Shown: positions 1 through 64,000 of the stretch, piece after piece
Layout: each line of letters starts with the position of its first letter
Position numbering within the stretch: position 1 is the first letter of the stretch
Source: Lanius collurio
Lineage: Eukaryota > Chordata > Aves > Passeriformes > Laniidae
NCBI GenBank assembly: GCA_020086605.1
Contig: JACBWW010000052.1
Span: forward strand, 1,111,456-1,175,455
Length of the DNA: 64,000 nucleotides
Reading direction: 5' to 3'
Position numbers and translations under genes: made by a program
The notes under the pieces: generated by a model
The model's input: only the letters and a program-made list of their open reading frames with translations
Database searches by the model: none
What the model was told of the DNA's origin: nothing

Positions 1-1545
1 TATATTCAGCCATTTAAAAATGTTGTTTTCTCATTTTGGAGGACAGAATCTTCAAACAGCTTCAGTGTTTATGGATAATTTACAGAGAAATGAAACTTAG
101 ATCATCAAACCAGAGACAGAACTAATACAGAGAGTCTTCAAAGAAGTCATACAGTATAAGGAAAACAAAAGCATCAGTTCCCTTCAAATATGAAGCAGGT
201 GCTAACAGTCACAGAATCTCACTTCTCAACTGGGTACACATAATAGGTTTTAATATGAGCCAACAGTCCACTAAGACATATGGGTAAATTAAAAATATTT
301 ATTAATAGTTAAAGCACAATTAGAAATACATTATAAAATCAATTATAAGTAATACAATTCAGTATTTGGGCCAAAAAGAATTTCTAATGATTTTTACTTT
401 TCTACTTATTCCAAATAATGCAGTCATATCTCACTGCAATGAGTACTGGAAATGTTTTAACTTTGTAGGCATTAGTTTAGCCTTCTAATCAGTGCTACTA
501 ATGACAGATTTTGCTATGACTCTAACTGGGTAAAATTTTTTTGAGAAAAATTACTTATGCTGTTGTCATATGTTCCAGTTAGTTTGTTTAAAAGCATTTC
601 AGGGTCAATCGGAAAAAGAAAGCTCTTTTCTGAAACTTAATAAACTTCTACCATAACAGAGAATTAATTGGATTTTTTTTCCTTGTGACAATGTTCAATA
701 CATTTTAGTTGCAAGGGGACTAAATAGTATCTCTACAAAGCTTTTCCTCTATACATGTGCTCAAAAGCAAATAAAATGATGGGCTGGTCAGCAGAAACAG
801 TTGAAGCTGGTTTTACGGTCTATGTTTTGGTGAAACAGTGTGGAGGGGGCTGAGTTCAGAGCAAACAATTCTAATGGCATAGATTATGCCTGGAATCCTC
901 TTCAAAGGACAAAGAATTATTAGAGCATCTTATCTAAGCACCTGCATGGGAAAAGCCCTAGAATTTCATAGAGTTATTTATTAAGTCCAGAATTTATTAA
1001 GGGGAATAGGTTAGACCCTCATTAAAGGCTCATTCACATTAGTAGATATATGTACAATGAATCCAGTGTACCATGTATGAAATTATTTTGAGGAAGAAGT
1101 CTGGAAACTCTTTCCCCACCAACGTGCTGCACCCTGCTGAGAGCTGCTTCACATTCAGGGGAGTTGATGTTGATGCACTCTGAAGACTTGGTAATTCTAT
1201 TTTGTCATCTGGCTCCTTGCAATCCACAAGATATTGTGGTTTCTGAAGACAGCTTTGAGTTCTTACCAACATTATGGAAACTAATTCACATCATTTTACT
1301 TCATTGCTTACATATAGATAGTGTATTTTCCACTTGACCAATGAAGTCGTAAGATTAGAAGTAAAATAATTAACCAATATTGGATAATAAAACAAAAAAA
1401 GATAACTTTTGTAGATGTTTTGTAGATGGTTTCCATGCATCTTTTCATTTTCATGTTTGTTGCCTAGAAACCATAATGTCAAGTACATTGTTATTGCTTA
1501 TATAAATAAATCCGCTAGGACTAATTCTTGAACATCTTCATGCTT
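1..1545. other. AT-rich non-coding sequence
   Basis: I see no gene, RNA or recognisable repeat. The two short minus-strand open frames near 1039-1488 have no family resemblance and are of chance length for this composition. Confidence 0.6.
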
Positions 1546-1889
1546 GTCATTCTAGGATTATCCTGAAAGTCATTAAATGGTTCATATAATGTGATATGAC
1601 ATCTGTGTGACAAAGACCAGCTATAATGCCTGTTGTCTCACAGACTGGCCAGGGGTTACCCTGTGCTGGGCCTGACTGGGATGGAGTTACACATGTAGTA
1701 ACTGCAAGGTATTTGATACCATAAGATCTTGTGATTGACAATAAAAGCTGTTGGGGAGAACAGAGAGCATGGATTTGAACATGGTTGGCTGATCAAACAC
1801 TGGCTAAGTAGAGACTTGCCTGTGGGGAGTGGGGAGCAATTTGATTTGTTTTGTTTGTTTCTTGGCTTTTGCCATTTGGTTTTGTATAG

Positions 1890-2470
1890 GAGTGTGTGGT
1901 GTTAGGGTGATTGGGAGACTGCTGCTGTGTTCCCCAAAACTGTCTGAGGCACAAGACCACTCGGGTGCGTTAGTTCAGGCTAGCAGGCTTCTTTCAGCCC
2001 TGCGCAGGTGTTATGTGCTGCTGATATACACACACATTCAAGCCAGATAGCTCAATATTACCAGAGATAAGGAGCCAAGGAGGGCCCTCCGCACGGCGTG
2101 TTCCACAGACGAGGTTTGTTTCATCCTCTGCAGAGGAAACCAGGTGCGGGAGAAGGCACAGCGTGTTCATGCTCAGATTTACACAGGATCACAGAACCAG
2201 TGATCTGAGGGCACATGGGCAGTACAAAGGCGGCACCAGGGAAGGGACCCAATGCACAGAGGGAAGGGGGGGAGTGGGGCATCAGGTCAGGAATGCAGCC
2301 CCACGGCTGCTGGGAGAGAGAGTTTTCTTCAACCAGGGTCTGGGGGGTATTATGTAAGGTTACATTTCATCTGCAAGGAATTGTGGGAGAGGCTTTTCCT
2401 TTACTCACACAAAGGTGAGAGTGGTGTCTCAAATATCTGAGTTTTTCCACCCAGCAGGCCTTTGCTGTTT
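1890..2470. repeat. Degraded LTR-like interspersed repeat (tentative)
   Basis: This patch is clearly richer in G, C and CpG than its flanks and has sharp compositional edges, which suggests an inserted element. It resembles retroviral LTR or leader DNA in style, but I cannot name the family or the orientation, and I found no target duplication. The overlapping short plus-strand frames (2163-2440) look like by-products of the composition. Confidence 0.3.
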
Positions 2471-2529
2471 TGGGGCTGTCTGGCCCACCAGCTGGCTCAG
2501 CTGTTGGCTTAGTGACTCCAACAGTTTTG

Positions 2530-5500
2530 GTTTTTTATTCCACCCCACTCTTTTCATGTATTAAACTGCCTTTGTCTTGACCCATGAGTTTTCTTACATT
2601 TATGCTTGCTGTTTTCTCCACCCATCTTGCTGGGGATGGGAGTGGAAGAGCAGTTGTGTGCACAGCTGCTGCCTGGGATAAAATCACCACAGATGTGCAA
2701 CATGAAAAAGATTGCTAGCAGGGGGTGTGTGTATGCAAGACAAAGGAAGAAAATATTGAATCTTGTCTTTCTGATGAGGAATAAGAAAGAAAGATTTCTA
2801 GTTCTGGACGTAGTGAAATCTAAAAAACATGGCAAAAAAGTACATTTCGTCATTTTTTGTGCAAGAAAAAGATTGTGCATTGCTAATTCCTTTGATCTCT
2901 AAGTCTCTTGAAGGTGTCTTCTTTACTATGGATTTTTTTCTAGCATATTATTAGAATTCCCTTGAAATTTGGCAAAGTTATACAAGTGTATCCCTAAAAT
3001 AGCCAAAATATGAATGTGTTCACCTTATGGCATCTTTCTTTCTTCTACTTCATTCAAATTCATATTATTTAAAGATGCTATGTCTTCCTTTTTTTTTTTT
3101 TTTTTTTGACTGCTGACAGGATGCACAATCCCATATACATTCTGATAAAAAACATATTATATAGCTTTAATCTGAAATATTTTTTATAAGATATTACAAA
3201 AAAAATGGTGTGCATTTGTGCATAGTAGTCACAATGCTTTCATTGACAAAGAGAAATAATTCTTGGGGCATTTAAAAGACCCAAAAGTAAAACAGGCCTA
3301 AACTCCTGGAAAACTGGTTATTCCATGCTTGCTTCCCTTGAGTTTTTTCCTAACTCTAGTCTTAAAATGCTGCTCAGTATGGCAAAGGTATTGGAGCATC
3401 TGACCATATGATCATGATTTTGCAAAATTTTAATCATAGCACTTGTTCTATTTCAAAATACAGCAAACTCTGAATGTAATGATTTATTTCTCACTTGATC
3501 TAAATTAGAATTATATTATGCCCTAGGCTACTATTAATTTGTAATACAGCTTCCTTCCCCTCTCCTCAAATCCTCTTATTGTACAGCTTGTTGAAGATGA
3601 TCCCAACAAGCAGCAAATCTCACTTTTTCCTGGATCCTCCAAGGCAAATTCATGTCTGTGGAGTCGTTGAGGAGGGTCAGTGTTTGGCAGTCCATGGTGT
3701 TCTATGCTGTCCTGCTTTAGGGGGAATAGCTGCTCTCTGGCTGCTGGCAGGATCTCAGCAAGGGATGCAGCCTTGTGCCAGGGCAAGGCACAGCCAGGCA
3801 GTTGTTCCTGCTGGGATCCTCCAAACAGGCAAGAATAGGCTGCCTTCTGCAAATACAGACAGCCCCAGACAAGCACAAGGTTAAAAGACACTGGGAGGCC
3901 CTGCTTTTCCCAGCAGGAATATCACTCTTGGAACGGCACATCTTTCCTATTATCAGATGTAAAATCAGGCTTTTCAGGTGCCTCTTATCACCATCTGTGG
4001 GATGTACTGCAGCTGTTGTAGCTCCCCATGCACTTCTTTTCCTCATTTCGTAATGCCACCACACACCTTTCACTATGCAATGAATAAACAAGATTAAAAG
4101 CAAATTAATTAGTTGTAAATGTTAGAACTCAATTCCAAAAATGCATAATTTTCAGCTCAGTTACTAAATCTCCTTTCAGAAACATCAATGTTACATTATG
4201 AGATTATTAAGTTTAGGTTCTGCTGGTTCTAGTTATCATATTTTGTGGCACATGCACCCACACAAAATATAGATTTGGCTGCCATAAGCATCAATAGAAA
4301 ATGCTTTTATTTTAATTAATATTAGGTGCATCTACGTATTTATTTTCTGGGATATGTGATATCCCTCTGAACTGAAATTCAATGATGGCTCTCCCAAACA
4401 GATTTTAAAATTTGACTGAATATTGTGATATTTTGCTTTTCTTAAGAACAGAAAAATCAAAATATATACCTGGAAATATGTTGGTGTAGCAGTACTAATA
4501 TCAATCTTTGCTTGAAGAATATGAAGATTCATATGAGAAGAATGGTATAAGAAATAGTGTGCAGTAGTGAAACTGTCTTGTTCAATTGCACATCTATTAG
4601 CATATTTTAAAAACATCAAGACAAGACTGGTACAGCATAAAGTTATAGATCTGCCAAAGTGCAAGGTACAGCTTAAAGCTATGTATTTATTACAGTGTTT
4701 TGAGACCCCCTCCAATTCATGTAGATAAAAGCATTATGCTCTCCAACAGTATTTCAAAATGCATCTCTTCTTTGAGTGTGGCTTGAGATCATTAATGACA
4801 ATTAAGCAACATAACCACTCACAGCAATGTGATGTCAAATACATCCTTGACATGACAGAAAATGTAGTGATGCTTGATATGTCAGGAAGATGAGAGTACA
4901 CAACACAGATTTGCATAAATTAAAAAAAAACTAAGGCCATCCACTACAATCACAATTTGTAATGAAAACATGCCTACCTCTAGTCAAAAACAATACCAAT
5001 GCCCTAACCATTAAAACTTTACTGCTTTTAAATTCCAAATTATTTGACTTACAGTCATAAAATTATCCTGTTTATAGTATGGACATGTGTATTCCACTGA
5101 TCCCAATGGGATACTCTTATGAGCATGATAAATCACACCACTGTACTCATTCATTACAATTCCTAATTAATAAGGTTTTCATAATATATCATTTATTAAT
5201 TAAATTAATGAGAGTAAAACATTCTGAAGGATCTTAAATTAGACATTAAATGGCAATTAAAAATTATATGTTACGATGGCCAAAATTCATAAAACAAAGG
5301 ATATGAAACTGAAGTAGCAACAAATAAAACTGATAAATCAAAATAGTGCTACCTTACAGTGAAACATTTTATCTGTATTAATTTCTATTTCTCTGGAAGG
5401 TGATTTTATTATTGGCACAGAACTTTAACTCTCCATAAAGACGTTATCAATTGGCTGATCACAATTTATTCTGATCAAAATATGATGCATTACATGGCAC

Positions 5501-6173
5501 AATCACAGTTATTTCTAAACAAAGAAATTTTGACAGATTCATTACTGAAACATAAAGTCAAAGTTTCCATTCAGGTAATAATTCATAGAAAAACTTTTTT
5601 TTTTTTCAAATATGGAAGTCAAAATGAAACCTTACCCCGCAAAAGACAATGACATTGTTTGAATTCAGGTTTCCATGCATGCTTTAAAAGCAACATGACA
5701 AGAATGCCAGAAAACATCATTGTGTTTTTCTCTTATACTTAATATGTTTTTAAATGTTTCCCACCCCTGAAGATTCTTCCTCAGTTTTAATGGGAATCCT
5801 ATCTACTTCCTCACATATAAAAGAGGGATAGATCTGCCAATTCTATTTTCTTTTACTTAGTTTTTAGTAATCATCTCTCATCAAGATAAAGAAAGTGCTC
5901 CTAAGTGTTTAGGAGCAAAATCAGACCAGTCATTTAGTATTAGGCAACTAAAGCAAGATATTAAATACTACATGAGCCACAAGAATGTCTCTTTCATGGT
6001 TTATCCACAAGCTTCAGAAGTAAAAGTTGGCTATGCTTTCCCTTACAAACATTACATTATTAAGGTGTTGCATGGTACATGTGTTGAAGAGAAAGATATT
6101 ACCTGGCTTATGAACTCTGTCATGCAGGGCTCACCTGGATGTTCCACTTACTGCGAAGTGTAACATCTGTGAG
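2530..6173. other. AT-rich non-coding sequence
   Basis: There is a 19-base T run at 3089-3107 and a moderately GC-richer patch at about 3540-4060 with open frames on both strands that match nothing I know. No exon-like, RNA-like or classifiable repeat signal was seen in the rest. Confidence 0.5.
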
Positions 6174-6795
6174 TGTCTTGGGATGACTTTATGATGTGTA
6201 TCCCCTATCATTGCTCTATGCCCAGAAATTAACTTTGTGCCTTTCTGTGCCTTTAAACTGAGCCTCAGAGGGGGGAAAAGAAAAAACTGAGTGAACTTTT
6301 GAAAAGAGTTGTTCGAGGACACAAACACACACTCCCATGCATTCTGCTCCTCCTGCAGTAGCAAGAGTGGAGGAAGCACCCTGCTTACTTTTCAGCCAGC
6401 TTTTGGGTCCTTTTCTCTGGAGGGAGATGGAGAGTTGAACTTTGTTTTCCTGGGACTTTGGGTTTTCTCCTCTTCTGGACTGTTTCAACATCAGAACACA
6501 CTGGGATAATTTTCCACCGAGGCCCCAGATGTTAGTCCACACTGACCCAGCTCCAAGGAGGAGAGAGACCACACCTACAGAAAGACTCTGAAATCTTCCC
6601 AGGTTTCTCTCCACAGTGAGAGGTTTTATTATTTAGCATTATTATCCTTTTCCTGTGTGTATGTTAAAGAAATAGTTTTTTTATCTCTTTCACTTTCCTC
6701 TGAGGAAAATTTCTTTTTTCCTAAACCTGGTGGGGAAGGGATGATTGTAACCCTCTATCAGAGGATATTTTCCTCCAAATTTGTCCAAGCCAGCA
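6174..6795 (+). mobile_element. Solo LTR, ERVL-like songbird type
   Basis: A discrete segment of about 620 bp begins with TGTCTTGG and ends near AAGCCAGCA. Its overall pattern is one I associate with an abundant passerine LTR of ERVL type: a leading block reading ATGACTTTATGATG, a middle block rich in TTTTCTGG and TTTGGG motifs, and a closing block with TTTTCCTCCAAATTTGTCC. No coding sequence follows it, so it is probably a solo LTR left by recombination. The target duplication is unclear: only GAG matches at the two edges. Short open frames inside it are not genes. Confidence 0.6.
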
Positions 6796-7039
6796 GAGTG
6801 GGAAAAAAAAAAAAAATTTGGGAAACCCTGCTTCAGAAGAAATCGCTCAAGGTAAATACGATGCAATTCAGCAAAGGAAATATGCAAAATTTTATACTTG
6901 ACTTCGTGAAGTTGAAGGATGGAGTGACTAGGCAGCTGTTCTGCTGAAAATTTTAACTCAAACGCTGTGGCTATAACTGGGGTAAATCCTCAAATGTGCT
7001 TTGAGTTAGTGTAGAATTGATACGTTTATCTGAGAAAAA

Positions 7040-7995
7040 CATGATCTGGGCCCCTCACTTGTCTTGTGCCTGGCTCGAGCAAGTCCTCACAACTGAGTGA
7101 TGTCTGGAGTGGAGACCTCATGGCCTGGCAGTGTTTCATTGAGGCACAGAACAGCACCTGTGCCTCTGTCCCAGAAAATAGCACTCTCCCCTCACTGTGA
7201 GAAATGCCTTGCTATACATCTGGTTCCTTAAGGAGATAAGGATGTGCACAGACTCTTTGATGAAGGCCAGAGGGCCTTTATGCTGCCTCAGTAAGTGGAG
7301 GAGTGTTTTTCTACCTCTTTTGTTGGCTACAAATTCTGACCAAAGTTAACTATGACTGTTCTGCCCTGTTTACATAGTAACCTTCACACCCTTTGAAATA
7401 CAAATAAACATGAGATGTATACAATTACACTAAAGTTCCAAATCCTACCTACAACATATGATTGTTCTATCCCATTGGGAAGGGAAAAAATTTATAGTAT
7501 AAAAGAGGGGACTTCAGGGCAGATACAGTCAGAGGAGAAAGAAAAAAAAGAGAGGTAAATAAAGAAAGGGGGGAAAACACCTCTGCCTACTCAGGATCAG
7601 TTGATGAACTGTGTCCTCTTGTGAAGGGATGCCATAAGGTGAGCTTTGTGCCTCTAATGGTGTTGGAGTGCAGCTGGGAATATTCCTTTTTATGTCTATC
7701 TATCTATCTATCTATCTTACTAATAGATCTCTGTTCTTACACTTTCTGTTAAGAAACATATTAACACTCTGTAGTTACTTATCACCATCAGTTATTTGTC
7801 ACTATCAATCCAGAACCTGTTTTCCCTCTGCTTCAATAAACCATACTATTTGTGTATCTGGTTTGTGTAAGTCCTTATGGACCATGACCAGACCTGTAGT
7901 ACTGAACTGGTAAATTACACTATTTGTAAATTTGTGCTGGTGAAAGTTCTTATTGGACTTGATTAAATTTCTAGTGCTGAATTGGCAATAATCAG
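7040..7995 (+). mobile_element. Probable LTR (ERV), plus strand
   Basis: The segment has an LTR-like promoter and processing layout: a TATA box (TATAAAAG) at 7498-7505 and an AATAAA signal at 7835-7840. Downstream of the signal is an imperfect tandem duplication of about 70 bp (7845-7912 and 7919-7987). The 3' edge falls near 7990; the 5' edge is uncertain. No retroviral coding sequence is attached. Confidence 0.4.
7695..7716. repeat. (TCTA)n microsatellite
   Basis: About five and a half TCTA units lie inside the probable LTR. Confidence 0.9.
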
Positions 7996-10434
7996 AAATT
8001 ATGTCCAGCTGCCCCTGCCCATCTGGTCTCTGAGGACCAGCTGGAATGGCAAGGGGTTTTTTTTCTGCTGAATTTCCATACCTTTAATGCAATATTGAGC
8101 CACTGTGGGAGTCTATGAAAGCATTGGTATGCACAGTTTTCCTTGGTGATATCTTAGCAGCTGTATCATGTTCAGTTTTGTACATCTTCATATCAGAAAT
8201 ATAAGGAACAGTGTAGGAGATAGAATTAGTAAACTACCTTTGGAAAAAGTGGTAACTCTGTTTACTAAAGTGAAGATCACTAAAGACTTGGATATTGTAC
8301 ATAAAAGAACAGAAGAGTAATCTGTCAGCTGGGTTCCCTGGAATGGGAGAACTCAGGAATGTACCGCAGAGCAGAAGATATTCACATTTCTACTAAAAAG
8401 TACTAAAATGGATTCTTAAAAGGGTTATCAGCTTTACAGGGTTACTTAAGAACAGTTACACAAACAGCTGTTAGACAGGAATTAGGCATAATTTTCCTTG
8501 CCCGGGGGTAGATGCAGGGAGGGATTAGATCAGGTCTTGCCATTGCTACTGGCTCTACTTTTAATGATCTTTAAGAAGAAAAGCCCAGAGCCAAATAAAT
8601 TAATGAAGAACCTCAATGTATGCCAGATTCTTGAGTCTCTTTTCTTTCTGCACTCTGTAAGTTTTAAGTACACCTGGATGTTTTGGAAATGAAATCCTCA
8701 AAGACCTTTAGGGATGCCTGGAGAGAAAGAGTAGAAGGAGCCATTGATGTAGCTGTATTTAGGAGATACAGTAACTGTGCAAGAAAGAAATAAGAAAAGA
8801 CCACCCATAGGAAGCTCAGTTATCAGTGAAATGGAAACTGCCAGTGTATTAAGTGCTTCTCTGCAAGATGAGACTCAGGCTTTCCTGGAGATAAACAACT
8901 GAAAATATCAGTGTAGCTCATGTACAGGAAAGTCTATTGGCCTCCAGTATGGACATGGTCATTCATCAGTAAAATGAAGCTAAACTAGGTTTAGTTAATT
9001 TTTGAGACAGAAAAGAAAAGCATATTAACTTCTAACCTCAGCTGATTTGTCACAGCTTTCCTGAGCCTTTCTTCTTAAGGTTGTCTTGCAGATAAAACCA
9101 ACTGAGAACAGAAAGATTGCTGGTGGTAGTGTGCCTGAGACAGCAGGGAAAGTTTGCTCTGAGGCATCTCCATTTGCTGGTTTCCATGGAGGATCATTTG
9201 TCGAGACAGGGGAAAAAGATTTTGGTTACATTTCTTTTATTGACATTAGTAGATTAAGGATTAATTACATTAACATATAAGCAAAAAGAGACTATGCTAA
9301 ACTCCCCAAAATCAGTTGAACCAAAGAATTGCTTTTCTTTATTTTGTTGTTGTTGTTTGGGTAGTTTTGGTTTGTTGGATTGTTTGTTTGTTTGTTTGTT
9401 TGTTTGTTTTTGGTGGGGTTTTTTGGTTTGTTTTTTCTTTTGTTTTGTTTTCCCACATACATAATGCAGTAGTAATCCAGAAATGGAAATAGAATAATAA
9501 AAGTAAAGATTGAGGCAATCCATCTGTTAATACGATTCATGCTAAAAAGAAAGAGAAAAGCCTAACAGACATGAAAAGAAGAAAATGAGAATTCCATTCT
9601 CTCATTATTTGTTATACTTTTTTCCCTCCCATAAAGTCCATTACATTTTACTGCATTTGTTTTGTTCAGAATAGTCATCAATATTAGCCTTCCTCATTCA
9701 GTAAGGCCAAAAAGCTACCCCAAAATGTATTAAAGGCCATTGAATTTAGGATTCTGCTTTAATGATACTTCTCTCCTTTTAAAACACTAGTGAAAAATAA
9801 ATTGCTAATGGTTGGGGAACCCATATTTTGAATTACCAGTACCACATTTCAAAGTATTCATTATACTTCATAACACATATGGACTGTATATGCAATCTCA
9901 GCTGGTTTTTGCTGCAGTTGATTATCATTGTGCTTTATAATTCAGTATAGATAAAGGTTTTTTATGTTTTCACTGCAGAATTTGTTTATTTTTTTATATT
10001 TTACACAAAAACCTCTGATTATTTTAAAGCAAATTGTAATACAAACATTTATAGACAGAATAAATTATTGTGCTGCAGGGGACATAGCTCTTGAGAAGCT
10101 GAGCTTGTTCGTGGTGACCAGAGATCCCTATGGTTGGGAATACTATCCTGAGATTTCTTTCTCTATTTTGTACCTACAAGTGAGAGGCGGGAATTACCCT
10201 TGTACACCAAACAGGTGCTCTGCCATGTCTTCATTTTATGAATATATCTACTACAGTAAAACTCAGTTACACTGAGTAATTCCTACAGCACAGACCAGAA
10301 AGAAATATGTTAACTGTAATTCTTGAGAAGTTGAATGAATTTCAATGGTTTCAAAACACAAAAGGTTGCTGCTTTTTGTTTTATTTATTTGAATTTTTTT
10401 TTTCTTCTTTTTTCTGTTCTCAATGCTTTGGTGC
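7996..10434. other. AT-rich non-coding sequence
   Basis: No gene is recognised. The 9337-9450 stretch is T/G low-complexity sequence containing a GTTT microsatellite. The open frame at 9964-10275 has no recognisable domain. Confidence 0.55.
9381..9410. repeat. (GTTT)n microsatellite
   Basis: Seven or so GTTT units are followed by further T/G low-complexity sequence up to about 9450. Confidence 0.85.
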
Positions 10435-10441
10435 ACTAGGG
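10435..10441 (+). repeat. 5' target-site duplication of element 1
   Basis: ACTAGGG directly precedes the 5' LTR and recurs directly after the 3' LTR at 12910-12916. Six or seven bases fit the 6-bp duplications made by betaretroviral (ERVK-type) integrases. The match shows that the two LTRs and everything between them entered as one unit. Confidence 0.75.
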
Positions 10442-10730
10442 TGTGGAGGTGCCTTCCCCTGAAATCCTGGGGGGAGGGACCCTGCAGGGTATGGGTTTGT
10501 CCCTGTCCCTGCTCCCATGTCACGTGTGCCCCATACCTGTTCCTAATTGGTTGGTTTTGGGTGCCCAGGCCAGTGAAAGAGGGAGGGTCCTGTGACTAGA
10601 GCCCGCCTGGGAACTCCAGCCATGCGGGTGGAGGAATAAATCATCTCTGAACATCTAAAGAAATATCGCTTCATCTTTCCTTCCAAGTCCATTGCTGTCT
10701 TATACATGTAAGGATTCCCCTCATTGAACA
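10442..10730 (+). mobile_element. 5' LTR of element 1
   Basis: It begins TGTGGAGG and ends about ATTGAACA, just before the primer site. It carries an inverted CCAAT motif (ATTGG, twice near 10545-10553) and AATAAA at 10635-10640. I see no clear TATA box. It matches the 3' LTR at 12617 along its whole length. Confidence 0.85.
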
Positions 10731-10732
10731 AA

Positions 10733-10750
10733 TGGTGGCGAAATGCTGGC
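10733..10750 (+). promoter_or_regulatory. Primer-binding site, tRNA-Phe-like
   Basis: TGGTGGCGAAATGCTGGC starts two bases after the LTR. By my count it matches 13 of 18 positions of the usual tRNA-Phe primer site, including the first five bases and a CGAAA core. The mismatches fit age-related decay. Confidence 0.5.
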
Positions 10751-10831
10751 AAACAATCCCTGGAGAAGATAATTTGTGAGTAACTCTGGATATCTCTTCT
10801 TGCTTTCGTTTTGCTGTCCCATTTCTGAATG

Positions 10832-11295
10832 ATGGAGGACTCATGGAAGGACTCATGGCTGTCTGAATCACAAAGAGACATTTACCTTAAACTAAAAAAG
10901 GTTCTGGAACAGCAGTATATATAGATTTTAGCTTAATTCAAGCTCAGAAAGAACTAAGACACTTTTTGTCATGGCTGTTTAAAAACTTCTTCTATGTTTC
11001 TTGGAAGTTGATTCTTACCAAGGACTTTTGGAAGAATGTTTGGACACAGTTAATTTCCGAATCAAAAAATATGCCGATGCAAGACTATTTCCGTGAATAT
11101 TACCTGATTTCAGAGACTGCTGAGCAATATCGGCTTTGTCCTGCTACTGTATCAGCAGCGAACACGTGTTCGAGCAGTGTGTGCGCGTTGCAATGGGCTC
11201 CCCTGTCACCCTGGAGACCACGCGGGCCCTGCCGCGGGCACGCAGTGCACTGCAGGCGGCAGCAAGGGAGCTCCCACGCATGGGAGAGCCAGTGA
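10832..11295 (+). pseudogene. Broken gag matrix (MA) domain of element 1
   Basis: This is the remnant of a betaretroviral-type matrix protein, which in an intact virus binds the inner membrane and starts particle assembly. The first part reads from ATG 10832 to a TAG at 10922. The second part continues in another frame from about 10942 (AQKELRHFLSWLFKN...) to TGA at 11293-11295. The helix with LFKNFF and the KDFWKNVW motif align well with the matrix of element 2 (LFKHFP, RDFWDKVG). At least one frameshift and several stops make it non-functional as it stands. The second part is in the same frame (frame 1) as the cold-shock ORF downstream. I saw no N-terminal myristoylation start like the MG of element 2. 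Confidence 0.65.
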
Positions 11296-11474
11296 GACCA
11301 GGCACAGCGAGAGCAGAGCTGGCGGGGAGAGCGGAGGAGGTGGGAGTGGAGCCAGAAGTGACACGGCAGTGAGGGCCCAGCGGTGTTCGCCCTGAGGCAG
11401 TGGTGAGGGCGGTGGCCGCCCCGCACCCCTTGGCGAGCGACGTTTCAAGCCAAGAAAGGCAGTGGCAATTGCGG

Positions 11475-11492
11475 CAGTTGCTATGGCAACTG
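11475..11492. promoter_or_regulatory. Palindrome resembling an RFX X-box
   Basis: CAGTTGC TATG GCAACTG has perfect 7-bp arms. The core GTTGCTATGGCAAC is one base from the symmetrical X-box bound by RFX proteins. Any function here is inference. Confidence 0.35.
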
Positions 11493-11570
11493 CGGTGAGC
11501 CACGCTGAGCAGAGCCGGAGTGGCGTGGGGGCAAGAAGGAAACCGTGCTAGCCGATGGCCACACAGCCAA

Positions 11571-11591
11571 CAGCAGCAGCAGCAGCAGCAG
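11571..11591. repeat. (CAG)7 trinucleotide run
   Basis: Seven perfect CAG units follow one CAA. It would read as glutamine or alanine depending on frame, and it creates the spurious cysteine-rich minus-strand frame here. Confidence 0.9.
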
Positions 11592-11790
11592 CGGTGGCAG
11601 TACAAAGCTGCAGACATACGAACACCTTACAGGGCACGGCCGTGCATCCACATGAACGCCCAGAAATCATGGAGCAGTCACATGGAGCTCCAGAGGAGAA
11701 GCGAGCACAGCTCCAAGCGGCGGTACAGAGGTGGCCAAAGGCGGAGCAGCCGGCAGTGGCAGTGTGCAGCAGCATGGCCAGATCGGACCC

Positions 11791-12339
11791 ATGTGGCCCC
11801 ACACCCGAGGAGTAAAGACCCTGTGTCAGGAACATGCTGGCAGCCCTGTCCCCGGTGGTCCCAGCAGTGGCAGCTCCGGTGCGAGAGCGAGAAAAGCTGA
11901 AAGTGAAAGCAAGTACAAAAGAACTCGGAAAAATGAAAAGTTTATTGCAGCTAGGGTTTTTGGAACTGTAAAATGGTATAATGTAAAGAAAAATGACGGT
12001 TTCTTATTGAAAAGTGATAATGGAGAAAGTATTTTTGTTCATGAATATGCTATTGTGAAAAATAACCCCAAAAGCGATGTTCCAAGCTTAGAAGAAGGAG
12101 AAAGAGTAGAATTTAAAATTGTGCAAGGAAAGAAGGGCCCACAGGCCGCCTGTGTTACAGGCCCTGGGGTTGTCCCTGTGAAAGGTAGTAGATATACTGG
12201 ACAATGTCCTCATAATCCCTATCCTTTCCCTATCCCACCTTTCCCTTTTATCCCATGTCCCTTTACCCCCCATATATGCCCAGCCCAAATTTCCCTTTCT
12301 GGTACCCCTCACAAAACCAGGGTTTTCCATTTGCCATGA
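11791..12339 (+). CDS. Retrovirus-borne Y-box-type cold-shock domain protein
   Basis: The frame is open from 11656 to the TGA at 12337-12339. The only in-frame ATG is 11791 (weak context), giving 182 residues; an upstream start or a gag fusion is possible. Residues about 51-120 (11941-12150) form a cold-shock domain, an RNA/ssDNA-binding OB fold. The features are GTVKWYNV (Trp62), KNDGFL at the RNP1 position, SIFVH at RNP2 (Phe82, His84), VEFKIVQG and the VTGPG end block. Long insert loops and the TGPG..PV ending point to the eukaryotic Y-box (YBX) group rather than Lin28 or bacterial Csp. From memory about half the domain is identical to YBX1. RNP1 has Asp where YBX has Tyr, but the main aromatic contacts are kept. 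Basic residues precede the domain and a Pro/Phe-rich tail follows. It is intronless, as expected for an mRNA capture. It may be a relic rather than an expressed gene. Confidence 0.75.
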   Translation: MWPHTRGVKTLCQEHAGSPVPGGPSSGSSGARARKAESESKYKRTRKNEKFIAARVFGTVKWYNVKKNDGFLLKSDNGESIFVHEYAIVKNNPKSDVPSLEEGERVEFKIVQGKKGPQAACVTGPGVVPVKGSRYTGQCPHNPYPFPIPPFPFIPCPFTPHICPAQISLSGTPHKTRVFHLP

Positions 12340-12464
12340 ATCCCTCTGCAATGCCGATGGGGGGGCATGAAAAGGAGGGAGGGAAGAAATTACCTGTAAT
12401 TTTCTTAAGATTCCAACAGGTACAGAAAGGAAAAAAATCCTCTCCTGACTCAGTTTCCATCTGA
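12240..12464 (+). pseudogene. Frame-shifted continuation of the Pro/aromatic-rich tail
   Basis: The cold-shock ORF reads Pro/Phe-rich (PYPFPIPPFPF) until about 12250. After that the same kind of sequence continues in frame 0 (12255-12464) as tyrosine-, proline- and methionine-rich protein (YPPYMPSPNFPFWYP), while frame 1 loses that character and stops. A one-base indel near 12240-12260 is the simplest reading, so the ancestral protein was probably about 40 residues longer. The remainder to 12616 is AT-rich and holds no other gene I can support. Confidence 0.45.
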
Positions 12465-12602
12465 AGCGTGCTCAAGTCCTGCCTCCCTTCTGATGCTCCA
12501 AAGAAAATCATTTGGACATTTGGGGACTCATGATAGTGGCTTCCTTTCTTTGGAAATTGTTTTGTTTTTTATCCAACTGTTTCCAATGTTATTTTATTTA
12601 AT

Positions 12603-12611
12603 AAGAAAGGG
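12603..12611 (+). other. Putative polypurine tract of element 1
   Basis: AAGAAAGGG lies five bases before the 3' LTR, about where plus-strand priming occurs in retroviruses. It is short and somewhat displaced, so the call is weak. Confidence 0.4.
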
Positions 12612-12616
12612 TGAAC

Positions 12617-12909
12617 TGTGGAGGTGCCTTCCCCTGGAATCCTGGGGGGAGGGACCCTGCAGGGTACAGGTCTGTCCCTGTCCCTGCTCCCATGTCACGT
12701 GTGCCCCATACCTGTTCTTGATTGGTTGGTTTTGGGTGCCCAGGCCCGGGAAGAGAGCAGGGTCCCATGACTGGGGTCTGCCTGGGAACTCCAGCCATGC
12801 GAGTGGAGGAGTAAATCATCTCTGAACATCTATAAAAATATCACTTCATATTTCCTTCCAACGTTCATTGCTGTCTTATAGATGTTGTAAGGATTCCCCT
12901 CATTGCAAT
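12617..12909 (+). mobile_element. 3' LTR of element 1
   Basis: It begins TGTGGAGG and aligns over its full length with the 5' LTR, with roughly 28-30 substitutions and a 3-bp indel by eye. The polyadenylation signal of the 5' copy (AATAAA) is AGTAAA here. ACTAGGG of the target duplication follows at 12910. Confidence 0.85.
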
Positions 12910-12916
12910 ACTAGGG

Positions 12917-14234
12917 TTGATGTTTGAGGTTTTCAAAATCTTCATTTTTTTTTTGTTTTAAATCTCATGCAAAACATATAATTTGAAAACCTCATTGTTA
13001 AATTTCTGCAAAGTTCTGACACATTGCATTTCTTTAGGGTCTTTCTGTGTTTCTCCTAGTATGTATTTAGTGATAAGAGTTACAATACAGAAGGTGGAAA
13101 GAAGAAAAGTAATATTTAAATATACACAGATGTTTCAGAATAGAGTTTCAAGAATCTAGAAAATTAAAATCCAAATGAAAATCAAAAGAAAAATGCTCAT
13201 TTTTTTAACATGATTTTATTTTGGAAAATAAAATTTTTACTTTGTGGAAAATAAAAGAATGTTTTTGTGAAAATTAATTTTTGCAGAACACACCAACACA
13301 TTTTCAGCCACCCATAAAGCTCCAAAGGCTCAATAACAACATATCTGGCTGCAAACACAAGAAATATTCTTCCCAAGGTGCCATTTTCTACAACACTTAT
13401 TTACAGATTTCCAGAGTGAATAAATCTATTCATGCTAAGATCTTAAGCAAACTGTGCTGAAAATTATCCAGTAAAAGGCAAAGACACAGAACAGGGGTCT
13501 CTGGTTCCTAGCTTTCTCTTTGCAACAATCACTGAGGAAAAGGCCACAAACAGTTCAAAGACCCCTTGCCCACCAAGGTCTCCATTCAAGAGTCAGATTT
13601 GCCACCTGTTTCCTTGACCACTCTCCTTTCCACTGGTTCCGGGAAAGGGAGTTGTGCCAGTCCTGCCTGCCCTGGGCTTGTTGTCAGCTGAGATGTCTCA
13701 GCAGCCACAGGATGGGTCAGAACAATGTGAAATACATCTTTGTCCATTGATCCCCTTGTGTACAAAGGATGGAATTTCCAACAGTCTCTCTGGCATATGA
13801 AAAGCTCCAGTAGACAGGATCTCCTCCAAGTATTCCTGCACCAGGAAGTTCCTTATCAGGCTTTGAAGACACTCCTCCATGGCCCTGTCTTCTGATCCCT
13901 GCTTTCCAGTGAGGTCTTGGTGTTTTTCTGTCATTCTTGGTTGCTTCTGCATAGGATGAGTGATTGTGTTGTTGCTTTCATTGCATTAATACAGAATAAA
14001 ATCTGTGTTTGTATTTCTGCAGAGATTCACATGCACAAATACAAATGAAAAACCAGTGAAAAAACAATGAAATAACAAGAACTTGAATAAGGAAAAAGCA
14101 ATCACTCTCTAGGGAAAACATCTACCTACACAATGAGATCAGCTTTTCAAAGAGAAAGAATGGATTTATTTTCTCTGTTAATCATAAAGTTAATTATAAT
14201 TTAAAATAAAAAATTTAGATTAGGTTTTACTCAG
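12917..14234. other. AT-rich sequence between the two proviruses
   Basis: No gene is recognised. Short frames at 13520-13952 on both strands match nothing I know. Confidence 0.5.
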
Positions 14235-14308
14235 AAATTCTTTCCTGTGAGGGTAGTGAGGCTCTAGCCCACGTTTTCCTTCCAACCCCGGCCGTTCTAT
14301 GATTCTAC
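14235..14308 (+). mobile_element. CR1 LINE 3' end, internally deleted
   Basis: The CR1-like block TTTCCTGTGAGGGTAGTGAG is joined to the CR1 terminus (CCTTCCAACCC ... TTCTATGATTCTA). The middle of the 3' region is missing. Confidence 0.7.
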
Positions 14309-14509
14309 AATAAACAATTGAGAACAAGTATTCTGCAGGTTCCTTGCTGATAAATTTATAGATAAAGACAAAATGTGTATGCAATCAACTCCTATTTCTC
14401 CACATTGCTGTGATAAATATGAATGTGGGCAGATTTGATTCACATTTTTGTAATGCGGGAGAAATACAGGAATATATACTAATACTTATTTCAATGGTAA
14501 GCATGGCAA

Positions 14510-14780
14510 AATAAGGCAGCTGCCTCACTGAAGACAACGACTACAGGACCCCACTGCCCGCAGCAGGCTGCCCAGTGAGCGCTCCGCCATGAGGGCCCCG
14601 TGTGGTGCCGCCCCCTCTGCCGCTCCACACTGCTCCTCCGTCTGCTGCAGCAGCGAACTGTGAGGTACTGCATGGAGGTGCCCTGAGAGTTTTCCTTGAG
14701 CCCAGAGTCCTGTGGGTGAGATATTAAGTCACTTTTCTCTCTTCCCTTTTTATTCTTTTTCATTCTGCTGCTAAGAAGAG
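14510..14780 (+). other. Leader of element 2
   Basis: This GC-rich segment with no long frame leads into a T/C-rich stretch and the gag ATG at 14781. No primer site or 5' LTR is visible, suggesting truncation at the left end. Confidence 0.4.
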
Positions 14781-16514
14781 ATGGGCGCGAAACTGACCCA
14801 CATCCAGCAAGACGCTTATATCCAAATCAAATCAGCCCTTCTTTACAGAAATTACTGCTTTTCAAGGGCAGAGCTGAAGCATTTCTTTCACTGGCTGTTT
14901 AAACACTTCCCTTACCTTTTGCAAGACTCACTCCTTTCTAGAGACTTTTGGGACAAAGTTGGATGCTCTACAGTCTAAAAATGACTTATCAGCAGAAACA
15001 ATTCTTAAATGCGTTAAAGACATTGAGTGTTCGGGAAGCTTTATCCCCACTTTAAAAATCCCCTCACTGTGTTCCTCTCCCCATGTCCCCGACCCCCTTT
15101 CCCTGCCTTGGATGGGATTGAGGGACGGATCTCGCCCAGGGGAGATGGATCCTGCCATTTCCCCTTCCCGGGGCGGCACCGGCCATGCTGTCCCCGGCTC
15201 TCCCCCCAGTCCCCCGCCTGTGCCCACTTCCTCAGCTGTGCCCCAACATGGCGTCAGCCACGCGGCCCCGGCTATTTCGCCGTCCCGCGGTCCCCCTCCG
15301 CTCCCTCCTGTACACGTCATCACGCACGACGCGTCCCCCATCCCCGCCGCCACTCCTCTGGCTGTGGGCACAGGCCCGCATCCCCCGCACCCCCACTCCG
15401 CTGCCTTCTCGGTTTCTCCCACAAACTCTGCTCCTGTAGTTTCTGCTTTAAATCCCACCGCTGCCAGCCTGGCTCTGGCAGTGCCGGCATCCAAAACCTG
15501 TCACACTTTTCCCCCTGCTGTGCAGCTCCAGGCTGCCACGGCTCGCCCTAGAGAACATCCCTCCTCCTTTTCAGAGGGTGACAGCAGCACCGCGGAGTCT
15601 GAGTCAGAGCCCGATGATAGATGGGCAGAAACACGAAGACAAGCTGCCCTGAATGGAGATTGCGAATTGGCCCAAAAGATTTCAGCCTTCCCAGTCGTTT
15701 TAACAAAACGGAGTGGGGAGAAATGCACAACAGAAAAAAGATGGGAGCCAATTCCCTACAGAGAAATTAAAGAGCTTTGCAAGGTCGCGAAGGAACATGG
15801 GCGGGTGTCACCCTACTTTAAAAATCTGCTTCAAGTCACTCTCTCCACTCTCACCCTAGTGCCCCATGACATTAAAACATTATGTCATGTCTCCTTTCTT
15901 CCAAGGAACATATGCTGTGGGAAATGATACGGAAAAGCCAATTGAGGCAGCTTCTACAAACATATCAAAGAGACCGCACTAGGGCTCATGTGACAGCAGA
16001 GTATCTGAGTGGAGAAGGTGACTTTGAGCACCCCCAAGACCAGGCCAAATTCATACCCGAGGCTGTCCTAGGACACATCAAAAGGGTAGCAGAGGCAGCG
16101 CTGCTCCAGGTCCCAGATGATGCTACTCCCACCTTAAACTTTTCCAATGTTAGACAAGGCACAGAAGAGTCTTTTGTTAACTTTGTTGATCGTCTAAAGA
16201 GTTCTATTGAGAGGCAAATTGATAATGCAAAAGCCCAAAAAGAGATTTTACATAGTTTGGCAATGACAAACTCAGAGTGCAAGAAAATCTTAAGGGCCCT
16301 GCCTCTCGATCCTTTGCCTGCAATAGACCAAATGATCAAAGCCTGTGCCAAACTAACATCCACTGAACACGTGATAGCAACAGCAGTCTCAAGAGGGGTG
16401 GCTGAAGCCTTAGTGGTATCATTAAAGGATAAGCAGAAGTGTTTTAACTGTAGAAAACCTGGACATTTTATGAAAGACTGCCCAAAACACCATGTAGCCA
16501 AAGACTCTCATTGA
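14781..16514 (+). pseudogene. Betaretrovirus-like gag with two frameshifts (element 2)
   Basis: Gag builds the virus particle. The ATG at 14781 opens with MGAKLT, so Gly2 could be myristoylated as in other matrix proteins. The matrix domain reads to TAA 14976-14978 in frame 0, with LFKHFP and RDFWDKVG shared with element 1. Reading moves to frame 1 near 14950-14965: a Pro/Ser/His-rich spacer (about 15020-15560), an acidic SESEPDD patch and the capsid start (IPYREIKELC at 15751-15780). It returns to frame 0 near 15880-15910 for the capsid C-terminal half, with the major homology region at about 16155-16215 (QGTEESFVNFVDRL). One CCHC zinc knuckle lies at 16440-16481 (CFNCRKPGHFMKDC), then TGA at 16512-16514. 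The two shifts are opposite and restore the frame. Betaretroviral gag usually has two knuckles; the second is at best a vestige after the stop. Confidence 0.85.
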
Positions 16515-17171
16515 CCTGTAGGGTGCCCACGCCAACACCAGCAGCATTCAAAAATCATCCAGCAGAGTACGGGATGGCCCTGTGCTACACATTTTTGGGA
16601 GCAGTGTTTGCCTCAGCCCACGCAAGAGAGAAGGCCAAAGATACCATCTGACACTTCCTCCTGGCATTTGCCACCCTGGGCATCCCTGCAGGCCCGAGGT
16701 AGCTTCCAGAAAAGAACATCAAACCCTACACCAGCCCAGCAAACACTGCCCCCGTGGACACAACCTCACCAGAAACCAACAAAGAACAACCTAAAGACCA
16801 AAGAAATGCAGCCCAGAGACAGTGCAGATTTCCATTACAGACATCGACCTGCCATCCTGTCACCAGAATTTCAACCAGGACATCGACCTGATAACCCATT
16901 GTGGTGCCTCCTTAAGTCTTTCCCAAATTGCCTTCATTATTGCAGTCCCTACCCCGTTCATCCCCCTGTTGCTTTCCCACCAGCTAATGCTCCCTACCTC
17001 CACCCCTTTGTGTTGCCCTTCCTGCCGCTGCACTCCCCGATACCCCTTTTGGGATGCTTCCTGATGCATTGCACTCCTGTTTTATTCACTCCCCATTTCC
17101 CCTTCCTCAGCCACATAAACTCATACCCTGTCACCTCACTACCACCCCCTCTACCCCAAGCTTTTAACTAA
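16515..17171 (+). pseudogene. Proline-rich extension of the gag frame after TGA
   Basis: Beyond the TGA the same frame stays open for about 218 codons to 17171. A Cys/His patch (CATHFWEQC) near the beginning may be a vestige of the second zinc knuckle. Later residues are rich in Pro, Leu, Phe and His (CSPYPVHPPVAFPP, PLPQAFN at the end). No protease or dUTPase motif is visible. The TGA could be a decayed CGA (CpG to TpG) or a real gag end with the open frame maintained by composition. I do not recognise a function. Confidence 0.45.
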
Positions 17172-17301
17172 TAAAGAAAAGGAAATGCAAAGAGAGAGGG
17201 ACAGGAAGGTCCCCCTCCTGAAATTTTGCAAATTGTTTAACAATCTTGTTTGAAAACCCCCAGAGAAGCAGCTACCTGAGCCCGTACCCTCACTCAACAC
17301 C

Positions 17302-17400
17302 ATGATGCCCAGCACCTGCCTCCCCGCTTTCCTCTGGATGATCTTGACAACATTAGCCGTGGATGCTTGGTTGGTAGCACAACCCAAGAAGAATGTATAG
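17302..17400 (+). pseudogene. Env signal-peptide stub (element 2)
   Basis: A 32-codon frame starts at ATG 17302 with a hydrophobic core (CLPAFLWMILTTLAVDAWLV) like a retroviral envelope signal peptide, and stops at TAG 17398-17400. Downstream sequence to 17500 contains short protein-like pieces (PPEWFEDLLGH) that could be the cytoplasmic end of env, so nearly all of env appears deleted between them. This is inferred from position and hydrophobicity only. Confidence 0.4.
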
Positions 17401-17636
17401 CGAAAGCATCCATGCCAGCACCAAAAAGATGAAAGTCTTCATCATCAACTTGAAGAAAGAAAAAAACCACCTGAGTGGTTTGAGGACTTGCTGGGACACT
17501 AGAGACTCATGAGGTGTTTAGTCCCCTGTTAAAAGTTGTCTTATAGATTCCTTTAATTGTTTTTGTTGTTTTGTGTGTGCTCAGTTGCTTAAAATCTTTG
17601 CTTTTGAGATTCCTAAGAAAGGTCCTTTTAATTAGT

Positions 17637-17649
17637 AAAGAAGGGGGAG
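17637..17649 (+). other. Polypurine tract of element 2
   Basis: AAAGAAGGGGGAG directly precedes the 3' LTR, with one T between, the expected plus-strand primer position. Confidence 0.7.
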
Positions 17650-17650
17650 T

Positions 17651-18000
17651 TGCAGAGGCCGGTGGGCCTGCTGAGAAAGCTTCCCCAGAATGATCTGTTC
17701 TGTTACGCTAATGTTCCCCAGTTCTGCTCCCCTGGTTGGCTCCGTTGGTGGCCACAACCCCTGTTACTTGATACACCCTGGAAGTCGCTTCATCAGTTCC
17801 TTTACCCCTCATTGTTCTCCCCGAGAGACTTCCCTGAACCCTTGCACAGACACATTAAATCTCTCCTGTAGAACCCTGTGCAAAGACTCTTGCTGCTCAT
17901 TTCATCGTCGGACTGTTTTAGCCAGCTGTCTGGTCTGTGTGTGCAAGCTGCCAGCACCGGGCGGCTTCGTCCTGGAGACGCTTTCAGGAAGGTCGGTACA
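17651..18000 (+). mobile_element. 3' LTR of element 2
   Basis: This 350-bp segment begins TGCAGAGG and ends GGTCGGTACA, with canonical TG...CA ends. It has a probable ATTAAA polyadenylation signal at 17854-17859. It shows no visible similarity to the element 1 LTRs. The short open frames inside it are not genes. Confidence 0.7.
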
Positions 18001-18234
18001 TGGAACCAGCTAAGGAGAAAATGACAGCATATAGTCTCAGTTGCACCTTAATTTGAGCAGAGGCATTTCTAATAACTTTAACAACCAGACCATTACAAGA
18101 ATTTTGACCAACAACTCAAAAATTGTTCATTATCCATTAAAATATGTCACTAGAAAATATGGATACAACCAAGGCTCTGAACATTTTATAAGTGATTAAA
18201 ATCAAATAAATTCTTAAAATATTATCTGGGTAGT

Positions 18235-18412
18235 AGCTTAAAACATTCTTCTGAGGCAAGAAAAAATCTAAAATATGCTACCAAGAAGGAATAAATATGG
18301 ATTTTTTTGGTACAAAAGGGGCCTCATCTAAATTGCAAATGTTGTATATTCTCTTCTGAGCAGAGACATTTATGGTTAGCTTACCTACAACTAACCATAA
18401 TGGATCTTGGAT
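18235..18412 (+). repeat. Direct repeat, copy A (178 bp)
   Basis: It starts AGCTTAAAACATTCTTC and ends TAATGGATCTTGGAT. It matches copy B at 19040-19215 at roughly 95 percent by eye (8 substitutions and a 2-bp indel). It has no coding potential and is not a repeat family I recognise. Confidence 0.9.
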
Positions 18413-19039
18413 GAAAGTTGTTCTTGAGGGCTTTTGAGACATGAATGTTAAGGAAATGATAATATTATAGCTTTACAGACTCAAAAAGTAGTTTTCCAAG
18501 TCAAAACACTGATTCTATAAGTCATTATTAAGTATGGCGGCTCATTCAAAAATTTATTAAAAAGATAGAAAATTAGAATATTCCATTAAGTTATACTGAT
18601 TTATATTATGTGCATGTCAAGCTTCTTTCAGACATATGCAAAAGGAATTTTGTACAGAAAGCAAACTATTTTTACCTTGTGTTTTCATTTGCATTTCATT
18701 TAATCTTGAATGACTGTAGGTCAGCTTATTCAAATGTTCATGTTTTATTGAATCTGATTATAGACCACCCAAGAGAGCTGAGATAGATTCACATCCAGCC
18801 CTCTCTCACCTTGTCACTCCAGGAAACAGCTACACAGCTGCATTGCTTCATCTTCTTCTCCGTCCCAGGCTGATTCTCTTCTCCTTTTCTTGGGCACATT
18901 ACTGACATTTGGTTTAAAGAAAAGTGGAGAGGGGGAAAAAAGACCATTAAGAGTGCTAGTTAATTAGAAACTCCTCTGTTTGCTATAAGTAAATTAATTC
19001 AGATATAGCCATTTTTTTTTTTTTTTTTTTTCACACTGA
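18413..19039. other. Spacer between the two direct repeats
   Basis: AT-rich non-coding sequence ending in a 20-base T run at 19012-19031, eight bases before copy B. Confidence 0.7.
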
Positions 19040-19215
19040 AGCTTAAAACATTCTTCCTAGGCAAGAAGAAATCTAAAATATGCTACCAAGAAGGAATAAA
19101 TATGGATTTTTGGTACAAAATGGGCCTCACCTAAATTGCAAATGTTGTATATTCTCTTCTGAGCAGAGACATTTATAGTAAGCTTACCTACAACTGACCA
19201 TAATGGATCTTGGAT
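19040..19215 (+). repeat. Direct repeat, copy B (176 bp)
   Basis: The second copy of the 18235-18412 sequence, in the same orientation and 805 bp downstream start to start. The flanks of the two copies differ immediately outside the shared ends. Confidence 0.9.
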
Positions 19216-22200
19216 TGCTGGATTGCTTGTGTCATTGCTGTTTGGGTAAGAGAGCATACAAATAAAAGAGAATGTTTGGCTTAAATGTGTAGATAAGATA
19301 TTAACATTGTTTTTTAACCAGGAATTTTTATAATCTACCTGGAAGGTTAAACTGAAATACTAATTTAGGTGTGGTCACAGGGTTAAACTGTTGAGATAGA
19401 TTTGATGTAAGTGTAATTTAGGTATTTTTCCATTCATGGAACATCCTTATGTGCTCACCATATTGGCCCAAATGTTTGGAGAGTGAATATATGGGTAAGG
19501 TAGATAAAATAAGGGATAAAAGGCTATTTAAGGATTTTAGCATGCATGTGTTTGACATTTTCTCAGGTTCTGATTTATTATAAAGACTAAAATATTAAGT
19601 TAGAAACACAAAAAGTGCTCCATTAGAAAGTAAAGCAGGTGTGACTCATCACGGTTTTCTTCATTGATGAAAGTACTTTTGAATTTAACACACAGTCATG
19701 ATTTATAACTCATTATATTTTTCTGGATTAACTGTGACTATCTAAGAAAAGATTTTACAGTGACCAATCAGAGTAAAACCAACAAACAAACCAAAATAAA
19801 CCCCAAATAGTTAATGTTTGTAATTTATCCAAGCTGAATTAGTCTGACACTTAGGTCAATTTCTGTGTTTTTCACAGTAGGATTTTGTTGACTGAATGCA
19901 GAGAGGAGGCATAATAGGAACACAGGAAAGTTGGAATCTGCTGGGTGTGATATTTATCTTAATAATCAGTAGGATCAAATTGAAAGAAAAGTCCTGATCT
20001 CTTTCTGCAGTTCCTTAATGGAAAGGGTTGTTCGTAGTTGTTTGTAGTTGTTTGTAGTCACTGGCAAGTAATGGCAAGGGCCAGATCAGAGCCAGTTGCA
20101 CCTGTGAGTCCATTACAAAATTTTTATCAACCCATCACAGCCATAGCCATAAATTTTTGTAAACACAGAGACATTTTCTGATAATGGCAGAATTGCTTCA
20201 CTGTAACTGCCAAAATATAGACAAAAAAATAAACTGTATGCAAAGATTAATTTCAGCAATAGAAATGCATCCACAGCAAAACTATAAATCGACAAGTATT
20301 TTTATAATGGAAGAATCTATAATAGATGTCATTTTTTTCATCAAGTTTAATCATAATTCCAAGTAACAAATAGAAACAGATTAATTACCTTAATATTCTC
20401 TTGACAATACCAATAGAAACATTTCTTACCCCTCAGTTTTTCCAAAATAAGGTTTGTGTTGGTCTTGCATATGCAATATATTTTACCGTAGTGTCTCCCA
20501 CTATATTTCAGAAAATGGTAACGTCTGTTCTTCTAATCACCTGCACATGCTGCACACTCTCCTTGTCACGTTGCATTTCTTTTTGCTCTGGTATTATAAA
20601 GATCAAAAATTAGTCCATCAACTAATGTTTATTACAGTGGGGTAATTAATGAGATCTAAGTTATTCTCTTTTTTAAGTATTTGAAAATCTTAAAACTCCA
20701 AGAGAAGAGTCTTTATGCAGAGAAGTGCAACTGTACCGCCTTTTTTTTGCCAAAGCCCGCCAAGACCAGACTTGTACCAATGGTACTGTTATGAAGACTC
20801 TTGCACTAACCTTAAATTTTTCCTTGCATCTTCATGTCATCCTTCATCTCCTACATCGTTGTATACATTTGAGAATTGTCTGTTTTGTAATCCACACTGT
20901 AGGAGCCTGACCTGTACCTAGGGATTGTTGTGCTTTGTTTTACAGAGCACAAATAATGACTGAAATAAAACTGAATGCTAGACATTGCTTAGCAAAAAAC
21001 CTGGGAGATTATGGAGGAAGAAATTTTTCAAGCAAAACATGGAAATTCTTCGTCTTTCAGATGCTATTATTGACATGTCAGGAAGACACAAAAACTGACC
21101 CTTGCTATGTGCTTGTTTTACAGGTAAAAGTGGATTGACAACTCTAATCTTATTGTTATCTGTCCTTGTCATACAAATCCACTTTTGTGCCTTGCACACA
21201 ATGTAGTGGCCATACACATGCTTAGTTTATATACAGTCTATATGACAATATTTAATTCAATTTATAGCACAGTTGGATGAGTGGCATTATTTTTGATCAC
21301 AAAAATACTGAGCCAATTCCTCAGGTATTGTAGGTAAGTCCAATGTTTTCAGCAGAAGAATGTCGTTAAAGAGCCTGACATATATTTTACACTAAATGCT
21401 GCATTCTTGTGTCATGTAAAAACACCTGTTTCACAGCTAAGCAGTGTTTCTTGCTACTATCTATTTTTCAAGGAAGCATATATCAAGCTTATGGCACTTT
21501 TGTGAAATACCCACATTAAACCATATGGTAGACAAAACCACTCAGATTAATAATTTATACAAGAGCTGACAGGACTTCTTGCCCTGGCTGGCATTCTCAC
21601 AGTGTGAGCTCTCTTTCTGGGGAAAACTCCCTGCCAAAATTCTCACAGAGCTGGAAGGTGCAATTCAGCCACCCATAAAGTAGTTGTAGAGGGTGTGGCA
21701 TGGGTCAAGCTTTCTGTGCCAGATCTGTCCCCTTGCTTAGCTAGATGCTCCCCTGCAAATCGAATTTCAGGGGGATTAGTGATCTTTTCCCTCGCACCGA
21801 ATATTCCTTAGGACAAAATCTGTTTCATGAAATGAATATTGCAAAGCTCAATTATTAGCAATGTTTCCCCCCTAAAGCTGTCCCCTTAGTTGCTATTTGG
21901 AATTGGAGTTGGTTGTTTTCACATTTTATTTCAAGGAATTCAGATGATACATGTAATCTCTTATTAATGCCTTGGGAAAGTGTATTTCTTGATTATGGTT
22001 TACCTCATGTCTGTTTTACAGATGACTGAAACATAAATGAACTTCATTTTCTTTGCTGGCACATTTATACAGTCCAGGAATAAACCTTCCATCCAAAGAA
22101 CAGTACACATAAGGTTTTGTTCTACAAAGAATGCATGAGTTTAAAAATTAACAAATACTGCAGATACCAAGAGTGTGCTCTGCTTCAGTACATTAGTCTC

Positions 22201-25200
22201 TTATCTTTTACAGAAAAGCCTGAAAACTGAATAAAAACATGCATGCCCAGAGCTCTATTCCTTGGATATTAGCTGTAGAAATATATGAACTTGTTCACAA
22301 TAACCCAGGAAGACTGTACAAGTGCAGCATCAGAGACAACAGATGGCAGCCTTAATCCATGATGTTCCAAGTACTGCAGAAACATCAGCATCTCTTGCCC
22401 CTCACCCAACAAGTCGCAGCTATCTTTCAGCACTTTGTAGGTCAATTTACAAACATGTCCAAAAAGTTTGTTTTGAGGATCTTTTTCTTATACAAGCCTG
22501 GTTTGGTTTGCATCCACCCTGCTATCACTATAAATGGATATTAAGGTGAGGACTGACAGCATCAGGAAGTCAATGCTTTCCTTGCATTTAGTTCAGGAGG
22601 ACACTGCAGGGCTGTTGCAGAGTGAATGTAGAGTATTTGGCACTGTGGACACAGCCTGGTGAGCAAACCCCACATAGATTAGCACACTGAAAACTTTCCT
22701 GGATAGAATTGCCTTAATGGTTCACAGAAGGAGAGAAGCCACGCACCTTATCATCCTTGTCCTTTGCCTGGGCAGCATTCCTTTTGAGGAGGTCACACAG
22801 GAGGGCATGCCTGCCTGCCTTCCCTCAAGTTAAAAAACTTACATAACTAAACAAAATGAATTTTGCTATATGCTGTGACAACTTTCTATGTTTTCTCTCT
22901 GGAAATGCAGGCTAAAAGATAGGTCCTCAAGGCACCCACCACTGAACAGTGATTTTCTTTTCCTGTTCTTATGAACAGAAAGGCTAAGGTTTTCTTCATT
23001 TATGAGAAATAAATTCCTGAAGCAAATTTCTTTCTTCCCCTGCACTTTTACAGGGAATAACATAACTATAAATCTTTCACAGGATTGCTGAGGGGCCTAA
23101 TTAGTTAATAAATCAACTAAATCACTGCTAGCAGAAGCAGCTGTAAGTTTAATCTCCCACTGGTAGTTTGTTCTTCTTTATTCTGTGAGTAGAGTTGTGG
23201 AGCTAACTAACTAACTTTCTTGTGCTTTCTGCATTTGTCCTGCAATGTAGTGTCAGAGCATTTTTGTCACATTGAAACACAACATGCCTCATTATCATAA
23301 CCAAACTTTGGAGCATGATATAGGCTCATATGATTCTTGTCAAAAATGTCTCACTGTCCTCATACATAGATGTATTTCAGACTAGAGTCTGTGTTGTCAA
23401 GAATTGTCATAGTTGCTCCATGGAAAAAATGCTTCTAAATTGCTGAGAGATAATACAGAATTACAACATTCTTGGTTATCATTTACAAGAGTTCCCTTTG
23501 AAATACAGCCAAAGGAATTCTGGTGACAGAATTGATGCAGAATAATATTATATAAGTTATTGTTGGCAAATACAGATATTCTAGGAGGATTATAAGAGGA
23601 AGAAAATATGCAAGATGGTTAATGATAATTGCCCTTGCTAGCCAATCTAATCAAAGCAGCTTAAGAAAAGGGGAAAGAATAAAACGCCATTCACTGTAAT
23701 TCAGGATTTGATTTAGTTTTCTTGTGGCACTGCAAATCAGCTTCACTTGTCAGGCAAAATTTCTGGTTTCCTGTGTTTTGTTATAAGAATTAGTAAATTG
23801 CTTTTTGTAGATCAAACTTTATTAGGTCATTCCTAAAATAAACAGAAACAAATGTCTGATGAACTGGATTCTTCCATGGTTTTCCAAATATGGAATTTGA
23901 TCTTTGCTGTACAATCATCTTGTTACCTGTTGTCTAAATATTTTTCTCAATGTTTTCTGCAGAACATGTTATTTTGCTGGTTTCTGTCTGTGAAAACCAA
24001 CATTTTTTTCATTACTAGGTATAAGGCAGCTGCCACTTGCATTTATGTGCTTATACATGATGGTTTGCAAATACCTTAGGTTTCATTAAACTGCATGTGG
24101 GAGAAGTAACTTATTCCAGAAATACAACTGAGGAGTGAATACTTGGTTTCAAGCCTAAGAAAAATCAGTAATTAGCATATATGTATCTAGATGGTGATAT
24201 CCATCATACAGAAAACACTGTCACTCTGTTGATATTTTATTAGGAATACATTTCTATACACTGCAGCTTTTCAGGCAGAATATTAAACAAAAATAGTCTG
24301 CATCCATTCCACAGTTGGATGCTGTGACACTAAATGGGAGCAATTTATTTCCATTGAAATACACCTTTAACTTTTACTATACAAACTTTGGTTTCATAAA
24401 TTATTCCACCTGTAACTAAGTCTTCTGGATAGCTTTGCAAAACGGATAAAAAAAGACAAGAGCCAAAAGACCAAACCTAAATAAAGCCCCAGTATAAAGA
24501 AAAAGGAAAGAAAGGCAACAAGAAGCACAAACAGACAAGAGACAACGGAGGAAAAATGACCCCCAGACCATAAGAACTTTGTATGCTCAGCTGTGTTGTT
24601 TCAAGAAGAGCAGAATCACCCTGCTCCCCAAAATAATCTTTCTCTATTTTTATGCCCTTTTGCCTATTTTTATTTCCTAGGAAAACAAAGAGAGAGCAGG
24701 AAGTGAATAAGGCATGGCATTATTTATAGCAATGACAGGCAATACCAGTATCTTGCAAGAAAACTATGTGGCAAGCTGCTATTTCTAATGACTGAACCAC
24801 TGCATAGTTTTCAATAATTAAAAAACCCAAATCTAAACCCAACATTACTTTGCAAATAATTTCCTAGCAATTAAGAGCTAAATTAATCAACTCTCTCTGT
24901 GTGCCCTGAATTGTTCACCCAGCTCTGTCAGCTCATCTGCACAATTGTTATTGAGTTCTGATTAATTTCATAAGCATAACTCTAAATTAGAGAGTTTGAT
25001 TAACTGAAATCCAGTAACATAGCTGCTTGGGATTTTTCAGCAAAACATTTTTGTCATGGAAAATACCATTTACTGAAATAAAATACCAGTTTTATGCAGA
25101 AATATGTCATGTTGATAAAGAATTCTTTTGAAGGTCTTCTCAAGTTCAGGACAAAATTTTTATTCAACGAAAGTGATGAGAGAGAGAAAAAGAGGGAAGA

Positions 25201-25404
25201 GGGAAAATGGAGCCTGAACATTGTAGATCAGGGACTTTGCCTATGAGTCTTCCTCATGTCAAAGCCACCAGTTGATTCACTACTCTGAGCTGACTACTAA
25301 ACTTTAAACAGAAATTACTATTTTGATTGACTCTGTTGCTTCCATCATTGGAATTTAATGACACACTACCTGACTATAAACTTTAAATGACCAAAAATAA
25401 ATAC
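19216..25404. other. AT-rich non-coding sequence
   Basis: I see no gene. A short GTAGTTGTTT repeat (three units) lies at about 20033-20060. Short frames near 20715-20921 and 22322-22549 have no recognisable domains. Confidence 0.5.
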
Positions 25405-25545
25405 CATAGAATCACAGAATCAGAAAATATGCTGACTTGGAAGGCACCCACAAGGATTCTTGAGGCCAACTCCTGGCCCTGTACAGAACCATTCCCAAGA
25501 ATGTCACCATGTGTTGAGAGCATGGTCCACATGCTTTGGGCCAAT
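25405..25545 (-). mobile_element. CR1 LINE fragment, minus strand
   Basis: Read on the plus strand it starts with the complement of the CR1 tail (ATAGAATCACAGAATC). It continues with GACTTGGAAGGCACCC and CACCATGTGTTGAGAGCATG, both typical of an inverted CR1 3' end. It is truncated at about 25545. Confidence 0.75.
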
Positions 25546-25739
25546 TTGGTGGTTAAGAATGCTACCAGATGATAAATTGTCTACACCTGGTGAGCTCACA
25601 CAATGCTTGTTCTACCAAAACCACTGGCCTATGGAACTGCAGAATGCTCATTGTGTAAGAAGGAGAACTGGAAGTTCACCAGCCCCAGTACTCTGCCAAC
25701 TCAGCCAGGCCACCTGGAACACTGGGGTCCACAACAACC

Positions 25740-26051
25740 AGGAACCACCAGAGAGATCCTCAAGACAGAAGAATGCCTGCGTAAATGTGTTAATGATTTT
25801 GGGGAAGTTATTATCATATGTATGTTTAGTCTGGGACAATCAGTGAATATGTATGCAAAAAACAGTATGTAAACAGAAAATTTCCTTTACTCAATATGCA
25901 CAGCTTTGGGAGGAGCTATCCCCCCTGTGCATCCAGAAGAATAAAAAGTGTCTGCTTCTTAATGCTACATTGGTGTTAATGAGTTTTTTAATTTACCTTT
26001 TTGTAATTTTTTGTAACAGAAATTTACCTTTTTTAATTTTTTGTAACAGAA
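25740..26051 (+). mobile_element. LTR 3' portion (ERV), plus strand
   Basis: The stretch GCTTTGGGAGGAGCTATCC, then CCCTGTGCATCCAG, AATAAA near 25940 and CTTCTTAATGCTACATTGGT is a pattern I associate with a common avian LTR end. The terminal block ending TTTTTTGTAACAGAA is tandemly duplicated (about 25991-26021 and 26022-26051). The 5' border is unclear. Confidence 0.45.
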
Positions 26052-27264
26052 AGGCATAGTTAGTATTTATAAAAACCAAAACACTTAAACTATCCCTGAA
26101 TGTGTTGTAAAAATCCTCTTACCAATACCTCACTGCTAATCAAAGTAAAAGGAAAAAAGTTCATCATCACGAATTAAAGACTGAATTGGTCCACTCATAA
26201 CTAATAAGACATACATACATTTGTATATTTTTCAGGCATTTTAAAAAATATAATATTCTGCTCGTTCCGCACTAATGAGTTGCGATAGCTAATGAATATA
26301 TCCCAAAGTTGTGTGGGTTTTTTAACTACTGGACTTCTGTACACCCAAGTCTCACCAGTAAATACTCTGTATTATGAATTACACCTGCTGAGAAATCTGG
26401 AAAAATATATGAGCTGGATGACACCATGGTCTGCTGCCCTTTCTTTATGAGAACGTCCTTCTAGCAAGCTCCTATATGTCAGATTGAAAATGGAAATAAC
26501 ATTTCTGTTCTGTCCTTGAGACATAGATCAAACAATATTGTCAGAAGAGAGGTTTCTCTGTCAAACATTCCTTTGATCCCACTGGAGACTGTGCTGCTGA
26601 GCTTGTGTATCCTTTGGATCAGAGAAAGTGCCTCACTATGCTTTGTTAAACTGCTCTGTCTATAGGTTTTGGTGTTGCAACCATGGCATTTACTAGTAAT
26701 AGTGTACAAGGATAAGAAGGGGCTGTTAGTGCACTGTTCCAACAGATTTCATGTTCTTTTCCTGTGGTCTTTTGGGGGATTATTCTTTTATTTGTTTATT
26801 TTTCTCAAGGACCAAATCTAATTATTATATAATTTTTAGGACAAATTATTTAGTTTTATTTGTAGTTAGTGAAGCACTTTTTTTTCTCCTCATTTTTGAA
26901 TGAGGAGAAGACTAGTATTATTGAGAAATTAGCAATCAGAAGAGGGAAGATATTTCCATCCCTTTCAGGAACAGGAACTATATGAATTTAATATGAATTG
27001 CAGCAACTTAGGTACAATGCATTATTCACAAATTCAAAATGCACACATTTTTATGCTGATTTGACCACAATCACACAATTTCTATTTGCTTTTTGCCACA
27101 TCACTAGCATAAACAAATAAACTTTTAATACCAATTGGTGCTACTGATGTGACCATACAGTGAGTGCAAAACTGTAACTGTCTGTTAAGCATACTAAACC
27201 AGCAGTTTTAGTGATAGACTAAGCTGCTTGAGCTTCAAGACCTCATTTAACATATGGCAGAAGT
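26052..27264. other. AT-rich non-coding sequence
   Basis: No gene, RNA or classifiable repeat is visible. Confidence 0.55.
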
Positions 27265-27985
27265 TTCCTGATGCACCAGCATGGGCTGGGAGCTGACCTG
27301 CTGGAGACCAGCTCTACAGAGAAGGACGTGGGGGTCCTGGTGGACAGCATACACTTCCTGAGCCAACAGTACACTTGTGGCCAAGGAAGCCAATAGGATC
27401 CTGGGGCACATTAAGAAGAGCTTGGCCAGCAGGTGGAGGGAGGTGATCCTGCCCCTCTGCTCAGCCCTGGTGAAGCACATCTGGAGTGCTGTGTCCAGTT
27501 CTGAGCTCCTTTGGACAAGAGAGACATGGAGCTCCTGGAGCAGCTCCAGTGGAGGTTACGGGGATGATGAAGGACTGGAGCATCTCTCTTACATGGAAAA
27601 GCTGAGGGAGCTGGGGTTGTTTAGCCTCGAGAAGAGATGACTGAGAGGGGACCCCATCAATGTCTGTCAGTGTCTGCAGGGAGGGGGGCAAAGGATGGAC
27701 CAGGCTCTGCTCAGTGGTGCCAAGCAATAGGACAAGGGCAAAAACAGATGCATGGGAAGTTTCACCTGAACATAAGGAAGATCTTTTCTATGCAGTGAAC
27801 ACACACTGGAACAGATCACCCAGAAAGCGTGTGAAGTCTTCCTCACTGGAGATATTCCAGAACCACCTGGTTGCAATCCTGTGCCATGTGCTCTGGGATG
27901 ACCCTGCCTGAGCAGGGAGAATGGACCAGATGATCCATTGATGTCTCTTCCAAACTGACCCATTCTGGGATTCTGTGATTCTGTG
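27265..27985 (+). mobile_element. CR1 LINE 3' fragment, 0.7 kb
   Basis: This is the longest CR1 piece in the window. It includes the end of the reverse-transcriptase ORF2, degraded but legible (STEKDVGVLVD, ANRILGHIKKSLASR, SFLS-type ending LRELGLFSLEKR). The 3' UTR follows and ends in GATTCTGTGATTCTGTG. Frameshifts and stops show it is dead. It is 5'-truncated, as usual for CR1. Confidence 0.85.
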
Positions 27986-29697
27986 CTAAGAAATGTTTTT
28001 AGTAAGTATATAATACTGCTCTGTTTATATTTATGGTTTCTTTTCTGATTATTGTAGATGGATGGTGTTGGTGTGGTTGCATATGGATAGTACATAGGCT
28101 GTGTCATGTCCTGGGATCTTGATGATCCCAACTGGGCAGCTAGGCAGAGGGTGTGCAACTCTCTCCAAGAGCTCTTGCTGACATGTTGCTGATACTTCTG
28201 CTGCCAGGTGGGAGCTTGTTGCAGTGAGGGGAGCTGGAGAGGAGGTATGCTAAGAAAGAAGGAAGGAATTAGAGATCACTGACTGTTTTGCCTCCACCTG
28301 AAAATAGGATGCAGCCATTCCATGGGTATGAACCACAACAGCTTGGTGACTTGCTGTCCAGGCACCACCTTTGGGCTGATGCTGCTGCAAGATGCATACT
28401 ACACATTTATCCTCCTCAAGGATGCTGAAATTTTTTCCAGTAGCCTTATGGCTTCCAAATGTTCTTAATACATGTTACAACTGGGAAGGAATATGACTGC
28501 ATTCCAAAATTGTAACATGCCTCTGAAATGACCTTTGAAATATTTGCCACTTTCAGGACTATAGATTCCAAAGAAATTTTCGAGTCTAGAAATCACCTGT
28601 GGTGTAATTACCTGAATCATAGCAGTCCCTTCAATGACATCTGACCAATTCAAGCTGTCAGATATTTTAATGAAATAAAAAAGCAGTAAGGAAAAAGAGC
28701 ATTTCTTTGTCTTGTAACAGGGACAAAACAAAAATCTACTTAATCTGTAACTCAGATTGTATGTTTTGTCTTGGACTACAGCTGACAATCAAAATTTGAT
28801 TCAGCTGTAATGCAGATGTATCAGAAGAGCAGCCCTAAGGAGGCTGTAGGTTTTCTCTGCCATGCAGGGTTTTCTCTAGTGACCATATTTTCCGACTCTG
28901 TAGCATAGACTGGGAAGCTGGCTGGAGGCTGTTCCTCACTGATGGATGATAGCATTGTACTCTGGTAGTAGTGCTTTTCTGTATTAGCCCTTGCAATGTA
29001 ATATTGTTTTGTGTTTTTTTGAGACAAAAAGTATATCTTGGGGATTATTTTTCTTCTCAGGGAAGGAGAAGGAATTCACCGGGGTCTCAGTTTACCTGCT
29101 TTTTAAAAATATCTGTTGAGAAGGGATAGTCATGTGTAGAGGATGGTGGGGTGATGTCTGCCTTGTTTCTCAGACATAGAATGCTTCTCTTTTACTTAAG
29201 CAGTTCTTGTTCAGTTTCTTCTAATTTTTATTGTGTAATTGTGTTAATGTGATCTTGTAAATGCCTCCTTTTTAAAGAAAAAATATAATTCAACTTAGAA
29301 AATATAATTTTTGATTTAACCTTCTTGTCACATATTTTTGACTAATGGTTGTGGCATTGGACTTAGGAAATTAAATACAGTTTCAAACTGCTTTCAGAAA
29401 CAAGATAATTTCTTTTGTGCTCCTCAGTTATTGGGGTGAAACATTACTTCCTGCAGCATGGCTCACCAACGTATTATTTACTTTTTCACTTGTCCTATTT
29501 CAAATTTGAAGAAAACTGTGTTAACTAGTGTTGCTGCAAGGGCCGGCAAATCTGAACTAGTATATTACATGCAGCTCTTCTCTGAAAATATTTGCAGTCT
29601 TTTTGAAAACAATTGCCTGCTAGAATGCTTGGATTATTTCCTTGAACCCGGGGATTTGCTCAGTCTTTCTAGCTATGACTTTTGAGAACCCTATATA
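27986..29697. other. AT-rich non-coding sequence
   Basis: No gene is recognised. Short frames at 27667-28158 (partly CR1 antisense) and 28465-29027 show no domain. Confidence 0.5.
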
Positions 29698-29703
29698 AGC
29701 AGC

Positions 29704-29997
29704 TGTGGAGGTGCCTTCCTCTGAAATCCCCAGGGTAGGGACCCTGCAGGTTATGGGTCTGCCTCTATCCCTGTCCCCATGCCAGGTGTGCCCCATACCT
29801 GTTCCTGATTGGGTGGTGTGGGTGCCTGGGAGCCTGGGAAGAGAGCAGGGTCCCATGACTGGGAGTCGGCCTGGGAACTCCAGCCATGTGGCTGGAGGAA
29901 TAAAATAATCCCTGAACATCTACAGAAATATCGCTTCATCTTTCCTTCCAAGTCCATCGCTGTCTTATATGTTGTTGTAAGGATTCCCCACACTACA
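29704..29997 (+). mobile_element. Solo LTR of the element 1 family
   Basis: It begins TGTGGAGG and follows the element 1 LTRs along their whole length, including the AATAAA signal (29899-29904) and the CGCTTCATCTTTCCTTCCAA block. No internal sequence is attached, so it arose by LTR-LTR recombination or as a partial insertion. AGCAGC precedes it (29698-29703) and AGCAAC follows (30001-30006), a 5 of 6 target-duplication match. Confidence 0.85.
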
Positions 29998-30006
29998 AAA
30001 AGCAAC

Positions 30007-33000
30007 ATCTTTCCTATACTGGAAAAAATGTTATTTTCTGTGTCTAAAGTCAGTAAGAAGTTGCAGATAGAGATTCTTTTGGAGGTCTACAGGGAAGACC
30101 ATTAGTCCTTTTCATGCTCTACCACCCTGGAAGGTATATCCTTAACCACTTTTGCAATCAGAACAAACTGCCAAGGCATCTGAACTCCTCAACTTAAGCC
30201 AGCTCAAGCCACAGCTGAAATAGATAATAGGCAGAAATCTGTGTCCTTTCCATGTGCCAGACAAGAATGAGTGGTGCAAACAGGCGTATGCCTGGTGCCT
30301 AACATGGTGCCAGCACCAGAGGTGCAAGCAGGCACAGAGGGCATTGTGGACAGGCAATGATGAGAAAGGATTTCAGAGACTGGAACTGCCAGGAAAAAAT
30401 ATCAGCTGACAGGTGGGAATTGAGGGGGAAGAAAGAAAAGGAGGTCTTCTGATGGGCAAGTGGTCTGTAGGAAGAAAGAAAAGTAAATTTTCATCCTAGG
30501 CTTTTAGGAGACTCTTGTTTCTCTTGAAAATTTTCTTCTCTCCCATACTACCTGCTTTTTCAGCTGTAACAGACCACATCCTGCTCCAGTGGAAACCTCA
30601 GATCAGTCTTACTGTCTTGGTCTGTTCCACCACCGAAACTGAGTTTTGCCTACACAGTTCACAAACCCTGAACTGACATTGAATATGACTTTCAAGAAAC
30701 TATATCAACAAACCTGGCCTGGTTTTGGTTATTTCCATAAGTATACTCAATTTGTTGAAAACTAATCTTTTAAAGTAATATTTAAGTTAGATTTCCTGAT
30801 TGTTTAGACTATTACTGAAGTCATCATATCTATATTTGTGCATATTCATATTTGTACAGAGAGCTTTATCTCCCATATTCCCTGTTGCAATGTTTTGTAG
30901 GTCATCGGAAAACTTCTCATTGAGTTTCTGCAAACACAGTCAGTATCTATGGAGCTTTCATATCAAGTAACAAACTGGATAACATATATTTTGTAGATGT
31001 AAATATATTTTTTTCTATGTATTTGTTGAAATATGGATGCATGAATAAGCTAGTCTTTGGAAAGAGAATTATCCACTTTCATCTCAAACTGAGTTTTGTG
31101 ACATTGGTTGTCCCCACTTTTATTAATAACCTTATGACAAAATTGTTTTCAAATCCAACTGAGGCATCTGTTGTCTATTTATTTGATTCTAAATATCAAA
31201 ACTATTATTTGAAATTTCTAGCAAAAAAAATTATTTTTGCAATATTTTAAACCATAGTAATTGCTGGTTCAAGTCTGTTCTCATATTATAAGAAAAATTC
31301 TGTGTTTTTGTGTAAAAGTGAAAAAATACTTTAGAATCACATGAAACTGGAAAATATGTCATACCTCCTCCATCAATTATTCAAATAACTTCAGATAATC
31401 TGTAGTTACTAAAACAGAATTTCTCATTTGCATATAAAAAGAGCACATAATCCAGTTAGCAACCAGATTTCTTTCTTAAACACTGTGGCACTGTGGCAAA
31501 TCCATTTGATTCTGCACTAGTCCCCTCAGAAATAAATTTACCACATATAACCAATAATTTTAAAGGTTTAGCCACTGAAATCTTCATGTCCTTTGCCTTA
31601 ATTTCTTATTTAGTTTATCTTAAGAGTGCTTATCATGCTCCCATATGGACTTCTCAACCAGTAATCCAGCTGTCTTTGAGTAGTGGGTATTGGATGCTAA
31701 AATTTAAACAATAGAACATATTTAACCAGCTGTCTTACAACCTTAGTAAATATAGATTTTACTGTGCCTTCCTAAATAAAAATGCATTATTGACACTATG
31801 ATAAAAATAAAAAATAATCAAAACATGCAACCTATTGAAATTACTTTCTGTTCTTAAATACAGATGACTTATTTTTATAGGACTAAGTGGAGGGTATTTG
31901 ACTGAATCTAAATTTGGCACCTTGATTACCAATTGTGCAGTCATCTGCTTTGTGCCACCTACTGGTCTACTCACTATTCTGTAATATTACATAATTGTTT
32001 TCTCCTCGTGAAACTACTTCTGTGCCTCTAAGATGTTTACTAATTTGGGCAGCCTTTATTACTTGTTGATCTGGGGTTATGTATACATTGATGCCATTAG
32101 ATGTCATTCATAAGACTGAAAAGCAGGGAGAAGAAACATTGAGCAAAAAATGCAGCTTTTAGTCAACTGTGTATTTTCTCTGATTGCGAAGCAAGCTTTG
32201 TAGCCTTCATGTCTTGATAAATGTCTCTTTGGGATGACTGCTTTATTGGCTATGCTATAAGCTGGTTGTAGGAAAGACCTCTCATTGTAGTCAATTCCTG
32301 TGTGTTTGAACAGTGACAAGAACATGGAAAGGGTGGTTCTTATTATGGGTTATAACTGAAGCCATAGAAACATTTAGTAGCAATTTATTAACCTTATAAT
32401 TAATATATTTATGAAACTATTTGTTGACAGGTTTGAATATTGAAAACTGTAGGCCACCCATCCTCAGGCAAGCTGTAACATATACTTATTTGCTAAATAT
32501 AAAGTGATACACTTGTCTACATTTTTTGGGGGCTTGAACCTAGAAGCAGGTCTTGCAAAATGTTTTCTGAAAATAAGTAAAATCACCAGTATTTTCTGCT
32601 GTGCTGTACTGTCTAGAAGGATGTGGTCAATCTGTTGCTGGTGTTATTCTTTTGAGCAATACTCAATCAATTTTCTTCTTTTTTTTCATAACTGGCTTCT
32701 ACTTGTTAAAAATGTTACTGAGATTGGGATACACCCTACTTAATGACTAATTCCTACCTATTGCAACTTTTTGTCACTTAAAACTCTGGCTTATAGCTGC
32801 AGATAGTTAAGACTCTTCAAATAGAAAAGTTTTGAAATTCTTACATTATCTTGCCTCAATTCCTCTTATTGTAATTTCTGATGCTTTCTGACAGTTACTT
32901 TAAGCTGACAATTCACTTTAAGGCAGTTTTTCTGATTGTATTTTTTCCACAACAGCAGACAGAAAATTTATTTTAAAATGCTGTTCTGTATATAAGAATT

Positions 33001-36000
33001 TTAAATAATCAGGAAGCTCTGATTTAACTCTCTCCTAATTTCCTGACTGCAGGTAAATGCATCTTCTTGTTAAATGTGGCCTTCCTTCTGCCTTGTCCTG
33101 TTTGGTTTTCATTCTTTTGAAATGGAGGAGTACCTCGAAGGAAGTTAGAAAACACAGGCTCTATTGTTCTTCTTTGGCTGTAGGAAGACATTTTCTCACA
33201 CACCATTTGCTGTAGTTTTTCAGAACAGAATCAAGATTTATTGTTGTGCCTTCCCTTTGTGAAGAAGACACCGTGTCCTGTACTGAAAAGACTAAGTGAA
33301 TGATTTTTCTATACATGGATTTCTGACTCTTTTCCTTACTCTGCTGTGGATTTCCATGATTTCTGTTGGGACTTTTTAATTTTACTTCCCTCTTAGATGC
33401 GATATTTTGGCTTTTAAGTGTTTTTTGAAAACATACTGCTCAAAAATTCCATATTAGTGTCATAAAACAGAGAGAGTTTTCCACAACACCAACCCCTCTC
33501 CCAAACATATCAAACTGCTGAAACTGCCAGTTTTCCCAAGCAGGCTTTATCCATAGATTTTCTTGGCAAAGCTAAGTGGATTTTGTTGAACTGATCCAAC
33601 CTCAATTCCACTTGTATTGCTAATCATTCTGTTTTATAATGTGCCTGACTCTTAGAGTAACCTTCAGTAAATCGTAAACTAGGATTTTAACAACATCTTC
33701 AAGACTCCAAGACTTGGAAAATCAGTTTGGAATCTAACCAGTTCAGAAAGTATGTCTATTACAAGAGGAAAGGTTTTTATGTGTGTTTGTTGTTTTTTTT
33801 TTTTTTTTTAAACCCTCTGTGAAGGATAACTTCTCATTTCTATCTCTGTTTTCAATATGTTACCCATATAGTCTCAAATGAAACTTTGACACTACACTTA
33901 AACACAATAGATGGATTTATCTCTACTCCTAACAAGTTATTTCATTCTTCTCTGCTTTGTTTCCTGATCTGTAAAGTGACTCCTATTACCTCTGCCCTTA
34001 GAAGAGCATTGTGAATATAAATTTATGAGCACTAAGAAGTGTTCATGAACAAGAGAATGAAGAATTCACAGATGGAGAGTGTGAAGGATGCGGAAGACAG
34101 GAAAAACTTCAGAAGTGAGGAAATTAGTGCTTGATGTACAATAGCATCTTTCTACAGAATGACCAGAATGTACTTTCCAATCTGAAAAATAAACAGAGTA
34201 GGCAACTGTGCATATAGAGTTATGATAATTTCGATTCTTTGTTTTGTATTGAAGGCATATCAGACATTTTTGTCCCACAGGTAAGACAACTTTATTGTTA
34301 AGTGCCTGTAACATTAAAGCTTTAATGGGATTTGACTTGATGCATAACAGGAAACTTATACAAACTCAGCCATCCTCTCCTATGACTATTGTTATTAAAA
34401 AGAGCACAGGATTTATATTATAGTATTTTTTAGATTTTCCAGTTACCAGAGCAGAACAAACCATTTTCTGTGGGTTATAAATGAAAACTATTTATTTTCT
34501 TCCTTTTATCTAAACCATATTTCACAGCTCATGAGACACAAATGGGGAGATGCTTTTGATAAAATGTTCTTGGGATTAACTCTGTGTAAAAATAAACAAA
34601 TAAAGTAAGAAAATAACTTAGGAAAAGAAAAGAAGAAGGGGAGGTTACAAAAATACTTAACCATGTAACAGATAAAAATTAACAGTTTTTCTTTTACAAT
34701 TAGCAGGAATTGTATAAAGTGAAGGCTAACTGGCAAAATACCAGTATGTTATATTTAATGCAATAAAAATGAATTATAGGAGATTAGAAACAATGTTTTT
34801 TAAAATGCAGTCTTTTTTTTTCTCCTATATTTTTTAGTATATATTTGCTGTTAAAATATTACTTCATTTAAAGATAAGTGTGTAATAGATATGAAGCAAG
34901 TGGTGAGTATAGACTAGAAAGTGAGAAGATTTGGGTGAAATATATGAGTCTAGAACATTTTAGAAGCTGCACAGCTCTGCAAGACAGGAGGAGATCAAAT
35001 GTTTTTAATGAGTAAAAAAAAGAAAAGGTGCAAGTAGTGTGAAAAAAAGAAAGAATAGTATATGATAGGGAAGTAGAAGTCCTTGAAGGTCCTGACCCAC
35101 TTTGGTAACCAGAAAAAAGGTAAAAATTCCCAGGCTATATCCCACTATCCAATGGAACCTAAATTATCAGCTACTTTTTACCACCTTCAATACAACTGCA
35201 GCTGCTCTTTGATGTGCCAAAGGCTTCATTTATATCTGGAGGTCTGTGAATGCCTGTTTCACTTTCCCCAGTATTTCCTCATATACTGTTCCAAATGCAG
35301 ACATGAGGTTCTCATTTTCTAAATATAAATGCTCAACTGCTCCTTACAAAAGCTGATTAACATAATAATTGACCTACGAGACAACGTTCAGGTGCACATT
35401 TTTTGTACACTTAAATCAAGATATCATGCAGGAAAAAAAACCCACAAGTTAATCAAGAAGAATTTGTAGCCCCTCATAGTGCCTGGAGAAGGAATTACAG
35501 CAATAAAAGTGTTGGTAAGGGTTATTTTTAATTCATGTGCCAAAGGGCTGAGTTTCTGACACATATCATAGTGGATGTTTTCTTATTCTGTCTAAGTTCA
35601 ACTGCGTTTTAATGCACACAGGATTTTTTTCAGGTGGTTTGGTGCAAACAATTTAAATTCAAGGGACTAGGGAGAGGGAGAGCATAGTTATTAAACACAC
35701 AGTTTGGAGTCAGGAGAGCTGACTTGTATGCCTAACTCCTAATTTATTTTCTAAACATGACTTTCCTTAGCTTCTGCTATCCTTCAATGCAAAAATTAAG
35801 AAGTGCTTTGAACCCCCTGGCTTGACATATACCTGCGTCATCAACAACCTGCGTCTGAGTTTCTTCATTATTACATGTGCACTTCTAAGCATGAACAAAA
35901 ATTTAATTCTTGTAGAAATTCAGGTTTCTATGGCTGTATTTTGAAAAATGATGATAAACAAATTTTGGGTCTGATTTTTAAGTCTAAGAATAGCCATATA

Positions 36001-37829
36001 AAAATCTACAGATAATGTTTAGTAAGTGGAATTCTCTGATTTGCATTTTTACAACTGACTGTCATGTGGGTACATGTAAGTTAGTAACAATTATAATTAT
36101 TCAGAAATGAGCCTTTAACTAAATTCCATTCACCAACTGTACTAGTACCTCAGATACTTACAATTTCAGTGCTCTCTGACAGGATGAGAATGCTTCATAT
36201 AGGCAGCTGATTGTTAGAAACAAAAACGCTTTTCCCCAGACTGTAAAAACAAACAGAAGCTAGATTTTTGAGATAGCAGGTTTTTGGGCACTCATGGGCA
36301 TTACCAATGCTCAAAAGGAGGAGGAAAAAGTTCAGTAATCTCAAAGCAAAACAGAAAAGAAGCAGTAAAACAGTTGCCTGGAAGCTGTGTAAGACTAGTC
36401 CCTTGATTATCTAAATAGGGTAAAAGACAAGTAACCCATAATTCTCTGTGGCTTCATTGCAGTTGTCTATTTTCTAATATCTGATTAAAGAGAAAAACAA
36501 TGTTTTTTCCATTCTTATTTGCTCTTTATTTTTCTCTAAATCTGTTGCCTGCAAGGCTATGCCTCTAAATCTGCTAATCTTATTTTAATTCCTAACAGAT
36601 TAAAAGAACCTTATTTATATTGCATGTTAAGTATAGTTACCGAAACACAGCAGGTTGTATTGTCAATGATGGATGTTCCTTTGGATAGATCGTTTACTTT
36701 TGGGTCTGCCTGGAGATGATGAGAAGTCCCTTGGTCTGCATTTAGTTCCGGTTCATCTGTGAAACTCCAGCTCTTCTTTGCAGCTGGCCTGATGTTTTGG
36801 AATTATTTTAACTCAACATTTCTTGCAAATTAATCCTTTATGGTGCACTGTCATGAGACCTACATCTGTGAATCTCATCCTGGGACTGCTTATTGCGCCT
36901 CTGTTTTCTTTGATCTTCTATATCCATGAAGAAATTTTACCAGTTATGGTTACAAAGTGCTGGAAGTACAGCTTTCTTGGGAGACACTCCAATTTATCCA
37001 TCAAAGTGGTTTTACACAGTTTAATTGAGACACCTTTTCCTGTAACATAAATGAACTGATAAATGCACTTAGGAAATAATCTGCAGAAGTGATGAAGTGC
37101 CAGAGTGTTAGACGTGTCAGTTAAGTGTTTCAGTTCACAATTCCACTTTGGGACTCACTTAGCACCACCCTACTGTACACAAGGCTTGTGGTATCTTTAT
37201 GATTATTAGCAATAGCACACCAACATAGATTTCTAATTTTGTATTATATTTTAATATTTCTGTATTCTGTAATATAAAATATATTTATAATATACATCTT
37301 AAAATAGCAAGTCTTTAGCTTATGGTTTAACCTGTCTAATATGGTATCAAAAACATTTTTCCCCTTCATGTTCAATTCCAAATACAGGTAATATTTTTGA
37401 ATAAAATATATATGTGGCTACAGCATATAGTATCATCACAAGGGTTATTAAGGACCTTGTCTCTCCATTAATAATGATTTCAAATTTAGCAGGATGACTA
37501 AGACCTTGCTTAGTCCCTTAAGTCTTCATGGTTCCAGAGAGCTTTAGACATAAATCTTTTCCCTTTGCAGTTTAATGTTTTAGGCTTAATCTAGTGAAAA
37601 ATTCTGTTGCTATCTAGTCTGACAAAAGCCAGAATCCACACTGTTCTCAAGAGGGCAGTTGCTTGAGTAATCAAAAAGTTTGAAAATGTGTATAGCTTCC
37701 TAGAGCTAGGTGTATCAATGAATTCCACAAAGGGAAAGTATTTGTAAGAAACCTAACAACCATATAACTTCTGTGTCAAAGTTAGAAAAACATACAAAGG
37801 GTACTTGGACAAAGCCATTACTTAAAATG
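30007..37829. other. Long AT-rich non-coding stretch
   Basis: Nearly 8 kb without a recognisable gene, RNA or repeat. There is a T run at about 33790-33809. A frame at 36823-37050 has a hydrophobic segment but no family resemblance. Confidence 0.5.
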
Positions 37830-38018
37830 AATGGTGAGGCACTGGAACAGGTTTCCCAGAGATGTGATGCATGGTCCATCCCTGGAAGTGCTCAAAGCAA
37901 GGCTGGATGGGGCTCTGAGCAAACTGGTCTAGTGGAAGGTATCCCTACCCATGGCAGAGGGGTGAGAACTAGACCTTTAAAGTCCCTTTCAACCCAAACC
38001 ATTCTATGATTCTATGAC
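37830..38018 (+). mobile_element. CR1 LINE 3' end, plus strand
   Basis: Typical CR1 wording: GGTGAGGCACTGGAACAGG, CTGGAAGTGCTCAAAGCAAG, CTGGTCTAGTGGAAGGT and the tail AACCATTCTATGATTCTATG. Only the 3' 190 bp is present. Confidence 0.85.
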
Positions 38019-38529
38019 ATAAAATGGTCAATTTAAAAGTCCTCTGTAAGCCAGGGAAAACACCTTTTATAAAACAATTTCATATTCAAATATTTCCTCT
38101 CTGTTGCTGTGATTGTTTTAACAGAAATTCATAAGTTCAGTACTGAGTGGCCCAGCACATGGATTTTTGATTTTCTGATCTTTTTTTCTAATGGGGAACC
38201 TTATGCGTCTTGATACACTTACTGTCTCAAATAAACGTTATAATTTTAGGTCAAGACTTATGGAAGAGATGACCAGATGATGCAAATATGCTGGTTTCCT
38301 CTGAGTTCTTAGTGTCTACTAGGAGATGGGAAGGCAACGCTATAAGAAAAGAAAGAGTTAAATTTCATTGTTTTCAGTACCTGAGGGATGTAGTATATTG
38401 AAAACCAGATTTATTTTTTTCCGAGTGATACCTGACCATTAACAAAACTTCTGTTGTCTTTTCTGTTTGTTATCTCTATATGCTTGTACCTATTGCTGTT
38501 TTCAAAAATATTCCCGTGTTGGTACTGCA

Positions 38530-39440
38530 TGGGTGTGAGAAGCCAATTGAATCTTGATTTCTGTCTCACAAGCTCTGGGGATTTTTTTCTTTGGCTTTTT
38601 GAGTCTTGTCTTTTTTGGCCTTTTTTGAGTTGGGGCTTTTTGGCTCTGGGGGCCTTTTGTTTATTGTGGTTTTGCTTTGGCTTCAGCCTGCTGAGGTCTG
38701 CCTCTTGCCCGGGCCCTAGCTTGTTTCTTGTCCTTTTTGCCCTGGCTCCAGCCTGCCTTTGGCTCTTCTGCTGTTGCTGGCCCTTGCTCGCCCTCGCTCA
38801 CTCCTCACTTTCCCTCTCGCTGGGCGCTTGATGGGACACTGGCTGACCTCTGAGCCTCGTGTGTAGCCTGTGTCCTGCCCTACTCCCTCCTCCATCCCAG
38901 CTGCCGCCTACCCGACGCCCTGCCCGCTTCGTCCCTGCGTCCCTGCCTGAGCCACCCGCCTCTCCGACCCAGTCCCTCGCTGCGATCCCCGCCGCGCTCC
39001 TGTCCAAGGATCCTTTCCCCCTGCCCCAGCGCCGCTCACCCACCGCGTGTGCGGCCGCCCGGCGCCGCGGGAGCGCTGCCTGCGGAGCCGCGTCCCTGCG
39101 AGAGCTGCTCGGGCTCCCCAGCAGGCAGCGTGCGCAGCCCCACCGCGGGCATGTCCACGGCACCCCCCGACCCTCTGGTGGCAACACCTGCTTTGTCTCT
39201 CGCTGTCTCCTCTGTCCCTCTCCCCCACCCATCCTTTTCCGTTTTCCTTCCTCTTTTTTTGTCTTTTCCAGTCCTCTTTGTAGGGCAACTCCTTCTTTTT
39301 CCCTTTCGTTACCGGAAAACGGTTCTCAGATACAATGTGGTCTTCTTTGACTTGATTTCATCCAAGACCATCTTTAAGGAACTCCTCACAGTTCCCCGCA
39401 GCGGAACGCGATGGTGGAGTTTGTTTTCTTGTTATGGTCC
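38530..39440. other. CpG-rich island in AT-rich surroundings
   Basis: A T/G-rich stretch with repeated GGCTTTTTG motifs (38580-38670) grades into strongly GC- and CpG-rich sequence from about 38880 to 39180, then a pyrimidine-rich tract. Open frames exist on both strands (for example 38859-39350 plus and 38798-39232 minus) but start at non-ATG codons, overlap each other and match no domain. This could be a promoter CpG island or a CpG-rich transposon leader. I cannot tell which. Confidence 0.4.
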
Positions 39441-42400
39441 TCCCTCCTTGGAGTTTATACAGACAGGAAGAAATTTATGTAGACTAATTATTCGCAGGCA
39501 TCACATTTAAATTGACCCTCATTTTATGATAATTTTTTTAATGTTGCTGATGAGTGTAGTGTCCCCCACTCAAAAGACATAAACAGTAATATGTTTTCTT
39601 GAGGTACAATAATAATTTGGCAGAGTTCAGTAATTTTTATGGAATTTAACTAAGTTTAACAGTTAAATTTACAGTGGTTCAATAAGTTTGATGTCAAGGT
39701 TCACCTTATTAATTACTGTACGGCAGAAACACACAAGGAAAAACTGAGTTTAGGGTGATTGACACAGAGACTGGAGATGCAAAAATGTAAGTAAAAGGCT
39801 CCCATTGAGTAACGAAGTTCAGAGTGGACCCTCCCCCTTGTTTTCTAAACTTCTTATGGATCCTGGGTTCAGCCCCCTTCTGTCTTAGTCTCAGACAACA
39901 GTTTATGTCTAAAGGAATGATCTATACAAAGTTTACAATTATTAATATTGAGCAGCTACATGAATTAGTAATGTTTCATTAATGTTAATTAGCATGTAAT
40001 CAATTACGGACTGAAGATCTGTCATGAGTAAAGGATTTCTCCACCCAGGCAAGGAAGGATTTCATTGTCTCAGGTAAGTGTTCTCAAGACCTTGACAGGA
40101 GTCTCTGCTCCAGGGGAGATTTGCTTGGCAAGCAGTCCAGCTTCACGTCAGGGAGATTTTAAACTGGGGCCATCCTGATCAGAACATTTATAGAATGAAG
40201 TAGTTGGCTGCCAGTTAGTAGTGTAGACAAGATAGATGCCTTTGTTTTAGCTCTCATGTCTTGTTCTGTACTTTGTTTTACCTCAAACTAACTTTCAGAG
40301 TATTTTTCTGAGGCACTTCCAGTACCAAGTATATGTGTTAGGAGCTTTTCTGCTCACAGGGGCATGCTAATTCCGCTCCCCCCCCCCCCTCAAAAAATGT
40401 AGGAAATAAAATTAATACTGGAAAAAGCCCTTGTTAGAAAGTTTTAATGCTAAGATAGATTTTCATATTTTTACATAGGGCAGAAATAAAAAGGGCATAT
40501 AAATGAAAATATGCAATAATTAACTCAGAAATTAATGATGAAAATAATGAAATTTATTAAGATGCAAGGAACTCCCTCAAAAAAAAAAGCCCATTTATTT
40601 TTGTATGATATATCAATTTTCTTTGCAGCTATCTGTCCTATCAAACTTAACCTCTCAGAAAGTAAAAAGGAATTAATTTCTTCCTGGAATTAAAAGCCCT
40701 AATAATTGTCATGTTCTGATTATGTAAGCTGTATTTTGTTCTTTGTGTATTTTACTGTTGCTAGCAAGGATACACAAATAAATTTCAAAGTTTCTGGAAT
40801 TGTAAAGTTTCAGGTATAACCTGTAATGATGTACCATAGTTCCTTACCCCCTAGGTTCCTATCTTCATTAAAATCTGTATTCAATAATAAAAATTATTTT
40901 TTAGTAAATTCTCAGAAACCTCCTCAAATTATAGACTGACTCTTGTCAGCGATTTTTTTTTTAATAGTAGAAAAAGAAAATAACGTTATAAAGGCACTGC
41001 TTCACTTGTTATTTCATGTCCCTAAGGAAGATTGGCAAAGTTGGATGGATCACTTATCTTTCAAATGATCAGTTGGTTACAGATTAATTACAGGATTATC
41101 AATAGCTTTTTTTTTTTTTTTTACAGATATATAGGTTTTCATTTTGCTTCCATTTTGGATAACAAAGGTAATCAAATCAACCTTTCTATTTTACCTTCAA
41201 GAAAGTAAGCAAATATATGTGCTTAGCAAAGAAGGGGTGTGAAATCCTTTACATTGTTGTTGTTCTCTTCAGTATGCTTTAACACTAGCTGTTATCCCCT
41301 GTATGGTCACTTACTTGCAGAAGCATAAAAATATTGCATAACATAATAGCAAGGTTGTCTTAAACACATCTAAACAGATGAAATGCATAATGAAATTGAA
41401 GGGATTTTTTTTTTTTAATGTTATTGCCCTAACAGTGAGAAGGAAAAAAACACCTAAAATGATATTTGATTATACCTAGGTTTTCAGGATAAGTTTCTAC
41501 TTTTAATACATTATTTAGTTTTTAAGTGGATAATGCTGGGCAGAAAATTCATAGAATGTGAACCCTTTCAAAGCCAAATCAGGACTACGGCTTTGGTAGA
41601 ATTACTGATAGCAATGACAGCACCAGAAAGAGTAGAATAAGAAAGTGAAAAGAGTTGTTACATGTGTTTTTGTCCTGCTTGGTTAATGAGTTACCAGCTT
41701 TGCATAAAGAAGCATTAGAGCTTTGACCATGACTATCGCACAAAAAACAAATTAAAAGGTTCATAGCTTTGTTTATGCTTTGTTTCCTTACTGTGAACTG
41801 AGAGGAATAAAGATTTCTTAACATTTCCCATCACAGAAAACATGTAAAACAGCTTTAGTTGAAATGTTACCCTTAATCTCTTGAATTGCATATATAAGAC
41901 CATTAGCAGTGTATGTAAAAACCATGCTTTTGTTCTATATTTTACAGGCATTATTTTAGAGATGTGTAGTTAACCAAAGGCCCTGCAGAACCCAAAGATC
42001 CTCTATTCTCTTTGTATTCTGATTTAATTATAGCTAAGTTGGATAATATATTCAGGTAACAAATAAATATAGGAAAATATATTTTCACTGAAGCCAGCCA
42101 TCAGAATTAAGGCAAATACATCTTCATTTCATATAAAAATACTTTTTCCTTCACTTGTAGTTCAGATTTGTTATGAAAAAATGAATAGCCTTTAACAAAT
42201 CATGCATTTGAGAATATGAGTGTAATTTGTGGTTAGTTGTATTCTATATGTTTCTAATGCAAAAGGTGGAAGACACGAGTTTGTTGTAGTTAAGGAAAAT
42301 GGATGATGAGGAAAGATTTGCTGTTTAGAGAAACTTCCAGCTTAGAGAACAAAATTGTTCCTTGTGAGGCTATACTATTCAAAATAAATGGAACCAAATA

Positions 42401-45011
42401 TACAAATATATTACATTTTTCCATCTTTGAGAACATCTGTGACAGGTGTTATTAAATTGCAGCATACATGGAAGTGCATCATTTTTTGTAAAACATGCTA
42501 TTTAATTCCAAGGAATTTACCTCAAAATAATCTTGTATAACAATTCATTAACAGTTCATGTCTATCAAAGCTGAAATTGGTAGGTTCCATCCTGTGTTGT
42601 TACTTCTATTCTCTGACTGGTGGAGTCTGCAAATTCTATTAGAGACACTACAATATGAGGAAAACTTTGGTTACCATCATTACTAATAAATGTTTCTTCC
42701 AATTTCTCTTCTTTCACACATTTTTGTCAGCAAAGCCCAAGCAGTTCTATGTTTATGAAGAGTGATTTCAGGAAGAATGTGGTCAAATTTTCTGTGATCA
42801 GTGTTATAACGATTCGTTAAGTATATATTTTTTTCTATATAATTTGATCATATGTGGTATTAGTGAAATATGGTGGCAGATTTCTAAAGATCTAATTACT
42901 TTACTGTATACATGACACTAAAAATATAAGGCATAGGAAAAAAAAATCAAAAAGATAAGAATTAGGCTCAGAGTCATTCTTATGGCATTAATAACTATTG
43001 ATTTAATATTTTCAGGTGAAAGACAACTGAATATGTAAATTTAATAATTTTACATTATTTTGTATGTAACATTAAATTGTTTATATTTATCTTTTCACTG
43101 ATTGCTTATATATACACCATAAAATTGCCCCAAATGTTATATGTAAAATAATGGAAAATTATTAAAATTAATGGAAATAATCCATGTATTTTAATACTCT
43201 TCTATAAAACAAGATTATTTGCAGAATTTGGAGTGGATTCAAACTTTTATTTCTCTCAGTGATTATTATTAAAGATCCATTACATATCAGAATGCATAGG
43301 TATATACATATATATGTGTATTTATACACCTATAAACCCCAATATACTTGGGTTTTCAGTTCCTGTATAAGATTTCCCCGTTGATGGCTCCTAAGTGCCA
43401 TTTTCTTCTTCTATAATATTTCTAGAGGACATTTTGACAGGTTAGAGTGAGAGTCAATGACCTCTGACAGGTACAGCTGCTCAGAATATTTCATGCTCCA
43501 CAGGTTACTGTAGACAATAAAAAGCCATCATCTCCCAATACTTATATTTCATATATTTAAGTATATAAAACACACCTGTATTTATGATTCTTATATAAAT
43601 ACACACATCTATACATAGAAGTATAGTTTTTCATGGATCAAATACAAGATCTGGACAGTTTTCATCTTCCATATGAACAGAAGGTAAACAAAGGCAGGAG
43701 ACCCTGCTGTGAAATATGTATCACCCAGTTCCAGTAGTGAAGTTATTTGTACACATGTTCTGGCATTTTAATCACGGTTGATGGTTTCTATGTCTTTTAT
43801 GAATCTTTAAGACAAACACTTAGGAACTGAAATTAAGATAAAATATTTCCTTATGAACAACTTTCCATCGCCAATATGCCCTTCTCTCTCAGGATTCCCA
43901 GGACTCAGGAGAGCAAGTTACTAAAGAAACAGGAATTCTGAACTTTCATAACTCCTGTTTTTAATGATAGAATGTGGCACTACATGACCATTTATCCATG
44001 AGAGGAACAGAGTCACTGACTGGATTAGAGCGGGAGAGACTAATGCAGTTATGTCCTTAAGGGTTAGACAAAAAATGCATCTTTCACCTCTGCAAGTGAG
44101 CACCACCAGTAATTCAACAGTATTATATGTGTGAGGCAGCTTACAGGATCTGTTCTATTTGTCACTGGAATTGGCTGTACAGCATTTGGCAAAGTCTGAG
44201 TTTTTTTCAGCCCTGGAACATTTTCCCAAAGTCCTCTTCTGTGCTCATATTTTAAAAGTAGTTATGGGGCATCTAAAAATGAAGGGAAATCATAACACAT
44301 TTCTACCCTTTACAACAATACCATTACTTAATACTTCTGAAAACAACTGCTTATAGTAGCATAGGATTTCAGTACTCTGAGATCCACAGTTGCATCTATG
44401 AAAAATGTCCCAAGATTAAGGAAAAGATTTTCCAAGACTCCTCAGTCAACAGGCTGCCCAAGCTTCAGTTGTTGGCACCAGACCTCAGGGAGGCAACTAA
44501 TTTTTTTTTCTTTACTTGATAGTTGACGTGTTTGCTGCAGTAAGGATGAGCACATTTTTTCCCCTAGAATGTTGCAACTTGTCTGGAGAGTCCCTTGGTA
44601 AATTTAATTTTTGATATTTTTAAACACAGTGATAAAAAGAAAATTCATGTCTAAGCTCATAATCCCCTGAGAGATTATTATTGTGGTCAATGAAGCCAAC
44701 ATTACTTTCTACTTGCAAGTTGCTGGCTAATAAAAGCTGGTTTCTTTAATACTATTATTTTTCATTTTCAAGGATGTCCTACTTGAATTTATATCTCACT
44801 TGTTTTGCCAACAGTGGTGTTTTGGCTTTCATCTATAAAAAGTTCATTGGCTATCACTAGTCTAAAAAAAACCCTGACCAGTTCTGTGAATTTCGAAGAT
44901 CTATTTGTGTACATTCTCAATAGGTTATTTTCAAAAGCAGAGTAATTAATACATAATAACAAAAAAGGAGTTTTTTTTCAGCACAGTGTATGGGCCGTCT
45001 TTAGCAGAGGT
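39441..45011. other. AT-rich non-coding sequence
   Basis: No gene is recognised. Homopolymer runs occur near 40379 (C) and 41109 (T). Confidence 0.5.
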
Positions 45012-45518
45012 ACATAGAATCACAAAATAAACTGAGTTGGAAGGGACCCGTCAGCACCATCCAGTTCAGCTCCTGGCCCTGCAGTGGACATCCCCAGCAA
45101 TCCCACCATGCACCTGAGCGCATTGTCCAAATGCTTCTTGAACTCTGTCAGGCTTGGTGCTGTGACCACTTCCTTGGGAAACCTGTTCCAGCATGCAACC
45201 ACCCACTGGGTGAAGAACCTTTTCCTAATGTTCCATGTAAACGTCCCCTGACTCAGCTTCAGGCCATTCCCACAGGTCCTGTCACTGGCCATGGGACTGA
45301 AGAGATCAGTGTCTGTCCCTCGTCTTTCCCTTGGGAGGAAATTGTAACTGCAATGAGGTCTCCTCCAGGCTGAACAGACCAAGAGACCTCAACTGCTCCT
45401 CCTAAGTCTTGCCCTCCAGACCCTTCATGGTCCTTGTGTTCCTGCTTTAGATGGTCTCTAACACCATAATTTTGGTTTATATTTTGGTGTCCAAAACTGC
45501 ACACAGGACTCAAGATGA
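45012..45518 (-). mobile_element. CR1 LINE 3' fragment, minus strand
   Basis: The plus strand shows the inverted CR1 tail (ATAGAATCACAAAATAA) followed by GTTGGAAGGGACC, ATGCACCTGAGCGCATTGTC, AAACCTGTTCCAGCATGC and CTCCAGGCTGAACAGACC, all CR1 hallmarks. A minus-strand frame at 45020-45382 is a relic of the end of ORF2 and its UTR, not a host gene. Confidence 0.85.
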
Positions 45519-46829
45519 AGATGTACTTTTACATTTTCACACAGTTAAGGCGACTCACAAAATTCAGGAGAAACGTCACAATATTCTGTGGCTTGCTCTA
45601 GTCAGAATGTGCAAATATATGCAGTCTCAGTAATTTTGTCTACTATGACATAAATAACTGTGACATAAATAAATCCAGTACCAGATGGATCATTTACTCA
45701 TCTTTGTCCTGACACTAGAGTTTTAGAAAGACAGTTACTACCATTTGCTTAGGCTGTGCCTGTACTGGTAAAACACCCTTTTGGGACTGTTCTCTGAGAC
45801 TACAGCCAAGTGGTATGGATTGGTCGGTGCCCATACTGCTATATTCCTTAATCCTAAAAAAACAGCCTGATCACAGAGCCTGTGGTGCTCAGCCCATGCT
45901 ACCTCCAGGGCTGGGAGTGTTTGGGTGAGCTCAGCACTACTTTTGTACTTACTATCTAGGAAACCTTCATTGTGCCACGTCTGTAATAGAAAGCACTAGA
46001 TTTCAGCTATTTCAAAGCAATTATTTGACCTATTATTTTTGCATGAATTAAAGACACAACCACAGAAAATGCATCATCCAACTAGAAAAATATTTTATTT
46101 TAGTTTATATTTTCTATTGTTGAATTATTTTTGAACTCTTTGGTAATAAGAACAATCTTATAATAAAAGCGTGAAAAGCAAAATCCTGTCCAAGGTCAGT
46201 CTGACATATATAAAATATTGGTAAATATACCTTTCAATGTTAGGTCCTAGATGTAAATCATGCACTGCTGTTATGTGCTGTTTATTGCTTTCATGCATTT
46301 CCCAAAAAATTAACCAACACTATGCTTGTGTAATATCCGGCATGTGTATTTGTATGTACTTCATAGACATAAACCCTTGAAATTACCAAGCAAAGGAGGT
46401 GAAAAAGAAGCTTGAATGTAATTTCTAATAGATAGATTGTGGTCTAACTGTATAGCAAGTCCACTCCTGCCAAGAAGAGGTGTTAAGGCTGTGGCAGGAA
46501 AGCCTTTGAGCAGAGTGTTACCCTTGAAAAGGACTCTTGGCGAAAATAGTGCTGTTTTGGCAATGGTAAGGTGCTAATAGAAAATTTTCCTCTATATCTT
46601 TCCATTCCAAGGAAGAGTTGTTTTATTCTGTAAAACATGAGCCCTTTTTCTTTGAAGGAGCAAACCCCCTAGATTTCAAGAAATCTGATCAGTCTTGATT
46701 GCAGTATCACCAAAGGTATATATTGTATATTTTGTTTCTTATCTAAACAATTCTAAAAAATATTTATTCCATGTGGAAAACGCACATTTCTGACTAGATG
46801 TACTGAGGGGTAGAGGAAAGAGAGGGGTG
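45519..46829. other. AT-rich non-coding sequence
   Basis: I see no gene or named repeat here. Confidence 0.55.
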
Positions 46830-46945
46830 TTCTCTAGGTTCTGTACCATATGCTCTGGAATGACCCCGCTTGAGCAGGGAGGTTGGACCAGATAATTCAT
46901 TGTGGTCCTTTTCCCTTGACCCATTCTGTGATTCTGTGTGATTTT
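46830..46945 (+). mobile_element. CR1 LINE 3' end, plus strand
   Basis: It reads GTTCTGTACCATATGCTCTG, GACCCCGCTTGAGCAGGGAG and the tail GACCCATTCTGTGATTCTGTG. It is the same CR1 subfamily ending as the copy at 27265-27985. Confidence 0.75.
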
Positions 46946-49900
46946 GTGAAATTGTGCCCCACAAACTTGTGCCCCTTGGAAGAAAATAGAATGAAGATTG
47001 CTGAATTTTTTTTCTCTTTTTTTTTTGACAGAAAAAAAAAATATTTTGTAGTATGATTGTGCATGAAAAAATAAAACAGATTATTTCTAGCGTTCTAGTA
47101 CTAGGACAGTGTAGCAATTTTTAGCTTCCTTTGGATATCATTGCGCAAATGATCTGTAAGACTGTTTCAGGGAAGCAGACTGAAGTCATAGTAATGCCTT
47201 AGTCCCTTATTTGTCAGTTCCCAGTTCTTTACAAATGAGCAACAAGATGATGGGAGCCTTTGATATCTAATTATAGTTTAATGGCCTTTTTCAGTCTTCT
47301 CAGATTTGTTTTAAATGTTGTTCTTTAAACAAAAGAAAAAAAGCTTTAACTGTTGAAATCTGTTCTTCCTTTAAAAGAGATTAGGTAACTATGCATGATT
47401 CAAGTGATTAGGAGTATAAATCACTCACTGTAAATTCACTATAAATCACTCACTGTTTTTTTTTTCTATCAAAGGAAAAAGGATGATGAAGAAGTAAAGC
47501 TGACTCTGTGTCATTACTTTGCCTAGAAATGACAATGCATCTGCAGTAGGAAATTAACAAGAAGCAGAGAATTAGTGATTACAGTTTGGGTTTTTTTAAT
47601 GTATGTTTTATGTATCAGATCTTTCGTATAATCAGTTTAAGATGTGCTAATCAGACTTTGTTGTTGGAGACTACTCAGTATCTCAAGACCTATTGTGCAC
47701 AAGACTGAAAGCAAAACAGTCACTTAACTCTAGTTCTTTCCCTCTTCCATGCACATCTACCCTCCTGTTGCTTTGGGACTCTCTAAGATCTGCCTCCATG
47801 TCAAAACAACATTATGGGACCTGAACATTTCAGCAATAAAAAATAATTTCCTATATAAATTGTAGGATGTCTACACAGAAATCCAGTGCTACACTTTCTG
47901 CTGTGGGGTACTAGCCTTCTTGAAGGAGGGAGGTTCTTGTCTGCGACAGAAACCTGGGATACCTTCTGTGCCAGCCCCACTCTGACATCTCCAAGTGTAG
48001 GAGATGTGATCCCTACCAAGTAACAATGTTCCATGTGAGGGTTTGCTGGGCATGGTGCTTTCAGGTCACTCCCTTTATTCAGGTATACTTTTGAAATCTC
48101 ATATGGAAATAGCAGACCTGGAGAGAGGTCTCCATCCATCCATCCATCCCAGTTTTATTCTGCTTACAGGTTTCTCCTGGTTTTGTCTTGTAGAATACCA
48201 GTTCTGTCACCTGCATCAGGAGATAGGACAACTGAGCTATAGAGCAAAAATTCTGTTCCTAATATACTGCTGATATTAGGCTTTAGTACCTCCAACAGCC
48301 TAGCTACTCTTACTCAAATGGAAATTTCTTTTTAGTATGTACTGACCTTTAGCTGCCTAGTTACACTTTATTAAAGAATCAAGAAAGTGAGCTGTTAGAT
48401 ATTCTGAACTTAAGATTGGATTCCCCTCCCTCCCCATTTCCTCCCCAGCCTTGCAATAGCTCCCTTTTTCACCAGAGAAAATACCAAAGCTGAAATAAAC
48501 TCCCTGTGTCTTTCACGACTAATTTATTTGCTTGTTTGTTTAATTTGGGCCTGTTTCCCAAGCAAGCCTGTCATGTGCTCCAGTAGCGAATTGAGCTGGC
48601 AGAACTGCCTGGCACTCTGAAAGTGTTTGCTCTGAATTGCAGCCTGTAGGCTGCTGAGAACAGCCAGGAAGAAAAGTGGTAGTGAATCCCAGCTGATTCC
48701 CTGCCTTGATTCAGCAATGCTCATTACTCAAAGAAAACCTAGTGGGGCATGCACTTCACTGAACAGGCCCTCCTGCACTTATAAAGAAAGAATTCTGAAG
48801 CATAACATCCAAGGGCTTTGCTTATTTTTTAATAATGGTTACCTGGTGGTATATTTTTTACAGAGCCTGAAGGAAATGTTTTCATCTCTAACATGCTGCA
48901 CTGATGAGTGTAGATGCTTATATGTAAGCTACTAAATCAGTTGTGCTGGGCAATGGCTCAACAGTGGAGAGTGATTGAAAGGGGTGATCAAGAACTAAGC
49001 ATGTCCAGAGAGTTCGTGTTTTAGCAGCAGTGAAAGAAATGGGAATCAGGTCTGTCTCAGTCAGCTGAGGATACTAAAAAGCAGGAATCACCCTGGTAAC
49101 CTAAGGGCATGACAAACAACTCAGTGTTAGGATTTTTTGGTGAGCCACCACCTTGTTTCAAGTCTCATGGTTATGAATACAAGTTTAGATTTTTTGTCCT
49201 TGCTTAGTCATGAACTGAATGGAAATTTTATTGCCAAAGACAGTCAGCCTGTAGATACTTTTATTAACTGGTAATACAGATAGCTAAAAGCAGTTAAAGC
49301 AATTTAATTTACTTCTTTACCACAACACACTGAATTTTACATGCCAGGTAGCAGATAGTCCATAAACATTACTTTTTAAATGCAATAATTATTAAAGACA
49401 GTAAAGCTGTTTAAATATCTGCAACAGCATCACTGATTCCTAGATGATTACTGATAACATTAGAATACCCAGTGTATTTTTCTAGGGGTCATTCAATAGT
49501 TCTTAATAAATATTAAAGCTTTGCTTGTTTAGTATATAAAAGTCTTTGTAAGAAACAAAGACCTTACTGGAGAAACGAAAATTGCAGGATTGCACCAACA
49601 TAATGGTCCATATCTACATATTTTAAGGATAGTGTGTGGCCATGTGAAGGAAGAAAGAGTTAGAGAGATGAGACAATTATGTTTATAATTTCCTTAAATG
49701 ATTAAGAAATCATATTTCAATTTTTCGTTACTGTACAGACTGCTCTGGCAAAGCTCTCTCAGATTTAGTTTGAAGTTTTGTTGGTGTAAAGATTATCTTT
49801 ATATCTCCTAAATCCCTCTGTTTTCATTTTTTGTATTTATGTCTCACAAAAAATTAATTACATCCAGGCAAACTCCTCTTATTTACCATCTTATGTGGAC

Positions 49901-49951
49901 TCTTTATTCCTACAATATTAAAATGAACAGCACTAAACTAAACAATTTTAT
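46946..49951. other. AT-rich non-coding sequence
   Basis: No gene is recognised. A short (CATC)n run lies at about 48133-48148, and a small duplicated TATAAATCACTCACTGT block near 47415-47458. Confidence 0.5.
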
Positions 49952-50560
49952 TGGGTTTGTGTGGCCAGGTTTTGGTAGTGGAGACCCCCTTTCAGCCTGT
50001 GGAGGAGCCCACACCGGAGAAGGTGGATACCTAAAAGAGGTTGTGTCCCTGTGGGAAGCCCACTCTGGAGCAGGCTAGTGGCAGAACCTGTGATACCACA
50101 GGGGACCCATGGTGGAAGAGTTCATGAAGCCCATGGGAAGGACCCACTGTGGAGAAGTTTGTTGGGGACTGTCTCCTGTGGGAGGGTCACCAAAGAGTGT
50201 AAGACAACCTCCTCCTGAGGAGGAAGAAACAGCAGGGACAACTTGGGATGAACTAACTGCATCCTCCTGCAATGCAGGGTGGGAGGTAGAGAAAATGGAA
50301 AGTAAACTTGGGAAGAAGGGAGGGGTGGGAGAAAGGTGTTTTTAAGATTTGGTTTTATTTCTCCTTGTCTTACTCTGATTTGATTTATAATCAATTAACT
50401 TCCCCAGTTGAGTCTGTTTTGCCCTTGACAGTAATTGCTGAGTGATCTCTCCTTGCCCTTATCTTGACACATGAGCCTTTCATTACATTGTCTCTCTCCT
50501 CTCCAGCTTACCAGGGGAGGTATAGAGCGGCTCTGATGACACCTGGCTTGAACCCACCAC
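49952..50560 (+). mobile_element. Solo LTR, common songbird ERV type
   Basis: It starts TGGGTTTGTGTGGCCAGG and ends near GGCTTGAACCCACCAC, a pattern I associate with an abundant passerine LTR. The middle carries a degenerate repeated module, CCCAC.CTGGAG.AGG (near 50008, 50059 and 50141). It then has the GATTTGGTTTTATTTCTCC and TCTGATTTGATTTATAATCA blocks. It appears shortened internally and carries no viral genes. Confidence 0.65.
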
Positions 50561-53377
50561 TACTACATCCAGATTTATTGATTTAATCCCTTACTGCATA
50601 AAGGCAAATTCTTTTTACTGTCACCTAGGTAAAACAATAGTGCTCATGACTGTTCAGTTAAATAAAGTAATGAATTTGCTTCAACGACTTTGAGGCAGAG
50701 AAAGTATTATGATAATTTTTCCTAGTGATATAGGAATCAGAAACCATTTCTTATTAAAAAGTGGGTTCCCCTTCTTCATTTATGACTCTCAAGATCTTCT
50801 CATTACAGATCTATCCTGTTTTGACTGCTGCTCCATACCATAGACTGTTTGTTTTCCAGAACAGGCATGTTTACCGTTCCATGAGTTACTCTTGGGCCAT
50901 CAAATTATCATGGCCTTGTGTCCAATTTCATCTTCTTGAACACTATTCTCTCTAAACACACTGTCACTGCAGATAGGGTAAATAAAAGAAGGAAACTTAA
51001 AACAGACAAGACTTATATGTGCAGTGTGTCCGGATTAAAAACACCAGTCTATAGTGTTTGACAGCTGTATTGAATGTGAAACTAATAAAGGCAGCGTGAT
51101 AGACAAATTTTGATAAAGATGAAAGGAAATTAAACACCATGAAATAAAACAGCTGGTGATCTGCTCTTGTCATGACCCTTCGGCAGGGTCCTAACTGTGG
51201 TAACAGATATATAATGTTCTGAAAAAGAACTTGTATGAAAATATTCTTCTGGCTAACTAGAAATACATAAGTCTGCTACAAACCTTATTAGAAATGGGTT
51301 CATTAAAGAAATTAGTTAAACATACACTAAAGTAATCATTTCTCAATAATTTTACTGGGTCCCACATTTCAGTTATTTCAAATGGGTTTGGGAATGTTGA
51401 CTTTTCACATGGTAGCAAGAAGACACACAACTTGGAAAGCTGTATAAACAGCTGTATCTTTTATATCTGTATATTTGGGCAAAGAAGCAGATTTTCTTTC
51501 TGTCCTGGTGGAGATAATCTGTCTTGCGTAGATCTTCTAGAACTGTGACACATTACATTGGAGAAATAGCCTCTGATTCTGAAGGGCTACATTTGATTGC
51601 CAGTCTTCTGTTTCTATGAGTTATGGTTTTATAAAATGCCCTCAATATGATTTTGTTTTCTTACATTCAGAATGCAGATGCTAAGAGTTTGATGGCTACT
51701 TTTGTCCAACACAATGATGACAAGAACTATACTGCAATATATACAATATGTTTATTGTTTGAAGTCCAACTTGCCAAATATCAATTTTTTATTTGCCATA
51801 TTTTGTCACTAGTTTTCCTATGAAATGAAACTTTATATAAGTGAGCCTTTTTCTGTTTAATTGTAAGCTCAATGACTTTCTGTAAACTCAAAATCTTTTA
51901 CAGTCGGTTCTTCTTTTGCAACTTGTAATATCCTTGTGCATCAAATGTAAGTACATGTGAGAACACTCATTTACAGTAACAAGGTATGTAAAGTACCATC
52001 AATAGCTCACGTTCTAGCCATAACTACAATGAGAGATAAGAGGGGGAAAAGATAAAGAATTATCCCTTGAAATCTTTAGAAAAGAGCTGTACACTGACTC
52101 AGCATCCATCTGAAATGATTATTGGATAACAGCTTCATATTGACTTCAATCTTCTTTTTTGTTATTCTTAGGACACAATTCTGTGATGTCCCACTGCTTT
52201 TGTTCCAAAATATAAACATAGACATCACAGTGTATAATATAAACATTACTGAAATAACCTTACGTTTACATTACTTTTTAGAATCTTTCACAGAAATGGA
52301 AAATAATTCAATCTTACTCTTTAGAGCTGTCACCTTAAAAACTAAAATAATTCACTGAAGATGTCTAAAGAATTGTTAATACATTTTTTGTTATATTTGA
52401 CATGATGTAAATGGAAAGACTTGCTAATAAAAGCCTGAAACACATTGCTTCTAGTCACTTTAGTATCATTGTGCTAATTGTTTAAATTATAATGTCATGA
52501 GTCAGAACTGATGAATTGTTAGTAAAAAGTACATTAGCTCCTCTCTTAAAGGGAAATATAAAATTGTATTTACTACAGAGTAGAAAAGTATTAAAATGTT
52601 TTCATGAATTGGGCTCTCCAATGATGAGACAATCTTAAAATGTGTTTCTGTTTCCCATTTACTAATTTATTTAGTAGATTTTCTGTTCATGGACTACATT
52701 GTGAATGTAGTGTGTAAAGAACAAAGAGCTTTAGGATTAAGAACTCTTGCCATGAAAATGACATTTACACCTAGTAGGTAATTCAAATATTCACTAGTTA
52801 CTGACTTCTTAACCTGATGTAACCATACAGAAGCCTGGTTTCAGTGATGATTTAGAGGATATTCTGAGTTCAAAATGCATAGATGTTCCTGTTGTAATGA
52901 CTAGCCTATGTGGGAAGAATTGGAAAATAAAGGAAACTTGGGGGTTTGCATAGAGGGACCTTAGTATTTCCTTTTAAAGAGTTGATCAAACTGCCGAGAT
53001 GCAAAGAAATTATCATATTAGGTTTATATAAGTACTGGCCATTTTGGGAAGTAAGTACTCAGTCGTTGTTTTCCGTTTTATGAGAAAATTTCTCCATGTT
53101 TGTAATGTTTTAAATATTGAAGGTGTAATCAATTTAGTTCCAGTTTAAAATTTATTTTAATTTAATAATTTAGGAAAAATATAAGAACAAAAATGTTTTT
53201 CCTAAAGCTTGCTCTATCTTAATAAATCTATTTAATGATGTGATTTTAGTGCAAAGTAAGTATTAAGTAACTCCATCTTTTCTTAAAGATTGAGATTTTA
53301 TTCTTTCTTCTCAGAGAAGAAGACAAAGTGAGAAAAAACCAAATTTGGTATTTATAAGAAAGAATCCACAAAAAGAC
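50561..53377. other. AT-rich non-coding sequence
   Basis: I see no gene or classifiable repeat here. Confidence 0.5.
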
Positions 53378-53736
53378 TGTGAGTCCGCTGCAGTGTGCCC
53401 CCAGGGCTCCTGCCCAAGCAGCCCCTAGAATGTCCTTACTATGTAACTCAGATATTCCTTTGTTTAAAGTGCGGGTACAGTTCAAAGTAGCCTGGACTTC
53501 CCTAGAAAAGGATCTGGTTGGCTGTTTACCATGGTTCCACCCCCTGGTATCCCCTTTCCCCTCCCCCGGATAAAAGGAACCTCACACAGAGGCTCCACCC
53601 TCTTTTGGCTCTGGCTCCCTCCTGGTAACATGTACCTTGTCTCCCAAGACGAGAGAAAATAAATGATTCTGGGAACAAAGCTGGGGCCTGAGCTATATTT
53701 CATGCTCTTGCTCTGGTGAGTAGCTAACAACTGACA
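53378..53736 (+). mobile_element. Probable LTR (ERV), plus strand
   Basis: The segment has an LTR layout: GC-rich upstream part, a TATA-like GGATAAAAGG near 53567, a Pol II start-like region, then AATAAA in GAGAAAATAAATGATTCTGG (about 53656) and a short tail. It stands out sharply from AT-rich flanks. Its edges are estimates, and no target duplication was found. Confidence 0.5.
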
Positions 53737-56700
53737 CTAGCTTATTGTGGAGCTGCCCAGCTGCGGGATTACCAAACTGTCTTTAGATGGTTTGAGGTAT
53801 TCCAAGGCATATAGAGGCAAGCTTACCCACAAACTAAAAAGAGTACAAGCTACAAAATTCCAGCATGAGTCTTCCTTGGACTGAGAATTCCGAATTACTA
53901 CAGAGCAAATTTTCCTCTCAGTGGTTTTAAAGCGTTTCTGAATGTCTCCAAGATAAATTATTTTATCTGTCTGCAAAGAGAAAGGAACTGCTGGGCATGT
54001 TTAATGAGGCATTTACCCCTTTGCACATAGTTGTTTTCAGGCTGCAGTGAAGTTAAAGGAAAAGCATATGTGGCACAAACATATGAACATTTTTCACCCT
54101 ATCAATTGGGCTTGTAGGTGAGTAATTACATTTGTACACAGAACCTTTTGAAATATTTGGCTGATGTCCATTATGAAGAGTTTATACAATCATTTAGTAG
54201 AAGATTTGGTATCTGTGTGGCATGACACCTGTTCAAATGCTGTCAAGTAATCTCAGAAATACTGGAAAAGTCCTCCAGTGTGTCAGTTTTATTGGAAGTG
54301 AGATTGGCACATGCTAATGTGTGTGCCAGGATACTTTGCATGAGTCACTGAACTGGACTCAGTTGGAGACTGCTGGTCTTTTATTGAGGATTTTGGTTTT
54401 TATGTGGAAAGTACTTGAGGTTGGCTCCCCAGGATAGAATTAGGCCCATAAAAAAAAAAGTACTGAGCTCTTTGTTTGGAAAAATGATGCAGACTTTGTA
54501 GGTAGGCTATACAAAGTACTAGATGTATTTATGAATGTATTTAAGAATGTATTTATAAATTCCAATATAAATTCATACATAAAATTAACAGGGAAGGAAA
54601 TAAATGCAATAATTGTGCATATGATTCAACTTTCTAGCAATAATTGATCACATAATATGTGTAAACCATACGGCTTTAAAGTGCTGCACAATGAGAAAAT
54701 TCACTCTTCTAGCTTTGCAGCGGAGAAGAACAGGGAGATTGTCAGTAATTTGCTCTAAATTACACGTACAATTGCATGCACTGAGATGAATAGAGCTAAG
54801 ATGTTCAGAGGAGTAATCTGCTGGCCAAGACAGCATTAACACACTTTATTATCTACCTGGAGGCATCAGCTGATTAATCTTTCCAATGACAGGGTAATAA
54901 GTGTGAACCCAGATGGTAGTAGTCTTTCTCATTCTTATCACTTCTGTTGCTTTTATCACTTTTATTACTTTAAAGGCTGCTTTCCTCTAGGGTGAGAGTC
55001 ATCAGAATCCAAAGTCCCAATAACCTGAGAAACAAGTCTGGGGAGGGGGCCTGCGTTTGGGCTAAAGTGGGAGATACTAGCATACTACTGCTGGACTGTG
55101 TTGTGATTGTGATGGACAAACTTGCAAAGCCACTATTTCGTGGTGCCCAGCTGCTGGTATTTGGGTTTGTTTTGTTTTGTTTGGTTTGGTTTGGTTTGGT
55201 TTTTTTTGTGGGGCGGTTATGTCCACATGTTCATTAAGTCCACAGACTTTTCATCTGTCTCCCTCAATTTGCAAGTCTTTGCAAACTCTCCCTGAAAGAA
55301 AGGTAATAAACTTAAGGTTGAACTCTTTGGAGCAGATAGAACATAGAGATAGAAAAAAAATATGGGGAAACAGAGGGACAGTAAAGAATACAAGTAATTC
55401 ACTTTAAACATGATGCTTTCCTCAACATGTTAGCTACTAAGAATATTGCAAAAGGTTTTATAGAACCTGAAATAGCACACCTAGCTCCTCAGTCAAAAAA
55501 CAAGAAAGGTATTTGGTACAAAACAACATATTACTAATTACTACACCAAGTTACTACTTTATGGTTTTAAACTTTCAGACTTTTTGGCTTTAAGTTACTG
55601 AGCAAAATATAATTTTAATGTACACTTCTGATTCCGTGATGCAAGATCCTGCCTCCTCATTTGAAGCTGCAAGTATTTTGAATTTAAATTCTTAGGAGAT
55701 ACTACATATCACACACAGAAAATATTTTTCTGAACAAATATGCTTGAAGGGCAATAAGTAATCATCAAGAAAGCACTGAGATTCTACCATGAGGGTTCTA
55801 AGGTGTCTAATGGTTTCATGCTACTTAAGTTTTAATTTGTTCTATTTTTTACCAAATTGAGATAACTTGTAACCTCTCCTGCTACTGAATATATATTTCT
55901 TCTGGTAAAAGACAGATAGTGATTATTGATAGAGTTTATTAAATAGAACAAAAGTAGGAATTTCTGACTGTCTTAAAATAGACATGGTTAGCACTTTAAA
56001 AAATGTAATGATCAAAAAAACCCCACACTGATGGTGCTATTTAGAGTGCAGAGCACTCAATGTTCTTGCTCAGTTTATTCCTTTTCTAATAAAGAAAATC
56101 GACTAAACAAAGAGATTTCAACTAGAAAAAGTGAAGAGACCAAGAACCAAAATATCTTCACTTGACTTTTCTAGCTTTCCTTAAAAGGATAAACCTGCAC
56201 TTTAAATTATGCACAAGAAATGTTAACAGACTAAATTATTAGAAATGGGTATTTGATAAACAGCAATACAGTCATTTAAATCGAACATTTTATGTTTTTT
56301 CTCTGAAAGCTGGTGGGAGTTTAAAAATGGCTACTTCTCTCAGTGCTTGCTAATAACATAAAACATTGCAAAAATTAGGATTAGTTTGTGAACCATGGGA
56401 TTTTTTTAATGGATTAACTCGTGAAGCATGAAGTAAAAGGAATGAGATGCACTCACCAAATGGTTAAATTACAGTGATAGATCTGTGATCTGTGTCTAAA
56501 CTCACAGGATCAGCAATGCTTACACTCTTGCCAGTGGCAGCTAATGCATTACCTTTCAGAATGCATTACCAAGTCCAAGACCACACTGGTTTTGTGCAAT
56601 TTGCTTACTAGGAAACATTAGGAAATGCTCTTAGAGAAACATTTTAGTTAAGGAACAACACTGAATGCTTTTGGTTGCTTTTTTTGCTTTGTTTCTGCCC

Positions 56701-59700
56701 ATTCTCTCTGTTTCTCCTAATTCTTTTCTGCAAGTTGCAAGCCTAATGAGTGCAAAACCAAACCAACTTTGCATCATGTTTTTCCATCTTATTCCAAGCC
56801 TGATAAAGTAATTCTGTAGCTTTGTAGTAAACAAAAATTCAGTGCTTCGCAGTTATTGAAAGAGTAAGATTTAAGACCATTAAACTAGAACCCTGAGGAT
56901 TTATCATTTCCCGTGGGGTACATTAGATATCCCTTTGCTAATGCATTAATCATGTCCCTAGCTGCTGGCATGACTAAATTCTTCCCCATTGTCCCTTATT
57001 ACTCATCTTTTCTGTGGGGAGGTATAGGTTCTAAAATTTACACTCTAAGTGGAAAGATAAGGCATCTGCTTTTAAGACGCTCTATGTGTACTCTGAGATA
57101 TGTCAGGAATTAAATACGAATGATTAAGACTGTGTGTCACTGAGACAAAGAAATAATTTAATTGCCTTTATAAAAGAGTGGACTCACAGAATCCAAGGCT
57201 TATGGCTAGTACCTGTAGAGCAGAAAACTCAATTTACACACAAACAACAGATATATAATATCTTCTGTATGATAATTGGTGTTTTCCTGAAAAAAACTGA
57301 GACCTGGAATCCCTTTTTTTTCCCTGACAGACTGAGCATGTCCAAAGTTTATTCAAGAGAACTGCAACAGCTTGGAAAAAACCAGAGACCACTCCAGCAA
57401 TCTGATGGTAACAGATGGTAAAATGATAGGGTCCACTACCTCTTTAGAGGATTATAATCTAGAGTACAATTTCAGGGCCTAAAGACTAGAAGTCTTAAAA
57501 AATAATGTTAAGCTTCATATTTACTCAGTAGATGATTTGCAAATTTTGTCAGAGCTTTGCCAAGTTATAAGCATCTAATTTAACATGTGCAATTGCCTAA
57601 AATTCTGTTTCACTTTGTTTTTTTTAGTTCCAGAAAAAGAACAGCGATGTGGAAAGGAGACAAGTAAAATAAAGACGCTAAGAATATTAGAAGCTAAAAG
57701 GAGACAGATTTGCATATATATAGATCCATCAGTGAAAAAGCACCATTGGATTTCAGTCCTATCTTTTCTTCAGATTTTCTGAGAGTTTTTGCAGTGATTT
57801 TTGAAGGATTGGGGCACTTAATTGACAAATTCAGACAAGCTATGTTTGAGGAAAGCTGATGGAAAGGTATGAGGGAAAAGTAATCAGCCAGAGAATGGAT
57901 GTTAAGGGACAGAAGGTATTGCAGAGAAGATACCACAGACACTATATATCACGGGCAAAAAGTTGAGAAATGAGAAAGAACTGAAGAAACAAATACTGAA
58001 TTAGCTAATTATTTATGCAAAATAGTAGTGTAATTAACTGTAAACCAGTGACTAAAAAAAAGAATCAATAAAACAATGAATTAAATAAGTATCATGTAAT
58101 TCAAGACAAGGTAAACAAATAGACAATTCAGAGAATATGAATCACAGAATATACTAGCTAGTTAATTAGTCAAATAGTACACACATCAGGTGAATGATCA
58201 ATAAATTTATCTATTCATTAAACAATAAGCCAGTTAGAGATCCATATAATTAAATAAACAGAAAATTTTGAGTTCAAATAAAAATATCTCAAGCAGTCAG
58301 ACAGCTAGAAGCAGATGAAAAAAAAGGAGAGCAGGAATACCAAGAACAGGCCAAACCATGAACGAGGGGAAGAGCAATGCTGAAGAGGCATGGCAGTGGT
58401 GGGAGGTATAGACAGGGTGGCATCTCTGGCAAAGATCCAGGTGAGCTCTTTCCTCTTGGAAAGCATTGCTGCTTCTGTAGTTGCTGACGTTACAGGCCAT
58501 GTTTAGAAATAAAAAGAAATATCTTTATTTTTAGGATGACTGTGGGTGCTTATAGCAATTTGATGCACAGTAGTACTATTTATTTGGGGGGCAGCTTGTT
58601 TAATAATACATAGTATTGCCAGAGAACTTGCCATGAAGTGATGAAAAATGGCTTCACTACTGCGATATGATGTTCTGTAACATTTCATTTTAAATGTGGA
58701 AGAGATTTCTAGGGTTTTCTCCCAACCCTAATATCTCTGCAAAGTTACATATTCTACTTTGTATTCCAATAAAGTAAGGAGAAGTTGATAGGTCTTGTCC
58801 TTTCTTGAATACTTGACTTTCATGCACCCCTTTTCACATTGCGCATATAAAATTTCTTCAAATGTACACGGAAGTCTAATTCCAGTCACTGAAGGCATGT
58901 ACTGAATGACTTTTAATTTAATCACTTTAAATCATGCTATTTGGAATAAACAATTGTTTTCTGAAGAGAAACAAAATTCAAATATATTTGCTTTTACAGT
59001 GCTTTGATAATACTAAGCAACAAAAAAACTGGTAAATTGCTCAATAATCTCTGTAGGGATAGTAGCAGTTTTAAAAGACAAAGTATTCAGAACAATTCTT
59101 TCTCTTTTAGATTTTGTTTTTGGGGTTTTTTTTGTTTGTTTGGTTTTTTTTTTAATGAATTCTTAACATCAAATAAAGACACAGCTTAGAAAGAATAAAG
59201 AACTTGCTATTTTGTTCAGAAAAGCTTCAGTAGCAAATAATTGTGACTTTCTCAGCTAAAGAAAAATTTATTTCATCTTATAAATTTGACTGTACTCATA
59301 GGTCTCCTAGAGAACACTGAAGGGCAAAGTTTGCAGCAGGAATTAAGGAGTTAATAGCAAAGTCCTTCAGTTTTAAGACATTCTGCCATGGGGCCTCTCA
59401 TACCGTATTTGTCTACTCCATTCCCTCTAAAAATGGAGCTCGCTAACTTCTGCACAAATAAGGGAGTTTGAATAACCACTGTGCATTTTTTTGGAAATTT
59501 TGTTTGTCTAGTCTCTACAAATCTCTTACTGGTAGTTTATTTCATGAAGCAGAACAGCTGAAGGAGATGAATGCTTTTTTGAAAGAACGTAACACACAAG
59601 GATGTTATGTAATCTTCAAAATTAAAATGTACCCTTTTATGGCATTATCTAGACAAAAATATTATTTGGTTTAATGGCTTAAGAAGATTAAGGAGTTATT

Positions 59701-61375
59701 CAATGCATTCTCAGTAAATAGAATGTTTTGGTCTTCTGGAGACATGACCATAGGATAGGTAGATAGTTCAACTTTATAGTACAATAAAATGTAGCTGTAG
59801 AAGATACCAATAATGGCTTGTTTACTTACTGTGACTTCATATGACCATGAGTAATCTCATAATCTGTTTTGTATGCAATAAACAAAACGTTTGTCATTCT
59901 CTGTGTGTGTTGGCTTTGACTGAGAAAAGGTAATACATTCTTCTGAACAAGCTCAGAAGTATACTTTTTTCCTTTTTGCTATTGCTTGTCATTTCTCTTT
60001 TTATGAGATTAAAAAATTTCTAACTTTGCTCACAGAAACAGCTTACTAGGAGAAGACATGGGTTTATAATTGGGAAGTTTCATAGTTAGCATAGTAAATC
60101 CTCTAATCACAATAAGATAGAAGAGTAATTTGTAAAACCCCTTTAGAACTTTAGCATTAGCAAAAGCACTAATATTTTTATCTGTATAGCTTCTTTAACT
60201 GTGGTAGCTGGGGTACTGTTAAAGGCAAGAAGTGGTGACAACCCTGGTCCCACTTCATAAAAAAAACCCCAAGTAAACACTTTGGTGAATAGATTATTCA
60301 AAATTTAATTTAAGAGTAAGAAATATCAAAATCTAATCACTAGTCAGTGAAACTGTACTCTGTTTTGGTGTCAGAAACAGAAGGAAGTTATGAATAACTA
60401 TGGTAGAAATGCACATTTTGTCCATTACACTCAAAAAGTTCTTAACTAATTTTTGACTGATAAGATGCCAGCAGTGTATAAACATGTGGGTTTGGGTTTA
60501 GTTAAAAACAAATAAACAAATAAAACAATATTGCTTTCTAAATACAATCTCTGCTTCTGCGATTCACCCTAATCTTTCTTTCTGGAGCAAAACTTCAGTG
60601 AGATTTGCAAATAGTCAGCTGTAGAGTCTTTTCATTTTGCTTTAAATCAAAGTATGAAATGAAATTTAGTTTGCTCATGCTGATTGAAGATTTCCCATTT
60701 TATAGTAAGATGCCAGATGATTATGCTGATTCTCGTACATCTGTCAACAGCTTCTTGAAGTTCATTAACTAGGAGCTTTTGTCGAGCTTACTTTCATCTC
60801 TGAAGGGGGTGAACTGACTCTGGTTTGCATGTCACAGCTTTTTCTTCCACGGAGCTGTGGATGGCAGACATTCAGTCATGCTCTCACACTCAAGGTCTTC
60901 AGCAACTTATTTTCTGTGCCTTCTATGTGAGAGAAGATGGTTTAGGTCAGCTAAAGGCCACTCACCAGCCCACAAGTTGTGAATCAGTAATGTCTGGAGA
61001 GTGCACTAAGAGGACACGTGTATCTAGTGGATTCCTCAAAATGGAGAGTATTCTGCTCCTCTGTCACGAACATGTGAGAGAGGGAGCACAGAAAGAGAAT
61101 GAAAAGACTACTTTTTCAGGGCAGGGTAAATGAGGTCTTTGAGTTTGTTCGAGCTGTAGCCATCTTGCTTAGAACTGCTAAAGGAAATGTTGAAAGTGAC
61201 AGCTTCCTCCAAATGCTCCTTGATATAATCACCTTGTTCAGTCTTTGTACCATCATGCATTTCCAAGGGCAACATTTGTTTTTGTTCTTGTCTGTGGTCT
61301 TTATCACCTCAGTTCATCTTATCTCTTATGATTATTGTAGAAGTGACTGCTGTCCGACCTTAGCATCTGCATGAG
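53737..61375. other. Long AT-rich non-coding stretch
   Basis: No gene is recognised. It contains a GTTTG/GGTTT low-complexity tract (about 55158-55209) and a T-rich tract near 59120-59153. Short frames such as 57134-57421 and 60825-61374 match no family. Confidence 0.5.
55158..55209. repeat. (GTTTT)n / (GGTTT)n low-complexity tract
   Basis: Consecutive GTTTT and then GGTTT units end in a T run. Confidence 0.85.
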
Positions 61376-61680
61376 AAAGTGCATACCAAAGGATCATGAC
61401 CAAGCCATAAATACTTATGTGAGAATGCTTTAACTGGCAATTCAACATGAGTTGCTGTGGGATGTATGAAGGATGTATGAGAGTGTTTGTGATAAGAGCA
61501 AGAAACATCCTGCTCTGCCATTTGTTTGCATGTTGATTAGTGGTTAGTGTCCTGCCTGGCTGCATAGTTTTGACCCTAAACTGTAAACAGCAAAACATAT
61601 AAAAAGCTCACACATACTTAATAAAGTGATTCTGTTGCACTATAATGGGGTCTGTGTCTTACTGTAACTGTTTGCAGATC
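61376..61680 (+). mobile_element. Possible LTR, plus strand
   Basis: A TATA-like CATATAAAAAGCTC (about 61597) is followed about 20 bp later by AATAAA (61620-61625) and a GTGATTCTGTTGC block. That tight promoter and poly(A) spacing is typical of LTRs. No ends or duplications could be fixed. Confidence 0.35.
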
Positions 61681-62700
61681 TTCACTGGACGTTTCCACAC
61701 TTGTCACTGGTTTTATAAAATTAATTTTGTCTCTAGGGCCTTTTCAAAGCCAGTTTGAAATACTCTTTTTCTACAGATATTTTCTTTTTCTTCAAATATT
61801 TTTGTTAAAAAAATGCACTGATTAATCTGGAAATAATTTTATGCTGGAACAAAGCACTTAATCAGACATAGATTCTGTCATGCATTACTCCCAAATGAAC
61901 TAGGATAACTAGCTAACCTTGCTGGAAATCTGTCTTTATTGTTTGATAGCCATAGGTTTATAAAATCCTCCCATATATGTAGATTCTTTAGGAGTTTGTT
62001 ACATAACTATTTATTTGTAAAATATGGTAACATTCCCATACAATTATTTCTTTGTCTTTAGTTTTAATCCCATGTTTAGTGAATGATGATCAATGCCATG
62101 AGACACATTTCAGAGAATTCAAAGCTAGAATTAAATTTTTTAAGCTGCAGGTCTGAAAAATATTGAGAAGCAAAAACCACCACATTAAGTGAATCATCCG
62201 TGGTTTATATCAACAAGACCTGGCAGATGCAATTTGTAAACTACCTTATGAAAATGTATGAGTGTGTTGCAGGTGTTTCCTTGGGAATATTATTGATTTT
62301 GTTTTTTTTATTTTAATAACATCCTGCTGAAAGATATAATGGTCACTGAAACGGTATCTCCTATTTCTTCCATTCCAGCAGGTGCTGAGGGAATGTAAAG
62401 ACCAGAGGCAAACTGTTTCACATCCTCCTTTTCTTCCTGTCAGAACTGTTTTCCTCTAAACATTACAAATACAAATTATATTAATGCAAAGGCTTCATGT
62501 GGAAGTCTGCTGAAATCTTTGACATTTGAAAAGTGAGAGAGAAATGCAGAGAGCCTGATTTAATTTATTTTTCATAGATCGTGGGATAAATGCACTGTCA
62601 TTAAAAAAATGTAAATATTTCCATGGAGGAACAGTTTTCCAAAAATTGTATTTTCCAGGCAACTCTGTTTCAAATATTGTGTAGTCTGAAGATGTGTAGT
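61681..62700. other. AT-rich non-coding sequence
   Basis: I see no gene or repeat family here. Confidence 0.5.
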
Positions 62701-62729
62701 GGGTTGAATCTGAGTTGATAGACAGATTT

Positions 62730-63330
62730 TTAGACCAATGACGCTTCTTACAATTTACACATTTAAACTGCACAAAAAGACGGGAGTTCCTCTTGTTCCA
62801 GCCCCCCAGAGGGAGGTGGGGTGGCCTTGGAGCCTCCGAGCCTCGCCGGGCCGGGGGACCCATCAGGGCTGGCTGAAGCCCTGGCCCCCTTCCCCTCTTC
62901 CTGATACTGCGGCACAGACCCTGGGTCACTGGGGGAGGAACCATCCCAGAGCCCAGGCAGCGAAACCCAGCCATGGACTGCCACACAGCTAAACCCAGCC
63001 ATGGACTGCCACACAGCCAAAATCTTTCCAGAGCGGCTTCTTGAGACCGGCGGGTCCCCCCTGTTCTCCACATGGAGCCGGCGGGAGCCAGCAGGAGCCT
63101 CCTGTCTGCAGCCAGCACACTTCACACTGAACTGAAGAAAACACCATGCAGCCAGCAGCACAAAGGGAGTGAGGCTTCCTTCACCATAAAGCCTGAACAA
63201 GAACATTTCAACATAGAGGTTTCAGAGTCAGAGAGAGAGTGAGCCACGTGACACGGAGCTGAAAACGGTGATGGAGAAAAGGGGCGGTGCCACGTTCCTC
63301 ACGTGTAGCTTAAAAATGCTTCTTGCGTGC
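62730..63330 (-). other. CpG-rich island with a minus-strand open frame
   Basis: This is a GC- and CpG-rich patch in AT-rich flanks. Toward its right end it has CACGTG E-boxes (near 63245 and 63300) and a GGGGCGG GC-box (63282), arranged as a promoter would be for minus-strand transcription. On the minus strand an ATG at 63204-63206 opens 147 codons to about 62763, with a hydrophobic N-terminal segment (LTPFVLLAAWCFLQFSV) and then Gly/Pro/Ser-rich sequence. I recognise no family. It could equally be a CpG-rich LTR in reverse orientation, which I think somewhat more likely than a host gene. Confidence 0.35.
62963..63017. repeat. Tandem duplication of 28 bp
   Basis: The unit AAACCCAGCCATGGACTGCC plus CACACAGC occurs twice in a row, perfectly except for the linking base. 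It lengthens the minus-strand frame by a repeated AVHGWV/AVWQSMAG-like segment. Confidence 0.9.
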
Positions 63331-63476
63331 GGTGGGTAAGAAACTGTAATGTCTCAAACTGTTTGTCTCTTTAATCCATTTGAAATACATGGGAGGATGG
63401 AAGACTTACATGTGGCCCTAGAAGTTTGTGAAGAGTTGCCTATGCCAGGCTATATAAAAACAGTGAGAGGCTTTTA

Positions 63477-63548
63477 AGGATTTGCCGGGAATCGAACCCG
63501 GGTCAACTGCTTGGAAGGCAGCTGTGCTCACCACTTTACCACCAACGC
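63477..63548 (-). tRNA. tRNA-Gly(TCC)-like gene or pseudogene
   Basis: Read on the minus strand from 63548 it starts GCGTTGGTGGTAAAGTGGTG. The anticodon loop is CTTCCAA (63511-63517, anticodon TCC), and the T arm and B box GGTTCGATTCC are intact. Length (72 nt) and arms fit vertebrate tRNA-Gly-TCC closely. The 3' acceptor strand reads CAAATCC where the 5' strand GCGTTGG would need CCAACGC, leaving two mismatches and one G-T pair in seven. A T5 run suitable as a Pol III terminator lies about 20 bp downstream (63455-63459). The body is conserved but the acceptor stem is damaged, so a recently decayed copy is likely. Confidence 0.75.
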
Positions 63549-64000
63549 ACCAAAATGTTGTGGTTCGACACAACTAAGCATCTAAAATATCAGTTATTTT
63601 ATAAGGAAAATAAAATAAGAAAATATTGAGGAAAACTAGATAGCTGAGAGGCAAAACAGGTTCAAACTTAAGCAGTTGCAGTACAAGGAGAAAGTTTTAT
63701 TGCTAACAGAATTAAAAGTTAAAAGATATAACAAGAAATTAAAACAAATACCTCCCCCCCGCCCCCTTCTTCTCAGCATTTTACTCTTTTTTTTTTTTAG
63801 CTAGCACAAAAGATAACACAACATAGGATTCTAGTCAGTGTTACAGCTCTTGAAAAGTCTCTCTCTTAGGCTTAAGGAAAAAAAAAAGGGTTTCTTCTTC
63901 TTGCTTCACATGGTTTCTCAAACTGCCCCCAACAACAGACCCGCCTGGAAAGAAACAATCTGCTATGGTGTAATACATCTCTTCTATGAAAAAATATCAG
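63549..64000. other. AT-rich non-coding sequence
   Basis: I see no gene here. There is a C-rich run near 63752-63766 and A/T runs near 63790 and 63880. Confidence 0.55.

What the first reader, a model, noticed from the sequence alone, without database searches (positions are those of the whole stretch)
11656..12464. Endogenous retrovirus carrying a captured Y-box cold-shock domain
Between paired LTRs with a matching target duplication sits an intronless frame encoding a clear eukaryotic cold-shock domain (GTVKWYNV, SIFVH, VTGPG). Retroviral capture of cellular genes is established, as in acute transforming viruses, but I know of no described element carrying a Y-box domain. A virus-borne RNA-binding domain could have packaged RNA, controlled translation or stabilised the transcript, or it could be a passenger. 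In vertebrate YBX genes the domain spans several exons, so the uninterrupted copy implies capture from mRNA.
Basis: partly seen in the sequence, partly recalled or inferred. Interest (0 to 1): 0.88.

Follow-up and report, generated by a model that had tools for sequence, protein, structure and literature searches.

The report
Retroelements carrying a captured cold-shock domain
An unnamed, bird-sized genome holds at least 150 copies of an RNA-binding "cold-shock" domain resembling the cell's own Y-box proteins, sitting in nearly every copy examined inside a short retrovirus-like element; the mutation pattern indicates that natural selection kept the domain intact while the elements were spreading, and it likely served to bind the element's own RNA.

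Summary
The element (10442-12910) has an LTR pair, a 6-bp target duplication, a Gag matrix (MA)-like start, a linker, a Y-box-type cold-shock domain (CSD; Pfam 5.8e-18; best PDB match YBX1, 4e-27) and a proline-rich tail. It is no processed pseudogene: all 150 scored genome places match the CSD at E<=2.1e-42, and 28 of 30 loci found through MA DNA carry it (window included). Older relatives (D, E) repeat the layout. Variants shared among copies are mostly synonymous (S:N 14:9), private ones are not (24:106; p=6.5e-5, true frame only); dN/dS between lineages is about 0.2-0.3, one pair 0.65. So the CSD was selected, not a passenger. Four of 80 loci read hold MA-linker-CSD-tail in one frame of 505-518 codons. 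I infer a Gag-like adaptor that binds the element's RNA where nucleocapsid would stand and rides in a helper betaretrovirus; untested. Many LTRs carry the Y-box CTGATTGG. Seven searches of the held open-access library found no such element. Cellular YBX exons and a helper could not be searched (server busy).

The parts
10436..10441 (.). left target-site duplication CTAGGG
   Evidence: identical to 12911-12916
10442..10730 (+). 5' LTR (TGTGGAGG...GAACA)
   Evidence: 90% identical to the 3' LTR over 10442-10726; end placed by comparison with other copies
10733..10741 (+). primer-binding-site-like 9-mer TGGTGGCGA (TGGTGGAGA in 51 of 76 distinct copies scanned)
   Evidence: sequence; tally (23 of 76 not found by the pattern, 2 other variants)
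10829..11150 (+). MA-like Gag N-terminus, broken in this copy by frame change and stops (ATG at 10829/10832)
   Evidence: tblastx 45% over 33 aa, E=1.3e-7, to the gag at 14781-14975; homologous segments in other copies
11151..11895 (+). GC-rich linker; in the four uninterrupted copies it codes 259-272 aa rich in G, A and R, charge +15 to +26
11656..12339 (+). open frame holding the CSD (227 codons plus stop)
11941..12201 (+). Y-box-type cold-shock domain
12202..12462 (+). proline/phenylalanine/tyrosine-rich tail, split over two frames in this copy
   Evidence: tail composition in four copies
12463..12616 (+). untranslated stretch ending in polypurine-tract-like AAGAAAGGGTG before the 3' LTR
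   Evidence: stretch found beside the LTR in the copies, AAAGGGTGAAT-like end seen
12617..12910 (+). 3' LTR; carries a one-mismatch Y-box motif (CTGATTGG) about 101 bases in
12911..12916 (.). right target-site duplication CTAGGG
29703..29989 (+). LTR of the same family without an internal part in the window (solo LTR)
   Evidence: 85% identical

Best explanation
This is one decayed copy of a large group of short (about 2.4 kb) LTR retroelements whose conserved coding part is a Y-box-type cold-shock domain joined behind a Gag matrix-like segment, and the domain likely bound the element's own RNA so that a helper betaretrovirus would package it. SHOWN: the layout LTR-MA-linker-CSD-tail-LTR recurs in three CSD lineages (A/B/C, D, E); four of 80 loci read carry MA-linker-CSD-tail in one uninterrupted frame (505-518 codons), a basic protein (pI about 10) with a G/A/R-rich linker; the CSD shows purifying selection in variants shared among copies and none in private ones; seven of eight residues named in the literature as RNA contacts are the usual residue in the copies. 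INFERRED: the CSD was taken once from a cellular YBX mRNA; the MA part targets the protein to a helper's Gag assembly site; linker plus CSD takes the place of capsid-nucleocapsid as RNA-binding part, giving the parasite preferential packaging or RNA protection. A Y-box motif in the LTR may add self-regulation.
For: Multicopy: 150 of 150 scored places at E<=2.1e-42, from 1341 first-look candidates; MA-DNA search 706 candidates, 40 scored, 30 loci read, 28 with CSD, window included. One frame: 4 of 80 loci read (L008, L021, L026, L050; four of the 80 are held twice) have an uninterrupted frame from MA to tail, ending at a TAA. Selection: in 27 MA-selected copies variants shared by >=3 copies are S:N 14:9, private 24:106, p=6.5e-5; without CpG columns 8:3 vs 17:86, p=2e-4; shifted frames p 0.74 and 0.97, untranslated stretch p 0.21-0.83. 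D plus E set of 22: 25:18 vs 24:79, p=6.8e-5, true frame only. Between lineages dN/dS 0.26-0.29 (D vs A/B/C) and 0.18-0.28 (L094 and L102 vs D and A/B/C). RNA contacts listed in PMC9928419 (passages) over 77 projected rows: K64 77, W65 72, Y72 68, F74 77, F85 75, H87 77, K118 75; E121 is Q in 75. CSD charge +7/+8 against +2 in YBX1. Nine derived residues shared by D and A/B/C but absent from YBX1 and YBX2. Old layout: L106 and L107 are elements with their own LTR pairs (88.7%, 85.2%) yet 74% alike. Six-bp duplications: 11 of 31 LTR pairs with >=5 of 6 matching, plus the window copy by eye. Plausibility: a betaretrovirus, MMTV, assembles with YB-1, whose knockdown lowers particle output (PMC4486188, abstract and passages, citing Bann 2014, which is not held); YB-1 depletion lowers HIV-1 virion output (PMC6040738, abstract).
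Against: No RNA binding, packaging or expression was measured. No helper was identified: the capsid-family search (PF00607) did not complete. The MA part has no Pfam match and only chance PDB hits; its label rests on similarity to a neighbouring gag. Selection on MA is not seen in the MA-selected set (p=0.34) and weak when pooled (p=0.029, with four loci counted twice); the tail gives p=0.10 and 0.29. No subfamily-A copy read has an uninterrupted MA-CSD frame, so in A the CSD might be expressed alone, and I saw no start codon just ahead of it in the window. The window copy has lost Y72 and its MA frame. The L094-L102 pair gives dN/dS 0.65, and one shifted frame of that pair is lower (0.38) than the true one. 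The 85-column tree leaves many forks open, D itself has support 81/83, and independent captures are not excluded by it. The D set was chosen by protein similarity.
Confidence: 0.5

Rival explanations
1. The CSD protein works after transcription but outside packaging: it coats the element's RNA in the cytoplasm, stabilising it or timing its translation as cellular YB-1 does, and the MA part is a relic.
For: Selection is clear on the CSD but weak or unseen on MA and tail; subfamily A keeps a selected CSD although no A copy read has an open MA-CSD frame; RNA-contact residues are mostly kept.
Against: MA stays in phase with the CSD in four uninterrupted copies of subfamily B, and MA-like segments persist in subfamily C and in lineage E.
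Confidence: 0.22
2. The CSD protein is a transcription activator of its own LTR, binding the Y-box CTGATTGG that many LTRs carry.
For: Exact CTGATTGG in 82 of 125 LTR stretches, at least 80 of these on the + strand, within one mismatch in 118 of 125; shuffled expectation 0.9%; also exact in one of two LTRs of D-family L083.
Against: The LTRs share descent, so counts are not independent; inverted CCAAT boxes are common in retroviral promoters and usually bound by NF-Y (recalled); none of the four E-lineage LTRs tested has an exact match and one is within a mismatch; MA fusion is not expected for a nuclear factor.
Confidence: 0.15
3. Passenger: a captured cDNA carried along without function.
For: Capture of cellular sequence by retroviruses is established (recalled); few copies keep a whole frame (4 of 80).
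Against: Shared variants are synonymous-biased in the true frame only; dN/dS about 0.2-0.3 between lineages, one pair 0.65; retention in elements only 74% alike.
Confidence: 0.04
4. Processed YBX pseudogene inserted into an older provirus.
For: Intronless, domain-length YBX-like sequence.
Against: The CSD recurs at the same place between MA, linker, tail and LTR in 28 of 30 MA-selected loci; the target duplication lies outside the LTRs; no poly(A) run beside the CSD in the window sequence.
Confidence: 0.01

Closest known systems
Vertebrate Y-box proteins (YBX1, YBX2; PDB 6lms, 7f3i)
   Same: Cold-shock domain with the Y-box-specific C-terminal extension; RNA-contact residues mostly kept.
   Different: 34 of 85 CSD positions differ from YBX1 in the commonest residue of the copies; no basic/acidic C-terminal domain; joined to an MA-like segment and a P/F/Y-rich tail between LTRs.
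Acute transforming retroviruses (gag-cellular gene fusions; recalled)
   Same: Captured cellular coding sequence joined behind a partial gag, no pol or env in the element, presumed helper dependence.
   Different: Those are usually young, single viral isolates with growth-promoting genes; here the domain was kept through a radiation of endogenous families and is an RNA-binding domain.
Non-autonomous gag-only LTR elements (plant TR-GAG type; recalled)
   Same: Short LTR element with only a Gag-like frame, spread by partners.
   Different: Capsid and nucleocapsid are missing and a host-type RNA-binding domain stands in their place.
Mouse mammary tumour virus and cellular YB-1 (PMC4486188)
   Same: Betaretroviral Gag, viral RNA and a Y-box protein act together in assembly.
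   Different: MMTV borrows the cell's protein; this group carries its own CSD.
Neighbouring endogenous gag at window 14781-16514
   Same: Related MA segment (45% over 33 aa).
   Different: Continues into capsid and a CCHC zinc knuckle instead of a CSD.

Membership tests
Y-box cold-shock domain | CSD family above Pfam gathering score | tested here: met
   PF00313 65 bits against cut-off 27
Y-box cold-shock domain | closer to YBX than to bacterial Csp or LIN28, with the VTGPG..PV.GS.Y extension | tested here: met
   98.6 bits to YBX1, best bacterial Csp 49.4, best LIN28 29.1
Full Y-box protein (YBX gene) | alternating basic/acidic C-terminal domain after the CSD (recalled) | tested here: not met
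   65-aa tail rich in P, F and Y or S in the four open copies
Full Y-box protein (YBX gene) | CSD split over several exons (recalled; cellular gene not located here) | tested here: not met
   CSD uninterrupted in the window; CSD core without stop in 41 of 50 CSD-selected and 20 of 27 MA-selected copies, frame-changing gaps in 1 of 50 and 9 of 27
LTR retroelement / endogenous retrovirus | paired LTRs, PBS-like site, PPT-like site and target duplication | tested here: met
Class II (betaretrovirus-like) ERV | 6-bp target duplication | tested here: met
   11 of 31 pairs with at least 5 of 6 bases; all 11 among the 19 subfamily-A rows, the 12 subfamily-B rows were not properly delimited; window copy 6 of 6 by eye
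Class II (betaretrovirus-like) ERV | reverse transcriptase of the betaretrovirus clade | not tested
   no pol seen in the element; the helper search did not complete (for example)
Gag matrix domain | recognised MA family or fold | tested here: inconclusive
   no Pfam match, only chance PDB hits; tblastx E 1.3e-7 to a gag followed by capsid
Gag-cellular gene fusion (acute transforming type) | captured sequence in one frame behind partial gag | tested here: met
   4 of 80 loci read with one frame; in the window copy the second MA piece and the CSD are in the same phase but interrupted
Gag-cellular gene fusion (acute transforming type) | mobilised by a replication-competent helper | not tested
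   inferred from absence of pol and env
Processed pseudogene | own poly(A) tail and own target duplication | tested here: not met
   CSD at the same place in 28 of 30 MA-selected loci; duplication lies outside the LTRs

The most novel reading that the evidence does not exclude
A lineage of retroelement parasites replaced the viral nucleocapsid by a cold-shock domain taken from a host Y-box gene, kept it under selection through a radiation of at least three element lineages, and may close a loop: the encoded Y-box domain recognises its own RNA for packaging and the Y-box in its own LTR.
Probability: 0.3. Interest if true: 0.92.

Novelty: new variant of a known kind. Interest (0 to 1): 0.8.

Why it matters
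Retroviruses are known to borrow YB-1 from the cell; an element group that carries its own diverged Y-box domain would show that a host RNA-binding module can take over a structural role in a retroelement and be kept by selection through several lineages. It gives a natural set of many diverged CSDs for asking which residues RNA binding really needs, and makes the question of how non-autonomous elements get their RNA packaged directly testable.

Tried and rejected
Processed pseudogene and passenger: rejected. The 1893-aa open frame at C20 is an N gap. The hit in a viral contig (L001) reads as a short stand-alone Csp; its neighbours were not annotated. The search of 5.8 billion proteins gave no match at E<=0.001 from 196 candidates. 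Single-sequence AlphaFold of the CSD gave pLDDT 49 and was not used. MA profile against PDB gave only hits at E 1.5 or worse. Some linker stops look like CpG decay by eye, not counted. Literature: six searches pairing cold-shock or Y-box terms with retroelement terms and a general one on non-autonomous passerine elements (79); 2, 0, 0, 9, 0, 9 and 0 papers were listed and judged by title and start of abstract only. led to PMC4992247 on chicken repeats, whose passages contain no 'cold shock' or 'Y-box'. The library holds open-licence papers only.

Limits of the counts: the CSD-selected sets are ranked by protein similarity and so biased to conserved copies; the MA-selected set is the main test and includes the window's own copy. 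In the pooled rows four loci are counted twice (L002=L052, L013=L071, L017=L075, L040=L059); one search repeats the test on 73 distinct rows (S:N 31:28 vs 25:117, p=1.1e-6). Three of the 80 loci did not pass the projection filter. L085 was dropped as a near-duplicate of L084, and the 22 rows there include two of lineage E. Subfamily labels A/B/C follow LTR and MA hits.

Full report
Observation. The window holds an LTR element at 10442-12910. The LTRs match over 10442-10726 and 12617-12905 at 90%, with an exact 6-bp duplication CTAGGG outside them. Inside lies an open frame 11656-12336 with a cold-shock domain at 11941-12201 (Pfam CSD 5.8e-18). Its best solved relatives are YBX1 and YBX2 (best E 4.3e-27 and 3.2e-26), ahead of the best bacterial Csp (4.7e-12) and LIN28 (7.6e-6), and the match runs through the Y-box extension. 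The window copy is itself broken: the MA-like part has stops and a frame change, and the tail is split over two frames.

The domain travels with the element. A protein search of the window's own genome (1.097 Gb, 2132 contigs) scored 150 of 1341 candidates, and all 150 match at E<=2.1e-42, 79-89% identical apart from the window itself. Of the 50 loci read from that list (30, 20; window included), 49 have the family's LTR downstream; the other, L051, runs into an N gap. A second search used only DNA of the MA region: 706 candidates, 40 scored, 30 loci read, 28 with the CSD downstream, window included (L064 and L072 lack it in the held DNA).

Subfamilies and older relatives. By LTR and MA the 76 rows that could be labelled (four loci twice) fall into A (50), B (14, LTR diverged), C (11, no DNA match in the MA part) and one unclear. 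C has a different but alignable MA version; different MA and LTR versions with a similar 3' half suggest recombination. A query with the YBX1 CSD (62 aa) then showed an older group: the first 28 of 150 rows are 66-73% identical to YBX1. Three of these were read in full (L083-L085; L084 and L085 are 97.8% identical to each other): same layout, LTRs of L083 about 68% like the window's, MA patch matched at DNA level in L083 only. Twenty more CSD pieces were read; two of them, L094 and L102, form a further lineage E (support 99/96), while D has 81/83 and A/B/C 100/100. Their full loci L106 and L107 are elements of about 2.47 and 2.41 kb with LTR pairs 88.7% and 85.2% alike, but 74% like each other. 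D and A/B/C share nine derived CSD residues absent from YBX1 and YBX2, which favours one capture; the 85-column tree alone does not prove it.

Selection. In 27 MA-selected copies, variants found in one copy only are S:N 24:106 (N/S 4.4 against a neutral expectation of 2.6), so they show no synonymous excess; variants shared by at least three copies are 14:9 (p=6.5e-5; 2e-4 without CpG columns; p 6e-4 and 3e-4 at thresholds of two and four copies). In the same set the two shifted frames give p 0.74 and 0.97, the untranslated stretch 0.21-0.83, MA 0.34 and the tail 0.10; pooled with the CSD-selected set MA gives 0.029 and the tail 0.29. The D plus E set of 22, chosen by protein similarity, repeats it: 25:18 against 24:79, p=6.8e-5, in the true frame only. 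Between lineages dN/dS is 0.26-0.29 for D against A/B/C, with 1.34 and 1.45 in the shifted frames of L083, and 0.18-0.28 for L094 and L102 against D and A/B/C; the L094-L102 pair gives 0.65, with 1.51 and 0.38 in its shifted frames. Overall the CSD was maintained as protein in the spreading lineages and decays after insertion; the L094-L102 pair adds nothing to that.

The protein. Four of 80 loci read (L008, L021, L026, L050, all subfamily B) have one uninterrupted frame from the MA start through linker, CSD and tail to a TAA, 505-518 codons; three have a methionine at the expected start and one has lost it. I describe them only; none is singled out. The linker (259-272 aa) is G/A/R-rich with charge +15 to +26, the CSD carries +7 to +8 against +2 for YBX1, and the whole has pI 9.8-10.1. 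Of eight residues named as RNA contacts in PMC9928419 (passages), seven are the usual residue in 77 projected rows and E121 is Q; PMC8464072 (passages) reports W65, F85 and H87 among the conserved residues that respond to single-stranded DNA. The MA part has no Pfam match and only chance PDB hits; its label rests on similarity to the neighbouring gag, which continues into capsid and a zinc knuckle. MMTV, a betaretrovirus, assembles with YB-1 (PMC4486188 abstract and passages); YB-1 also supports HIV-1 (PMC6040738 abstract).

Mechanism. I commit to an RNA-binding Gag-like adaptor that let a pol-less element use a helper's particles, with the CSD and basic linker in the place of nucleocapsid. 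Layout, frame and selection are shown; RNA binding, packaging, the helper and the single mRNA capture are inferred. The strongest points for the rival of RNA stability or translation are the weak selection on MA and the lack of open MA-CSD frames in subfamily A. The LTR Y-box (82 of 125 stretches exact, 118 within one mismatch, shuffled 0.9%; the stretches share descent) makes self-activation a real third option; that this motif is the Y-box, and that NF-Y often binds it, is recalled.

Other anchors. Target duplications: 11 of 31 LTR pairs with at least 5 of 6 bases (where the window's own end was misplaced); LTR-LTR K80 median 0.087, range 0.043-0.143 in that call. The 9-mer TGGTGGAGA follows the 5' LTR in 51 of 76 copies scanned, not found by the pattern in 23, and also in L107; it resembles the complement of a tRNA-Ala 3' end (recalled).

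Novelty. Six searches of the held open-access full texts pairing cold-shock or Y-box terms with retroelement terms and a general one (79) listed no paper that by title or start of abstract describes such an element. I rate it a new variant of a known kind: gene capture and gag-only elements are known, but not, to my knowledge, a selected host RNA-binding domain defining a radiation of retroelements.

Noticed in passing
window 14781-16514: Second endogenous retrovirus piece: MA-like start, linker, capsid (Gag_p24, Gag_p24_C) and CCHC zinc knuckle in neighbouring frames; open frames just downstream (16515-17168, 17675-18010) have no Pfam match.
   Followed up: partly
window 18235-18412 and 19040-19215: Direct repeat of about 178 bases, 94% alike, downstream of that gag; nature unknown.
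   Followed up: no
LTRs of the element family: Exact Y-box CTGATTGG in 82 of 125 LTR stretches, often about 100 bases in; the namesake site of Y-box proteins (recalled).
   Followed up: partly
L084 and L085: Two D-family loci on different contigs are 97.8% identical over 3.2 kb including flanks: segmental duplication or unmerged haplotypes.
   Followed up: no
L005, L011, L012, L018, L022, L024, L028, L029, L030, L035, L042: Subfamily C joins the same 3' half and LTR type to an MA part without DNA match to the window's; the C copies with an open MA frame that were aligned show a clearly different MA version, suggesting recombination.
   Followed up: partly
L001 (IMGVR_UViG_3300046697_000245): A viral contig encodes a short stand-alone cold-shock protein, 44% like the query, with the same VQGKKGPQA run; looks like an ordinary bacterial-type Csp, neighbours not looked at.
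   Followed up: no
window 10733-10741 and 5' LTR ends of other copies: Conserved TGGTGGAGA primer-binding-like 9-mer (51 of 76 copies), possibly tRNA-Ala (recalled), present in L107 of lineage E as well.
   Followed up: partly
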